A DNA stretch of 64,000 bases from Pseudomonadota bacterium (GTDB lineage: Bacteria; Pseudomonadota; Gammaproteobacteria; Burkholderiales; JAJZQI01): the NCBI GenBank assembly GCA_021851875.1, contig JAJZQI010000012.1:24082-88081 (forward strand), in the 5' to 3' direction. Positions 1 through 64,000 of this stretch are shown in pieces. Below the pieces are notes generated by a model. The model ran no database searches and was not told where the DNA came from. It was given only the letters and a program-made list of their open reading frames with translations. The position numbers and the translations under genes are program-made. The first letter of the stretch is position 1. Each line of letters begins with the position of its first letter.

Positions 1-1925
<1,925 letters not shown>

Positions 1926-1959
1926 TCGCGGCCAGAGAAACGGATAAAGGAAAAAGACA

Positions 1960-3102
1960 ATGCTGAGTTTTGACGACGAAATCGTGGCGACCCCGCAACC
2001 CGCTTTCCGCCCGGCCATGCCGGAGCCGGCCGCCATGCCGTCCTTCCAGACGGAGGCCGCGCCGCTGCACACCGAAGGCGCCACCAACCGCATCAACGTG
2101 GTGGACAAGCGCATCATCAACGGCCAGACCGACGTGAATCAGCTGGTGCCGTTCAAGTACAAGTGGGCATGGGAAAAGTATCTGGCCACCTGCGCCAACC
2201 ACTGGATGCCGCAGGAAGTGAACATGAGCCGCGACATCGCCATGTGGAAAGATCCCAATGGTTTGAGTGACGACGAGCGCCGTCTGGTGAAGCGCAACCT
2301 GGGTTTCTTCGTGACCGCCGACTCGCTGGCCGCCAACAACATCGTGCTGGGTACCTATCGCCAGATCACCGCGCCGGAATGCCGTCAGTTCCTGCTGCGC
2401 CAGGCCTTTGAAGAGGCCATCCACACCCACGCCTACCAGTACATCGTGGAATCGCTGGGTCTGGACGAAGGCGAAATCTTCAACGCCTATCACGAAGTCC
2501 AGTCCATCCGCGACAAGGACGAGTTCCTGATTCCGTTCATCAATACCCTGACCAATCCGGAATTCAAGACCGGCACGCCGGAAAACGATCAGAAACTGCT
2601 CAAGTCCCTGATCGTGTTCGCCTGCATCATGGAAGGCCTGTTCTTCTACGTCGGCTTTGTGCAGATTCTGGCGCTGGGCCGGCAGAACAAGATGACCGGC
2701 GCTGCCGAACAGTACCAGTACATCCTGCGTGACGAGTCCATGCACTGCAACTTCGGTATTGACCTGATCAACACCATCAAAATGGAAAACCCGCACCTGT
2801 GGACCAGCGAATTCCGCGAAGAACTCAAAGGCCTGTTCATGAAGGGCGTGGAACTGGAATACCGCTATGCTGAAGACACCATGCCGCGCGGCGTGCTGGG
2901 TCTGAATGCGGCGATGTTCAAGGAATACCTGCGCTTTATCGCCAACCGCCGTGCGCAGCAGATCGGTCTGGACGAACTGTTCGCCGGTGCCACCAACCCC
3001 TTCCCCTGGATGGCCGAAATGATCGACCTGAAGAAGGAGAAGAATTTCTTCGAGACACGGGTAACCGAGTACCAGTCTGGCGGCGCGCTGAGCTGGGACT
3101 GA
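1960..3102 (+). CDS. nrdB: Ribonucleoside-diphosphate reductase beta subunit
   Basis: Ferritin-like RNR small subunit motifs ([18 protein letters not shown]); directly downstream of nrdA. Confidence 0.96.
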
Positions 3103-3126
3103 TCATTCAGCCTCGACCGGCAGGTA

Positions 3127-3157
3127 AAAAAGCCTCACATTGTGAGGCTTTTTTTTA
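3127..3157. terminator. Rho-independent terminator after nrdB, possibly bidirectional
   Basis: Perfect hairpin AGCCTCACATTGTGAGGCT flanked by A-run and T8. Confidence 0.9.
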
Positions 3158-3205
3158 TGGTTCCCGAGTTGCGAATGCAAGAGGGAATTAAAGGGTGGCG
3201 AGCCG

Positions 3206-3916
3206 TCAGGGCAAATGCTCGAAAAAATAAGGAACTGCGCGAAATGTGAGCACCAGTCCGCCCTGTTCCGGGGGGTGGGAGAGGCGGATGTAGTCGCTTT
3301 CCGCCAGAGGTCTGGCCAGGTGGCCGTGGCGACTGCGGCTGAATACGCCATTGCGCCACTGGTATACCTCGTTCAGCTTTTCCCGGGAGGTATACGAATG
3401 GCTGTTGTCATTGAAGTAGTCGTCGAACCGGTCTCGCCCGAGGTAGATTGCATTGGATCCTTCGTAGCCGGTTTTGACGGCGGTGATGGGGTCCGTATTC
3501 AATATGTAGGCCCAGTCGCCGGGCACGAAATTGTTGGCCGGGTCATAGTCGTCTTCGAAGTACCACATTGCCGGTGGTTCGATACCGACCAATGGATCGC
3601 CGTCTGCCTGTAAGCGATCCAGTACGCGCTGCAGTGTAGCTTTGTCGGGCGCCACTCGGGTGTAGTAGTCCAGTACGCCCTGAATGATGACGAGCTTGGT
3701 GGCGGTGTAGCAGCCGATGTTGTACTTGCTCTGGTGCAAAAAGGCGTCATTTACCGCGGCAGGCAGGCTGGTTTTGGGGATGCCAGAGCGCCAGAACTTT
3801 TTGTTCCAGCTGGCGGATCCCCCATCCGGCCATTGCCAGGAAAGCCGTTCGGTCCAGGCCACAATGTTCTGACGCAGGCCGACATGGTTTCTCAGTGCGG
3901 CGATATCGCAGGGCAT
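3206..3916 (-). CDS. Putative protein-glutamine gamma-glutamyltransferase-like (Bacillus Tgl-like) protein
   Basis: Motifs NIGCYTATKLVIIQGVLDYY (candidate Cys), FVPGDWAYILN, EGSNAIYLGRDRF resemble the Tgl family by recall; not searched. Confidence 0.55.
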   Translation of the reverse strand: MPCDIAALRNHVGLRQNIVAWTERLSWQWPDGGSASWNKKFWRSGIPKTSLPAAVNDAFLHQSKYNIGCYTATKLVIIQGVLDYYTRVAPDKATLQRVLDRLQADGDPLVGIEPPAMWYFEDDYDPANNFVPGDWAYILNTDPITAVKTGYEGSNAIYLGRDRFDDYFNDNSHSYTSREKLNEVYQWRNGVFSRSRHGHLARPLAESDYIRLSHPPEQGGLVLTFRAVPYFFEHLP

Positions 3917-3921
3917 TCTGG

Positions 3922-4299
3922 TCAGGCGTCCACGGTGCAGGAGGGCTCCTTTTTCGAAACGGTTTGTACATTGACGGGTTCCCCGCGAGGTCCGTTTGGC
4001 AGGGGGACCATTTCATTGCGTAAATTGAGTGCGGCTTGCCGGTAAAAATCCAGGGGAGAAATATCTTCTCCAGGCCCGATCAGGGTATAGAGGATGCCGT
4101 CGTTGAGTTGCGACCGTTGCACCCAAGCCGATGGAATGTCCAGACTGCTTAGATAACTGGAAAATGCCGTGTCCAGCTCGGGGACCGCTTGCGAGGCGCA
4201 CTGAAACTCAACGCCCTCTGTTGGCGGCGTCGCTGGTTGGGGCTGCGCAAGACATAGCGCCGGAATGGAGAGCAGAAGGGCAAGCAGTACGTGCTTCAC
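3922..4299 (-). CDS. Secreted/periplasmic hypothetical protein in operon with the Tgl-like gene
   Basis: GTG start with AGGAAA upstream, signal peptide VKHVLLALLLSIPALCLAQP; 5 nt gap to downstream CDS. Confidence 0.6.
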   Translation of the reverse strand: MKHVLLALLLSIPALCLAQPQPATPPTEGVEFQCASQAVPELDTAFSSYLSSLDIPSAWVQRSQLNDGILYTLIGPGEDISPLDFYRQAALNLRNEMVPLPNGPRGEPVNVQTVSKKEPSCTVDA

Positions 4300-4801
4300 G
4301 GTTTTCCTGTTGCGTCTGGCAGCGGAGAGGGAACCGCAACTATACACGACACGAACGGGAATCTGTCAGCGAGCGGCTGACCGAGTTAGCCCGCTCCATC
4401 GCTATAGACGTGTCAGCACGGTGGATTTTGGAAGACTAAACGTTACCGCAATCCGCTCCGCCTGCTATGGCATCCAGAGCGATCTAACGGGGTGTCTTGC
4501 TATAGCTGCGCAAAAAACGCAACAGCTAAGAAGTGGAAACAGTGCGCTTTCGCAGCGAGAGAGGCTGGCTATTGGCTGTGTCGAGGCGGTTCAGACGCGT
4601 TTTTTGTCGGCGCGGCGAAATGCGAGACGGATTTTCATCGACCACTTGCTCAACGCGGTAGCAAGTCGGTCGCTAGCCTGCGCGACATGCTTTGTTGTTG
4701 AGTCGTGTAAGTGGACGCCGTGTCGGTTTCGACAGCTTGGGAATAGTGCAGTATGCTTAAAAGTGAAAGTGAGCTGTATTTTACTGCCTGAGGATGTGAC
4801 G

Positions 4802-5059
4802 ATGAAACGGATGAAATGGCTGGCGTTGCTGCTGGTGCTGTTCCTGTGGGGCTGCAATAGCAAGCTGACGCAGGAAAACTACAACAAGATCGGCATGGGG
4901 ATGGGTTATGACCAGGTGGTCGATCTGATCGGTAAACCGGATAAGTGCGACGATGTGATGGGGATTCGCAGCTGTCACTGGGGTGACGGCAAGACTGCGG
5001 TGAGCATCAGCTTCGCCGGCGACAAGGTGTTGCTGTTCTCCGCTGAAAACCTGCATTGA
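4802..5059 (+). CDS. Small lipoprotein, SmpA/BamE-like fold (DUF3862-like)
   Basis: Lipobox LFLWGC; GMGYDQVVDLIGKPDKC pattern. Confidence 0.7.
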   Translation: MKRMKWLALLLVLFLWGCNSKLTQENYNKIGMGMGYDQVVDLIGKPDKCDDVMGIRSCHWGDGKTAVSISFAGDKVLLFSAENLH

Positions 5060-5074
5060 TTGTCGAGGTAAGCC

Positions 5075-6262
5075 ATGTCGCTGGACCAATTTCTACAGCA
5101 GCATCTGGCCGACCTGACCGGGGTGCGGCACGATATCCACGCTCATCCGGAGTTGGCGTTCGAGGAGAATCGCACCGGCGATCTGGTCGCCGCGCGGCTT
5201 GAACGAGCCGGGCTGGAAGTGCATCGCGGCTGGGCCGGTACCGGGGTGGTGGCCGTGCTGCGCTGCGGCACTTCTGCGCGCGCGATCGGGCTGCGTGCCG
5301 ATATGGACGCCTTGCCGATTCACGAATTGAACGAATTCGGCCACTGTTCGCAGCACCACGGCAAAATGCACGCCTGCGGGCATGACGGTCACACCGCCAT
5401 GCTGCTGGGGGCCGCTGAATATCTGGCGCAGCAACGCGATTTTGACGGCGCACTTGATGGTACTGTGGTGTTTTATTTTCAGCCGGCCGAAGAGGGCGAG
5501 GGCGGCGCCCGCGTCATGGTGGAAGAAGGCGTGCTGGAAAAATTCCCGGTGGATGCCGTGTTCGGCCTGCACAACTGGCCGGGCATGCCCGAGGGCGAGA
5601 TGGCCGTGCACGCCGGCCCGGTGATGGCCTGTGCCGACCGCTTCGATATCGTGGTGACGGGCAACGGCGCGCACGCGGCCATGCCGCATCAGGGCAACGA
5701 TGTGGTGGTGGCCGGCAGCGCGATTGTGCAGGCGTTGCAAACCGTGATCAGCCGCACGCGCGATCCGCTCACGCCTGCCGTGTTGAGCGTGACACGCTTT
5801 CACGCCGGCGAGGCGAACAACGTGCTGGCCGACAAGGCCGTGCTGGGCGGCACGGTACGGGCTTTTTCCAATGCCGAGCGCGACCGCATAGAAGCGGCCA
5901 TGCAGTCCATTTGCCTGCATGTGGGTACGGCTTACGGTGTGCGTGCCGAGCTGGATTACCGTCACGGCTATCCGCCGACCGTCAACAGTGAAGCCGAGGC
6001 GCGCTTTTGCGCCGAGGTGGCGGCCGAGTTGTTCGGCGCCGGCAAGGTGAAAACGGCCGTGGCGCCGTCCATGGGGGCGGAGGATTTCGCCTACTTCCTC
6101 GAGCGCAAGCCGGGCGCCTATGTCTGGCTGGGCAATGGTATGGCGGAGGGCGGCTGCATGCTGCACAACCCGCGCTACGATTTCAACGACAGTGTGCTTC
6201 CCCTGGGTGTGCGCTATTGGGTCGCCCTGGTGCGGCGCTTCCTGGCACAGCCGGCTGCCTGA
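5075..6262 (+). CDS. M20 family amidohydrolase (hippurate hydrolase-like)
   Basis: GLRADMDALPI, MHACGHDGHTAMLLG, PSMGAEDFAYF motifs. Confidence 0.92.
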   Translation: MSLDQFLQQHLADLTGVRHDIHAHPELAFEENRTGDLVAARLERAGLEVHRGWAGTGVVAVLRCGTSARAIGLRADMDALPIHELNEFGHCSQHHGKMHACGHDGHTAMLLGAAEYLAQQRDFDGALDGTVVFYFQPAEEGEGGARVMVEEGVLEKFPVDAVFGLHNWPGMPEGEMAVHAGPVMACADRFDIVVTGNGAHAAMPHQGNDVVVAGSAIVQALQTVISRTRDPLTPAVLSVTRFHAGEANNVLADKAVLGGTVRAFSNAERDRIEAAMQSICLHVGTAYGVRAELDYRHGYPPTVNSEAEARFCAEVAAELFGAGKVKTAVAPSMGAEDFAYFLERKPGAYVWLGNGMAEGGCMLHNPRYDFNDSVLPLGVRYWVALVRRFLAQPAA

Positions 6263-6307
6263 TCATTCCTGGGGTGATCGCCCCTGTCCTTTTTACCCTG
6301 CATAAAA

Positions 6308-6340
6308 GAAAACGGGCGACTCATGCGAGCCGCCCGCCTC
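6308..6340 (-). terminator. Rho-independent terminator for the 29-aa small-protein gene
   Basis: Minus strand CGGGCGGCTC-GCAT-GAGTCGCCCG followed by TTTTCTTTT. Confidence 0.8.
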
Positions 6341-6392
6341 CGGGAAGAAAAAGCCGCCCGTCCTTTGGAAGTCGGGGCGGAAGACGCACTCC

Positions 6393-6482
6393 TTAGGAGA
6401 GTATGACGCTAAACAGGGAAATCCAGGACCAGGCGATCAGCGCGATAACGATGGTCAAAGGCAAGCTTTCTTTGCTGAACAT
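6393..6482 (-). CDS. 29-aa single-TM small protein MFSKESLPLTIVIALIAWSWISLFSVILS
   Basis: Read from the minus strand; strong SD (AAGGAGG) before ATG, promoter TTGACA-N17-TAATAT upstream, terminator downstream; absent from ORF track (too short). Confidence 0.75.
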   Translation of the reverse strand: MFSKESLPLTIVIALIAWSWISLFSVILS

Positions 6483-6523
6483 GGGAACTCCTCCTTAGCT
6501 AAAATCGAATACATAATCCACAA

Positions 6524-6584
6524 TCAGGATATTAGTATCTCAAATTTCGCATGTCAATTTATATTTGAGATGTCTGTATCCTGA
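6524..6584. promoter_or_regulatory. Two-part dyad operator overlapping a consensus sigma70 promoter of the small-protein gene
   Basis: TCAGGATA-N6-TCTCAAAT-N17-ATTTGAGA-N6-TATCCTGA; minus strand TTGACA-N17-TAATAT inside it. Confidence 0.75.
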
Positions 6585-6773
6585 TATGTTGTTAAATCGA
6601 CACAGCTTCCTTTTCCTCATCTTTCTCCGCGGCACTGCCATTTCCGGCTGACCGGCATGCTGTTTGATGCCTGCATGCAATGAAGCGTCTGATTAAAAAG
6701 GGACTTCGTCTCGATACTTATACGTATAGCATAAAAAATTTGCTGCACTAAATATCTGTTGCTATAAAGGGAA

Positions 6774-6866
6774 GTGGCTGCAAAAGGCAAACCCGGCGAA
6801 AGCCGGTGACGCAAAGCTTCCGGTCTAATGCCGATGGTTCGGCAACGACAGCGGGGCCGCCAGCGG
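6774..6866 (+). ncRNA. Cyclic di-GMP-I (GEMM) riboswitch
   Basis: GGCAAACCcggcGAAAgccggtGACGCAAAGCttCCGGtCTAA...AGCgGGGccgCC matches the GEMM-I core and GAAA tetraloop architecture. Confidence 0.92.
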
Positions 6867-6889
6867 AGGAGTCCTGATCTCCCTCCGCC
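6863..6889 (+). promoter_or_regulatory. Candidate riboswitch expression-platform hairpin
   Basis: GCGGAGG...CCTCCGC hairpin directly after the aptamer and before the RBS. Confidence 0.5.
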
Positions 6890-6923
6890 TATTGTTAATT
6901 TCATGCAATTTGGAGGGTGTACC

Positions 6924-7592
6924 ATGAGGATTGATGCGAAACCGGGTGAGGTCGCGGCGGTGGTTGTCGTGGCGCTGATGAGCATTGCGGCGAATTTGCC
7001 AGATAGTATTCTGCTGGGGCTGATCGATCGGCGGATTCTGCTGCTTGCGCTGATGACAACGGTGCTCATCGCGCTGTTCCGTTATTTGCGCGCGCTGTTG
7101 TTCCTGGCTGTCGTGGTGTTGGCCATTGGCGCCAATTTGCCGGAACAATTGGCGAATTCGCTGGGGATCGACGGTACGGCGTTGACCATTACCCTGGGCT
7201 TGCTGGCATTCTTCTCGCTGGTGAACGCCTTGCTCAAGATCGTGCCGACCGGATTTGAGGAAACCAGCAAGCGCATCGATTCTCCCGACTCCCGTGCCAA
7301 TGTGATGAATGCCGTGCTCAAGGGCGATGTGGTGCAGCTGCAGAAATTGATGGCGCTCGGCGTGGAAGTGAATTTTCAGGAAAACGGCAGGATTCCGCTG
7401 CTGGAAGCGGTGGAATTGGGTTACTCCGATGTGGTGCAGATTCTGCTGCACCATGGCGCCCAATACGACGTGCGCAACGCGGCCGGCGTGCTGGCGAAGG
7501 ATATTGCCATGGAAAAAGGCTACACCCGCTGCGCCAATATGCTGCTGTATGCGGCTGAACTGGCGGCCGGCGGCAAGCCGGCTGCGGCCTGA
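6924..7592 (+). CDS. Membrane protein with C-terminal ankyrin-type repeats, riboswitch-controlled
   Basis: GGAGGGTGTACC-ATG start; multiple hydrophobic segments then ankyrin-like repeats (IPLLEAVELGYSDVVQILLHHGAQYDVRN). Confidence 0.8.
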   Translation: MRIDAKPGEVAAVVVVALMSIAANLPDSILLGLIDRRILLLALMTTVLIALFRYLRALLFLAVVVLAIGANLPEQLANSLGIDGTALTITLGLLAFFSLVNALLKIVPTGFEETSKRIDSPDSRANVMNAVLKGDVVQLQKLMALGVEVNFQENGRIPLLEAVELGYSDVVQILLHHGAQYDVRNAAGVLAKDIAMEKGYTRCANMLLYAAELAAGGKPAAA

Positions 7593-7597
7593 CGGGT

Positions 7598-7634
7598 GCA
7601 CGCCCGGCCGTGCAATGCGGCCGGGCGTGCATTT
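7598..7634 (+). terminator. Strong 13-bp hairpin after the ankyrin gene, probable terminator
   Basis: GCACGCCCGGCCG-TGCAATG-CGGCCGGGCGTGC; weak T tail. Confidence 0.55.
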
Positions 7635-7689
7635 GGCCTGCCGATGCGGGATAATTCGGCTTTTATCCGCGCTCGTTTGATTGCGTTTG

Positions 7690-9815
<2,126 letters not shown>

Positions 9816-9896
9816 TGCCGGGTCGTAATATAAAAGTCGTAATACAAGTCGTGTTAGAATCACCCGACCAGAAAAAAACAGGGAGAAGGAAAATTT

Positions 9897-10223
9897 ATGT
9901 TTATCAATATTGCACAGGCGGCCGACGCGGCTGCGCCGGCTCAGGCCGATCCGATCATGAGCTTTCTGCCGCTGGTGATCATTTTCGTGCTGTTCTATTT
10001 CATGCTGATCCGCCCGCAAATGAAGCGGGCCAAAGAGCAGAAGAATATGCTCGAAGCCCTGCAAAAAGGCGATGAAATCGTCACTGCGGGCGGGTTGGCC
10101 GGCAAAGTGGTCAAAGTGGGCGAGGTCTATGTCGGCCTGGAGGTGTCGGATGGTGTGACCGTTCAGGTGCAAAAGCAGTCCATCCAGGCGGTGCTGCTCA
10201 AAGGTACCCTGAAGTCGCTGTAA
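9897..10223 (+). CDS. yajC: Preprotein translocase subunit YajC
   Basis: FYFMLIRPQMKRAKEQKNMLEALQKGDEIVTAGG. Confidence 0.96.
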   Translation: MFINIAQAADAAAPAQADPIMSFLPLVIIFVLFYFMLIRPQMKRAKEQKNMLEALQKGDEIVTAGGLAGKVVKVGEVYVGLEVSDGVTVQVQKQSIQAVLLKGTLKSL

Positions 10224-10288
10224 GTCTCTGTCACTGCCCGCTGATGCGGGCAGTGTGCTTAATGAATTAGCAGAAATACAATCCCGAC

Positions 10289-12115
10289 ATGAATCGTTAT
10301 CCCCTGTGGAAATATATTGTCATCGCCGTGGCCCTGGTCATCGGTTTCCTTTACACCTTGCCCAATTTCTTCGGCGAGGTGCCGGCCGTGCAGATTTCGC
10401 CGGTGCGGGCCGGGACCAAGTTGCCGGCCGCAGCGCTGGGAACGGTTGAAACCGATCTGAAGGCGGCCAACATCGGCTACCGCGGTATCGAGGCCGATAC
10501 CTCTACCTTGAAGGTGCGCTTTGACAATACCGATGCGCAGTTGAAGGCCAAGGATCTGCTGCAGGATAAGTTGGGCGCCGATTACGTGGTGGCTCTCAAC
10601 CTGCTGTCCGCCTCGCCGTCCTGGCTGACCGGCATTCATGCCCTGCCGATGTATCTGGGTCTGGATCTGCGCGGCGGCGTGCACTTCCTGCTGCAGGTGG
10701 ATATGAAAGCCGCGCTGGCCAAGGCGCTGGAACGCAATGTCAACGATATCCGCAGCGATCTGCGCGAGAAGAAAATTCGTTATTCCGGTGTCGCTGCCAG
10801 CGGTCAGCAGATCGTCGTCAAGTTTGGCAGTGCGGCCGACCGCGACAGTGCCGACGGCGAATTGCGCAAGCAGTTCCCGGATCTGGTGGTCAATAAGCTG
10901 GACGATGCAGAAGGACCGAAACTCGCCGCCGTGCTGTCGCCCGTGGCGCAAAAGAAAATCAGCGACTACGCGCTGCAGCAGAACATCACCACGCTGCGTA
11001 ACCGCGTGAACGAGTTGGGCGTGGCCGAGCCGATCATTCAGCAGCAGGGCGCCGATCGCGTGGTGGTGCAGCTGCCGGGCGTGCAGGATACCGCCAAGGC
11101 GAAGGAAATTCTCGGCCGCACCGCGACGCTGGAAGTCCGCATGGTGGACGAGGACAACTCCGGTCCGGCCACTTTGCAGGCGGCCATGAACGGCAATGTG
11201 CCGTTCGGCGACGAGTTGTATTACGAGCGTGACGGCGCCCCCATGCTGGTGAAAAAGCAGGTGGTGCTGACCGGCGAATACATTTCCGACGCTGCCCCCG
11301 GCTTCGATGGCCAGACCGGCCAGCCGGCCGTGCATGTGTCGCTCAACGGCTCCGGCGCGCGCATCTTCAAGGAAGCCACCCGTGCCAACGTGGGCAAGCG
11401 CATGGCGATTCTGCTGATCGAAAAGAACCACACCGAGGTGATTACCGCGCCGGTGATCCGCGAAGAGATCGGCGGCGGCCGGGTGCAGATTTCCGGCATG
11501 ATGAACGTGGAAGAGTCGCGAGACATTTCCCTGCTGCTGCGCGCCGGTTCGCTGGCGGCGCCGATGGATATCGTGGAAGAGCGTACCGTCGGCCCGTCCA
11601 TGGGGGCGGAGAATATCTCCAAAGGCTTCAATTCCAATATCGGCGGCTTTATCGCCATCGCCCTGTTCATGATGATGTATTACCGCTTCTTCGGCATGAT
11701 CTCCACCGTGGCGCTGGCATCCAACGTGCTGTTCCTGGTGGCCATCCTGTCCATGCTGCAGGCCACGCTGACCTTGCCGGGTATGGCGGCGATTGCGTTG
11801 ACGGTGGGTATGGCGATTGACGCCAACGTGCTGATCAACGAACGGATCCGTGAAGAGCTGCGTAACGGCAACTCGCCGCAGGCGGCCATTCATGCCGGCT
11901 ACGAGCGTGCATTTTCGACCATTCTGGACTCCAACATCACCACCTTTATTGCCGGTGTGGCGCTGTTCTGGCTGGGCTCCGGCCCGATCCGCGGTTTTGC
12001 CGTGGTGCTGTGTCTGGGTATTCTGACCTCGATTTTCAGCGCCGTAATGGTGTCGCGTTCGCTGGTGAATCTGACCTACGGCCGCAAGGCGCGTCTGGCC
12101 AAAGTGGCGATTTAA
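10289..12115 (+). CDS. secD: Protein translocase subunit SecD
   Basis: LGLDLRGGVHFLLQVD, GMAIDANVLINERIREEL. Confidence 0.97.
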   Translation: MNRYPLWKYIVIAVALVIGFLYTLPNFFGEVPAVQISPVRAGTKLPAAALGTVETDLKAANIGYRGIEADTSTLKVRFDNTDAQLKAKDLLQDKLGADYVVALNLLSASPSWLTGIHALPMYLGLDLRGGVHFLLQVDMKAALAKALERNVNDIRSDLREKKIRYSGVAASGQQIVVKFGSAADRDSADGELRKQFPDLVVNKLDDAEGPKLAAVLSPVAQKKISDYALQQNITTLRNRVNELGVAEPIIQQQGADRVVVQLPGVQDTAKAKEILGRTATLEVRMVDEDNSGPATLQAAMNGNVPFGDELYYERDGAPMLVKKQVVLTGEYISDAAPGFDGQTGQPAVHVSLNGSGARIFKEATRANVGKRMAILLIEKNHTEVITAPVIREEIGGGRVQISGMMNVEESRDISLLLRAGSLAAPMDIVEERTVGPSMGAENISKGFNSNIGGFIAIALFMMMYYRFFGMISTVALASNVLFLVAILSMLQATLTLPGMAAIALTVGMAIDANVLINERIREELRNGNSPQAAIHAGYERAFSTILDSNITTFIAGVALFWLGSGPIRGFAVVLCLGILTSIFSAVMVSRSLVNLTYGRKARLAKVAI

Positions 12116-12134
12116 GGGTAAAGGGAATACAGTC

Positions 12135-13073
12135 ATGATCGAGTTTTTCAATATCAAAAAAGACATTCCCTTCATGCGCTACGCGCGCGTGACCACCCTC
12201 ATTTCGCTGTTGACGTTTATTCTGGCGGTGTGGGCGTTGTGGGCCAAGGGCTTGAATCTGGGCGTGGACTTCACCGGCGGTACGGTGATGGAAATCAGCT
12301 ACAGCCAGCCGGCGGATATCCCCGGCATCCGCACGACGCTGGAAAAGATGGGCCTGAAGGACGTGGCGGTACAGAACTTCGGTACCTCGCGCGACGTGCT
12401 CATCCGCCTGCCGCTGAAAGAGGGGACCACCAGCGCCAAATTGTCCAACCAGGTGATGCAGAACCTGCATGTGGCGCACGGCGATGCCCAGCTCAAACGC
12501 GTCGAGTTCATCGGCCCGCAGGTCGGCAAGGAACTGTATGACAACGGCGCGCTGGCATTGCTGGTGGTGGTGCTGGGCATCATGGCCTACCTGGCGGTGC
12601 GGTTCGAGTGGCGCTTCGCCATCGCGGCCATCATCGCCAACATGCACGACGTGGTGATCATCCTCGGCTTCTTCGCCTTTTTTCAGTGGGACTTCTCCAT
12701 CACCGTGCTGGCGGGCGTGCTGACCATTCTAGGCTATTCCGTGAATGAATCGGTGGTGGTGTTCGACCGGATTCGGGAAAACTTCCGCAAACTGCGCAAG
12801 GCGACGGTGCCGGAAATCATCGACAATGCCATTACCCGTACCATGTCGCGTACCATCATCACCCACTCGATGACCCAGTTGATGGTGCTGTCCATGCTGT
12901 TCTTCGGCGGCGAGGCGCTGCATTACTTCGCCCTGGCGCTGACCATCGGTATTCTGTTCGGTATCTACTCCTCCGTGCTGGTGGCCAGCCCGATCGTGCT
13001 GTGGCTGGGCGTGTCGCGCGAGGACTTCGTCAAGGCGGAGAAGAAGGACAACGAAGCGGAGGTGTTGCCGTGA
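12135..13073 (+). CDS. secF: Protein translocase subunit SecF
   Basis: GVDFTGGTVMEISY, YSVNESVVVFDRIREN. Confidence 0.97.
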   Translation: MIEFFNIKKDIPFMRYARVTTLISLLTFILAVWALWAKGLNLGVDFTGGTVMEISYSQPADIPGIRTTLEKMGLKDVAVQNFGTSRDVLIRLPLKEGTTSAKLSNQVMQNLHVAHGDAQLKRVEFIGPQVGKELYDNGALALLVVVLGIMAYLAVRFEWRFAIAAIIANMHDVVIILGFFAFFQWDFSITVLAGVLTILGYSVNESVVVFDRIRENFRKLRKATVPEIIDNAITRTMSRTIITHSMTQLMVLSMLFFGGEALHYFALALTIGILFGIYSSVLVASPIVLWLGVSREDFVKAEKKDNEAEVLP

Positions 13074-13474
13074 AGGTGAAACTGGGTGGGCTGTTGCTGC
13101 TATCGCTGCTGTCGTTGACAGGTTGCGATTACATGAATCAGGCAATGGGTGTGCCCACCCAGGCGGAAAGCCGCGCCATCGGCTCAAGCTGCCGCCAGGT
13201 GGGACGCTCGCTGGAAGACTGCTATGCGCGCGCGCCCAAGGCGAACAAGGCGGATATTTACGCCGGCTGGAAGGAAATGGACGGCTACATGCGCGACAAC
13301 AACATCTCGACCATGCCCTTGCCGGATGATCATGCGGTAGAGGATAACCCCGCTTCCGCGGCAGCCGAGGCCGCATCGGCTCCAGCGTCGGCCGCTTCGG
13401 CGCCGGCTGCATCCGCTGTCAAGGCGGCCGACCGTGCCGCCAAGTCAGACGGCAAGAACGACGCCAAACACTGA
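13070..13474 (+). CDS. Putative lipoprotein with Ala/Ser-rich C-terminus
   Basis: GTG start overlapping secF stop; lipobox LSLTGC. Confidence 0.65.
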   Translation: MKVKLGGLLLLSLLSLTGCDYMNQAMGVPTQAESRAIGSSCRQVGRSLEDCYARAPKANKADIYAGWKEMDGYMRDNNISTMPLPDDHAVEDNPASAAAEAASAPASAASAPAASAVKAADRAAKSDGKNDAKH

Positions 13475-13499
13475 GCCCGCGGGCGGAAAGTCATCATTG

Positions 13500-14141
13500 A
13501 TGTTGCTCGGTATGTTGATGGATTATGTTCTGCATGTGGATAAATATCTGCTCATCCTGCTGGCCGAATATGGGCCATGGATTTACGGCATGCTGTTTCT
13601 GATCCTGTTCATGGAAACCGGACTGGTTGTCACCCCCTTCCTGCCGGGCGATTCCCTGCTGTTCGTGGCCGGTACGCTGGCGGCTACCGGCCATATGGAT
13701 ATCTGGCTGTTGTTCGTGTTGCTGATTACCGCAGCGATTACCGGCGACGCCCTGAATTTCTGGATCGGCCGCCTGGTTGGAGAGCGCGCCTATCGCTTGC
13801 CCGATACCCGCTGGTTCAAGCAGGCCTACCTGCAAAAGACTCACGATTTTTATCAGCGGCACGGCGGCAAAACCATCATCATCGCCCGCTTCATGCCCAT
13901 TGTGCGCACTTTCGCCCCGTTTGTGGCCGGCATCGGCGGCATGGTCTATCTGCGCTTTTTCGCCTTCAATGTGGTGGGCGGCGTGCTGTGGGTGGGCAGC
14001 TTCCTCGCCGGCGGCTACTTCTTCGGCAATGTGCCGGCAGTAAAAGAAAATCTTACGCTGATGATTTTCGCCATCATCATCGTGTCGATCATGCCGGGGG
14101 TGATTGCCTATCTAAGGCACAAGCGGGGGAGTAGGGAGTAG
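13500..14141 (+). CDS. DedA family membrane protein
   Basis: LFLILFMETGLVVTPFLPGDSLLFVAGTLA, ARFMPIVRTFAPFVAGIGGM. Confidence 0.92.
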   Translation: MLLGMLMDYVLHVDKYLLILLAEYGPWIYGMLFLILFMETGLVVTPFLPGDSLLFVAGTLAATGHMDIWLLFVLLITAAITGDALNFWIGRLVGERAYRLPDTRWFKQAYLQKTHDFYQRHGGKTIIIARFMPIVRTFAPFVAGIGGMVYLRFFAFNVVGGVLWVGSFLAGGYFFGNVPAVKENLTLMIFAIIIVSIMPGVIAYLRHKRGSRE

Positions 14142-14173
14142 GGAGTAGGGAGTAGGGAGTAGGGAGTAGGGAG
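14128..14173. repeat. GGGAGTA heptamer tandem array (about 6 copies), overlapping dedA stop
   Basis: Direct reading. Confidence 0.95.
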
Positions 14174-14187
14174 GCGCGGTTACAATT

Positions 14188-14277
14188 TACCCACTACCCA
14201 CTACCCACTACCCACTACCCACTACCCACTACCCACTACCCACTACCCACTACCCACTACCCACTACCCACTACCCC
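14188..14277. repeat. CCCACTA heptamer tandem array (about 12-13 copies)
   Basis: Direct reading. Confidence 0.95.
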
Positions 14278-14281
14278 AGAA

Positions 14282-14641
14282 TCAATGCAGCTCGCTCGGA
14301 TCCGGCCTGCTGGCTTCCAGGTCAAAAGCTTCATCTACCGCGCTGATCAGTTCCCCGATCAGTCGATAGGCATGGATATCCCCGTCGTCCCCCATCAGTT
14401 TGAGCCGCATGGGCCCCAGCGCGTTGATCAGGGCGGCCCGTTCCACCGGTTGCTCCGCATCGGTAATGCGGCACCAGTCCAGCATGAGCTTGAGCATTTC
14501 GGCCAGCATCTCGTCCGGGTGTTTCTCGTTGGCAAGCAGCTCCAGCGTGTGGCTGGGGGAATCGACCAGAATAGGGCGTTGCAAGATGTTTTGCAGGAAC
14601 AGCAGCAGTTTGGCGAAGGTCATTTTGGCTTGAATTGTCAT
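14282..14641 (-). CDS. Hypothetical protein
   Basis: 119-aa ORF; start may be the internal MTFAKLLLF. Confidence 0.55.
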   Translation of the reverse strand: MTIQAKMTFAKLLLFLQNILQRPILVDSPSHTLELLANEKHPDEMLAEMLKLMLDWCRITDAEQPVERAALINALGPMRLKLMGDDGDIHAYRLIGELISAVDEAFDLEASRPDPSELH

Positions 14642-14687
14642 GAATATGGTGCAATATTAGACTGGTCTGATAAATGGGGAAAGCATA

Positions 14688-15500
14688 ATGAGCCAGTGGT
14701 CTTATGTCGTCGAACCGGAAGAACTGCAAAAGAGGCTGGGCGAAGCCAGTTTACTGGTAGTGGACATGTGCTCGCCGGAGCGCTACGCGGCCGGGCATGT
14801 GCCGGGCGCGGTGCATCTGGAATATTCCCGCATCGTGGCCAAGCGCGAGCCGACCGTCGGCTTGCTGCCCGCCCCGGCTGCCTTGTCCGCCGTGTTCTCA
14901 AGTCTTGGGCTGACGCCGGATACGCAAGTGGTGGCCTACGATGACGAGGGCGGCGGCAAGGCCGCGCGCCTGCTGTGGACGCTGGATGTGGTCGGTCATG
15001 ACAACATCAGCCTGCTCGATGGCGGCATTCTGGCCTGGGAGGCCGAGGGCCGTCCCCTGTCGCAAGAGCCTGTTGCAGCCAAGGCCGGGCATTACGAAGT
15101 AACCGCTTACAAACGCGCCACTGCAACGGCGGACGAGATCATGCCAAAGTTGGGTGCGGCCGGTTTTTGTGTGCTCGATGCCCGCAGCCCGCTGGAGTTC
15201 GCCGGTCAGAAGCAAACCGATGCAAAAGCGGGGCATATGCCCGGCGCCGTCAACATCGAGTGGACTTCACTGATGGACCGGAACAACCACCTCAAGCTGT
15301 TGCCGCAGGCGCAGATCCGCGCCCGACTGGAAGAAAACGGCATCACCCCGGACAAGGAGGTGCTGGTGCATTGCCGCAGCCACCACCGTTCGGCGCATAC
15401 CTATATGGTGCTTAAATCGCTTGGCTATAAGAACGTAAAAGGTTATCCTGGTTCCTGGTCCGATTGGGGCAACCGTCCGGATACGCCGGTCGAGGTGTAG
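14688..15500 (+). CDS. Sulfurtransferase with two rhodanese domains
   Basis: N-terminal YAAGHVPGAVHLEYS and C-terminal VLVHCRSHHRSAHTYMVLKSLGYKNVKGYPGSWSDWGN. Confidence 0.92.
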   Translation: MSQWSYVVEPEELQKRLGEASLLVVDMCSPERYAAGHVPGAVHLEYSRIVAKREPTVGLLPAPAALSAVFSSLGLTPDTQVVAYDDEGGGKAARLLWTLDVVGHDNISLLDGGILAWEAEGRPLSQEPVAAKAGHYEVTAYKRATATADEIMPKLGAAGFCVLDARSPLEFAGQKQTDAKAGHMPGAVNIEWTSLMDRNNHLKLLPQAQIRARLEENGITPDKEVLVHCRSHHRSAHTYMVLKSLGYKNVKGYPGSWSDWGNRPDTPVEV

Positions 15501-15503
15501 TTT

Positions 15504-15974
15504 TCAGAGGTGGCAACCGCCCCGGCCGTGTTTTTCCAGGTAGCGCTGATGATATTCTTCGGCGCGGTAGAAGGTCGGGGCGGGCAGAATTTGCGTCACA
15601 ACCGGCTCGGCAAAGCGGCCGGAGCGATCAAGCGCTTCTTTCGATGCGCGGGCGAGTTGTTCCTGCGCCGGTGTGTGAAAGAAAATCACCGAGCGGTACT
15701 GCGTGCCGATGTCCGGCCCCTGGCGATTCAGCGTGGTGGGGTTGTGCATGCCCCAGAACAGGTTGAGCAGGGTGTCATAGCCCACGCGTTGAGGATCATA
15801 AGTCACCTCCACCACCTCGGCATGACCTGTCGTATCGGTACAGACATCGCGGTAACTCGGGTTGTCCAGCTGGCCGCCGGCATAGCCGGAGACGGCGTCG
15901 ATCACGCCTTCCTGCTGGCGGAAGCGGTCCTCCACTCCCCAGAAACAGCCTGCGCCAAACGTTGCTTTTTCCAT
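15504..15974 (-). CDS. msrA: Peptide methionine sulfoxide reductase A
   Basis: [35 protein letters not shown]. Confidence 0.96.
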
Positions 15975-16891
15975 CACTTGACCTCCTGTGTCAGGGCGCT
16001 GCCGATCTGGCCGCGCAGATCGGCCAGCAGGGCATAACGCCGAGTATATTCCGCGCGCTTTTTGCTTTCCACTTCCTCAATCGGTTTGTGATGAATCTGT
16101 TCCGGCAGGGCATAAACCGAGGCATCAAGCGATGTGGCGCCCAGTTCCTGCCAGAAGGTGTTGTAGTCGGCCTGGAAGTCCTTGCGATAACGCCAGTGGT
16201 TGTAGATATGCGCTTCCTTGCTGACCGCCTGGACCTTGCCGATGCCGCTGCGCCGGGCCAGCTCCATGACGGCTTCCACCACCAGTTTTTTCGGAAACAA
16301 GCCATGGCAGGCCTTGGTGGCTTCCTTGATGATCGCATGGTCACGGCTCTGGCGGGGGCCTTGCAGTCCGCCGATCAGCAGGGTGGGCTGGCCGTTATGC
16401 AGATAGAAGCTGAAGGTGGTGACGGCCAGCGTGTTGCCGGCGGCATCCATCATGCGCAGGGACAGTTCGCCCTCTTTTTCAAAGCTGTGCTTTTGCGTCA
16501 ATACAACAGAGTAGTTTTTGTCGTTTTTGCCGGCCAGCAGCGCCAGCAAAATATCCTCGTCTGCCAGCAGGCAAGTATGCATTGCGGGGGCGAACAGCTG
16601 TTGTTGCAGCGTGTAGTGGTCAATCAGTACGGTCAGGCGGCGGGCCGTGCCCATCGATTGCATGAGATAAGGCCGGTGCAGCTTGCTGGCAATGCGCGGG
16701 CGGCGGCGCACAAACTCGAGGCGCTGCGGTTCGTCGGCAATAAAGTCCAGCCAACGCAGCGTATAGGGCAGCGTCAGCAATCCGCGGGCGGCAAATTTGA
16801 GCCGGTTCTTGGTCTCGTCAAATGTGTCCAGGCGGGAAAAAGCGCCGCTGGTCAGTTGCGCAAACAGGCGGGTGGCTCGGGGGTAATTCAC
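15974..16891 (-). CDS. VirK/YbjX family protein (DUF535)
   Basis: [46 protein letters not shown]. Confidence 0.82.
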
Positions 16892-16965
16892 GTTGGCTTG
16901 TTAGGGTCATTCTTCGGGTCGCCCAGCATAGCACTGAATGGTCTGGCCGGTAAGACTGACCGTTC

Positions 16966-16997
16966 CAAAAAATACAGGCCCGCCGAGGGCGGGCCTG
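16966..16997 (-). terminator. Rho-independent terminator of the EF-hand gene
   Basis: Minus strand CAGGCCCGCC-CTC-GGCGGGCCTG then T-rich tail. Confidence 0.85.
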
Positions 16998-17016
16998 ATT
17001 CCGGCAACCACAAGAA

Positions 17017-17460
17017 TTACTTTGCCGTGGTGGCAGAGGCCGGCGCTGCGGCAGTCTGGTTACGCATCGGCATATTGCCTTGCATGCCCTGTGCTTTGCC
17101 CTGGCCGAATGCCTTCAGTTCTTCCTGGCTCAGCTGGCCATCCTTGTTGCTGTCGATGGCGTCGAAATTGCTGCTCAGGCGCGGCATGGATTGCGCTTCC
17201 GGTTTACTGATCATGCCGTCGCCGTTGGTGTCGCCGGGCATTTTGCGGGCGCCGGTGCTGCCGCCATTTTGCTGGCTGCGCTGCTCCATGCGCTGCATGA
17301 AACGCTCGCGCATGGCGGCGCGGCTGTTGGTGCTGCCGGTGGCGGCTGGAGCGGCGGCGGTAGCGGAAGCGGAGGCCGCTTCGGTGGCTGCATCGGCCAT
17401 GACCGGCAGGCTGGTGGCGGCAATGGTCAATGCGATAAGTACGGTGTGCAGTCGTTTCAT
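17017..17460 (-). CDS. Secreted EF-hand domain protein
   Basis: Signal peptide; DTNGDGMISKPEA and DSNKDGQLSQEEL. Confidence 0.85.
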   Translation of the reverse strand: MKRLHTVLIALTIAATSLPVMADAATEAASASATAAAPAATGSTNSRAAMRERFMQRMEQRSQQNGGSTGARKMPGDTNGDGMISKPEAQSMPRLSSNFDAIDSNKDGQLSQEELKAFGQGKAQGMQGNMPMRNQTAAAPASATTAK

Positions 17461-17485
17461 GATGTCTTCCCTGATTAAGTGATGA

Positions 17486-17839
17486 TTATTGAGCCGGTTG
17501 CGATGCGGCGCCGGTGGTGCGGGTCACGTCGTTGTGTTTGGCAGAGTAAATGTCCTTGCTGGCGGATATTTGCTGCTGGCGCAGGCTCTGGCGTTCCTGC
17601 TGCGTCAGTTGACCATCCGATTTGTACTGATGCTCCTGCTGGCGAATGGATTTTTGCTCTTGCGCCAGCGATTTGGCCTCATCCTTGGTCAGGGCGCCGG
17701 AGCGGGCACCTTGTTTGACGCGCTGGTGCTGGTCGTATTGGTGCTGATTAATACGCGGATCATGTGTTTTACGCTGAGCGTAGTCGGCCTGGGCGGTGGT
17801 AGTGGCCAGCAGGGCAATGGCAAGCAGTGCATATTTCAT
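17486..17839 (-). CDS. Secreted Q/K-rich protein with two degenerate EF-hand-like repeats
   Basis: Signal peptide MKYALLAIALLATTTAQA; SGALTKDEAKSL and DGQLTQQERQSL. Confidence 0.7.
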   Translation of the reverse strand: MKYALLAIALLATTTAQADYAQRKTHDPRINQHQYDQHQRVKQGARSGALTKDEAKSLAQEQKSIRQQEHQYKSDGQLTQQERQSLRQQQISASKDIYSAKHNDVTRTTGAASQPAQ

Positions 17840-17924
17840 CCTGATATCTCCCGAGTTGAGTGTATGGATTGCAGGCGCCTGCATCCTAAACGCCGTTCAT
17901 GACAGCCGGGTTGACAGAATGGTA

Positions 17925-18593
17925 TTACATTGGAATTTTGCGCGCCAGCGTGACGCCGTCGCCGATGGGGATCATGCTGAGCTCAATGTCGCTACGCTGA
18001 CTGATCGCCTCGTTGAAACGGCGAATGGCGCGGGTGGTCGGGTCGGTAACCGACTCGTCAGCCACCTTGCCGTCCCACAGCACGTTGTCCACGGCGATCA
18101 GGCCGCCCGGACGCAGCAGTTGCATGCAGGCGTCGAAATAGGGGATGTAATTCTGTTTGTCTGCATCGATGAAGGCGAAATCGAATTCGTCGCGACGATT
18201 CTCCTCGATCAGCTGCTGCAGGGTCTTCAACGCAGGGGCAATGCGCAAGTCGATCTTGTGGGCAACGCCGGCTTCCTGCCAGAACGGCTGGCCTATGGCC
18301 ACCCAATCGGCATTCACATCGCAGGCGATCAGCCGGCCGTCATCCGGCAGCGCCAGCGCGACGGCCAGCGCACTGTAGCCGGTAAACGTGCCGATTTCCA
18401 GCGTTTTGCGCGCGCCCGTCAGACGGATCAGCATGGCCATGAACTGCGCCTGTTCCGGCGCGGTCTGCATGTTGCCAAACGGGTGCGCCAGGGTGGCTTC
18501 GCGCAACCTGCGCATGACCTCCGGTTCGCGCAGGGAAACATTGAGCAGGTAATCGTATAGCGGCGGGGTGATTTGCAGGGTCTGACGGCTCAT
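17925..18593 (-). CDS. Class I SAM-dependent O-methyltransferase
   Basis: LEIGTFTGYSALAVALALPDDGRL, FAFIDADKQNYIPYFD. Confidence 0.9.
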   Translation of the reverse strand: MSRQTLQITPPLYDYLLNVSLREPEVMRRLREATLAHPFGNMQTAPEQAQFMAMLIRLTGARKTLEIGTFTGYSALAVALALPDDGRLIACDVNADWVAIGQPFWQEAGVAHKIDLRIAPALKTLQQLIEENRRDEFDFAFIDADKQNYIPYFDACMQLLRPGGLIAVDNVLWDGKVADESVTDPTTRAIRRFNEAISQRSDIELSMIPIGDGVTLARKIPM

Positions 18594-19327
18594 GAGGCAT
18601 TTAGTCCAAGATGGGTTAATTCGGTCAGCATGGTGTGTTTGGCGGCATCCACGCGATGCGTCTGCCCCTGCACGGAAAGTTCCACCCATTTGCCGTCGGT
18701 ATCAATGTGCGGCAGGCTGGCAAAACGCAAATCGGGGTAGTCCCGTGTAATGCGCTGCATCAGCGGCATCAGGTCGCTCTCCGCCGTGTCCCGTACAATC
18801 AGCGTCGCACTGGCCTCCGGCAAGGTGCGGGTCAATTTGGCATAGTGCGTGTCCATCACCCACTCGAACATCGGCCACGCCATCATGGGAAAGCCGGGCA
18901 GAAAATGATGGTCGGCCAGCTTGAAACCGGGAATGCGGTTATATGGGTTCGGTATCAGACCGGCTCCCTGCGGCAGGTCGGCCATCAGGATACGGGTCGG
19001 GTAAGCGCCTGCGCCGAACTGCGCCTCGATTTCCGCTACCGCACCGGGGTGGCGGCTCATGCTGACGCCGGCCGCAAGCGCAGCACAGCGACGGGTGTGA
19101 TCATCCGGTGTGGCGCCCACGCCGCCGCAGCTGAAGACAATATCAGGCGCTGCCATGGTTTGCTGCAGCGTTTCGACAATCTGCCCCGGGTTGTCGCCGA
19201 TGATCCGGCACCATGCCAGCTCCAGCCCGCGCAGCGCCAGGGCGTCGATAAAGTGCGAGAAATGCTTGTCCCGCCGTTTGCTGGAAAGAATTTCATCGCC
19301 GATGATGATAAGACCGATAGCAGGCAT
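18590..19327 (-). CDS. Competence/damage-inducible CinA-like molybdopterin-binding domain protein
   Basis: IGLIIIGDEILSSKRRDKH, CGGVGATPDDHTRRCAA. Confidence 0.87.
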   Translation of the reverse strand: MPAIGLIIIGDEILSSKRRDKHFSHFIDALALRGLELAWCRIIGDNPGQIVETLQQTMAAPDIVFSCGGVGATPDDHTRRCAALAAGVSMSRHPGAVAEIEAQFGAGAYPTRILMADLPQGAGLIPNPYNRIPGFKLADHHFLPGFPMMAWPMFEWVMDTHYAKLTRTLPEASATLIVRDTAESDLMPLMQRITRDYPDLRFASLPHIDTDGKWVELSVQGQTHRVDAAKHTMLTELTHLGLNAS

Positions 19328-19419
19328 GGGTGGATTTGGCGCAAATGCCAGATGGTTGCAGTGAGGGTTTTATAGTATAAAGGATTTGCATCATTGATTC
19401 AGAGCGGGCGGTCTGATAC

Positions 19420-19635
19420 TTAGCCTAGAAAGCGGCTATGGAATCGATAGCGTTTACCATTTTCGTTGATGGTAGATACGTGTTGAAGAGCCGTTGTGTC
19501 GTTGATGCCAAGATTTCTAAGGCTTGAATAGAGCTGATAAAACTCACTATTCAAGTTTTCTGCAAAAATGCCTGGATCATCGGAGCCAAGTGATACCAAT
19601 ATTTCAGGATCGCCTGTTGTCAGAGTGATGGTTTT
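19420..19635 (-). pseudogene. C-terminal remnant of an adenosine-deaminase-superfamily protein
   Basis: GDPEILVSLGSDDPGIFAENLNSEFYQLYSSL resembles the C-terminal ADA-fold motif (xSDDPxIFxxxLxxEY); no upstream catalytic domain in the window. Confidence 0.55.
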
Positions 19636-19835
19636 TCCGGTCGTCCCGGTCTGTCGTACACCGCCATGATGCATTTCAGTTCCGTCAATATGTATTCGAG
19701 TTCGTCCGGCGTGAGTTCGGCGAGGGCCTCGGGGATCGAGCCCAGTTCCATTTGCACGATGGTTTGGCGGACAAAAACGCAGCCTTGTTGAGCGAGGTAT
19801 TCCAGGGCAGTGTTAAGGCGGGTGTTGGAACTCAT
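19620..19835 (-). CDS. 71-aa hypothetical protein coupled to ygiQ-like gene
   Basis: ATG overlaps the ygiQ-like stop; [71 protein letters not shown]. Confidence 0.6.
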
Positions 19836-21979
19836 GATCTGCCTTTGCGCTGCGGGGTTCGTGTACCGGGGGTGCGTTTTGCCGGGGCGGCCGGGCGGGC
19901 GCCCTGCGGTCGCGGGCGGGCAGGTGCAGGGGCGTCGCGCCGAGGGGCGCTGTCTTTGGGTTGCCAGCTGGGTATCAGGTGCTTTTTGCCGTTGCCGATC
20001 AGGTCGCTGCGGCCCATGCGTTGCAGGGCTTCGCGCAGCATGGGCCAGTTGGCCGGGTCGTGGTAGCGCAAAAAAGCCTTGTGCAGGCGGCGGGTTTTGA
20101 TGGCTTTGGGGATGACGACTGCTTCGCTGTCGTCGGTGACCTTGCGCAGCGGATTCTTGCCCGAGTGGTACATGGCGGTGGCCATGGCCATGGGGGTGGG
20201 CGTGAAGGTCTGCACCTGGTCGAGGCGGAAGTCGTTGCGTTTGAGCCACAGGGCCAGGTTGAGCATGTCTTCGTCGGTGGTGCCGGGGTGCGCGGCGATG
20301 AAGTAAGGAATGAGATACTGTTCCTTGCCCGCTTCCTTGGAAAACTTCTCGAACAGTTGTTTGAACTTGTCGTAGGCGCCCATGCCAGGCTTCATCATTT
20401 TCGACAGGACGTTGGTTTCGGTGTGTTCCGGCGCAATTTTCAGATAGCCGCCCACGTGGTGGGTCACCAGTTCCTTGATGTAGGCCGGGCTTTTTACCGC
20501 CAGGTCGTAGCGCAGGCCGGAACCGATCAGCACTTTCTTCACGCCGGGGATGGCGCGCGCCTTGCGATACAGCTGAATGAGCGCTTCGTGGCTGGTGTTG
20601 AGGTTGCCGCAGATGTCCGGATACACGCAGGACAGGCGGCGGCAGGCCGATTCGATTTTCTCGTCCTTGCAGGCCATGCGATACATATTGGCCGTGGGGC
20701 CGCCCAGGTCGGAAATGATGCCGGTAAATTCGGGAATCTTGTCGCGAATGTCTTCGATCTCGCGCAAAATTGAGCCTTCTGAGCGGCTCTGGATGACGCG
20801 GCCCTCGTGCTCGGTGATGGAGCAGAAGGTGCAGCCGCCGAAACAGCCGCGCATGATGTTGACGGAAAAGCGGATCATTTCCCACGCAGGGATTTTGGCA
20901 TCGCCGTAAGCCGGGTGCGGCTTGCGGGCGTAGGGCAGGTCGTACACGTAATCCATTTCCGCCGTGGTGAGCGGAATGGGCGGCGGGTTGACCCACACGG
21001 CACGGTCACCGTGCTGCTGGATGAGCGCGCGGCCATTGCCGGGATTGGCTTCCAGGTGCAGGATGCGCGAGGCGTGCGCGTACAGCACCGGGTGTGCCTT
21101 GACCTGCTCGTAGGACGGCAGGCGGATGACGGTGTGGCTGCGATCCAGTTTAGGCTTTTTGCGCGGGTGCAGCATGATGGGCTGGCTGCCGTCGGCATTG
21201 GCAGCGGGGGCCGGGGCAGACGGTTCGCTGGCGTACGGGTCCGGGTGCGGGGTGATGATGCCGGGGGTGTCGAGGTGGCTGGAGTCCATCTCGGTCCAGC
21301 CCGGCAGCACGTCGCGGGTCATGAAGGCGGTGCCGCGCACGTCCTTGATGTCTTTGATGTTTTCGCCCTTGGCCAGGCGGTGGGTGACTTCCAGCAGGGC
21401 GCGCTCGGCGTTGCCGTAGAACAGCAGGTCGGCCTTGGAGTCGGTGAGCACGGAGCGGCGCACGGTGTCGGACCAGTAGTCGAACTGGGCGATGCGGCGC
21501 AGGCTGGCTTCGATGCCGCCGGCCAGGATGGGGGTGCCGGGGAAGGCTTCGCGGCAGCGCTGGCTGTACACGTTGACGGCGCGGTCGGGGCGTCTGCCGG
21601 CTTCGCCGTTAGGCGTGTAGGCATCGTCTGAACGGATTTTGCGATCGGCCGTGTAGCGGTTGACCATCGAGTCCATGTTGCCGGCGGTGACGCCGAAGTA
21701 CAAATTGGGCTTACCCAGCGCGCGGAAGGCGTCGGCGCTGGTCCAGTCCGGCTGGCTGATGATGCCGACGCGGAAACCCTGCGATTCGAGCATGCGGCCC
21801 AGCAGGGCCATGCCGAAGCTGGGGTGATCAATGTAGGCGTCGCCGGTCACCAGGATGATGTCGCAGCTGTCCCAGCCGAGCGCATCCATTTCCTGCCGGC
21901 TCATGGGCAGGAAGGGGGCGATGCCGAAGCGCTTGGCCCAGTAGGGGCGATAGCTGGTGAGGGCGGGAGCTTTGTCCAT
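19832..21979 (-). CDS. YgiQ family radical SAM protein
   Basis: [21 protein letters not shown] (CxxxCxxC), [15 protein letters not shown]. Confidence 0.94.
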
Positions 21980-22050
21980 CCGGCTGGGGCTAAACCTGAC
22001 TAAATAATTCAACTATTATACAATTTGAGTGAGTGATAAGGAATGAGAAA

Positions 22051-22446
22051 ATGAACGATAAGGTTGAGAAAACCGAAGCGGAATGGCAGGAACAGTTGTC
22101 GCCGGAGCAATATCATGTCTGCCGCGAGCACGGTACCGAACGGGCCTTTACCGGAAAATATTGGGATCATCACGAAAAGGGCGTGTATCTCTGCGCCGGT
22201 TGCGGTGCGCCGCTGTTTTCGTCCGAGACCAAGTACGACTCCGGCTCCGGCTGGCCCAGTTTCTATCAGCCGGAGCAGTCTGCGCCGGTAGCCGAGACGG
22301 TTGACCGCAGTTATGGTATGGTGCGCACCGAGGTGCATTGCGACCGCTGCGGTACACATTTGGGACACGTGTTCCCGGATGGGCCGCAACCGACCGGTTT
22401 GCGGTATTGCATTAATTCGGCCTCGCTTGATTTCAAGGATCAGTGA
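22051..22446 (+). CDS. msrB: Peptide methionine sulfoxide reductase B
   Basis: [42 protein letters not shown]. Confidence 0.96.
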
Positions 22447-23151
22447 TTGCATTTGTATAGCGCGCGGATTGCCGCCATTCATCAGGAAACGCCCAGCATC
22501 AAATCGTTCTGGCTGGAGCTGGGGCATCAGGATTATCACTTTCTGTCCGGCCAATGGATCGATCTGCACGTCGAAATCGACGGCGCGGTTGAGGTGGGCG
22601 GCTATTCCATTACCTCTTCGCCGCAGACGGCGGGGCGCATTCAGTTGGCGGTGAAGCAGGGCCAGCGCCACCCGGTAACGCGTTATCTGTACGAGCAGGC
22701 AACGCTGGGCGACAGCGTGCGGATTTCCGCCGGACAGGGGCAGTTTTCCTTCGAGTGCGGCCAGAGTAATGAAATTGCTCTGCTCGGCGCCGGCGTGGGG
22801 GTGACGCCGATGATCAGCATCATCCGTTATGCGGTTGAGCAGGCGCCGGATACCCGGGTGACGCTGGTGTACAGCATGACCGAGCCGGTTGAGTACCTGT
22901 TTCGGGCCGAGCTGGAAGAGCTGGCGGCCAGGCATGCCAATTTGCGTCTGGTGCCCACCGTCACCCAACGCAGTGAAGGCTGGAGCGGCCGGACGGGGCG
23001 GATGGACCGCGCCCTGCTGGAATCGTTGCAGTTTTCCCCCGCCACGCTGTTCTACCTGTGCGGGCCGCCGGCCATGGTGGACGAGCAGGCCGCCGTGCTG
23101 GATGGGATGCGCATTCCGCCGGAACGCCTGATTTACGAAAAGTGGTGGTAA
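22447..23151 (+). CDS. FAD/NAD(P)-binding oxidoreductase (ferredoxin reductase type)
   Basis: GGYSITSSP, LLGAGVGVTPMISIIRYA, YLCGPPAMVDEQ; TTG start. Confidence 0.85.
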   Translation: MHLYSARIAAIHQETPSIKSFWLELGHQDYHFLSGQWIDLHVEIDGAVEVGGYSITSSPQTAGRIQLAVKQGQRHPVTRYLYEQATLGDSVRISAGQGQFSFECGQSNEIALLGAGVGVTPMISIIRYAVEQAPDTRVTLVYSMTEPVEYLFRAELEELAARHANLRLVPTVTQRSEGWSGRTGRMDRALLESLQFSPATLFYLCGPPAMVDEQAAVLDGMRIPPERLIYEKWW

Positions 23152-23954
23152 ACATCTGGCAGCCGCCGCCCTGGCGGCCCGAGTTCTGGGGCGAATCGCC
23201 CGCCTTTCTGCCGTTTGCTTTTTTGCAGCCCCTGTTTGAGGATAAGGCGTCGCCTACCGCCGAGGCATTGAACAGGCTGGCCGGCCGCTTGCCCGACTGG
23301 CCGACCACGGCGCAAGGGCAGCCGATACATTTTGTCGACCAGATTGCTACTGAGCGGCTGGCTTATGAGCGGCATATTTTCGCCACCGGCGAGGTGCCAA
23401 CCCGCGCGGACAATTGGCACGATTTCTTCAATGCGCTGGTGTGGCTGGCGTTTCCACGCACCAAGGCGGCATTGAATGCCGCGCACATTGCCGCCATGAA
23501 ATCGTCGCAGCAGGGGCGGGGCAGGCGCCGCGATGCACTGACGCTGTTCGATGAAAGCGGGGTGCTGGTGGTGTCGTCGGCGCCGGATTTGCTGGAGGGG
23601 TTGCGTCGGCATGAATGGCGTCAAGTGTTCTGGCAGGAGCGTGAGCGTCTGCTACGACAGGCGAGCTGCTGGGTTTTCGGCCACGCCATTCTGGAAAAGC
23701 TGCTGCAGCCGTATCTTGGCCTGACAGCCAAAGCCTGGCTGATTCACCTGCCGGAGGCGTATTTTGCCCTGCCGCCGGCACAGCAGCGCCTGCAATTGGA
23801 TGCCTGGCTGGCGACGCAGGTGGCGAACGGCGCGTTACAGCAGCCGCAGGAGCTGCGGCCGTTGCCGGTACTGGGCTGGCCCGGTTGGGACGGTCGCAAT
23901 GGCGAGCCGAGCTACTATGACAACACGGCTTATTTCCGGCCTGCGTCCTGCTGA
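23142..23954 (+). CDS. DUF3025 domain-containing protein
   Basis: NWHDFFNALVWLAFPRTKAALNAAH, ALTLFDESGVLVVSS; GTG start. Confidence 0.82.
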   Translation: MVVNIWQPPPWRPEFWGESPAFLPFAFLQPLFEDKASPTAEALNRLAGRLPDWPTTAQGQPIHFVDQIATERLAYERHIFATGEVPTRADNWHDFFNALVWLAFPRTKAALNAAHIAAMKSSQQGRGRRRDALTLFDESGVLVVSSAPDLLEGLRRHEWRQVFWQERERLLRQASCWVFGHAILEKLLQPYLGLTAKAWLIHLPEAYFALPPAQQRLQLDAWLATQVANGALQQPQELRPLPVLGWPGWDGRNGEPSYYDNTAYFRPASC

Positions 23955-24985
23955 TTGAACTGCTCGATACATTTTTTCAGCGAATTTTCTGCACCGCCGC
24001 CGCCCAGTTGGCAATCCATGCCTTTCTGGTCGCCGCCGCCGATGACGCCCGAGTTGCCGTTTACGGGTGCGCTTGCCGCGGCTGTCGAGGTGCTGCCTTC
24101 TTTTAGCCGCTTGTTTTCCGCTTCGAGCTGCTGGTTCTTTTTCACCAGTGCTTCATATTGCTGTTGCAGCGAACCGGTGCCGCTTGCGGCTGCGGCGGTT
24201 GCGGGAGTCGCAGCATGGGCGGCGGTGGCCTTGGCGGATTCTGTCGCGTGCCGGCTGGCGGGCGGCGCGTGAGCGGCCGCTTCCGGCGGGGGGGCGGACG
24301 GGGTTTTGTGCTCGTTGCCGCCGAGGAACAGGCCGACAATAAAGAAACTCAGGCCGGCCAACAGCAGCAGGGCCAACAAACCCAGGCCGATGATGATGCC
24401 TTTGCGCAGGTACCAGGGCGGGTGATATGCCTCTTCTTCATCCAGGCTGGCAATGCTGTCCATCGAGGGTAGCGTGTCGAGCCCGCTGTCTGCTTCGCTC
24501 TTGCGCCGCCGGAAACCACGAAACAGGCCAAGGATGCGCTGCATGAGGGAAATCTTGCCGATTTCCTCGGCGACGGCGTCGGGGACTTCTGGCAGGCTGC
24601 TCGGTGGCGGCGCCGGCTCGCTGGCGGTCGGCTTGGGGAGTGAATGGTCGGGCGCCTCAATCACTTCCAGGCCGGCCAGGTCATCCTCGAAGGCCGGAGG
24701 AGGCGCCTCCGACGGGGCGGGCATGTTGTCCACCATGGCGGCCAGCTGTGCCAGTTCTGCGGAGAAGTCCTCTTCCTCCTCTCCGCCGCCGCCCCCCATG
24801 ATCTCGCCGACATCAGGGACGTGTTCGTCTTCCTCGGTAATGGCTTCGCGGATGACCTGGGTGGCGTTGAGGTCGGTGAATTCGTCCTTCTCGTTCTTGC
24901 CTGCAGGACCGTCGGGCACCATTGCCTGGCACGCAAAGCGTGTCAGGAATTTATAGCCAAACCAATGTGCCAAGCCGTACTGCAT
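23930..24985 (-). CDS. Hypothetical single-TM protein, acidic low-complexity N-terminus and coiled coil
   Basis: One TM (KGIIIGLGLLALLLLAGLSFFIVGLFLGG), coiled coil QQQYEALVKKNQQLEAENKRLKEG. Confidence 0.6.
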   Translation of the reverse strand: MQYGLAHWFGYKFLTRFACQAMVPDGPAGKNEKDEFTDLNATQVIREAITEEDEHVPDVGEIMGGGGGEEEEDFSAELAQLAAMVDNMPAPSEAPPPAFEDDLAGLEVIEAPDHSLPKPTASEPAPPPSSLPEVPDAVAEEIGKISLMQRILGLFRGFRRRKSEADSGLDTLPSMDSIASLDEEEAYHPPWYLRKGIIIGLGLLALLLLAGLSFFIVGLFLGGNEHKTPSAPPPEAAAHAPPASRHATESAKATAAHAATPATAAAASGTGSLQQQYEALVKKNQQLEAENKRLKEGSTSTAAASAPVNGNSGVIGGGDQKGMDCQLGGGGAENSLKKCIEQFNQQDAGRK

Positions 24986-25087
24986 CGTGTTTCCCCGTTT
25001 TTATCGCCAGTATAGATGAAGAGGGGCGATAAGAGTCAATAACAGTCAATGATATAATGCCGCTTTTGCCAATTCAGTATTCAGCCG

Positions 25088-26692
25088 ATGTCCAATCCAG
25101 CCATTGCCGCGGAAGTGAAGCGCCGCCGCACATTCGCCATCATCTCCCACCCCGATGCCGGTAAAACCACGTTGACCGAGAAGCTGCTGCTGTTTTCGGG
25201 CGCGATCCAGATGGCCGGTACCGTGAAGGCCAAGAAAAGCGGCCGGCACGTGACCTCGGACTGGATGGAGATCGAGAAACAGCGCGGCATTTCCGTCGCC
25301 AGCTCGGTGATGCAGTTCGATTACCGCGAGCACGTGGTAAACCTGCTGGACACCCCGGGCCACCAGGACTTCTCGGAAGACACCTACCGCGTGCTGACGG
25401 CGGTGGATTCCGCGCTGATGGTGATCGACGCGGCCAAGGGCGTGGAAACGCAGACCATCAAGCTGCTGGACGTGTGCCGCTTGCGCGCCACGCCCATCAT
25501 CACCTTCATGAACAAGTTCGACCGCGAGGCGCGCGATCCGCTGGAACTGCTGGACGAGGTCGAGTCGGTGCTGAAGATTCAGTGTGCGCCGATTACCTGG
25601 CCGATCGGCATGGGCAAGGAGTTCCGCGGTGTGTATCACCTGCAGAACGACGCGGTGCTGCTGTTTACGCCGGGCGAGGAAAAGCAGCACGACGTGCAGG
25701 AGATCATCGAGGGGCTGGATAACCCGCGCCTGGACGAGTTGTTCCCCATGGAGGCCGAGCAGCTGCGCATGGAGGTGGATCTGGTACGCGGCGCATCGCA
25801 TCCGTTTGATTATGAGGCGTTTCTGGCCGGCAAGCAGACGCCGGTGTTTTTCGGCTCGGCCATCAACAACTTCGGCGTGCGCGAGATTCTCAATGCGCTG
25901 GTCGACTGGGCGCCGCCGCCGCATGCGCGCGACGCCTCGGCGCGCAACGTCGAGCCGGACGAGGAAAAGTTTTCCGGCTTCGTGTTCAAGATCCAGGCCA
26001 ATATGGACCCCGCCCACCGCGACCGCATCGCCTTCATGCGCGTGTGCTCGGGCAAGTTCGAGCCGGGCATGAAAATGAAGCATCTGCGGCTGGCCCGCGA
26101 TTTCAAGGTGGGGAATGTGGTGACCTTCATGGCGCACCGGCGCGAGCATGTCGAATCGGCCTACGCCGGTGACATCATCGGTATCTACAACCACGGCAAT
26201 GTGCAGATCGGCGACAGCTTCAGCGAGGGCGAGCCGCTGACGTACACCGGTATTCCTTTCTTCGCACCGGAATTGTTCCGCGTGGTGCGGCTGAAGAACC
26301 CGCTCAAGCTCAAGCAGCTGCAGAAGGGCCTGCAGCAGCTGGGCGAGGAGGGCGCGGTGCAGGTGTTTAAACCCGTATTAGGCAGCGACCTGATTCTGGG
26401 GGCGGTGGGTGTGCTGCAGTTCGAGGTGGTGGCGCACCGGCTGCAGACCGAATACGGGGTGGATGCCGTGTTCGAGAGCACCCCGGTGTACACAGCGCGC
26501 TGGGTGAGTTGCAAGGACAGCCGCAAGCTGGCGGATTTCGAGAAGAATCTGGTCAACAGCGTGGCGCACGACGCCTCCGGCAACCTGGCGTACCTCGCCA
26601 CCTCCAGCGTCAACCTGGCGCTTACGCAGGAGCGCTGGCCCGACATCGAGTTCCACGCCACCCGCGAGCACGCAGCCAGGCTGAACGGCTGA
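25088..26692 (+). CDS. prfC: Peptide chain release factor 3
   Basis: [37 protein letters not shown]. Confidence 0.97.
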
Positions 26693-26699
26693 TTCCCTC

Positions 26700-27149
26700 A
26701 TGCAGATCTGGGTTGATGCGGACGCTTGTCCGGCGGTGGTCAAGGAGATCCTGTTCCGCGCGGCGGAGCGTTGGAAAATCAATACAACGTTGATTGCCAA
26801 CCGGTTGTTGCGTACCCCGCCGTCTGCCTATATCACGGCCCGTCAGGTGCCGGGCGGCTTTGACGTGGCGGACGCGCGCATTGTGCAGGAGGTGCAAGCG
26901 GGCGATCTGGTGGTGACTGCCGATATTCCGCTGGCGGCGCAGGTGCTGGGCAAGGGCGGGCACGCGCTGAATCCGCGCGGGGAGTTTTATACCCCCGACA
27001 GCATCAATGAGCGGCTGAGCGTGCGCAACTTCCTCGAAGAATTACGCGGCAGCGGTGTGCAGACCGGCGGGCCGCCGGCGTTCAGTCAGGCCGACCGGAA
27101 GCAGTTTGCCGACCGGCTGGATGCCTTTCTGCAAAAGCAGCCGCGCTAG
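26700..27149 (+). CDS. YaiI/YqxD family protein (DUF188)
   Basis: [36 protein letters not shown]. Confidence 0.94.
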
Positions 27150-27163
27150 CCTGCTACACCCCG

Positions 27164-28429
27164 TCACACTTCTTCCCAGCTCAAGTCGCAGCAGAAAACC
27201 CGTGTCTGACCGTTGGTTTGCAAGGCGATAGACAGCGTAATACACATGGTGGCACCAATAATCGACAGGTAGGGGCGCGTGATCTGAATGTGTTCGGGCT
27301 GTGCCATGGCTTTGCGGAAATAATGCCGGCGTGACCAGATGGCGCCGCGGGCATCGGAAACGGGGGCGAAGCGGCGATCTTCCAGTTGGTTGCGGCCTGA
27401 GGGGATAATGTTCGGTTCGGTTTGCTGGCCTTCTTCATCCAGCAGGAAACAGCGTTCGACCAGCGGGTGTTGCAGCAATTCAGCACAGGAGTGGGATAAG
27501 CTGATGCCGTCGGCTACACTCTGCGCCGCTCGGCCAAACAGGTCAACGTAATGCTGCAGGCGGGTGGCGGTCCGCTGCGACTCGGCCTCGTAGAACTCGC
27601 GATACTTGTTGCACAGGTGCGGAATGATCTGCATCGTGTCGGCATGCACGTCAATGCTGGCATGCGGCTTGCCCAGCAGATAGCCTTGCACCAGATCGAT
27701 CCCCGCATCCATGGCCACGATGGCCTGCGCTTCCGTTTCGATGCCTTCGCTCAGGGCCAGACTGCCGGACTCGTGGATCAGACCGACCAGATTGGGGAAG
27801 ACGCGTCGGACAAACGGGTTTTCTTCTGCCTGGACGATGATGGAGCGATCCAGTTTGACGATGTCGGGACGGATGCGCCAGATGCGGTTGAAGTTGGAGT
27901 GTCCGGCGCCGAAGTCGTCGATGGCGATCAGGCAGCCCAGATCGCGGTAATAGCCGGCGGCCGTGACCAAGTCTTTCTCATCATCGATGGCATTTTCCAG
28001 AATTTCGATGACGACACGCTCGGGCGGGAAATTGTAATGCTCCAGCAGATGCTGGAAAAAAGCGCCGTATTTCTTGCCGCCCACGGCAACACGGGGATTC
28101 ACATTCAGAAACAGCCAGTGTTCGTCTTCTTCCTGACGGGTGAAGTTGGCCAGATGCAGCTGGCGGCAGAGCCGGTCGAGCGCGACGGCTTCCGCTTCGT
28201 CATGGGCGCTGGTGGAAAACAGGTGCAACGGCGATATCGGGTCACCTGCCGGCGTGTACGGGCGGATGAGCGCCTCATAACCCACCGGGCGGCGGTGGGC
28301 TATACTGTAGATCGGCTGGAACGCGCTGTCCAGTGTGTGTTGTTTGAAGCTGGCCGTGCTGTTCTTCTGACTGCCATTGTCGGCTTGCAACGGCGCCATG
28401 ATGGGGGTAAATGGCGGCATCATGTCCAT
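27164..28429 (-). CDS. EAL domain c-di-GMP phosphodiesterase
   Basis: [45 protein letters not shown]. Confidence 0.9.
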
Positions 28430-30582
28430 TGCTGTTTCGTCTTGATACTGACCTGAAAGCGGGCTATCAGGTTTTGCAGTTGCTTGGCTGTGTGGCCGAC
28501 GGAATCGGTGCTGCCGCGTAAGTCGACCATGGCATAGCGCATTTTCTCGGTCGAGTCGCTCACGGTGCGGGCTTGTTGCACCTGCGTGTCGCTGCTGGAG
28601 CTGATTTCGTCCAGCGTGGACAGCATGCGGCTGGCCATGTCGTGCAGCTCTCCCTTGTCCAATGCGGCGTCTTCCGCCATGCGCAGACCGTCTTCCATGC
28701 CGACCATGCCGTTTTCCATGGTGCTCACCGCCAGACGGGCCTTGTTCTGGATATTGTCGATCATTTGACCGATCTGCTGCGTGGCAGCGCTGGTGCGCTC
28801 CGCCAGTTTGCGGACTTCATCGGCTACCACGGCGAACCCGCGCCCCTGTTCGCCCGCCCGGGCTGCCTCAATGGCAGCGTTGAGCGCCAGCAGATTGGTC
28901 TGGCTGGCGATTTCGCTGATCAAGCCGACGATCTGGCCGATTTCCTCGGTGTAACGGTTCAGATCCTGGATGGTGTTGGCCGATTCGGTGATCGCCTGGC
29001 GGATGCCCTGGGTTTTGTCGCGCACCAGCTGAAAATGCTGTTGCGACTGTACGGCGGCTTCGTCCATGCCGCTTTGCAGTTCATGTACGGTGCCGGAAGC
29101 GGTGCGCACCTTGTGTAACTGATGCTCCAATTGCGACAGCATGTGGCGGATGGAGTCCAGCGCTTCTTCCGCCTTGGTGTTGGCATCGCCGTTCTTGTTG
29201 AGCATTTCCAGGGTGGTCGAACGCACCTGATGGGTCGCCTGGATGACTTGGACGATGATGCCTTCCAGGTTGTCGATAAAGCTGTTGATCCAGCGGCCCA
29301 TGTCGCCGGTTTCGTCGTTGCTCAGCTTGTCTTGGTCGAGCCGCTGGCTGAGATTGCCGCCGCCTTCGGCAATTTCGCGGATCACGTCGGTCATGCGTGC
29401 CAGCCGTTTGGCGATACGGTTGCTGCCGAAACGGTAGAATACCCAGGCGCTGACGAGGAAGAATATCCCCGTGCCGGCTTGCGCCAGAGCCGGCGGCATG
29501 TCGATGACATAGGTCAGCGCCAGGTTGATGGCCCAGAGGACGAAAATGATGCCGAAATGCAGACGCATGAGCATGTAGTTGACCGAGCGCCGGCGATACA
29601 CCTCTTCCAGGTCGGCCTCGCACAGCATGCCCCAACGGTCTTCCGAGCCTTCCAGCTGGAAGGTGACGCCGGCGCCGATGACCGGGATATGACGGTAATC
29701 GGAATAGCCCGGGTAGGTGACGAACAGGTTCTGGCTATTGCGAATGGTCTCGCGCACGCCGGGGTGCAAGTCGTTGGTGGCCGGGTCGATGAAGCGCAGT
29801 TCCAATTCGGTATGGTGCTTGACGCGCACCACCCCCCAATCCGTATTGACGCCCTGTTTCAGGTTTTCACCCAGGCTGAAGGTGCTGTCTTCAAAACGGG
29901 AACGGGACAGCGCTGTGCCCTGCTCGATGGCAGGATCGAAACGCGCATTGACCATGAACAGGTAATTGTCGCCGGAGTCCTTGAAGATATGGCCGGCTTC
30001 ACGCTGGATGAGGTCGCCCAGCACATCGTTCGGCACGCGGCCGCAGATGCTGCCGATGACTTTGTCGCCGCGTTTGATCGGCTGGTAGAACATCAGCGTA
30101 ACGGCGTCATGGAAGCTCGATGTGGAGGGGCCGATGCGTAATGTGAGGTCGTCGCAGTAAGGCCCATGCAGAAAGGGTTTGCTCAGGCCGTTGGCAACCG
30201 CGCGGTGATTCAGGTCGGCTTTGCCGACGTGCGGTGTGTAGGTGGATTGCACCACCGTGCCCTGCGGGTTGATGACGAATATTTCTGAAAAATCGGGCGC
30301 CTGGCTGCGTTTTTGTTCCAGCGCGTCAGGCGTGATTTGGCTCAGATCGCCGGGCAGTTCCGCTGCCAGCGTATTCAGCTGTTCCCATTGGGTTGAGGTC
30401 CAGGCCTTGAGGATGTTGACGCGGGTGGCGGCAATGCCCTGAAAGGCTTTTTCCACTGTGGGATAGTGTTTCCGGTTGATCAAACAGCTCCAGCCAAGAA
30501 CCAGTTTGCCATTCTTGCCGAACCAGGGCAGCCATTTCTTTTCTGCATGGCTGAGGTGCATGAGTGCGCTTTTTAGGGGCAT
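28420..30582 (-). CDS. Methyl-accepting chemotaxis protein
   Basis: [44 protein letters not shown]; start could be 30561. Confidence 0.95.
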
Positions 30583-30828
30583 AATATTAAAATTTTAATT
30601 TTGTTAAATGGTTGCGATGCAAGTTGGGTATGTATAAGCATACTTTATGCCAGAGCTGCAACATAATGAAATATATTGTGAAATGTGCGCTGTTGAGGGA
30701 TTTGTGATACTTGATTGTTTTTGTCTTGCACCGTTATGGTGCTCGAGTCCGGAGGGGCGAGGAGGAATGCACCAGAGTGGCCTCTGGCTCGACCGTGATG
30801 CCATTGCGGCATCACGGCAAGGAAGGCG

Positions 30829-31785
30829 TTATTTGCCCAGCGCTTCTTTTTCCATCAACAGATAAGTGTTGTAGGCATTGCGGCGATTGGCTGCGTCAAA
30901 AGCCGGCAAGTGGTTGTAGCGGTTCCAGTCCGTCTGGCCGTAGGCCTCCTCGAACGGCACAAAGTTGTCGACGGCCTTGCCCATCTGGGTGCGCAGATAA
31001 GCCAGATAATCGCGCGTGAACGCCAGGTCCCTGGCGGCCTCGTAGGACACTTCGCCGTGTCCCGGCACCATGATGGCCGGGTGGAATGCCAGCAGCTTGT
31101 CGAGCGATGACAGCCATGCCTTGCTGTCGGCATCGCCCACATAAGGCACGCGACCTTTAAAGACGAGGTCGCCGGAATAGAGAACCCTGTCGGCTGGCAC
31201 ATAGACAGCCAGGTCTTCGCTGGTATGGGCTGGGCCTACATAGCGAATCTGGAAATGAATGCCGCCCAAAGTCAGTTCCGCATCGCCTGTGAGCCATTTG
31301 TCGGCCGGCAGCACGCGGGTGTTTTCGTCCACCCAGGGGTACAGTTCATCGCGCCGCTGGGCCAGCCTCTTTTCCAGCACATCGCCGACCAGATAGGCCT
31401 TGCCGTTTTCGTGCGCCCAGATTTCCGCGCCGGCCGCCTTGAAGGCTTGCAGGCCGTAGATATGGTCGGCGTGGTAGTGCGTGACGATGACGTATTTGAT
31501 CGGTTTGCTGGTAACGCTGCGAATGAGCTTGATCATGGCTTGCCCCAGGGACGGTGTGCCCAGACTGTCGATAACCACGACCCCGGCGGGTGTGACGACG
31601 AAGCCGGCATTGGACATGAAGCCTTCATTCTCGGCCGAGGCGGCACCCGGCAGTCCCTGAATGTAGTAGCTGTGCGGCGCCACTTTGGTGGCCTGCATGT
31701 TTACCGTGACGGGCGGGTAGTCCTGCGCGAGGGCGAGCAGTGGCAGGCATGAAATGATGAAAAGAAGTTGCAGTAACGGGCGCAT
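30829..31785 (-). CDS. Secreted MBL-fold metallo-hydrolase
   Basis: Signal peptide MRPLLQLLFIISCLPLLALA; THYHADHIYG. Confidence 0.9.
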   Translation of the reverse strand: MRPLLQLLFIISCLPLLALAQDYPPVTVNMQATKVAPHSYYIQGLPGAASAENEGFMSNAGFVVTPAGVVVIDSLGTPSLGQAMIKLIRSVTSKPIKYVIVTHYHADHIYGLQAFKAAGAEIWAHENGKAYLVGDVLEKRLAQRRDELYPWVDENTRVLPADKWLTGDAELTLGGIHFQIRYVGPAHTSEDLAVYVPADRVLYSGDLVFKGRVPYVGDADSKAWLSSLDKLLAFHPAIMVPGHGEVSYEAARDLAFTRDYLAYLRTQMGKAVDNFVPFEEAYGQTDWNRYNHLPAFDAANRRNAYNTYLLMEKEALGK

Positions 31786-31786
31786 G

Positions 31787-32320
31787 TCAGAAATCGCTTT
31801 CGAGTTTAAAGGTGTTGTAAATGAGGTCGCTGGCAACCATGCGGGCGGCGTGACTGGCGGCATCAAGTATATCGTGGTCGTTCCAGCCCAGCTGGCGCAG
31901 CGCTTCGAGGTCATCTGCGGTGACGCTTTCCGGATGATCAACGGATTGCAGGGCAAACAGCAGCATGGCTTTGTCGCGCTCGGGCAGAGGGCTGGAGTCG
32001 GGCGCGCGTTTGAGCGCTTCGACCTGGCTCGCTGAGTGGCCATACAGATTGATCAGCATGCCGGCGTTGATGCCGACGCAGTAGGCGCAGTTGTGTTCGC
32101 TTGATACCAGCAGGCGAATGGAGGCCAGCAGCGCGCCTGATAAAGTGGGGTGGTTCATGCTGTACTGCACCAGCTCCCATTGCTGGCCCAGCAGCAATGG
32201 CGAGGCGCTCCAGATGCGAAAGGCGCTGGGCACATGCCCCAGGGTTTTCTTGATCTCGGCGTAGATGCGCCCGACCTCGCCCGTAGCCTGGTCAGGGGCA
32301 ATCTGCTTGAGCAGACTCAT
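31787..32320 (-). CDS. Carboxymuconolactone decarboxylase/AhpD-like protein
   Basis: SSEHNCAYCVGINAGM (CxxC). Confidence 0.87.
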   Translation of the reverse strand: MSLLKQIAPDQATGEVGRIYAEIKKTLGHVPSAFRIWSASPLLLGQQWELVQYSMNHPTLSGALLASIRLLVSSEHNCAYCVGINAGMLINLYGHSASQVEALKRAPDSSPLPERDKAMLLFALQSVDHPESVTADDLEALRQLGWNDHDILDAASHAARMVASDLIYNTFKLESDF

Positions 32321-32436
32321 GTCTTCCTCCGTGTGCTGATGGCACATTTCTCTTTTGTTATGACAGTATAGAAAAGCCGTGCGAAAGGAACAATGAGCAG
32401 AAAGTACCGCTTGAGATAGCATGGTAAAATCCGCAC

Positions 32437-33125
32437 ATGAGCCAAGTGATGCGCGCGATGCAGCTGAACAACGACTACTCCCTGCCGGCGGTGGTCGAGA
32501 GCGCCGCTTTGCCCTGGCTGTCTACTCCCATGCCGGGCGTAGAACGGCGCATGCTGGAACGCGACGGCGGCGAGGTGGCGGCGAGGTGGCGCGGGCGACA
32601 TCCATCGTCCGCTATGCGCCGGCTGCGCATTGCAGCGCGCATGTGCACGAGCTGGGTGAGGAAATCATTGTGCTGGAAGGGGAGTTTGCCGACGAGCATG
32701 GCGTCTACCCGGCCGGCACTTATCTCAAGAACCCTCCCGCTTCGTCGCATTCGCCTTATACGCAGAGCGGTTGCGTGCTGTTTGTCAAATTGCGCCACAT
32801 GCAGCCGGACGATCTGCAACAGGTGGTTGTGGATACCCGGACGGCTGAATGGCGACCCGGTCTGGTGCAGGGTCTAAGCGTTTTGCCATTGGCCGAATTC
32901 AAGGGCGAGCACACCGCCTTGGTGCGCTGGCAGCCGGGCGCCCTGTTGCAGGCCCACAAACACTGGGGCGGGGAAGAGATTTATGTGCTGGATGGCATAT
33001 TCGAGGACGAACATGGCCGGTATCCGGCGGGTACCTGGCTGCGTAATCCGCATATGAGTCAACATGCGCCATTCAGCCGTGAGGGCTGCACCATCTATGT
33101 CAAAGTGGGGCATTTGCCCGCTTAG
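32437..33125 (+). pseudogene. Cupin-domain (ChrR-like) protein, frameshifted by an 11-bp tandem duplication
   Basis: N-terminus in frame 32437 (MRAMQLNNDYSLPAVV...ERDGGEVA), remainder in frame 32421 (RATSIVRYAPAAHCSAHVHELGEEIIVLEG...). Confidence 0.75.
32566..32587. repeat. 11-bp tandem duplication GGCGGCGAGGT x2
   Basis: Direct reading; removal of one copy restores the frame. Confidence 0.9.
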
Positions 33126-33937
33126 GCCGGTTCCCGGTCCGTTTCGCTGCTCGCGCCGCGCAGCTCCTGGCGAAAGCGCGACGGTGTCATGTGGAACCGT
33201 TCCCTGAAGGCCGTGCTGAAATTGCAGGCATTCTGAAAGCCGATTTGATCGGCGATTTCCTGTACCGACAGATCGGTATCGCTTAACAGTTTGCGGCCGT
33301 GTTGAATACGCTCTTCGCGGATAAAGGCGAAGACGGTCTGGCCCGTTTGCTGACGGAAAATCTGCGATAACTTCTTTTCATGCGTGCCCGTCATCCTGGC
33401 AATTTCACTCAAACTCGGGATGGTGCGCAGGCGTTCGTTGATCAGTTTGGTGGCGGCGTTGAATACGGTGATGTCCGGATGATGCACCGTCGAGCTGGCG
33501 GCGGGTACGGCAACCTCCTTGCAGCGGGCGGCCAATTCCAGATGGATGCGGATGCGCGCCAGGACTTCTTCCGGCTCAAACGGCTTGGTGATGTAATCGA
33601 CCGCACCGACGGTCAGGCCCTCGATGCGGTGTTCCGTTTGATTGTCTTGCGTGAGAAAAATAACCGGAATGTCGCGTGTTGCCGGATCGGCCTTGAGCAG
33701 TCTGCAGACGCTGAATCCGTCCATGCGGGGCAAGCGGGTTTCCAGCAGGATGAGTCCAGGCCGGGTCGCCAGGGCACGTTGATAGGCCTGTTTGCCGTCA
33801 AATGCCAAGGACAGTTTGAAATGGTGGGCGCGCAGCAAATCCATCAGTGTACGCTGTTCTTCGATTGCATGATCGACGATCAGGATGCCGGATTGTGCCA
33901 CTTGTTGTTTTCCCTGCGCGGAATATATTGTGCTCAT
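33122..33937 (-). CDS. Response regulator: receiver plus AraC-type HTH
   Basis: ILLETRLPRMDGFSVCRLLKADP; C-terminal AraC HTH (DLSVQEIADQIGFQNACNFSTAFRERFHMTPSRFR). Confidence 0.92.
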   Translation of the reverse strand: MSTIYSAQGKQQVAQSGILIVDHAIEEQRTLMDLLRAHHFKLSLAFDGKQAYQRALATRPGLILLETRLPRMDGFSVCRLLKADPATRDIPVIFLTQDNQTEHRIEGLTVGAVDYITKPFEPEEVLARIRIHLELAARCKEVAVPAASSTVHHPDITVFNAATKLINERLRTIPSLSEIARMTGTHEKKLSQIFRQQTGQTVFAFIREERIQHGRKLLSDTDLSVQEIADQIGFQNACNFSTAFRERFHMTPSRFRQELRGASSETDREPA

Positions 33938-34195
33938 GGGTTAAATTATTTTAATTATCTGTATCGTGTGAAATACGAGATGATTTTGCCTCCTTTTATA
34001 TTTCATTGCTAATTTTCCTTTGCAGAAAAAATCCTGTCTGCTTTGGCAAAGGTGTGATTGTGATTTTCACTGCAAAATAAACGGAAAATAACTTCATTGT
34101 GGCCAGATTTGTGCCGGGAAAATATACAGATTATGTCTGCCTCACTCATGCCGCAGCAAAACGGCATGGGCGGCAGGGTATGGATGGGAGGGATC

Positions 34196-34444
34196 GTGTC
34201 AGACGCCAATAAACAGGCTTGCCGCTGCGAGCCGGGATGCTGCTACCTGCAAAATGACAGCGCCTGGGCTAAACGTAACTACACCTTGGCCCATGAGGGC
34301 CAAACACCGGGCGGGCGTTTGATGTGGCAATCTTTGGAAGCCGACCGTCTGGGACTGAAAAGTGCCTGGCTGGAAGGACTCGGAGTCATGGGGGTGTGCC
34401 AGATTCAATGCCGGATGGCGGCGGCAGGAGATCTGCCGGACTGA
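34196..34444 (+). CDS. Small Cys-rich hypothetical protein
   Basis: GTG start after GGGAGGGATC; CRCEPGCC and CQIQCR motifs. Confidence 0.4.
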   Translation: MSDANKQACRCEPGCCYLQNDSAWAKRNYTLAHEGQTPGGRLMWQSLEADRLGLKSAWLEGLGVMGVCQIQCRMAAAGDLPD

Positions 34445-34498
34445 GCCGCACCGGATTGGCTGATGCGGTTTCCCGCATCAGCCATGCGTGCGGCATAA

Positions 34499-34753
34499 TT
34501 ATTTTGCCGCCGCGGCATCCTTTTCGCACTTCGTCATGAAGCTGTTTTTCGCGGCGCCACGCAGTTTTTTGTCGGCGGCTTGGCTCTCGCAGGCTGTCTT
34601 GGCGGTATCCTTCTCGCACTTTTTCATGAAACTGTTCTTCGCCGCGCCGGCCAGCTTCTTCTGCGCAGCCTTGTCAGCACAGCTCATGTCGTCGGCCAGG
34701 GCGATGTTGGCGGCGAACAGGCTCAATACGGCAATGACCAAGGTTTTCTTCAT
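34499..34753 (-). CDS. PsiF-repeat periplasmic protein
   Basis: Signal peptide and two repeats (AAQKKLAGAAKNSFMKKCEKD / AADKKLRGAAKNSFMTKCEKD). Confidence 0.88.
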   Translation of the reverse strand: MKKTLVIAVLSLFAANIALADDMSCADKAAQKKLAGAAKNSFMKKCEKDTAKTACESQAADKKLRGAAKNSFMTKCEKDAAAAK

Positions 34754-34923
34754 GTCGGCTCCTCAATGGGGGTGGATCAAACAGGGGCAGTCTTACGGCT
34801 CGCGCTTCGCTGACTGCTGCCGGCATTGTTCTATGGCCTGCTGAGGCCGTCAAGAGCGGCTTGCGGCACGCGGCCACTGATCCGGCTGCCGGCCGGTCAG
34901 ATGTTCCCCGGCCATCATCGCCC

Positions 34924-36885
34924 TTATTGTTTCGATGCCTCGCTATGCCAGGCCGGTAGATCAAAGTAAAACCGCGTGGCGACGTGCGGTGTCGATTCAA
35001 ATTCGATGTGGCCGTCCATGCGGGCGAGCAACTCCTTGGTGATTGCCAGTCCCAGTCCGGTACCGCCGATTTTGCGGGTGTTGGACGAGTCCGCCTGGGA
35101 GAATTTCTCGAACATGCGCGAGTAAAATTCGGCCGGAATGCCCGGACCATGGTCGATGACGGATGTGGTCACCCTGTCGCCCTGTTGATTAAAGCCGATG
35201 GTGACCAAGCCGTTGTCCGGCGAATATTTGATGGCGTTGGAGAGCAGGTTGGACATGACTTGCAAAAAGCGCTGCTTGTCCACCCGCACGAGCAGATCGG
35301 TCGGGCACGGCTCGCAGTGCAGTTGTACGTTACGGTTGCTGCCGTAGGCGCGGTTGGAGGCGATGGCCTGTTCGACGAGCTCGTGCAGGGGGTAGAGCTG
35401 AAAATCGAAATGCATTTTGCCGGCCGACAATTTTTCCATGTCCAGCAGGTCGTTGATCAGAAAGGCCAGGCGCTGACTGTTGTTGTAGGCCAGCGAAATC
35501 AGTTCGGTGACCGGCTGCGGCAGCACCCCGAGGGCGCTGCCATGCAACAGCCCGAGCGCGCCGGAAATGGCGGTGATGGGCGTACGCAACTCATGGCTGA
35601 CGATCGAGACGAACTGGTTTTTCATCCGCTCGGCCTCTTTGCGCTCGGTGATGTCTTCGGAAATGCCCAATAAGTATTGCGGTCTGCCCTTGCGGTCCCG
35701 CAAGGGCAGCTTGCGCGTGTGCAGGAAGCGCGTGCCATGCGGCGTTTCGATCGGTTCCTCGGCAATGTCGACGATACCGGCTTGCGTCAGCACCCGCCGG
35801 TCGTTGGCGGTAAAAAAATCGGCCTGCTCAGGCGGGAAAAAGTCATAATCGTTGTGACCGATCAACTGGTCGCGATCGAGACCAAGCAGAACTTCTCCCG
35901 CACGGTTGAAGAATTCAAAACGCAAATTGTCCGCCCGTTTGAGGAAAATCATGTTGGGCACGTTTTCCAGAATGCTGTCGAGAAACTGGGTTGTTTCCCG
36001 CAGTTTTTCCTCTGCCTGTTTACGCGCGGAAATGTCCGTTTCGATCGCCATGTAGCCCTGCAGCTTGCCGGATGCGTCGCGTAATGGGTCGCAGCTGATC
36101 TGCACCCAATACGGTTGACCGTCTTTGCGATAGTTGATCAGTTCGGCACTGAACGATTCCTTGCGCGACAATTGCTGCCGGATATACTGGATAGTCTCCG
36201 GGTCGCTTTGCATGCCCTGCAATAAATCCCCCGGCTTGCGGTGGATCACCTCATTCAGGCTGTAGCCCGTGATGCGGGTAAAGCCTTCGTTGATCCAATC
36301 AATTTTGCCTTCCGTGTCGGTGATGATGACGCCATTGGTGGTCTGGCTCGCCACCCGTGAGAGGCGCGCCAGCTGCAGCTGGGCGTCGATGGTCAGATGC
36401 AGGTTGAGTTGCGCCTCGACACAATCGGCCAGATCGCGCAGGGACTGTTTCTCCTCCTGATTCAGCGTGCGGGGGCGGCTATCGATGATGCAGAGCGTAC
36501 CGATGGTGTATCCGTCCGGCGTACTGAGCGGAGCGCCGGCGTAGAAACGGATGTACGGCGCGCCGGTGACCAGCGGGTTGTCGGCAAAGCGATAGTCGAG
36601 CCGGGCATCGTTGACTTCAAAGGTGTCCGTCCCCAGGATCGCGTGGCCGCAAAATGAAATATCTCGTCCCGTTTCGCATGCCTCCAGCCCCTGCTTCGAT
36701 TTGAACCATTGCCGGTCGGCATCGATCAGTGAAACCAGGGCGGTTTCAACCCCGAACAGGTGTTTGGCCAGTCGCGTGATGCGGTCAAAACGCTCTTCCG
36801 GCGCGGTATCCAGCAGTTCTTGCTCGCGCAGTGCCTGAAGCCGTTTGATTTCATTTTCCGGGAACGGCGGTGCTTGCATGCTCAA
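34924..36885 (-). CDS. GAF-PAS-PAS sensor histidine kinase
   Basis: DISFCGHAILG (GAF), PAS motifs, [33 protein letters not shown]. Confidence 0.93.
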   Translation of the reverse strand: MSMQAPPFPENEIKRLQALREQELLDTAPEERFDRITRLAKHLFGVETALVSLIDADRQWFKSKQGLEACETGRDISFCGHAILGTDTFEVNDARLDYRFADNPLVTGAPYIRFYAGAPLSTPDGYTIGTLCIIDSRPRTLNQEEKQSLRDLADCVEAQLNLHLTIDAQLQLARLSRVASQTTNGVIITDTEGKIDWINEGFTRITGYSLNEVIHRKPGDLLQGMQSDPETIQYIRQQLSRKESFSAELINYRKDGQPYWVQISCDPLRDASGKLQGYMAIETDISARKQAEEKLRETTQFLDSILENVPNMIFLKRADNLRFEFFNRAGEVLLGLDRDQLIGHNDYDFFPPEQADFFTANDRRVLTQAGIVDIAEEPIETPHGTRFLHTRKLPLRDRKGRPQYLLGISEDITERKEAERMKNQFVSIVSHELRTPITAISGALGLLHGSALGVLPQPVTELISLAYNNSQRLAFLINDLLDMEKLSAGKMHFDFQLYPLHELVEQAIASNRAYGSNRNVQLHCEPCPTDLLVRVDKQRFLQVMSNLLSNAIKYSPDNGLVTIGFNQQGDRVTTSVIDHGPGIPAEFYSRMFEKFSQADSSNTRKIGGTGLGLAITKELLARMDGHIEFESTPHVATRFYFDLPAWHSEASKQ

Positions 36886-36999
36886 TACATTCCTGTCTGT
36901 CTGGGGCCGGCCATTGCAGTGTTATTGTATGCGGGGCGCTACCCAATCGAGTTTAGACGGCTTTACCGGCGCTGCCAATATCAAATCCCGCACGGTTTT

Positions 37000-37715
37000 T
37001 CACTTGTCGCCCAACAGCCCCTGACTGGCGGCGGCCGGCCTGACGTCGGGGTAATACACCCGCGCATAGCTGCGTGCCAGGTTGCTGGTCCACGGCAGGC
37101 CGTCAGACTGGCCGATCTTTTGCCAGTGTTGCATGAGGGTGTGGTCGTATTCCGCGATACCCCCTGCCAGCCGACTGGCATCGTAGCGCTCATCATGGCG
37201 GAAAGTGTATTCGGGCAGGCGCGGTTTTTGCGCGGCGGCTTGATCGATATGGCCGACGCACAATCCCACCAGCGGGAAGGTTTTATCCGGCAGTTGCAGC
37301 AGCTCGATCATGGCCTGCGGGTTGCGGCGAATGCCGCCGATCGGCACCACGTCGAGGCCCAGCGAACGGGCTGCCGTCATCATGTGGCCCAGGGCAATGC
37401 CGCAATCGACGCCGCCCATCAGCAGGCCTTCCACACTTTCGTGAATCAGCTGCTGCCGGCCGGCCATGCCGATAGCCAGTGCGGTCTTGTGGAAATCCAT
37501 GATGACCGCCAAAAACACCGGAGCACGTGCAATCCATGCCTGATCACCGGCGAGTTCGGCAATGCGTGCACGGCGGGCGGCGTCCTGCACGACTACGACG
37601 GACACCTGCTGGCCATTCATGGAGGTGGGGCTGCGATATCCGCTGCGTCGACGGGCTGGTCGGTGAAGCTGCGGTCACTTTTGTGTTGCAGCAACAGGTC
37701 CACTACCGCATTCAT
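37000..37715 (-). pseudogene. NADPH-dependent nitroreductase, disrupted near the N-terminus
   Basis: ATG at 37715 gives MNAVVDLLLQHKSDRSFTDQPVDAADIAAPPP*; remainder (SPTSMNGQQVSVVVVQD...) lies in another frame. Confidence 0.7.
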
Positions 37716-37992
37716 GCTTTTCTCCGGAATGTTTCAATTTTGCACAAGGCAGGATTATCAAGCGTACATCCATCGCCTTCAAGTCCTTGTACGGGTTCCG
37801 CATTAAAGAGGCGTATGAGAAAAACGGTGTGAAAGTTTATCGGCAAAATGTGATCGGGTGTACTAGACTTTAGCCATGAAGGCAAGATGGTAAGGATTGT
37901 ATCTTCCTGCTAGAATTTTTTATTGTTTTGATTATCAAAATAATATCTTCCGATAATCTGCTGTTGGAGTGGTCTGGCAATAGGATTCAGGT

Positions 37993-39105
37993 ATGGCCGG
38001 AGATTTGGCAAAAACAATTCTGATCGTCGATGATTCCCCCGAAAATCTGGCAGTTCTGAGTGAATTGCTGCAACCGGCGTATCAGGTCAGGGCGGCGACT
38101 TCCGGCAGGAAAGCCTTGCGGATTGCCGCGACCGTGCCGCGCCCCGACCTGATTTTGCTGGATGTCATGATGCCGGAACTGGACGGTTACCAGGTGTTCG
38201 ACCAGTTGCGTGCAAATCCGGCTACGCAAGACATCCCGGTGATATTCGTGACGGCCATGGACAGTGTGGAAGCGGAAATGCGGGGATTGGATGCGGGCGC
38301 CGTCGATTACATCACCAAGCCGATTGTCCCGCCCGTGGTGTTGGCCAGGGTGCATACTCAGCTTACGCTGAAACAGGCGCGCGACTGGCTGCATGATCAA
38401 AACAGTTTGCTCGAGGCCGAGGTGTCGCGCCGCATGGCCGAGAATGAGCTGATCCAGGAGGTCAGCATACGCGCGCTGGCGCGTCTGGCCGAGATTCGCG
38501 ATCCGGAAACCGGCAATCATATTCTGCGGACGCAGGGCTATGTCAAACAGCTGGCCGTCGGATTAAGGCTGCATCCGCGTTTCAGCAGCACCCTGAGCGA
38601 ACGCTATATTACCTTGCTTACGCGATCTGCGCCGTTGCACGACATCGGCAAGGTCGGCATACCCGATGCCATTTTACGCAAGCCCGGGCCATTGACCCCG
38701 CAGGAATGGGAAATCATGAAAACCCACGCGCAACTGGGCAGCGAGGCGATCGAACTGGCCGAGCGCGACACCGAGAAACACGTCGAATTTCTTGTTTTGG
38801 CAAAGGAAATTGCGCATTGGCATCATGAAAAATGGGACGGTTCGGGCTATCCGGACGGTTTGGCCGGCGATGCCATTCCCGTTTCGGCGCGTATCATGGC
38901 GCTGGCTGATGTATTCGATGCGCTGATCTCCGCGCGGGCATACAAGAGCCCCATGGCCTTTGAGACGGCGCGCAATTTGATTGCCGAATCCCGCGGCGTC
39001 CATTTTGATCCGGATATGGTGGACAACTTCCTGGCCCATTTCGAAGCGTTCTGCGATATCGCCAGGCGTTATCAGGACACACCGGAGGAGCTGGCCAGTG
39101 AGTGA
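37993..39105 (+). CDS. Response regulator with HD-GYP domain (c-di-GMP phosphodiesterase)
   Basis: LLDVMMPELDGYQV receiver; LHDIGKVGIPDAILRKPGPL; HHEKWDGSGYPDGL. Confidence 0.94.
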   Translation: MAGDLAKTILIVDDSPENLAVLSELLQPAYQVRAATSGRKALRIAATVPRPDLILLDVMMPELDGYQVFDQLRANPATQDIPVIFVTAMDSVEAEMRGLDAGAVDYITKPIVPPVVLARVHTQLTLKQARDWLHDQNSLLEAEVSRRMAENELIQEVSIRALARLAEIRDPETGNHILRTQGYVKQLAVGLRLHPRFSSTLSERYITLLTRSAPLHDIGKVGIPDAILRKPGPLTPQEWEIMKTHAQLGSEAIELAERDTEKHVEFLVLAKEIAHWHHEKWDGSGYPDGLAGDAIPVSARIMALADVFDALISARAYKSPMAFETARNLIAESRGVHFDPDMVDNFLAHFEAFCDIARRYQDTPEELASE

Positions 39106-40033
39106 AGCCGCGCGGATCTTGCTGGCTGAGGATGAAGCCATTCTGGCGCGCATCATCCGGGATCTGCTGCAGGCGGAAGGGCATGAGGTGGTCACCTGCG
39201 GCGACGGAATAACGGCCTGGGAATGCCTGAGAGACGCGCAGTCGCCCTTTGATGCGGTGCTGCTCGACTGCGTGCTGCCTGAACTGAGCGGCATGGAGGT
39301 GTTGCGGCGCATTAAAAGCGCGCCGGCGTTCACCCATCTGCCGGTCATTATGGAAACGGCATTGAATGATACCGGGAATATCCGCAAGGGCTTGAGGGCG
39401 GGGGCGTATTACTACCTGACCAAGCCGTTCGAGCCGGACGTGTTGCTTGCGATCGTCAATGCCGCTTTGCAGCAGGGCAGAGAACGGCGCGACATGCTGG
39501 AAAGTGTGCGGCGGGTGGAAAAACCGCTGACTTTGCTGCAGACGGGGCAGTTTCACTATCGCGATCTCGACGAGGCGCATCTGTTGGCCAATTATCTTGC
39601 CCATGCCTGCCCGGAGCCGGAAAGGGTGATACAGGGCATGCAGGAACTGCTTGTCAACGCGGTTGAGCACGGCAATCTGGCAATCAGCTACCAGGAAAAA
39701 GGCGAGTTGCTGCGCCGTGGCAGTTGGGGCCAGGAGATTCTGCGCCGTCTTGCTTTGCCCGAGTTCAGCGAGCGCAAGGTAACCGTCATATTCGACCGTA
39801 CGCCCACCCGCCTGCAGCTTACCATCCGTGATCAGGGAGACGGTTTCGCTTGGGAGCCGTACCTCGATTTTTCCGCCGAGCGGGCATTCGATCTGCATGG
39901 CCGAGGAATTGCCCTGGCCGGTAAACTCAGCTTCGACCGGCTGGAATTTCAGGGGAATGGCAACACCGTTGTCGCCAGCGTTCATCTCGCGTCGTTCCCC
40001 CAGCTGAACAATCCAGCACAGGAAAGCGACTGA
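39098..40033 (+). CDS. Receiver domain fused to RsbW-like HATPase
   Basis: ILLAEDEAILARI receiver; MQELLVNAVEHGNL N-box; GTG start overlapping upstream stop. Confidence 0.87.
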   Translation: MSEAARILLAEDEAILARIIRDLLQAEGHEVVTCGDGITAWECLRDAQSPFDAVLLDCVLPELSGMEVLRRIKSAPAFTHLPVIMETALNDTGNIRKGLRAGAYYYLTKPFEPDVLLAIVNAALQQGRERRDMLESVRRVEKPLTLLQTGQFHYRDLDEAHLLANYLAHACPEPERVIQGMQELLVNAVEHGNLAISYQEKGELLRRGSWGQEILRRLALPEFSERKVTVIFDRTPTRLQLTIRDQGDGFAWEPYLDFSAERAFDLHGRGIALAGKLSFDRLEFQGNGNTVVASVHLASFPQLNNPAQESD

Positions 40034-42636
40034 TGCCGGCGCCTGTGTTCCGTGATTTGCGTAAATTCCTCTTCAGCCGGGCGCTCGTGCTGCGCATCGT
40101 GTTGGCCTATACCGTGTTTGCCGCGCTTTGGGTGGTCTTGTCGGGCAAGGCGGCGGAGCTGGTACTGGGCGATGCAGCCTGGTCCTTGCCGGCGAACACC
40201 CTCACGGGGGGGCTGTTTGTGCTGTTCACTTCAGTCTTGCTCTATGCAGTACTCATGCGTGTGCGTCGCTATACGTCCAATGCTGCCCAGGTCGACTCCA
40301 GGCAGGGCGGTAGCAGGCCGGTGCTGCCGTTGCCGCTGCTGCTGCTCTGGTGCGGCATTATCGTCGCCGCCGGCGGCGGGATTCGACACAGCTATATGTA
40401 TTCACGGCATGAGGAAATGCAGCGTCTTGACGCCATCGCCGTGATGAAATCACATCAAATTGCCGATTGGCTGAGGGAACGGCGGGGGGATGCCGACCTG
40501 CTGCTCGGAACGCCCTATCTGGTAAGCACCTATCTGCGTTGGCAAAACAACGGCGATCAGGCCAGCCGCAGCCAGCTCCTCGGGCGCTTGGAGCGGCTGC
40601 GCCGGATACGCGGATATGAGAGTTTCTCGCTGGTGAATCCGCAGCTGCAAAATGTCGCCGGCAGCGCTTTGGCTCCCGCGCTATTGGCGGATGCGGCGCA
40701 GGCAGGAGTCCGCCGTGCCATCGCCGAGCGGCGCGTGCAGCAGATCGGTCCCTATCAGGATGCGGCCGGACGAGTGCTGCTGGATTATGCCATTCCCTTG
40801 TTCGACGGCGCGAACCCGGCCGTTGTCGTGCTCCTGCATATTAATACGCAGGACTGGCTGCAACGGATATTGCATAACTGGCCGCAGCCAAGCAGGACAG
40901 CCGAGGCAGACCTTTTCCGACGGCAGGGCGATGATTTTGTGTTCCTGTCGGCGTTGCGCTTTTTGCCGGACCGGACATTGAGGGTGCGTTTACCCGTCAA
41001 GGGCGACAATGTGCTGGCGGACTGGGCCGCCCGGCCGCAATCGGGTTCACTCGTTTTTCTGGCAGGGACGGATTACCGTCGCGTTCCTGTGGTCGGGATG
41101 ATTCGCCCGGTGGATGGCACCGATTGGTATTTGCTGGTCAAGCAGGACAATGATGAAGTCTTCGCCGCGGCAGCCCATGACGCGATTTGGATCGGCCTGA
41201 CCGGCTTGCTGAGTATTTTTACGGTTGGTGCGTTGTTTTATCTGCTGCGCCAGCGGCAGCAGCTCGATATGGCGGCGCGTATCAGCGAGGAGCAGGAGGC
41301 GCGTCTGCAGGCATTGCAGCTCTTGTCGGCCATCGCCGAAAGTTCGACCGATGCGATTTTTGCGGAAGACCTCGAGGGGCGTTGCATTCTGATCAATCAG
41401 GCTGCCGGCCGCTACATCGGCAAGCCCGAAGCCGAAGTGCTCGGCACCGACGTCAAGCGCTTTTTTGCCGGCGAACAGGCCGATCATCTTGCGGCGGAGA
41501 GCCGGCGAGTCATTGCGGAAGGCAAAATAGAGACGGCCGAGGACGAACTGGACACGGCCGTCGGCCGGCGTACCTTCCTGAGCACACGCGGTCCTTTGCG
41601 TGGCAGCAACGGCAGGCTGATCGGTGTATTCGGCATTGCCCGCGATATTACCGAGCGCAAGCAGACGGAACTGGCCATCCAGCAAAGCGAGCGGCGCTTT
41701 CATGATATAGCCAATGCATCGGCAGACTGGATTTGGGAGGCGGATGCCGGCGGGCGTTTCACTTTTGCCTCAGACAGCGTGACGGAACTGCTGGGTTATA
41801 CCCCGGCGGAAATCGTCGGCCGTACGCCGTTCGAGCTGATGCCGGAAGAAGAGGGAAGGCGCGTGGCAGCAAAGTTTGCCGCCTATGTCGCACGCCGTGA
41901 GCCTTTTCATGACCTGGAAAACATCAACCGGCACAAGGATGGCAGCCTGCGTTACATTCTCACCAATGGCGTGCCCATTCTGGCCGAAAACGGCGCATTG
42001 CTGGGTTACCGCGGGCTGGACCGCGATGTGACGGCAATGAAAAAGAGCGAGCAGACCTTGCGCGAGAGCGAGGCGCGTTTTCGCACCCTGTTCGACAACG
42101 CAGCGGTTGCGATCAGGATTCACGACCCGGCCGACGGCCAGGTGTTGGCTGCCAACCGCCGGGCTATCGAGGATTGCGGCTGTCGGACGCTGGAGGAAAT
42201 GGCATCGCTGGAGCCGTGGCTTGACTTCCCATACAGTGCCGCGGAATTTGCCGCTTTCGTGCGCTTGGCGGCGGCAGATAAACCGCAGCGGTTCGAGTGG
42301 AAAAGCCGTAATCTGGCCGGCAAGACATACTGGCAGGAAGTGCTGTTGAACAGGATCGAGATCAATGGGGCGGATCGTGTGCTGTCCTCCTCCATTGACA
42401 TTACCCGACGCAAGGCGGCGGTCGATGCGCTGCATCATCAGGCGGAAGAACTGCGTCAGCGCAATGAAGAGCTGGAACGATTCAACCGGGCATCGGTCGG
42501 GCGTGAGATGGACATGATTACGCTCAAGCGGCTGGTCAACGCACTGTCCATTGAGCTGGGTCGTGAACCGCCGTTCTCGCTCGACTTTCTCGATGCCGCG
42601 CCGGGCAAAATGCCAAAACGGCAAAATGAAACCTGA
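40033..42636 (+). CDS. Membrane PAS-domain sensor lacking a recognisable kinase domain
   Basis: TM segments, periplasmic domain, three PAS domains; ends after NEELERFNRASVGREMDMITLKRLVNAL. Confidence 0.82.
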   Translation: MPAPVFRDLRKFLFSRALVLRIVLAYTVFAALWVVLSGKAAELVLGDAAWSLPANTLTGGLFVLFTSVLLYAVLMRVRRYTSNAAQVDSRQGGSRPVLPLPLLLLWCGIIVAAGGGIRHSYMYSRHEEMQRLDAIAVMKSHQIADWLRERRGDADLLLGTPYLVSTYLRWQNNGDQASRSQLLGRLERLRRIRGYESFSLVNPQLQNVAGSALAPALLADAAQAGVRRAIAERRVQQIGPYQDAAGRVLLDYAIPLFDGANPAVVVLLHINTQDWLQRILHNWPQPSRTAEADLFRRQGDDFVFLSALRFLPDRTLRVRLPVKGDNVLADWAARPQSGSLVFLAGTDYRRVPVVGMIRPVDGTDWYLLVKQDNDEVFAAAAHDAIWIGLTGLLSIFTVGALFYLLRQRQQLDMAARISEEQEARLQALQLLSAIAESSTDAIFAEDLEGRCILINQAAGRYIGKPEAEVLGTDVKRFFAGEQADHLAAESRRVIAEGKIETAEDELDTAVGRRTFLSTRGPLRGSNGRLIGVFGIARDITERKQTELAIQQSERRFHDIANASADWIWEADAGGRFTFASDSVTELLGYTPAEIVGRTPFELMPEEEGRRVAAKFAAYVARREPFHDLENINRHKDGSLRYILTNGVPILAENGALLGYRGLDRDVTAMKKSEQTLRESEARFRTLFDNAAVAIRIHDPADGQVLAANRRAIEDCGCRTLEEMASLEPWLDFPYSAAEFAAFVRLAAADKPQRFEWKSRNLAGKTYWQEVLLNRIEINGADRVLSSSIDITRRKAAVDALHHQAEELRQRNEELERFNRASVGREMDMITLKRLVNALSIELGREPPFSLDFLDAAPGKMPKRQNET

Positions 42637-42678
42637 TCCGCATGCGGCAGGTCGATACAACACTTAACTGGAACAGAT

Positions 42679-45600
42679 ATGACCGAGGGGGCTGACGGCA
42701 AAATACTCGATATCCTGGTTGTCGAGGACAATTCCGCCGATTTCCTTTTGCTGCAAAGGCACCTGGAGCGCGAGGGATTGCTGGTCCATTGTCAGCGAGT
42801 CGAAACCAATACTGAGTTGGACAAGGCGCTGTCGAGTGAATGGGATGTCGTTCTGTCGGACTATAATGTGCCGGGCATGGACGCCTATGACATTCTCAGG
42901 CGCGTTCGCCTGCATTATCCGGATCTGCCGGTCATCCTGGTTTCCGGCAGTGTCGGCGAGGAAACCGCCGTCGAGTTGTTGCATCAGGGGCTGGATGATT
43001 TTGTGCTGAAAGGCAATCTTGGCCGGCTGGTGCCCGGCATTCGCCGCGCCTTGACGCAGCAGGAGGCCTTGCGCGGCCAGCAAAAGGCGGAACAGGCGCT
43101 GGTGGAAAACCGGCAGGCTGCCTTCGAAGCGCAGCGACAAGCGCAACTGGCGGCGCTCAACCTGATGGAAGACGCGATAGCTGCGCGTGAGCGCGCTGAG
43201 GCCGCCCATGCCTCCTTGCTCGAGTCGGAAGCCAAGTACCGTTTGTTGGCGGAAAACTCTGCCGACTGGATTTTTTGGCTCTGGCCGGACGGCAGCTTCA
43301 AATATGTCTCGCCCGCTTGCGAACGGATTTCCGGCTGCAGTCCCGACGAGTTCCTGGCCGATGCGGATTTGATGTCCCGGCTGATTCACCCGGCCGATCG
43401 CGCGTTCTACTTGCAGCACGTCAATGAAAACGAGCATGCCGACGAGACAGAGCTTGAATTCCGCTTGCAACGGAAGGATGGCTCCCTGTGCTGGATCGGC
43501 CATCATTGTCAGCCGATTTTTAATGAGCAGGGCGAGTTCATCGGGCGTCAGGGGGCCAATCGGGATATTACCGAGCGCCGGCAGGCGGAAGAACAGCTGC
43601 GCAAGCTGGCGCAGGCGGTGGAGCAGAGTCCGGAAAGCATTTTGATCACCGATCTGGACGGCCACATCGAATACGTCAACGCGGCCTTTGTGCGCAATAC
43701 CGGTTATACCCGGGAAGAAATCATCGGCCAGAAAACCAACGTGCTGCGCTCGGGTAAAACGCCGGCGGCAACCTATCAGGCGCTGTGGCACGCCATGCTG
43801 CACGGCCGGTCATGGAAGGGCGAGTTCATCAACCGGCGCAAGGACGGCAGCGAACACGTCGAATTCGCCATCATCACCACGATTTACCAGCCGGACGGCC
43901 GTCCCAGCCATTATGTGGCGGTGCAGGAGGATATTACCGAGAAAAAACAGCTGGGCCTTGAGCTGGATCAATACCGTCATCACCTGGAAGAGCTGGTGGC
44001 GACCCGCACCGCAGAGCTTGAGGCGGCGCGGACTCAGGCGGATGCCGCCAACCAGGCAAAAAGCGCTTTTCTGGCCAATATGAGCCATGAAATCCGTACC
44101 CCGATGAATGCCATCGTGGGTTTAACCCATCTGCTGCGGCTGAGCAAACTCGACCATGAGCAAAACAGCCGCCTGAGCAAAATCGACGAAGCGGCGCAGC
44201 ATTTGCTCTCTATCATCAACGACATTCTTGATCTGTCCAAAATCGAGGTCGGACGGATAGAGCTGGAGCAGGCGGATTTTTCTCTGGCCTCCATCCTCGA
44301 TCACACTCGCTCGCTCATCGCAGGCCAGGCTACAGCCAAAGGGCTGGCCATCATCATAGAGAACGAAGGGGTGCCGCAGTGGTTACGGGGGGATGCGACC
44401 CGATTGCGGCAAGCCATGCTTAACTACGCCGGCAACGCCATCAAGTTTACCGAACGCGGCACGATCTGGCTGCGCGCCCGTTTGCTGGAAGAAAACGAGG
44501 CCGACTTACGGGTACGCTTTGAAGTGCGCGATACCGGCATCGGCATCGCGGCGGAAAACCTGACAAAACTCTTCCAGCCCTTTATTCAGGCCGATGTTTC
44601 GACGACCCGGAAATACGGCGGTACCGGTTTGGGCCTGGCCATCACACGGCGCCTGGCGGGCATGATGGGAGGCGATGCGGGGGCGGAAAGCGTACCGGGG
44701 CAGGGCAGCACTTTCTGGTTTACGGCTTTGCTGCAACGCGGTCACGGGGTGGAAACGCCCGTGTCGGACAGAGGCACGGGCGATGCCGAGGGCGCCCTGC
44801 GCAACAGACATGGCGGTGCCAGGGTGCTGCTGGTGGAAGATCATCCGATTAATCGCGAGGTTGCGCTCGAATTACTGCATTCCGTCGGCTTGAATGTCGA
44901 TTTGGCGGAAAACGGCAAGGAAGCGCTGGAATGGGTGAACAGGCAGCAATACGCGCTGATTCTGATGGACGTGCAGATGCCCGAAATGGATGGTCTGGCC
45001 GCAACCCGTGAAATCCGCAAATTGCCGGAATATGCTCGGGTGCCGATTCTGGCGATGACCGCCAACGTCTTTGACGAAGATCGCCAGAGCTGCCAAGCCG
45101 CCGGGATGAACGATTTTGTCGCCAAACCGGTGATTCCGGCGGCTTTGTACGCCGTGCTGCTGCATTGGCTGGATGCCGGCGGCTTGCCCGCGGGAACCCG
45201 CCCGGAGCCGTCCGCGTCCATCCCGTCCGCACCGCTTGCATATATTGCCGTGCCCCAGCTCGAGGCCATCGCCGGACTGGATGCCAAACGCGGTCTTGCC
45301 GTTGTCAAATACGACTATGCCAAATACCGCCATCTTCTGAGCATGTTCACCGACACCCATCGGCACGACATGCAAAAAGTGCGTACCCTGATCATGGAAA
45401 ACCAGCGCAACGACGCCGCGCGCATTGCACACACCCTCAAGGGGGTGGCGGCCACACTGGGCGCCTTCCATACGGCTGAATTGGCGGCAGAACTGGATGC
45501 CGCCTTGCGCGGTAAAGCCGATAACGAAGCATGTCTGCGCCAGTCATTCGTGTGTGAACAGGCGCTGGAACAGTTGCTGCGGGCAGTCCGGCATCTTCCG

Positions 45601-45861
45601 GCGGACATGGGTAGCCAGACAGGAAGCCCGACAAACCAGGCGGTGTCGGACGACATGTTGCTGCAGTTGGAGCAGTTGCTGGCCGAAAACAACACACGTG
45701 CAACCAAGCTGGCGCACGACATCGAGCCGTTGCTACGGGAAAAGTTTGGCAGGGCGTTTGACGATTTCAGGCAGAGTATCGACGGGTTCGATTATGAAAG
45801 TGCGCTGGAGCTGTTGCGTAAAAAATTGCGACACACTGCCAGTCGGCGAAAGAAGAATTGA
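42679..45861 (+). CDS. Hybrid sensor kinase (REC-PAS-PAS-HisKA-HATPase-REC-HPt)
   Basis: [50 protein letters not shown]. Confidence 0.94.
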
Positions 45862-46089
45862 ATGAAACAGCCTCCCTAGAGCGGCTGCTTCAGGTGCTGG
45901 GGTCTGGCCAGCAGCGGGCATCGTCTCGGCGCTGACGGGCGTCTTTCGGGGGGCTTACGTCAGGCGAAGCACCAAGGGAAGTCTCTTTATCCTTGCCGCC
46001 AAAGCGATATTTTAGCAGCCGCCACTTGCCCGCATTGTTTGTCCGGCTGTTAATGGATGTTGTTGGGTGGGATGGGACGGTAATTCAAA

Positions 46090-46156
46090 GAAAAAGCCCG
46101 CATAGGGCGGGCTTTGTGGATTTCGCTGGACTGTGCGAAACAAGGTGTTGGTGGGC
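46090..46156. repeat. Island direct repeat, copy A (ssrA 3'-end/terminator-like)
   Basis: GAAAAAGCCCGC...TGGATTTCGCTGGACTGTGCGAAACA...TTGGTGG matches 49362-49430. Confidence 0.9.
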
Positions 46157-46322
46157 CTGCGTCTATCGAACAAATCTCTGTATGCCTTATTAATACTTGA
46201 CCTACCTGTTTTGTTTTTTCAAGTTACCCCCAGCAAGTCGGTGCTGTCGTTTTGTCTGAATTTCGCTCGTGAAGATGTCTATCATTCAGAGCATGAAAAA
46301 CGGAATCTGAATTGGATATTCA

Positions 46323-46553
46323 ATGACTCAACAGACGAATGAGACAGCAAGGGTTTATCCGCCAATGTCGACCGAGCTCAAGATGGTACTCGCCAGGCTT
46401 TCTCCTGAGGAGCACAGGGTGATGGTCGGTACGGCAAATTTGCTTATACGAATGCGAAAGTATGGCGCGACCAATCTGGATGAGGCCATTCAAATAGCGG
46501 ATCAGATAATCAAACGGAAACACCAGGAGAAGCTGGATGAATCAAAAACCTAA
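46323..46553 (+). CDS. Small hypothetical protein (76 aa)
   Basis: Open frame overlapping the next small ORF by a likely translational coupling. Confidence 0.5.
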   Translation: MTQQTNETARVYPPMSTELKMVLARLSPEEHRVMVGTANLLIRMRKYGATNLDEAIQIADQIIKRKHQEKLDESKT

Positions 46554-46701
46554 ACCGAGTCGTGATGAGATATTGGCACGCATCCGGACAAAGGCTCTTT
46601 TACAACAAGTCATGTATGGGCCAACAAAACAGAGTCTGGAGACATTGCAGGGTGCATTGGCTGAAAAACGCCGCAGGGAGGCGGGTAAATCTCAGGAGTG
46701 A
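46537..46701 (+). CDS. Small hypothetical protein (54 aa): MNQKPKPSRDEILARIRTKALLQQVMYGPTKQSLETLQGALAEKRRREAGKSQE
   Basis: Read directly; absent from ORF track; ATG inside the 3' end of the previous ORF after CAGGAGAAGCTGG. Confidence 0.5.
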   Translation: MNQKPKPSRDEILARIRTKALLQQVMYGPTKQSLETLQGALAEKRRREAGKSQE

Positions 46702-46790
46702 TTTTGGGTTTTAGGAGTGCCGAAAATCAACCCTTATCTGCACGCTCAATTGACTGCGCTTCCTTTGACCAGCCTGGGGGAAACGTTGTT

Positions 46791-47705
46791 CTATCGGGTC
46801 ACCGGGGACCAGTGACCGCCGCCCGGCCACATGGCAGGAAATGTTGTGTTGGCGCTGGCTGCTTCGATGACTGGCAGCATGAAGGAGGACAGTGCTGCAA
46901 TGATTTCATGCAGTGCCAGCGCTTCCAATCTGTTCTTGCGTAGAAAAGCCTGCCACTGTGCTTGTTTTTGCACATCTTGTGCAAACTCATCCGTGAGACC
47001 GAATGGAATCCTGCCAGTCAGGGCCGTTTTGCGTCGATCGAAGGTGGCCTGAACGGCTTGGCGAAGCGTGTCACCATCGAAGTCGGTGTGCTGCGCCAGT
47101 ATCCACAGGTCAAAATAGTCTTTCATGCGACTGTTGGCGATGCCAAGGGATGACAGCGCCTCGAATTTTTCGGCCACCACGGTGTAGCGTGGATAGACCC
47201 GCAGCTTGGGTGCTGCGAATTCCGACAGCATGACAGGGTATTCGACATCCTCCGGGCCAGGCGTGACGGCATCGCCGAATCCAATATCGATCTGGATCGG
47301 GCAGCGTGCGCCATCGATCACGCCGAGCAACATCACGCGCACACCAGCGTAGTTCGCCTCCTTGCGAATTTCGGCGGCCTGCACGGTGTCGGGTTGAAAC
47401 ACCACGCCATCGTGAGTTTCTATCGCGCAAATTTCTCTGAAAACAACTCCGATGTGCGGCAGTTCTGCCGAGCCGAATCCCAGAAAATCGGCATCACGTG
47501 TTGGGCGATGAGGGATGTCGAACCACAGATCAAAAAGTAGTGCACCTTTCAGAAGAAATTGTTCGGCGTGCTGCGAGATGCTGATCCGGTACAGCAGTCG
47601 CTCAATCGCGTAGCGCGTGAGAACCAGACTGAAATCCTGCTTGGTCTCGCGGGCGCGGTTAAGCAATCTCGCACGTACGGATGCCGCCACATTTCGTTCA
47701 CTCAT
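46791..47705 (-). CDS. AbiEii/AbiGii-type nucleotidyltransferase toxin
   Basis: AEQFLLKGALLFDLWFDIPHRPTRDADFLGFG; TVVAEKFEALSSLGIANSRMKDYFDLW. Confidence 0.9.
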   Translation of the reverse strand: MSERNVAASVRARLLNRARETKQDFSLVLTRYAIERLLYRISISQHAEQFLLKGALLFDLWFDIPHRPTRDADFLGFGSAELPHIGVVFREICAIETHDGVVFQPDTVQAAEIRKEANYAGVRVMLLGVIDGARCPIQIDIGFGDAVTPGPEDVEYPVMLSEFAAPKLRVYPRYTVVAEKFEALSSLGIANSRMKDYFDLWILAQHTDFDGDTLRQAVQATFDRRKTALTGRIPFGLTDEFAQDVQKQAQWQAFLRKNRLEALALHEIIAALSSFMLPVIEAASANTTFPAMWPGGGHWSPVTR

Positions 47706-48301
47706 GGCAGGCTCTCCATGTAGGGCCGCATCACGTTTGCCACGCGACACAGCGTAGCATAGTGCCAGAGCTCGTCCATGGTCACGCGCTTGGCACGCCA
47801 TGCCTCTTGTAGCGCTTCCATCGCTACATCGAGGCCGATCTTGTTGCGAAACTTGAAGCAGTCGGTCACCGTGCGGGCAACGTTGGTCACGCGTACGGGC
47901 ACGCCATCGATCTGGCGCTCTTCAATCCCATCGGTCAGCGCAGCGCCGGAGAAGCGCACAATGCGCAGCGGCGGGTAATCCATCTTCGGTGCGCGCGCCT
48001 TGTTGGGAATAGCCAGCCAGACCTCGAACGGTGACTGCGTGGTGAGGTCGTGCACCCGCAGTGCCGAAAGCAGGCAGACGATGGCTTGCGGGTGTTTGCG
48101 TGCCACCTCGGCCAGCGTGCCATGCTCGGATACTCTGCGATCAGGGCGTGCATATAGGCCGCGCCCCACGCGGACGAGCAGGCCCTGCCAAACCAGCCGT
48201 GTGAGGGCGATACTGGGCAGGCCGAGCGCCTTGAGATCACGCGGGCGGACGAGACCGCGCTGGGCGGCAAGATTCAGAATGGTTTGGTGCGTACTTTCCA
48301 T
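47702..48301 (-). CDS. AbiEi-type antitoxin/transcriptional regulator
   Basis: Winged-helix N-terminus and AbiEi C-terminal features (LRIVRFSG, IDGVPVRVTNVARTVTDCFKFRNKIGLDVAMEAL); ORF track extends to 48337. Confidence 0.88.
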   Translation of the reverse strand: MESTHQTILNLAAQRGLVRPRDLKALGLPSIALTRLVWQGLLVRVGRGLYARPDRRVSEHGTLAEVARKHPQAIVCLLSALRVHDLTTQSPFEVWLAIPNKARAPKMDYPPLRIVRFSGAALTDGIEERQIDGVPVRVTNVARTVTDCFKFRNKIGLDVAMEALQEAWRAKRVTMDELWHYATLCRVANVMRPYMESLP

Positions 48302-48302
48302 G

Positions 48303-48367
48303 GTTGCATAATGTTGCATTAGGTCGGTAGATGTCAATAACTACCAACGAAATGCAACATTATGCAA
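48303..48367. promoter_or_regulatory. Probable AbiEi operator: perfect 18-bp inverted repeat
   Basis: GTTGCATAATGTTGCATT (48303-48320) and AATGCAACATTATGCAAC (48350-48367) are exact reverse complements. Confidence 0.8.
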
Positions 48368-49314
48368 CGACTGCCTTTACCTATGCATGTCGCAGCGGAT
48401 TGCACCTTAATCATCTGCCACAGGCAATACCTTGCGATTGTGATCCATCGAGTCGTGAAACCATCGGGTACTGGCTTGAATGGTTTGCTGGGCGAGCGAT
48501 GGCTGCTCTGAAACTGGCGGAGCGCTTGTACGTCGATTTCGCCAATCACACAGTAGTCGGTGACCCCTCCTTTGACTCGCAGCACGTCGCGTTTCCAGCT
48601 GTCCTTGAATGGGGCGCGGATGCGGCTGTCACCGTATTGCCGATCGTTACATTGAATGATGTAGGCATGCATGTCCAGCGCGGCAGATTCAACCAGCGCA
48701 TTGAAGGTTTCTGTATCTGGATTCCATTCCGGTACAAATAGCACATCCACCTTGCCACGCAGGTCGGCACGGTAACTGATGTTGGTTAATTCGCTGCAAA
48801 CCAGCAGCGCAAAGCGAAGGTCACCATGTTGAATGACTGGTGGTTTTACCCATGTTTTGTCAGGCCGCATTTCCAAGCCGGCCAACCGGAACAACTCCTG
48901 CTCCTCATGCAAAGCTGGGCGCTGCTTGTCCTGCCGGTAAATCATCAGTGAGGGGAACCCTACGCCGTCGTGTAGCAGGGCTGCCCATACTTGATTGCGT
49001 ACCCGCGCCTTGCTTGCATGCAAGTACTGGATACCCGTGATCAGTGAGATACCTCGGCCTTGAAGCTTGCGGGCAATGCGTACGAACCAGTGCGCGGGCA
49101 GTGCCAATTCCGGCAGAATCAGATAGCGACTATTGCGAGGTTGGGTGATCACAGTATCTAGCATGCGGCACAAACGTGCATATCGGTTGATATCCGGATC
49201 AGGCATATGCATTACCCGATTCGGTGTGCTCACATCGAACTGCTGTTGCAAGTGATTGGGCGCGACGATGGCTGCCGCACCTGCACGCGGCCCGGGCCGA
49301 CGGCCATAGCCCAC
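48334..49314 (-). CDS. Nitrilase/carbon-nitrogen hydrolase domain, likely truncated from an RT-nitrilase (DRT/UG-type) defence protein
   Basis: LILPELALP (Glu), IYRQDKQRPALHEEQELF (Lys), LLVCSELTNISY (Cys) fit the nitrilase triad; no RT domain; start abuts island repeat. Confidence 0.65.
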   Translation of the reverse strand: MGYGRRPGPRAGAAAIVAPNHLQQQFDVSTPNRVMHMPDPDINRYARLCRMLDTVITQPRNSRYLILPELALPAHWFVRIARKLQGRGISLITGIQYLHASKARVRNQVWAALLHDGVGFPSLMIYRQDKQRPALHEEQELFRLAGLEMRPDKTWVKPPVIQHGDLRFALLVCSELTNISYRADLRGKVDVLFVPEWNPDTETFNALVESAALDMHAYIIQCNDRQYGDSRIRAPFKDSWKRDVLRVKGGVTDYCVIGEIDVQALRQFQSSHRSPSKPFKPVPDGFTTRWITIARYCLWQMIKVQSAATCIGKGSRCIMLHFVGSY

Positions 49315-49360
49315 TTGGGCGCGAATCCCTTCCTAGTGCATCAGGAGGATGGTAATCTAA

Positions 49361-49388
49361 TGAAAAAGCCCGCTAGATGCGGGCTTTA
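49361..49388 (-). terminator. ssrA terminator
   Basis: Minus strand AAAGCCCGCATCTAGCGGGCTTTTTCA. Confidence 0.85.
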
Positions 49389-49430
49389 TGGATTTCGCTG
49401 GACTGTGCGAAACATGGAATTGGTGGAGCC
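49362..49430. repeat. Island direct repeat, copy B (overlaps ssrA 3' end)
   Basis: See copy A. Confidence 0.9.
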
Positions 49431-49785
49431 GGCGGGAATCGAACCCGCGTCCGCAAATCCTCTACAGGCAGTTCTACATACTTAGTCTGATTATTTGGAT
49501 TTAACCGTTTGCGCGCCAACCAGACAGGCTAGCATTCGGCGAGTTGTCTTAATTTAGCGTTCCAGCCAACAACACTCAGTAACGCGATCCGATGTAAATG
49601 ACACTGCTGCCGGTTTTACCCGACCTGGCCCATCGGCCTGCCAGTGCAGTGTCCGGCTGGATTAAGCAGCCAGAGAGTAGTTTTCGTCGTTTGCGACTAT
49701 TTGTTTCCAGATGGATTTACGAGGTAACTGGGCCTCGGTATGCCCTGCGTTGCTTTGCAATCTACGTCGAAACCAGGTCGGCCCC
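49421..49785 (-). ncRNA. ssrA: tmRNA
   Basis: 5' GGGGCCGACCTGGTTTCGAC; tag GCAAACGACGAAAACTACTCTCTGGCTGCTTAA = ANDENYSLAA*; 3' GCGGGTTCGATTCCCGCCGGCTCCACCA; acceptor stem pairs. Confidence 0.98.
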
Positions 49786-50063
49786 GGTATCGTCTTTACT
49801 GCTGTGTGTGATTCTATCAGATTCAAAAAAGTTCCCCTAATGCTTTGCTGCTCACCATCCCGGTGCGTCATGCACGGAGGCGGTGCTGCCTGGGGTGCCC
49901 TTGTATTGGTAAATGGGGGTGTTCCGGAGCGTTTCAAGAGTGGCATGCAAGATGCTTTAAAAATTTTCACGGGCTGGCGCCTGCGCAAAATGTTGCATAT
50001 TTTATATATCTTCATGTGGCGACATTGCCCGCTTCGGTAAATTCTTATCACGGGAGTAACAGC

Positions 50064-50471
50064 ATGACACCGCAACAAGTGGAACTGGTAAAACAATCCT
50101 GGAGCAAGGTGGCGCCCATCAGCGATAAAGCGGCCGAACTGTTTTACGGCAAGCTGTTTGAGCTCGACCCCGCGCTCAAGCCGTTGTTCAAAGGCGACAT
50201 GGCGGCACAGGGACGCAAGCTGATGGCCATGATCAACACGGCGGTGGTCAATCTGGATCGCCTGGATGAAATCGTGCCGGCAGTGCAGGATCTGGGGCGG
50301 CGTCATGTAGGCTATGGGGTGAAGGACGCGCACTATGACACGGTGGCCAGTGCGCTGCTGTGGACCTTGGGCGCGGGGCTGGGCGATGCTTTTACCGCTG
50401 ATGTGAAGACGGCCTGGACCGAGGCTTACGGTATTCTCGCCGGCGCGATGAAAGCCGCAGCCACCGGCTGA
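50064..50471 (+). CDS. Bacterial single-domain globin
   Basis: LVKQSWSKVAPISDKAAELFYGKLFELDPALKPLFKGD; RRHVGYGVKDAHY. Confidence 0.9.
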   Translation: MTPQQVELVKQSWSKVAPISDKAAELFYGKLFELDPALKPLFKGDMAAQGRKLMAMINTAVVNLDRLDEIVPAVQDLGRRHVGYGVKDAHYDTVASALLWTLGAGLGDAFTADVKTAWTEAYGILAGAMKAAATG

Positions 50472-50489
50472 GGAGTTGTTTGGCGGCCG

Positions 50490-51881
50490 CTAAAGCGCAA
50501 AGCGCTGGTGCAACTCCGGCAGGATCACGTCGGTATCATGCAATTGCAGGGCAAACTGTCGCATGGTGTCCGGTTCGCCATGTACCAGATAGGTCCTGGC
50601 CGGGCTGCCCAGTTGTTTGTGCCAGGCCAGCAGTTCGGCCTGGTCGGCATGGGCGGAGAAGCCGTTGATGGTGTGAATGCGGGCGCGCACAGGGATATCT
50701 TCGCCAAAGATACGCACGTGTTTGACGCCGTCGATGATCAGCCGCGCCAGCGTGCCTGCGGCGGCAAAGCCGACGAAGATGACGCTGGATTCCTTGCGCC
50801 ACAGGTTGTGACGCAGGTGATGGCGAATGCGGCCGCCGGTACACATGCCCGCGCCGGCCATGATGATGGCGCCGCCGCCAATGCGGTTGAGCGCGGTGGA
50901 TTCGGCCGTCTCGCGGGTGAAGTGCAGGCCGGGCATGTGAAAGGGGTCGTGCCCCTGATGAAAGGCCCGGGCAATATCGCTGTCGTAACAGTCCGGGTGG
51001 CGCGTGAAAATGCTGGTGGCGGAGATGGCCATGGGCGAGTCGAGGAACACCTGGGTTGAGCGGGGGATGCGTTCCTGTTCGCTGCCTTCGCGCAGGTAGT
51101 AGAGCAGTTCTTGCGCCCGCTCCAGGGCAAAGGTCGGAATGACGACATTGCCGCCGCGGCGGAACGTTTCGTTGATGGCTGCGTACAGTTCTTCCACCGA
51201 CGGGGCGAGCGGTTTGTGCTGGCGGTCGCCGTAAGTCGTTTCCATAATAACTACGTCAACGGGTTCCGCTGGTGTTTGCGGCGCGCGCAGCAAGGGACGG
51301 CCGGCGTTGCCGATGTCGCCGGAGAAAAATACCCGGCGGTTTTGACCGGCTTCGCTCAGTTGCAGCAGGATGCTGGCCGAGCCGAGGATGTGGCCGGCAT
51401 CGTAAAAGGTGGCCACGATGCCCGGCGCGAGCTCCATGTCCTGGCCGTACTGTGCCGTGCGGCCGAATTGCTCGGTGCTGTTGAGCGCATCGAGTACCGA
51501 ATAGAGCGGTTCCGGCATGGCCTTGGAGCCGTGCCGCACGCGTTTGCGCGACTGATAGCGCGCTTCCTCTTCCTGCAGGTGGGCGGCGTCGAGCATCACC
51601 AGGCGAGCCAGTTCGCGCGAGGCGGAGGTGGTGATGATCTCGCCGCGGAAGCCGCGTTTGACCAGCAGGGGAATGCGCCCGCTGTGATCCAGGTGGGCAT
51701 GGGTCAGCAGCAGAAAGTCGATGTCCGAGGGTGCAAAGCCGAAATCGGCGGCATTGTCTTCGGCCAGTTCATGGCCGCCCTGATACATGCCGCAATCGAT
51801 GAGAATTTTTTTTCCGTTGCACTCAAGCAGGTGGCAGGAACCGGTTACGCCCAGATCGGCGCCATGAAAGGAAAGTTGCAT
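50490..51881 (-). CDS. MBL-fold beta-CASP metallo-hydrolase
   Basis: LLTHAHLDHSGRIPLLVKRGF; FSAHADQAELLAW; VHGEPDTM. Confidence 0.93.
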   Translation of the reverse strand: MQLSFHGADLGVTGSCHLLECNGKKILIDCGMYQGGHELAEDNAADFGFAPSDIDFLLLTHAHLDHSGRIPLLVKRGFRGEIITTSASRELARLVMLDAAHLQEEEARYQSRKRVRHGSKAMPEPLYSVLDALNSTEQFGRTAQYGQDMELAPGIVATFYDAGHILGSASILLQLSEAGQNRRVFFSGDIGNAGRPLLRAPQTPAEPVDVVIMETTYGDRQHKPLAPSVEELYAAINETFRRGGNVVIPTFALERAQELLYYLREGSEQERIPRSTQVFLDSPMAISATSIFTRHPDCYDSDIARAFHQGHDPFHMPGLHFTRETAESTALNRIGGGAIIMAGAGMCTGGRIRHHLRHNLWRKESSVIFVGFAAAGTLARLIIDGVKHVRIFGEDIPVRARIHTINGFSAHADQAELLAWHKQLGSPARTYLVHGEPDTMRQFALQLHDTDVILPELHQRFAL

Positions 51882-51922
51882 AGCCCCTCCGTTGGTGTTG
51901 TTGGTCGCAGAGGCTTGTGCGC

Positions 51923-52582
51923 TCAACCGTGCGACTTCAGGTAGATCAGGATGTCTTGTGGCTGGTCAATGATGGCATCGGCACCCCATGCCTGGGGCCG
52001 ATCGTCCTCGGCCAGGTAGCCCCAGCCGGCAACCAGGGCGGGCATGCCGGCTGCGTGGGCTGCTACCACATCGCGCTGGGCATCACCCACATAGAGGCAC
52101 TGATCCGGTGCCAGCCCCATTTCCGCACAGGCATGCAGCATGGGGGCGGGGTGCGGCTTGGGCTGCGGGCAGGTGTCGCCTGACACGACGGTGGCCGCTT
52201 CGGCGGCAAGTCCCAGGGCGCGCATGAGCGGCCGGGTGAAGCGTTCCGGTTTGTTGGTGACAATGCCCCACAGACGGCTTTGCGATCCGAGTTGCTGCAG
52301 CACTTCTGGCATGCCGGCAAACAGGGCGCTGTGGCCGTGTTGCAGGTCTTCGTAAAGACGCAGGTATTCACTGCGCAGGCGCTCGAAGTCGTCCTGCTCC
52401 GGTGAGATGCCGAAGCCTAACCCCAGTAGACCCCGGGCGCCGTGCGAAGCAACCGGGCGGATCGTCTCATGCGGCAGCGGCAGCAGGCCGTAGGATTCGC
52501 GCAGGAGGTTGAGGGCCAGCCCCAGGTCGGGCGCCGTGTCGGCAAACGTGCCGTCCAGATCGAACAGAACGGCGCGGATCAT
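51923..52582 (-). CDS. gph: Phosphoglycolate phosphatase (HAD family)
   Basis: [33 protein letters not shown]; next to ubiG. Confidence 0.88.
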
Positions 52583-53295
52583 GCCGACGGCTGGCAGTAC
52601 ATCATGTAGTTGACGCTGGTGTCGGCTTCGAGCTTGTAGGTTTTTTCCAGCGGGTTGTAGGTCAGGCCGGTGAGGTCCCGCACATCCAGCCCCGCATTGC
52701 GGGCCATGCGGGACAGCTCCGACGGCTTGAGGAATTTGGCGTATTCATGCGTGCCCTTGGGCAGCATGTTGAGCACGTATTCGGCCCCTACTACGGCGAA
52801 GAGATAAGACTTGGTATTGCGGTTCAAGGTGGAAAAGAACACGTAGCCGTCCGGCTTGACCAACTTGGCGCAGGCACGCACCACGCTTTCCGGATCGGGT
52901 ACGTGCTCGAGCATTTCCATGCAGGTGACCACGTCAAAACTTGCCGGCGCTTCTTCGGCCAGGGCTTCCACGGCCTGCAAGCGGTAGTCGACCCGGTTGC
53001 CCGATTCCAGCAAATGCAGCTTGGCCACCTTGAGCGGCTTTTCCGCCATGTCGATGCCGGTGACCTCGGCCCCTTTGGCCGCCATGCTTTCAGACAGAAT
53101 ACCGCCGCCGCAGCCGACGTCGAGTACCCGTTTGCCGCTTATCTTGGCAATGCCGTCGAGGTATTCAAGGCGCAGCGGGTTGATATCGTGCAGCGGCTTG
53201 AATTCACTGTTCGGGTCCCACCAGCGGTGTGCCAGGGCGGAAAATTTGTCCAGCTCCAGCTGGTCGGCGTTGAGTGTCTGGATTTCGGTATTCAT
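52579..53295 (-). CDS. ubiG: Ubiquinone biosynthesis O-methyltransferase
   Basis: [45 protein letters not shown]. Confidence 0.96.
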
Positions 53296-53317
53296 GGGCG
53301 GAATTAAAGCATAGAAC

Positions 53318-53480
53318 GGGGGAATGGGGAATGGGAAGTAGGGAGCAGGGAGCAGGCGGGCAGGCGGGCAGGCGGCTGAACTGCTTCCCCCTTTGCAAAA
53401 GGGGGATTGAGGGGGATTGTACAGCCTAGACTTTTGCCCGCTCACCGCTCACCGTTCACCGTTCACCGTTCCCTGCTCCC
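53318..53480. repeat. Composite repeat region: G-rich heptamer variants, a long imperfect hairpin and (CTCACCG/TTCACCG) heptamers
   Basis: GGGGAATGGGGAATGGGAAGTAGGGAGCAGGGAGCAGGCGGGCAGGCGGGCAGG; CCCCCTTTGCAAAAGGGGG; GCTCACCGCTCACCGTTCACCGTTCACCGTTC. Confidence 0.88.
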
Positions 53481-54799
53481 AGATGATGCTGCGCCAACCG
53501 CACCTGCCAGCGGGCGGCCAGCGCGTGCAGGTCGGCCTGACTGGTCCAGGTGGGCTGGCGGTCGCGCACAACCTGCTTGCCGTCGATCCAGACTTGGCTG
53601 ACGTGCTCGCGTCCGGCCGCGTAGACGATGTGTGACAGCGGGTCGAAACAGGGGTGCGTTTCCGGCGTGTCGAGGTTGATGGCGGCAATGTCGGCGGCCT
53701 TGCCGGGCTGCAGCGAGCCGGTGCGTTCTGCCAGTCCCAGCGCCTTGGCGCCATTGAGGGTGGCCATGGCGAGCACTTCATGGGCCGGCAGGGCTTCGGC
53801 GAACCCGCTGCTGCCCTTGGCCAGCAATGCCGCCAGCCGCATTTCGGCCAGCAGATCCATGCGATTGTTGCTGGCGGCGCCATCGGTGCCCAAGCCGATG
53901 TTGATGCCGGCTTGCTGCATGGCGTGAATGGGGGCAATGCCGCTGGCCAGCTTGAGGTTGGATGTGGGGCAGTGGGCAATGTTGACGCCTTCTCGCGCCA
54001 GCAGGGCGACTTCATCGTCGGTCAGATGAACCGCGTGGGCCATCAGCAGGCCGGGACTCAACAGGCCGAGATTCTGCAGCCGTTGCAGCGGGCGCAGGCC
54101 GTACTGGGCAATGCTGTCGCCGATCTCCTGCACGGTTTCGTGCACATGGATATGGATGGGCAGATCAAGTTGCGCGGCATAGGTGGCGATTTTGCCGAAG
54201 GCGGCATCGGAAACGGTGTAAGGCGCATGCGGCGCCAGGCAGAAGCTGAGCAGGGCATTGTCTTTTTGCGCGTCGCGCAAGGCCAGGCCGTGGTGCAGAT
54301 AATCGTCCGGGTCGCTGGCGTAGCGGGTGGGGAAGTCGATCACCACCATGCCCAGAGCGGCCCGCATACCAGACGTGGCGCAGGCGCTGGCGGCGGCTTC
54401 GGGGAAGAAGTACATGTCGGCGAAGCAGGTGATGCCGGCGCGCTGCATTTCGGCGCAGGCCAAAAGGGTACCGTCGTTGACGAAGTCGTCGTAGACCCAT
54501 TTTTGCTCGGCCGGCCAGATATGGCCTTTGAGCCAGTCCATCAGCGGAAGATCGTCCGCCAGGCCGCGCATCAGGGACATGGCGGCATGGGTATGCAGAT
54601 TGATCAGGCCGGGGATGAGAACATGCTGATCCAGCAGGTGGGTGTGACGGGCGGTGAAGCGCTGCCTGAGCTGGTCGGCTGGTTCAATGGCCACGATGTT
54701 GCCCTGGTCGACGGCAATGCCGTGGTCCGGCAGAACGGTTTGGGCGGGCTCGACCGGAATGATCCAGTCGGCAAATATCAGGGTGTCAATGTGTGTCAT
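53456..54799 (-). CDS. TRZ/ATZ amidohydrolase (5'-methylthioadenosine/S-adenosylhomocysteine deaminase-like)
   Basis: PGLINLHTHAAMSLMRGLADDLPLMDWL; HCPTSNLKLASGIAP; GTDGAASNNRMDL. Confidence 0.92.
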   Translation of the reverse strand: MTHIDTLIFADWIIPVEPAQTVLPDHGIAVDQGNIVAIEPADQLRQRFTARHTHLLDQHVLIPGLINLHTHAAMSLMRGLADDLPLMDWLKGHIWPAEQKWVYDDFVNDGTLLACAEMQRAGITCFADMYFFPEAAASACATSGMRAALGMVVIDFPTRYASDPDDYLHHGLALRDAQKDNALLSFCLAPHAPYTVSDAAFGKIATYAAQLDLPIHIHVHETVQEIGDSIAQYGLRPLQRLQNLGLLSPGLLMAHAVHLTDDEVALLAREGVNIAHCPTSNLKLASGIAPIHAMQQAGINIGLGTDGAASNNRMDLLAEMRLAALLAKGSSGFAEALPAHEVLAMATLNGAKALGLAERTGSLQPGKAADIAAINLDTPETHPCFDPLSHIVYAAGREHVSQVWIDGKQVVRDRQPTWTSQADLHALAARWQVRLAQHHLGAGNGER

Positions 54800-54933
54800 G
54801 CAAGCGATTCTACAATGAAAAACCCCCGCCCGCCGGGCGGGGCTGAGGTGGGGACTGCCTGATGGGACGAGCAAGTACAGGGCCGGGCTTGCCCGGTCTT
54901 GCGACAGTTGATGATCCGGCGCAATTGCAGGGC

Positions 54934-54962
54934 GAAAAAAAACCCCGCCGCAGCGGGGTTTT
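54934..54962 (-). terminator. Terminator of the OmpA-family gene
   Basis: AACCCCGC-CGCA-GCGGGGTT with A/T run. Confidence 0.88.
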
Positions 54963-54978
54963 CCGGAGTCGAACTGTC

Positions 54979-55617
54979 TTAGTTCTGTACCTTCACGCGG
55001 ATGTCCACGCGGCGGTTCGGCTGCAGGCACTCAACCAGCGCTTTGTTCTTGCCGGTGGCCTTGCCTTTAACGTCGTCGCAGGGCACTTTCGGATCGGCTT
55101 CACCTTTGCCGGCCGCTTCCAGGCGGTTGGCGGCAATGCCTTGCGCGATCAGGTAGTTTTTAACGGCGTCGGCACGTTTTTCCGACAGTTTCTGGTTGTA
55201 TTTTTCGCTGCCGATGCGGTCAGCGTAACCGGTGATCATCACCACTTCCAGTTCCGGATGATCTTTCATCTTGTTGACCACCAGGCTGTCCAGCACGGCT
55301 TTACCGTCTTCACGGATGACGGCCTTGTCGAAGTCGAACAGGGTTTCGGCTTGCAGGGTGACCTTCATGGCCGGGGCGGCCGGGCCAGCCGGAACGTCTT
55401 CAACCTTTTTCGCCGGAGCCGGAGCGGCTACGCCGCCGTCGCATTCGGCAACCGCCATGGACGGGGTCCAGTAGCCGGCATGCCAGCACTGCTTGTAGCT
55501 GTTGTGGACGATGCTGCCATCGGTTTCGGTCAGATAGCCGTTGTTGGCGGCCATGGCGGCGCCAGCGGACATCAGCAGGGCTGCGGCAATCGAACTGAGA
55601 ATTGAGGTCTTTTTCAT
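54979..55617 (-). CDS. OmpA-family outer membrane protein
   Basis: Signal peptide; FDFDKAVIREDGKAVLDSL; ITGYADRIGSEKYNQKLSEKRADAVKNYL. Confidence 0.93.
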   Translation of the reverse strand: MKKTSILSSIAAALLMSAGAAMAANNGYLTETDGSIVHNSYKQCWHAGYWTPSMAVAECDGGVAAPAPAKKVEDVPAGPAAPAMKVTLQAETLFDFDKAVIREDGKAVLDSLVVNKMKDHPELEVVMITGYADRIGSEKYNQKLSEKRADAVKNYLIAQGIAANRLEAAGKGEADPKVPCDDVKGKATGKNKALVECLQPNRRVDIRVKVQN

Positions 55618-55983
55618 GTGGGTTTTCCTTCCAGGCTAAGATTGAGATTCGAATTTGTTGTGGCCAGTATGTATTAAAACACCTACTTGTGACTTTTTTC
55701 CAGACTTGATCGCACTTGATCGCCAAGTGACGACAACCTTACCTTATCAGCGCTTCTTGATTGTAACGACACAACGCGCCGTATTCAAGCCTTGCTGCCT
55801 TAACATTATATGCCGCCGTATTTATTGTCCACACATTCAGCATACACTGTGTGTCGTTACAATTCAACCATATAGAGTATGTTAATTGGCTGGTCAAGCA
55901 ACATTTGTGCGGCATTTGGACGGGGGGTGGGTTCATGTTAGAATCGGGCGTTTATACCTAAGAAAATAAGCGTCGTTCTGAAT

Positions 55984-58587
55984 ATGGAAGTTTTCGCTAA
56001 AGAAACCCTGCCGGTCAGTCTCGAGGAGGAGATGCGCCGTTCCTATCTGGATTACGCCATGAGCGTGATCGTGGGGCGCGCGCTGCCGGATGTGCGTGAT
56101 GGTCTCAAGCCGGTGCATCGCCGTGTCTTGTTTGCCATGCACGAACTCAACAACGACTGGAATCGTGCGTATAAAAAATCGGCGCGTATTGTCGGCGACG
56201 TGATCGGTAAATATCACCCGCACGGCGACTCGGCGGTGTACGACACCATCGTTCGCATGGCGCAGGATTTTTCCCTGCGTTACCCGCTGATCGACGGTCA
56301 GGGCAACTTCGGTTCGGTGGACGGCGACAACGCCGCGGCGATGCGTTATACCGAGGTGCGCATGGCGCGCATCGCGCATGAGCTGCTGGCCGACATCGAC
56401 AAGGAAACCGTCGATTTCGGGCCCAACTACGACGGTTCGGAAGACGAGCCGCTGATCCTGCCGGCCAAGATTCCCAACCTGCTGGTGAACGGTTCGGCCG
56501 GTATTGCGGTGGGCATGGCGACCAATATCCCGCCGCATAATCTGAATGAGATTATCGATGCCTGTATGGCGGTGTTGGGCCGGCCGGATATCGACATTGA
56601 AGAGCTGATCGAGATCGTGCCGGCGCCGGATTTCCCCACCGCCGGCATCATCTACGGCGTGGCCGGGGTGCGCGAAGGCTACCGTACCGGTCGCGGCCGC
56701 TGTGTGATCCGTGCCCGCACCCATTTCGAGGATATCGGCAAGAACAATGACCGTCAGGCCATCATCATCGACGAGTTGCCCTATCAGGTGAACAAGGCGC
56801 GTCTGCTGGAGCGCATCGGCGAGCTGGTGCGCGACAAGGCGGTGGAAGGCATTTCCGATCTGCGCGACGAGTCGGACAAGTCCGGCATGCGCGTGGTGAT
56901 CGAGCTCAAGCGCGGCGAGATCGCCGACGTGGTGTTGAACCAGCTGTTCAAACACACGGAAATGCAGACCACCTTCGGCATGAATATGGTGGCGCTGATG
57001 GACGGCCAGCCGCGTCTGCTGAATCTGAAGCAGATTCTGGAAGCCTTCCTGCGTCACCGGCGCGAGGTGGTGACGCGCCGTACCGTGTACGAGCTGAAGA
57101 AGGCGCGTGCCCGCGGGCATGTGCTGGAAGGTCTGGCCGTAGCGCTGTCCAATGTGGACGAGGTGATCGAGCTGATCAAGGCGGCCGAATCCCCGGCCGT
57201 GGCCAAGGAACAGCTGATGGGCCGGCCCTGGCGCTCCTCGCTGGTGGAGGAGATGCTGGCGCGCACCGATGTGACCGCTTCCCGTCCGGAAGACGCGCTC
57301 CAGGGTGTCGGCTTGCAGCCGCAGGGCTACTTCCTGTCGGAAATCCAGGCGCAGGCGATTCTGGATTTGCGTCTGCAACGCCTCACCGGCATGGAGCAGG
57401 ACAAGCTGCAGGCGGAATACCGCGAAGTGATGGCCACCATTGCCGATCTGCTGGATATTCTGGCGCGTCCGGAGCGTGTGACGCAGATCATCAGCGACGA
57501 GTTGACCGCCATCAAGCTGCAGTTTGGCGATCCGCGGCGCAGCGAGATCATGGAATACGGCGGCGACATCAGCCTGGAAGACCTGATCACCCCCGCTGAA
57601 ATGGTGGTGACCCTGTCGCATGAGGGCTATATCAAGTCCCAGCCGCTGGCGGATTACAGCGCCCAGCGTCGCGGCGGCCGCGGCAAGCAGGCGGCGGCGA
57701 CCAAGGAAGACGATTTCATCGAGAACCTCTTTGTCGCCAACACGCACGATTACCTGCTGTGCTTCTCCAACGCCGGCCGGGTGTACTGGATCAAGGTGTA
57801 CGAGATTCCGCAGGGCAGCCGTATTTCCCGCGGCAAGCCGATTGTGAACATGCTGCCGATCGTGGAAGGCGAAAAGATCAACGCCGTGCTGCCGATCAAG
57901 GCCTTCGACGACGAACATTTCGTCTTCATGGCCACCAGCATGGGTACGGTGAAGAAAACCCCGCTGTCGGATTTCTCCCGTCCGATGAAGCGCGGTATTA
58001 TCGCCGTGAACTTGGACGAGGGTGATTACCTGATCGGCGTGGCGGTGACCAACGGCAACAGTCAGGTGATGCTGTGTTCCGACGAGGGCAAGGCGGTACG
58101 CTTCGACGAATCCGACGTGCGTCCGATGGGCCGCGTCTCGCGCGGCGTGCGCGGCATGAAGCTGGGCACCGACGCCAGCGTGATTTCGCTGATGGTGGTG
58201 GAAAGCGAAGAACAGTTCGTGCTCACCGCCACCGAAAACGGCTACGGCAAGCGTACCGCCGCCGGCGAATACCGCCACAGCGGCCGCGGCACGCAGGGCG
58301 TGATCGCCATCGACACCTCCGAGCGCAACGGCAAACTGGTGGCCGCCACGCTGGTGGACGGCAACGAAGAGATCATGCTGATCACCGACGGCGGGGTGCT
58401 GATCCGCACCCGCGTGGCGGAAATTCGCGAAACCGGCCGCAGTGCGCAGGGCGTGCGCCTGATCAATCTGGATGAAGGCGAAAAACTGATCGGTCTGCAG
58501 CGTGTGGCCGAAACCGAGTCGGATGAAGACGGCGGTGACGTGGCCGAGGGCGAAGCGGAAGGCGATGCGCCGGAAGTGACTGAGTAA
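55984..58587 (+). CDS. gyrA: DNA gyrase subunit A
   Basis: [47 protein letters not shown]. Confidence 0.98.
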
Positions 58588-58604
58588 TCGTTAAAGGCGG
58601 GAAC

Positions 58605-59690
58605 ATGGAACGCATTTTCAATTTCAGCGCAGGCCCGGCTGTTCTGCCCTGGGAAGTGCTGGTCGAGGCACAGGAAGAGCTGCTGGACTGGCACGACTGC
58701 GGCATGTCGGTGATGGAGATGAGCCATCGCGGCAAGGAATTCATGGGTATCCGCGACGCCGCTGAAAATGATCTGCGCAAACTGCTGAATGTGCCGGACA
58801 ACTACAAGGTCCTGTTCCTGCAGGGCGGCGCCACCCTGCAGTTCGCGCAGATTCCCATGAACCTGCTGGCCGGTCGGTCGGCCGATTATGTGGTGACCGG
58901 CTCCTGGTCGGAAAAAGCGTTTCAGGAAGCCCAGCGCGTGGGCAAGGCGCGTCTGGCGTGCTCCACCAGGGACGGCAATTACAGCCGTTTCCCGCGCCGC
59001 GAGGAACTGCAGCTGGACCCGGACGCAGCCTACCTGCACGTGTGCACCAACGAGACCATTCACGGCGTCGAAGTGCACGACTATGCCGCCTTGCCGGATG
59101 ATGTGCCGCTGGTGGTCGACATGAGTTCGCACATTCTGTCGCGCCCGGTCGATGTGTCCAAATTCGGTCTGATCTACGCCGGCGCGCAGAAAAATATCGG
59201 CCCGGCCGGCGTCACCATTGTCATCGTGCGCGACGACCTGCTGGGCTACGCTCCCGGCAACATCCCCAGCCTGCTGGATTACTCCGTGCAGGCGGAACAT
59301 GACTCCATGCTCAACACGCCGCCCACCTTCGCGATTTACATGGCCGGACTGGTATTCAAGTGGCTGTTGGCCAAGGGCGGCCTGGCGGCCATGGAAAAGC
59401 ACAATACGGCCAAGGCCGCGGTGCTGTATCGGGCGATCGACGAGAGTGGCGGTTTTTACCGCAATCCGGTGGCGCTGGAGAACCGTTCGCGCATGAACGT
59501 GCCGTTTACCCTGGCCAAGCCGGAACTCGACGAGTCGTTCCTGCAGGAGTCCAAGAACGCCGGTTTGCTGCAGCTGAAGGGCCACAAATCCGTGGGCGGC
59601 ATGCGTGCATCCATTTACAACGCCATGCCGATTGAAGGCGTGCAAGCATTGGCTGATTTCATGGCGTTGTTTGCCAAGCGGAACGGATAA
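58605..59690 (+). CDS. serC: Phosphoserine aminotransferase
   Basis: IFNFSAGPAVLPWEVL; GGMRASIYNAMP. Confidence 0.97.
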   Translation: MERIFNFSAGPAVLPWEVLVEAQEELLDWHDCGMSVMEMSHRGKEFMGIRDAAENDLRKLLNVPDNYKVLFLQGGATLQFAQIPMNLLAGRSADYVVTGSWSEKAFQEAQRVGKARLACSTRDGNYSRFPRREELQLDPDAAYLHVCTNETIHGVEVHDYAALPDDVPLVVDMSSHILSRPVDVSKFGLIYAGAQKNIGPAGVTIVIVRDDLLGYAPGNIPSLLDYSVQAEHDSMLNTPPTFAIYMAGLVFKWLLAKGGLAAMEKHNTAKAAVLYRAIDESGGFYRNPVALENRSRMNVPFTLAKPELDESFLQESKNAGLLQLKGHKSVGGMRASIYNAMPIEGVQALADFMALFAKRNG

Positions 59691-59696
59691 GCAGGC

Positions 59697-60761
59697 ATGG
59701 AAGAACAACTCAAGGCTCATCGCGCAGCGATTGACGCGCTGGATGCCGAAATCCTGCGGCTCATTTCCGCGCGGGCCGGTCACGCGCAAGCGATCGGCGC
59801 GCTGAAAAAAGGCACGATTTATCGTCCGGAACGCGAAGCGCAGGTGCTGCGTCGCATCAAGGAACTGAATCCGGGGCCGCTGGCCGGTGATGCCGTTGCG
59901 CGTCTGTTCCGCGAAATCATGTCGGCCTGTCTGGCGCTGGAGCAGCCGCTGTCGGCCGGCTTCCTGGGGCCGGTGGGGACATTTACCCAGGCGGCGGTCA
60001 TCAAGCACTTCGGCCATGCTGCCCGGGCCGAAGCATGCACTTCAATCGACGAAGTGTTCCGCAAGGTGGAAGCCGGGGCGCTCAACTACGGTGTGGTGCC
60101 GGTGGAGAACTCCACCGAGGGCGTGGTTGGCCGCACACTGGATCTGATCATGCAAAGCCCCTTGCAGATTTGCGGCGAGGTGGAGCTGCGCATTCACCAG
60201 AATCTCTTGCGCCAGGTGGACGGCCTGGATGGCATAAAGAAAATCGTGTCGCATGCCCAGTCGCTGGCGCAATGCCATGAGTGGCTCAACAGCAATTTGC
60301 CCGGTGTGCCGCGCGAAGCCGTGTCGAGCAATGCCGAAGCGGCCCGCCTGGCCAGCGGGGATGCCAGCCTGGTCGCGCTGGCCGGTGAAACCGCGGCCGA
60401 AATTTACCAGCTGAACGTTTTGGCGGCCAATATCGAAGACGAACCCAACAATACCACCCGTTTCTGGGTGCTGGGCCAGCACGATGCCAGCATTTCGGGC
60501 AAGGACCGCACTTCGATTGTTGTGGCGGCCAAGAACCGCCCCGGTGCCATTGTCGAACTGCTGCAGCCCCTGGCGGCCAGCAATGTCAGCATGAGCAAGC
60601 TGGAGTCGCGTCCGGCCCGTTCCGGTTTGTGGGAATACGTGTTCTTCGTTGACCTGGAAGGCCACCGCAACGATGAAAAAGTGGCGCATGCGCTGCAGGC
60701 GGTGGAAGCGCGGGCGTCGTTTATGAAAATTCTGGGGTCTTATCCCGTGGCGGTGCTGTAA
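59697..60761 (+). CDS. pheA: Bifunctional chorismate mutase/prephenate dehydratase
   Basis: N-terminal CM helix; [35 protein letters not shown]. Confidence 0.96.
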
Positions 60762-61876
60762 TGAATCCGGCAGCCGAACAGGCACTCGACTACGTCAAGG
60801 CGATTGCCCCCTATCAGCCGGGCAAGCCGATCTCCGAACTCGCGCGCGAACTGGGGCTGGACGAGAACAAGATTGTCAAACTCGCCTCCAACGAAAACCC
60901 GCTGGGCATTTCGCCGCTGGCGAAACGGGCCATCGAAAAATGTTTGAACGAACTGGCGCTCTATCCCGATGGCAACGGTTTTGCCCTGAAGCAGGCCATT
61001 GCGCAGAAGCTGTCCGTCGGTATGGACCAGATTGTGCTCGGCAACGGCTCCAACGACGTGCTGGATCTGGCGGCGCGGGCTTATTTGGCGCCGGGCGCCG
61101 ATTCGGTTTACTCGCGGCATGCCTTTGCCGTGTATCCGCTGGCCGTGCAGGCTTGCGGCGCGCGCGGCATCGAGGTGCCGGCAGTTGATTTTGGCCATGA
61201 TCTGGCCGCCATGCGCGCCGCCATTACGCCGGCGACACGCGTGGTGTGGGTGGCCAACCCGAACAACCCGACGGGCACCTTGTTGCCGGCTGCAGAGCTG
61301 CATGCCTTTATCGCCAGCGTGCCGCAAGACGTGGTGGTGGTGCTGGACGAAGCCTATGGTGAATATCTGACGGACGAACAGCGCGCCGACAGCGTAGCCT
61401 GGCTGCAGGAATTTCCCAATCTGGTGGTTACCCGCACCTTCTCCAAGGCCTATGGCCTGGCCGGGCTGCGTGTGGGCTATGCGCTGGCGCACGCCGATGT
61501 GGCGGGCATGCTTAACCGCGTGCGCGAGCCGTTCAATGTCAATGCGCTGGCGCAGACAGCGGCCGTGGCGGCGCTGGGCGATAACGACTTCATCCGCCAA
61601 AGCGCGGAACTCAATCACGCCGGCATGGCGCAACTGGAAGCGGGTTTCAAACAGCTGGGGCTGGATTACATTCCCTCTTTCGGCAATTTTATCTGCGTGC
61701 GTATCGGCAACGCCACGGCCATGTACCGACGCTTGCTCGAGCTGGGTGTGATTGTGCGGCCGGTGGGCAACTACGGCATGCCCGAGTATCTGCGGATTTC
61801 CATCGGTACCGCAAACGAAAACAGTATTTTCCTGGCAGCTTTGCAACAGGCGCTGCAGGAACAAGAGCTTAAATAA
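60761..61876 (+). CDS. hisC: Histidinol-phosphate aminotransferase
   Basis: [30 protein letters not shown]. Confidence 0.95.
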
Positions 61877-61884
61877 GGGACAGA

Positions 61885-62904
61885 ATGATGATTATCGTAA
61901 TGAGCGGCGACGCAAGCGACCAGCAAGTTGATGCGGTGGTAAACAAGATCAAGGGCTTTGGCCTGGATGTGAACATTTCCCGTGGTACCGAGCGTACCGT
62001 CATCGGCGCCATCGGCGACGAGCGCAAGCTGGATGCGGAAATGTTCGACTCCATGCCGGGCGTGGAGCAGTCCATGCACATCGTCAAGCCGTACAAAATC
62101 GTGGCGCGCGAGTGGCACAAGGAAAACACCGTCATCGACATCAAGGGCGTGAAACTGGGCGGCAACCAGATCCAGATCATCTCCGGCCCGTGTTCGGTGG
62201 AAACCCAGGAACAGATGGACGAATCGGCCAAGTTTGTGTCCGAATCAGGCTGTCACCTGATGCGCGGCGGCGCGTTCAAGCCGCGTACCAGCCCCTACAC
62301 TTTCCAGGGTGCCGGCGTGGAAGGCTTGGCCATGTTCCGCAAGGCGGCCGACCGCTACAACCTGCCCATCGTCACCGAACTGATGGACGTGCGCATGCTG
62401 GATACCTTCCTGGAATACGACGTGGACGTGATCCAGATCGGTACCCGCAACATGCAGAACTTCGACCTGCTGAAGGAAGTCGGCCGCGTGAACAAGCCAG
62501 TGATTCTCAAGCGCGGCATGGCTGCCACCATCTCCGAATGGCTGATGGCGGCGGAATACATTGCCGCCGGCGGCAACCACAACATCATTTTCTGCGAACG
62601 CGGCGTGCGCAGCTACGAAACCTACTATCGTAACATGCTGGACATCACCGCCATTCCGGTGCTGAAGAAAGAAACTCACCTGCCGGTGATCATCGATCCG
62701 TCCCACGCCGGCGGCAAGGCCTGGATGGTGCCCGCCCTGTCGCGTGCCGCCATCGCAGCCGGCGCCGACGGTCTGCTGATCGAATCCCACCCGCGCCCGT
62801 GCGAAGCCTGGTGTGATGCCGATCAGGCATTGAGCCCGGAAGAACTGAAGAAGCTGATGGGCGAAATGGCCGGCATCGCTTCCGTCATCGGTCGTACCCT
62901 GTAA
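61885..62904 (+). CDS. 3-deoxy-7-phosphoheptulonate synthase (N-terminal regulatory domain type)
   Basis: ISGPCSVETQEQM; LMRGGAFKPRTSPYTFQG; PSHAGGK. Confidence 0.95.
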   Translation: MMIIVMSGDASDQQVDAVVNKIKGFGLDVNISRGTERTVIGAIGDERKLDAEMFDSMPGVEQSMHIVKPYKIVAREWHKENTVIDIKGVKLGGNQIQIISGPCSVETQEQMDESAKFVSESGCHLMRGGAFKPRTSPYTFQGAGVEGLAMFRKAADRYNLPIVTELMDVRMLDTFLEYDVDVIQIGTRNMQNFDLLKEVGRVNKPVILKRGMAATISEWLMAAEYIAAGGNHNIIFCERGVRSYETYYRNMLDITAIPVLKKETHLPVIIDPSHAGGKAWMVPALSRAAIAAGADGLLIESHPRPCEAWCDADQALSPEELKKLMGEMAGIASVIGRTL

Positions 62905-62917
62905 GGTTTCCTGCGTC

Positions 62918-63802
62918 TTGAAGCTGCAGCGCCTAGTCATCGTCGGCGTCGGTCTGATCGGCGGCAGCCTGGCGCTGGCGCTGAAGCAGGCCGGCGCCGT
63001 GGCCGAAGTGGTCGGTGTCGGCCGTTCGCAGGCCAATCTGGCCGAGGCTTTGCGGCTGGGCGTGATTGATCGCGCGGCCTCGTTGGAAGAAGCCGTGCCC
63101 GGCGCCGACGTGGTGCTGCTCGCCACGCCGGTGGCGCAGATGGAGTCCTTGCTGCGGCAGATGGCGCCGCTGCTGTCAGGCAATACGGTCATCACCGATG
63201 GCGGCAGCACCAAGCAGGATGTGATTGCGGCGGCTCTTGCCGCCATTCCCGAGCATCTGCCGCGTTTCGTGCCGGCTCACCCGATCGCCGGGGCGGAGAA
63301 AAGCGGCGCATCTGCCGCCAGCGCTGCACTGTACCAGCAGCGCCAGGTGGTGCTGACGCCCCTGCCGCAAACTGGGGTGGAGGCGGTGAATGCAGTCGAG
63401 ACCATGTGGCAGCAAACGGGTGCGCAGGTACGCCAGATGTCGCCGCAACAGCACGACGCGATTTTCGCCACCGTCAGCCATTTGCCGCATCTGCTGGCGT
63501 ATGCGCTGGTGAGCGAAGTGGCCAGCCGCGATAATGCCGCTGAACTGTTTGACTTTGCCGCCAGCGGTTTCCGCGACTTTACCCGTATTGCCAGCAGCTC
63601 GCCGGAAATGTGGCGCGACATCGCGCTGGCCAATCGCACGGCCTTGCTGACCGAGTTGCAGGCGTATCAGCGCAAGCTGGCGCAGCTTGAGGCATTGCTG
63701 GAAAAGGCGGATGGCAACGGCTTGTGCGAGTTGTTTTCCGAGGCGCGGGAGGCGCGGGATCGGTGGTTGGAGGGGAAGCCGGGGTTGCGGGAGCGGAAGT
63801 GA
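62918..63802 (+). CDS. tyrA: Prephenate dehydrogenase
   Basis: LVIVGVGLIGGSLALALKQ; HPIAGAEKSG; DFTRIASSSPEMWRDI; TTG start. Confidence 0.93.
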   Translation: MKLQRLVIVGVGLIGGSLALALKQAGAVAEVVGVGRSQANLAEALRLGVIDRAASLEEAVPGADVVLLATPVAQMESLLRQMAPLLSGNTVITDGGSTKQDVIAAALAAIPEHLPRFVPAHPIAGAEKSGASAASAALYQQRQVVLTPLPQTGVEAVNAVETMWQQTGAQVRQMSPQQHDAIFATVSHLPHLLAYALVSEVASRDNAAELFDFAASGFRDFTRIASSSPEMWRDIALANRTALLTELQAYQRKLAQLEALLEKADGNGLCELFSEAREARDRWLEGKPGLRERK

Positions 63803-63812
63803 GTTGGAGTAG

Positions 63813-63838
63813 GGCGGATTAGCGCAGCGTAATCCGCC
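63813..63838. repeat. Inverted repeat GGCGGATTA-GCGCAGCG-TAATCCGCC
   Basis: Perfect 9-bp stem. Confidence 0.85.
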
Positions 63839-63885
63839 GGATGGTTGTTGTGTTCAGGCAGTAGGCCGGGGGCGCCCGGCAGCGC

Positions 63886-63920
63886 GGTACTTTGCTTTTG
63901 CTTCGCCAAAAGAAAGTACC
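63886..63920. repeat. Intergenic hairpin repeat GGTACTTTGCTTTTG-CTTCGC-CAAAAGAAAGTACC
   Basis: Near-perfect inverted repeat followed by CAAAGAAAAGGCGACC. Confidence 0.8.
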
Positions 63921-64000
63921 CAAAGAAAAGGCGACCCTGAATTTGTCGACATCCCCTCGCGGCTGAATTTCTGGCGGGTGGCGAGTAAACTCGCCCTGGC

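Follow-up and report, generated by a model that had tools for sequence, protein, structure and literature searches.

Probable decayed remnant of a UG5-type reverse transcriptase–nitrilase gene on a small ssrA island

Results

An island at ssrA carrying AbiE genes and a nitrilase ORF

The 64,000-nucleotide stretch of DNA that was analysed (the window) contains a tmRNA gene, ssrA, whose 3′ end is the target of a small inserted island bounded by two 80-bp att-like repeats that are 84% identical (Table 1). The tmRNA terminator hairpin (−15.5 kcal/mol, z −4.05 in the copy at ssrA) occurs in both repeat copies, and the terminator is therefore kept at each end of the island. Between the repeats lie the remnant of a defence reverse transcriptase (DRT) gene that is the subject of this work, an AbiEi/AbiEii pair and small ORFs; no integrase was identified there. 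One of the small ORFs (46323–46553, plus strand, 76 aa) gave no match in a Pfam search.

AbiEi and AbiEii are arranged as an operon with an upstream inverted repeat, in keeping with membership of the AbiE type IV toxin–antitoxin systems, and the pair (46791–48337) is apparently complete and intact. The true start of AbiEi is likely the ATG at about 48301, immediately following the inverted repeat, and that of AbiEii probably lies near 47705. AbiEii is 74% identical to a copy on a plasmid of Methylomagnum ishizawai. The inverted repeat itself (28 nt, 48303–48368, 89%; −38.5 kcal/mol and z −9.35 when folded as RNA) stands directly before the AbiEi start, overlaps a promoter-like site (10/12) and is probably the AbiEi autoregulatory operator.

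Table 1. Features of the ssrA island and its borders (window coordinates)
Feature	Coordinates	Strand	Basis or remarks
att-like repeat, far copy, bounding the ~3.3-kb island	46075..46154	.	direct repeat
AbiEii nucleotidyltransferase toxin	46791..47801	−	PADLOC AbiEii E=7.3e-118; Pfam PF08843 E=4e-50
AbiEi antitoxin	47702..48337	−	PADLOC AbiEi E=3.8e-87; Pfam AbiEi_4
Read-through of the ORF beyond the original stop, across the inverted repeat on the AbiE promoter side	48334..48406	−	frame reading
Chimeric truncated pseudogene ORF	48334..49314	−	GTG start, 326 aa
Former C-terminal coding end (...NRKVLPVADD*), shifted to a different frame	48407..48460	−	1-nt deletion, tblastn, frame translation
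Probable UG5-type RT-nitrilase remnant, nitrilase domain without first β-strand	48454..49212	−	catalytic E69, K130, C173 retained
IS3-family OrfB transposase gene, internal fragment, 132 bp	49213..49344	−	supplies ORF codons 1–34 and extends upstream almost to the att repeat
att-like repeat copy at the ssrA 3′ end, including the ssrA terminator hairpin	49347..49426	.	direct repeat D1
tmRNA gene ssrA, insertion target	49421..49785	−	tag ANDENYSLAA

The ORF matches the nitrilase end of UG5 RT-nitrilases

The initial annotation had described the ORF as an orphan nitrilase domain resembling the C-terminus of reverse transcriptase (RT)–nitrilase proteins, and profile searches agree, pointing specifically to UG5. 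The PADLOC RT_UG5-nitrilase profile PDLC03780 matches ORF residues 32–287 with E=1.6e-111, a match confined to the C-terminal part of the profile (654–891 of 907), and the PADLOC Drt1a profile matches at 4.8e-20. Among solved structures, the only sequence match is DRT1 (PDB 9yfd; phmmer E=1.7e-08), and it falls within the nitrilase domain of that protein. A Pfam search of the ORF returned no family at E≤1, and an NCBIfam search returned only sub-threshold amidase matches, the best of which (0.08) is far below the cut-off. The plausible catalytic Glu, Lys and Cys lie where the initial annotation had placed them, in LPELALP, YRQDKQRP and LLVCSELTN, and form invariant columns in both of the alignments in which they were read, A1 (11 sequences) and A2 (48 sequences). 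The ORF holds the C-terminal nitrilase domain with Glu-Lys-Cys that is found in UG5 RT-nitrilases, which are class 3 DRTs; these anti-phage genes are of an already known kind, and from its sequence the remnant would belong to their UG5 type. Foldseek with a model of the ORF matched nitrilase-superfamily structures; the stand-alone amidases among the matches were dropped as evidence of family, the fold being common to the superfamily, and it is the sequence profiles that decide. Phage records gave no match, and the viral contigs yielded two distant relative loci only.

Relatives are fused RT-nitrilases

Scanning a single genome per species turned up 169 relatives, up to 90% identical to the ORF nitrilase, of which 80 were examined together with the two from viral contigs (82 loci). 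At least 650 codons are open upstream of the match in 70 of the 82, and a complete ORF measures about 1000 aa. These RT-nitrilase relatives carry RVT_1 and YVDD; in S. meliloti pRM41A, for example, WP_014989234.1 (1005 aa) combines RT and nitrilase and is 84% identical to the ORF across the part in common. Most of the exceptions, with shorter frames, lie at contig ends or are visibly broken. Loci among the 80 from genomes that look frameshifted, interrupted or truncated (L071, L072, L085, L103, L104, L110 and L115, some of which may be draft-assembly errors) add to the evidence that RT-nitrilase genes are often broken. A further RT-less fragment from this gene family, independent of the one in the window, lies at L110:5911–6411 (Ramlibacter) and starts midway through the nitrilase domain. 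At L085:3792–6792, within the otherwise fused family, RT and nitrilase occupy two overlapping frames, a layout that might reflect a frameshift, recoding or a genuine split of the gene. A full-length gene at ssrA, which the initial annotation had proposed to look for in relatives, was not found: 0 of the 30 DRT-bearing loci scanned have a tmRNA within about 6 kb. In one other genome of the same genus, the contig ends inside ssrA.

No RT accompanies the nitrilase

The absence of an RT domain, also claimed at the outset, extends from the ORF to the window and the rest of the genome. No YxDD RT domain is present in the ORF protein or adjoining it. The RT part of an intact relative, L048, found nothing on any contig of the window's genome and was matched in two control genomes; likewise, an RVT_1 search found nothing in this genome and matched in three named control genomes. 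One way to account for a nitrilase on its own ORF is that it is half of a split UG5 system, encoded by separate genes, whose RT has been lost or lies elsewhere. Such arrangements occur naturally in three distant loci (L024, L025 and L128), where an RT ORF lies upstream of a nitrilase ORF; in L024 and L025 the RT ORF overlaps a nitrilase ORF of 319–329 aa, and the L024 RT matches RT_UG5_small. However, the L024 and L025 nitrilases, which include the first strand, are only ~30% identical to that of the window, whereas the window ORF clusters with the fused 1000-aa family at 84–90% identity; furthermore, no separate RT gene adjoins the nitrilase and none is found in the genome. A split system is thus a highly improbable origin for the ORF, and one that the fused relatives already largely refute.

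The 5′ end of the ORF is an IS3 OrfB fragment

As had been noted, the frame is open almost to the island repeat: upstream of the ORF it reaches 49332, adjoining an in-frame TAG (49333–49335), and ends about 15 nt from the repeat copy at ssrA. The accompanying proposal that recombination at this repeat had cut off the RT is not supported; a simple cut at the att repeat does not explain the loss of the RT, since an IS fragment of 132 bp separates that repeat from the DRT remnant. This fragment is 93% identical in DNA to L002:1471–1598, on another contig of the window's genome, and a genome search with the protein placed ORF residues 1–28 on another contig inside the OrfB gene of an IS3-family element. 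The L002 OrfB matches HTH_21 (E=1.2e-16), and related plasmid copies carry the annotation IS3 family transposase. On one side, the IS match stops at 49344, almost at the start of the att repeat at 49347. On the other, DRT homology begins at 49212 (ATGCATATGCC against ATGCGAATGCC in the closest-relative alignment), exactly where IS homology stops (49212/49213), and the ORF looks open across this junction because OrfB and the nitrilase are by chance in the same reading frame.

The junction might be an assembly artefact, the true chromosome carrying an undamaged DRT gene to which the contig has wrongly attached an IS repeat. The assembly is a draft of 52 contigs, and other IS copies run off the ends of contigs C11 and C12, so the element is an assembly-breaking repeat. 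The fragment considered here, however, is only 132 bp long, is contig-internal between ssrA and the nitrilase, and is 7% diverged from the other copy; in addition, RT-part sequence is on no contig, and the separate frameshift at the C-terminus would remain. We therefore give an assembly error scarcely any weight.

The junction falls inside the nitrilase domain, after its first β-strand, at the equivalent of residue 744 of L048. In the AlphaFold2 model of L048 (mean pLDDT 86.6), a β-strand at 724–731 and a helix at 736–744 are the first elements of the nitrilase sandwich; the counterparts of both are missing from the ORF, whose nitrilase domain is therefore incomplete. The AlphaFold2 model of the ORF keeps the nitrilase fold (pTM 0.80), with IS-derived residues 14–21 modelled as a strand that replaces the lost one. 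The confidence of this strand is weak (block pLDDT 55–66), and it is a poor candidate for rescuing the fold, MAFFT having lined up the IS part with the true strand of the relatives in the input alignment.

The 3′ end is frameshifted

Nucleotide alignment with the closest relatives shows that a single nucleotide has been deleted near 48455, directly behind the conserved ...PVPDGF codons. Likewise, tblastn with L048 needs two frames, 49266–48454 (the length of this segment upstream of 49212 being a chance alignment with IS sequence) and 48460–48413 (L048 residues 995–1010). The C-terminal motif that is out of frame in the window includes R1003 and P1007, conserved in 35/35 and 34/35 relatives; by analogy, this conserved C-terminus (RKVLP) probably corresponds to the lid region without which DRT1 gives no defence. 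The ORF reads past the original stop (48407–48409) and ends inside the inverted repeat that precedes AbiEi.

Both ends bear on the possibility that the ORF is a domesticated nitrilase-only protein, a chimera that starts in the IS fragment, borrows a replacement first strand from it and is expressed as a stand-alone hydrolase or effector. The frame is open across the junction, the catalytic residues are intact, the core is little diverged, and the model retains a nitrilase fold with the IS residues as a strand and finds nitrilase-superfamily structures in Foldseek. Nevertheless, that strand is weakly confident, the input alignment had paired the IS part with the true strand of the relatives, a frameshift has displaced the C-terminal motif, and the ORF tail enters the AbiE promoter repeat. 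Furthermore, no promoter-like site was found just upstream of the ORF, its frame comes after the ssrA terminator hairpin, and no RT-less full nitrilase was found among close relatives outside the window's genome. Because the break removes the first β-strand and the C-terminus is also broken, this option, which the initial annotation had set beside decay, is weakened, and we regard it as very unlikely. That a transposase fragment by chance gave a start codon and a substitute strand, and with them a free-standing, RT-independent enzyme, is exceedingly improbable; if true, it would offer a route to study the substrate of the DRT nitrilase without the RT. Nor is the ORF an ordinary stand-alone amidohydrolase with an N-terminus matching this start site, the finding that was to have overturned the initial annotation: the close relatives are RT fusions, and the start site and first 34 codons are IS3 OrfB DNA, with no conserved N-terminus of a stand-alone amidase there.

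The core is preserved

Some evidence speaks against decay: the nitrilase core has no internal stop, keeps its catalytic residues and departs from its relatives at only 1 of 86 conserved positions (E96Q). Either decay began recently or constraint on the core persists. Pairwise dN/dS between the window copy and relatives is about 0.02–0.07, low values that mostly reflect the time before truncation. In pairwise counts, amino-acid changes to outgroups number 45.6 for the window copy versus 31–41 for its neighbours, an excess that weakly fits a recent relaxation. The damage to the RT-nitrilase gene is probably recent.

Discussion

The ORF is very probably what decay has left of the 3′ end of an anti-phage gene of the UG5 RT-nitrilase type, carried on a small integrated island at ssrA. 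What the gene has lost is the RT and α-helical parts (about 740 codons) and the first nitrilase strand. The decaying DRT suggested in the initial annotation is borne out by the missing RT, the IS3-derived 5′ end and the C-terminal frameshift. With two ends broken independently, the status of the ORF as a gene remnant is settled: it is an ordinary remnant, not a new defence protein. We suggest that an IS3 element landed in or beside the RT-nitrilase gene and that subsequent deletions removed most of both the element and the gene.

The expected consequences can be considered in light of DRT1, in which defence needs both the RT and the nitrilase Cys, an RT-dead protein is monomeric, lacks toxicity and fails to defend, and deletion or mutation of the C-terminal lid abolishes defence (PMC13275509). 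If the UG5 protein behaves similarly, the leftover nitrilase, without RT, DNA adducts or C-terminal lid, would neither oligomerise nor defend, and by this analogy the ORF is most likely inert and does nothing. PADLOC-type domain searches would nonetheless call such an RT-less fragment a defence gene.

It is informative to compare the remnant with the known systems that it resembles. With stand-alone amidases of the nitrilase superfamily (for example PDB 5h8k and 3hkx) the ORF has its fold and Glu-Lys-Cys chemistry in common, although identity is 10–16% in the Foldseek matches listed. Of the IS3-family OrfB, the window has an internal fragment only, with no IS ends and no complete transposase. 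The split UG5 systems (L024, L025) are like the window in having the nitrilase on its own ORF, but theirs, ~30% identical to that of the window, is a complete domain that includes the first strand and has an RT gene overlapping upstream. DRT1, the UG1 RT-nitrilase (PDB 9yfd), has a C-terminal nitrilase distantly related to that of the window; it is a protein of 1229 aa that needs its RT, DNA adducts and C-terminal lid, whereas the window holds only part of a nitrilase. Compared with the UG5-type RT-nitrilases (PDLC03780, for example WP_014989234.1), the window copy is without the RT, the helical part, the first nitrilase strand and the C-terminal RKVLP, yet the nitrilase is 84–90% identical to theirs and its catalytic residues are alike.
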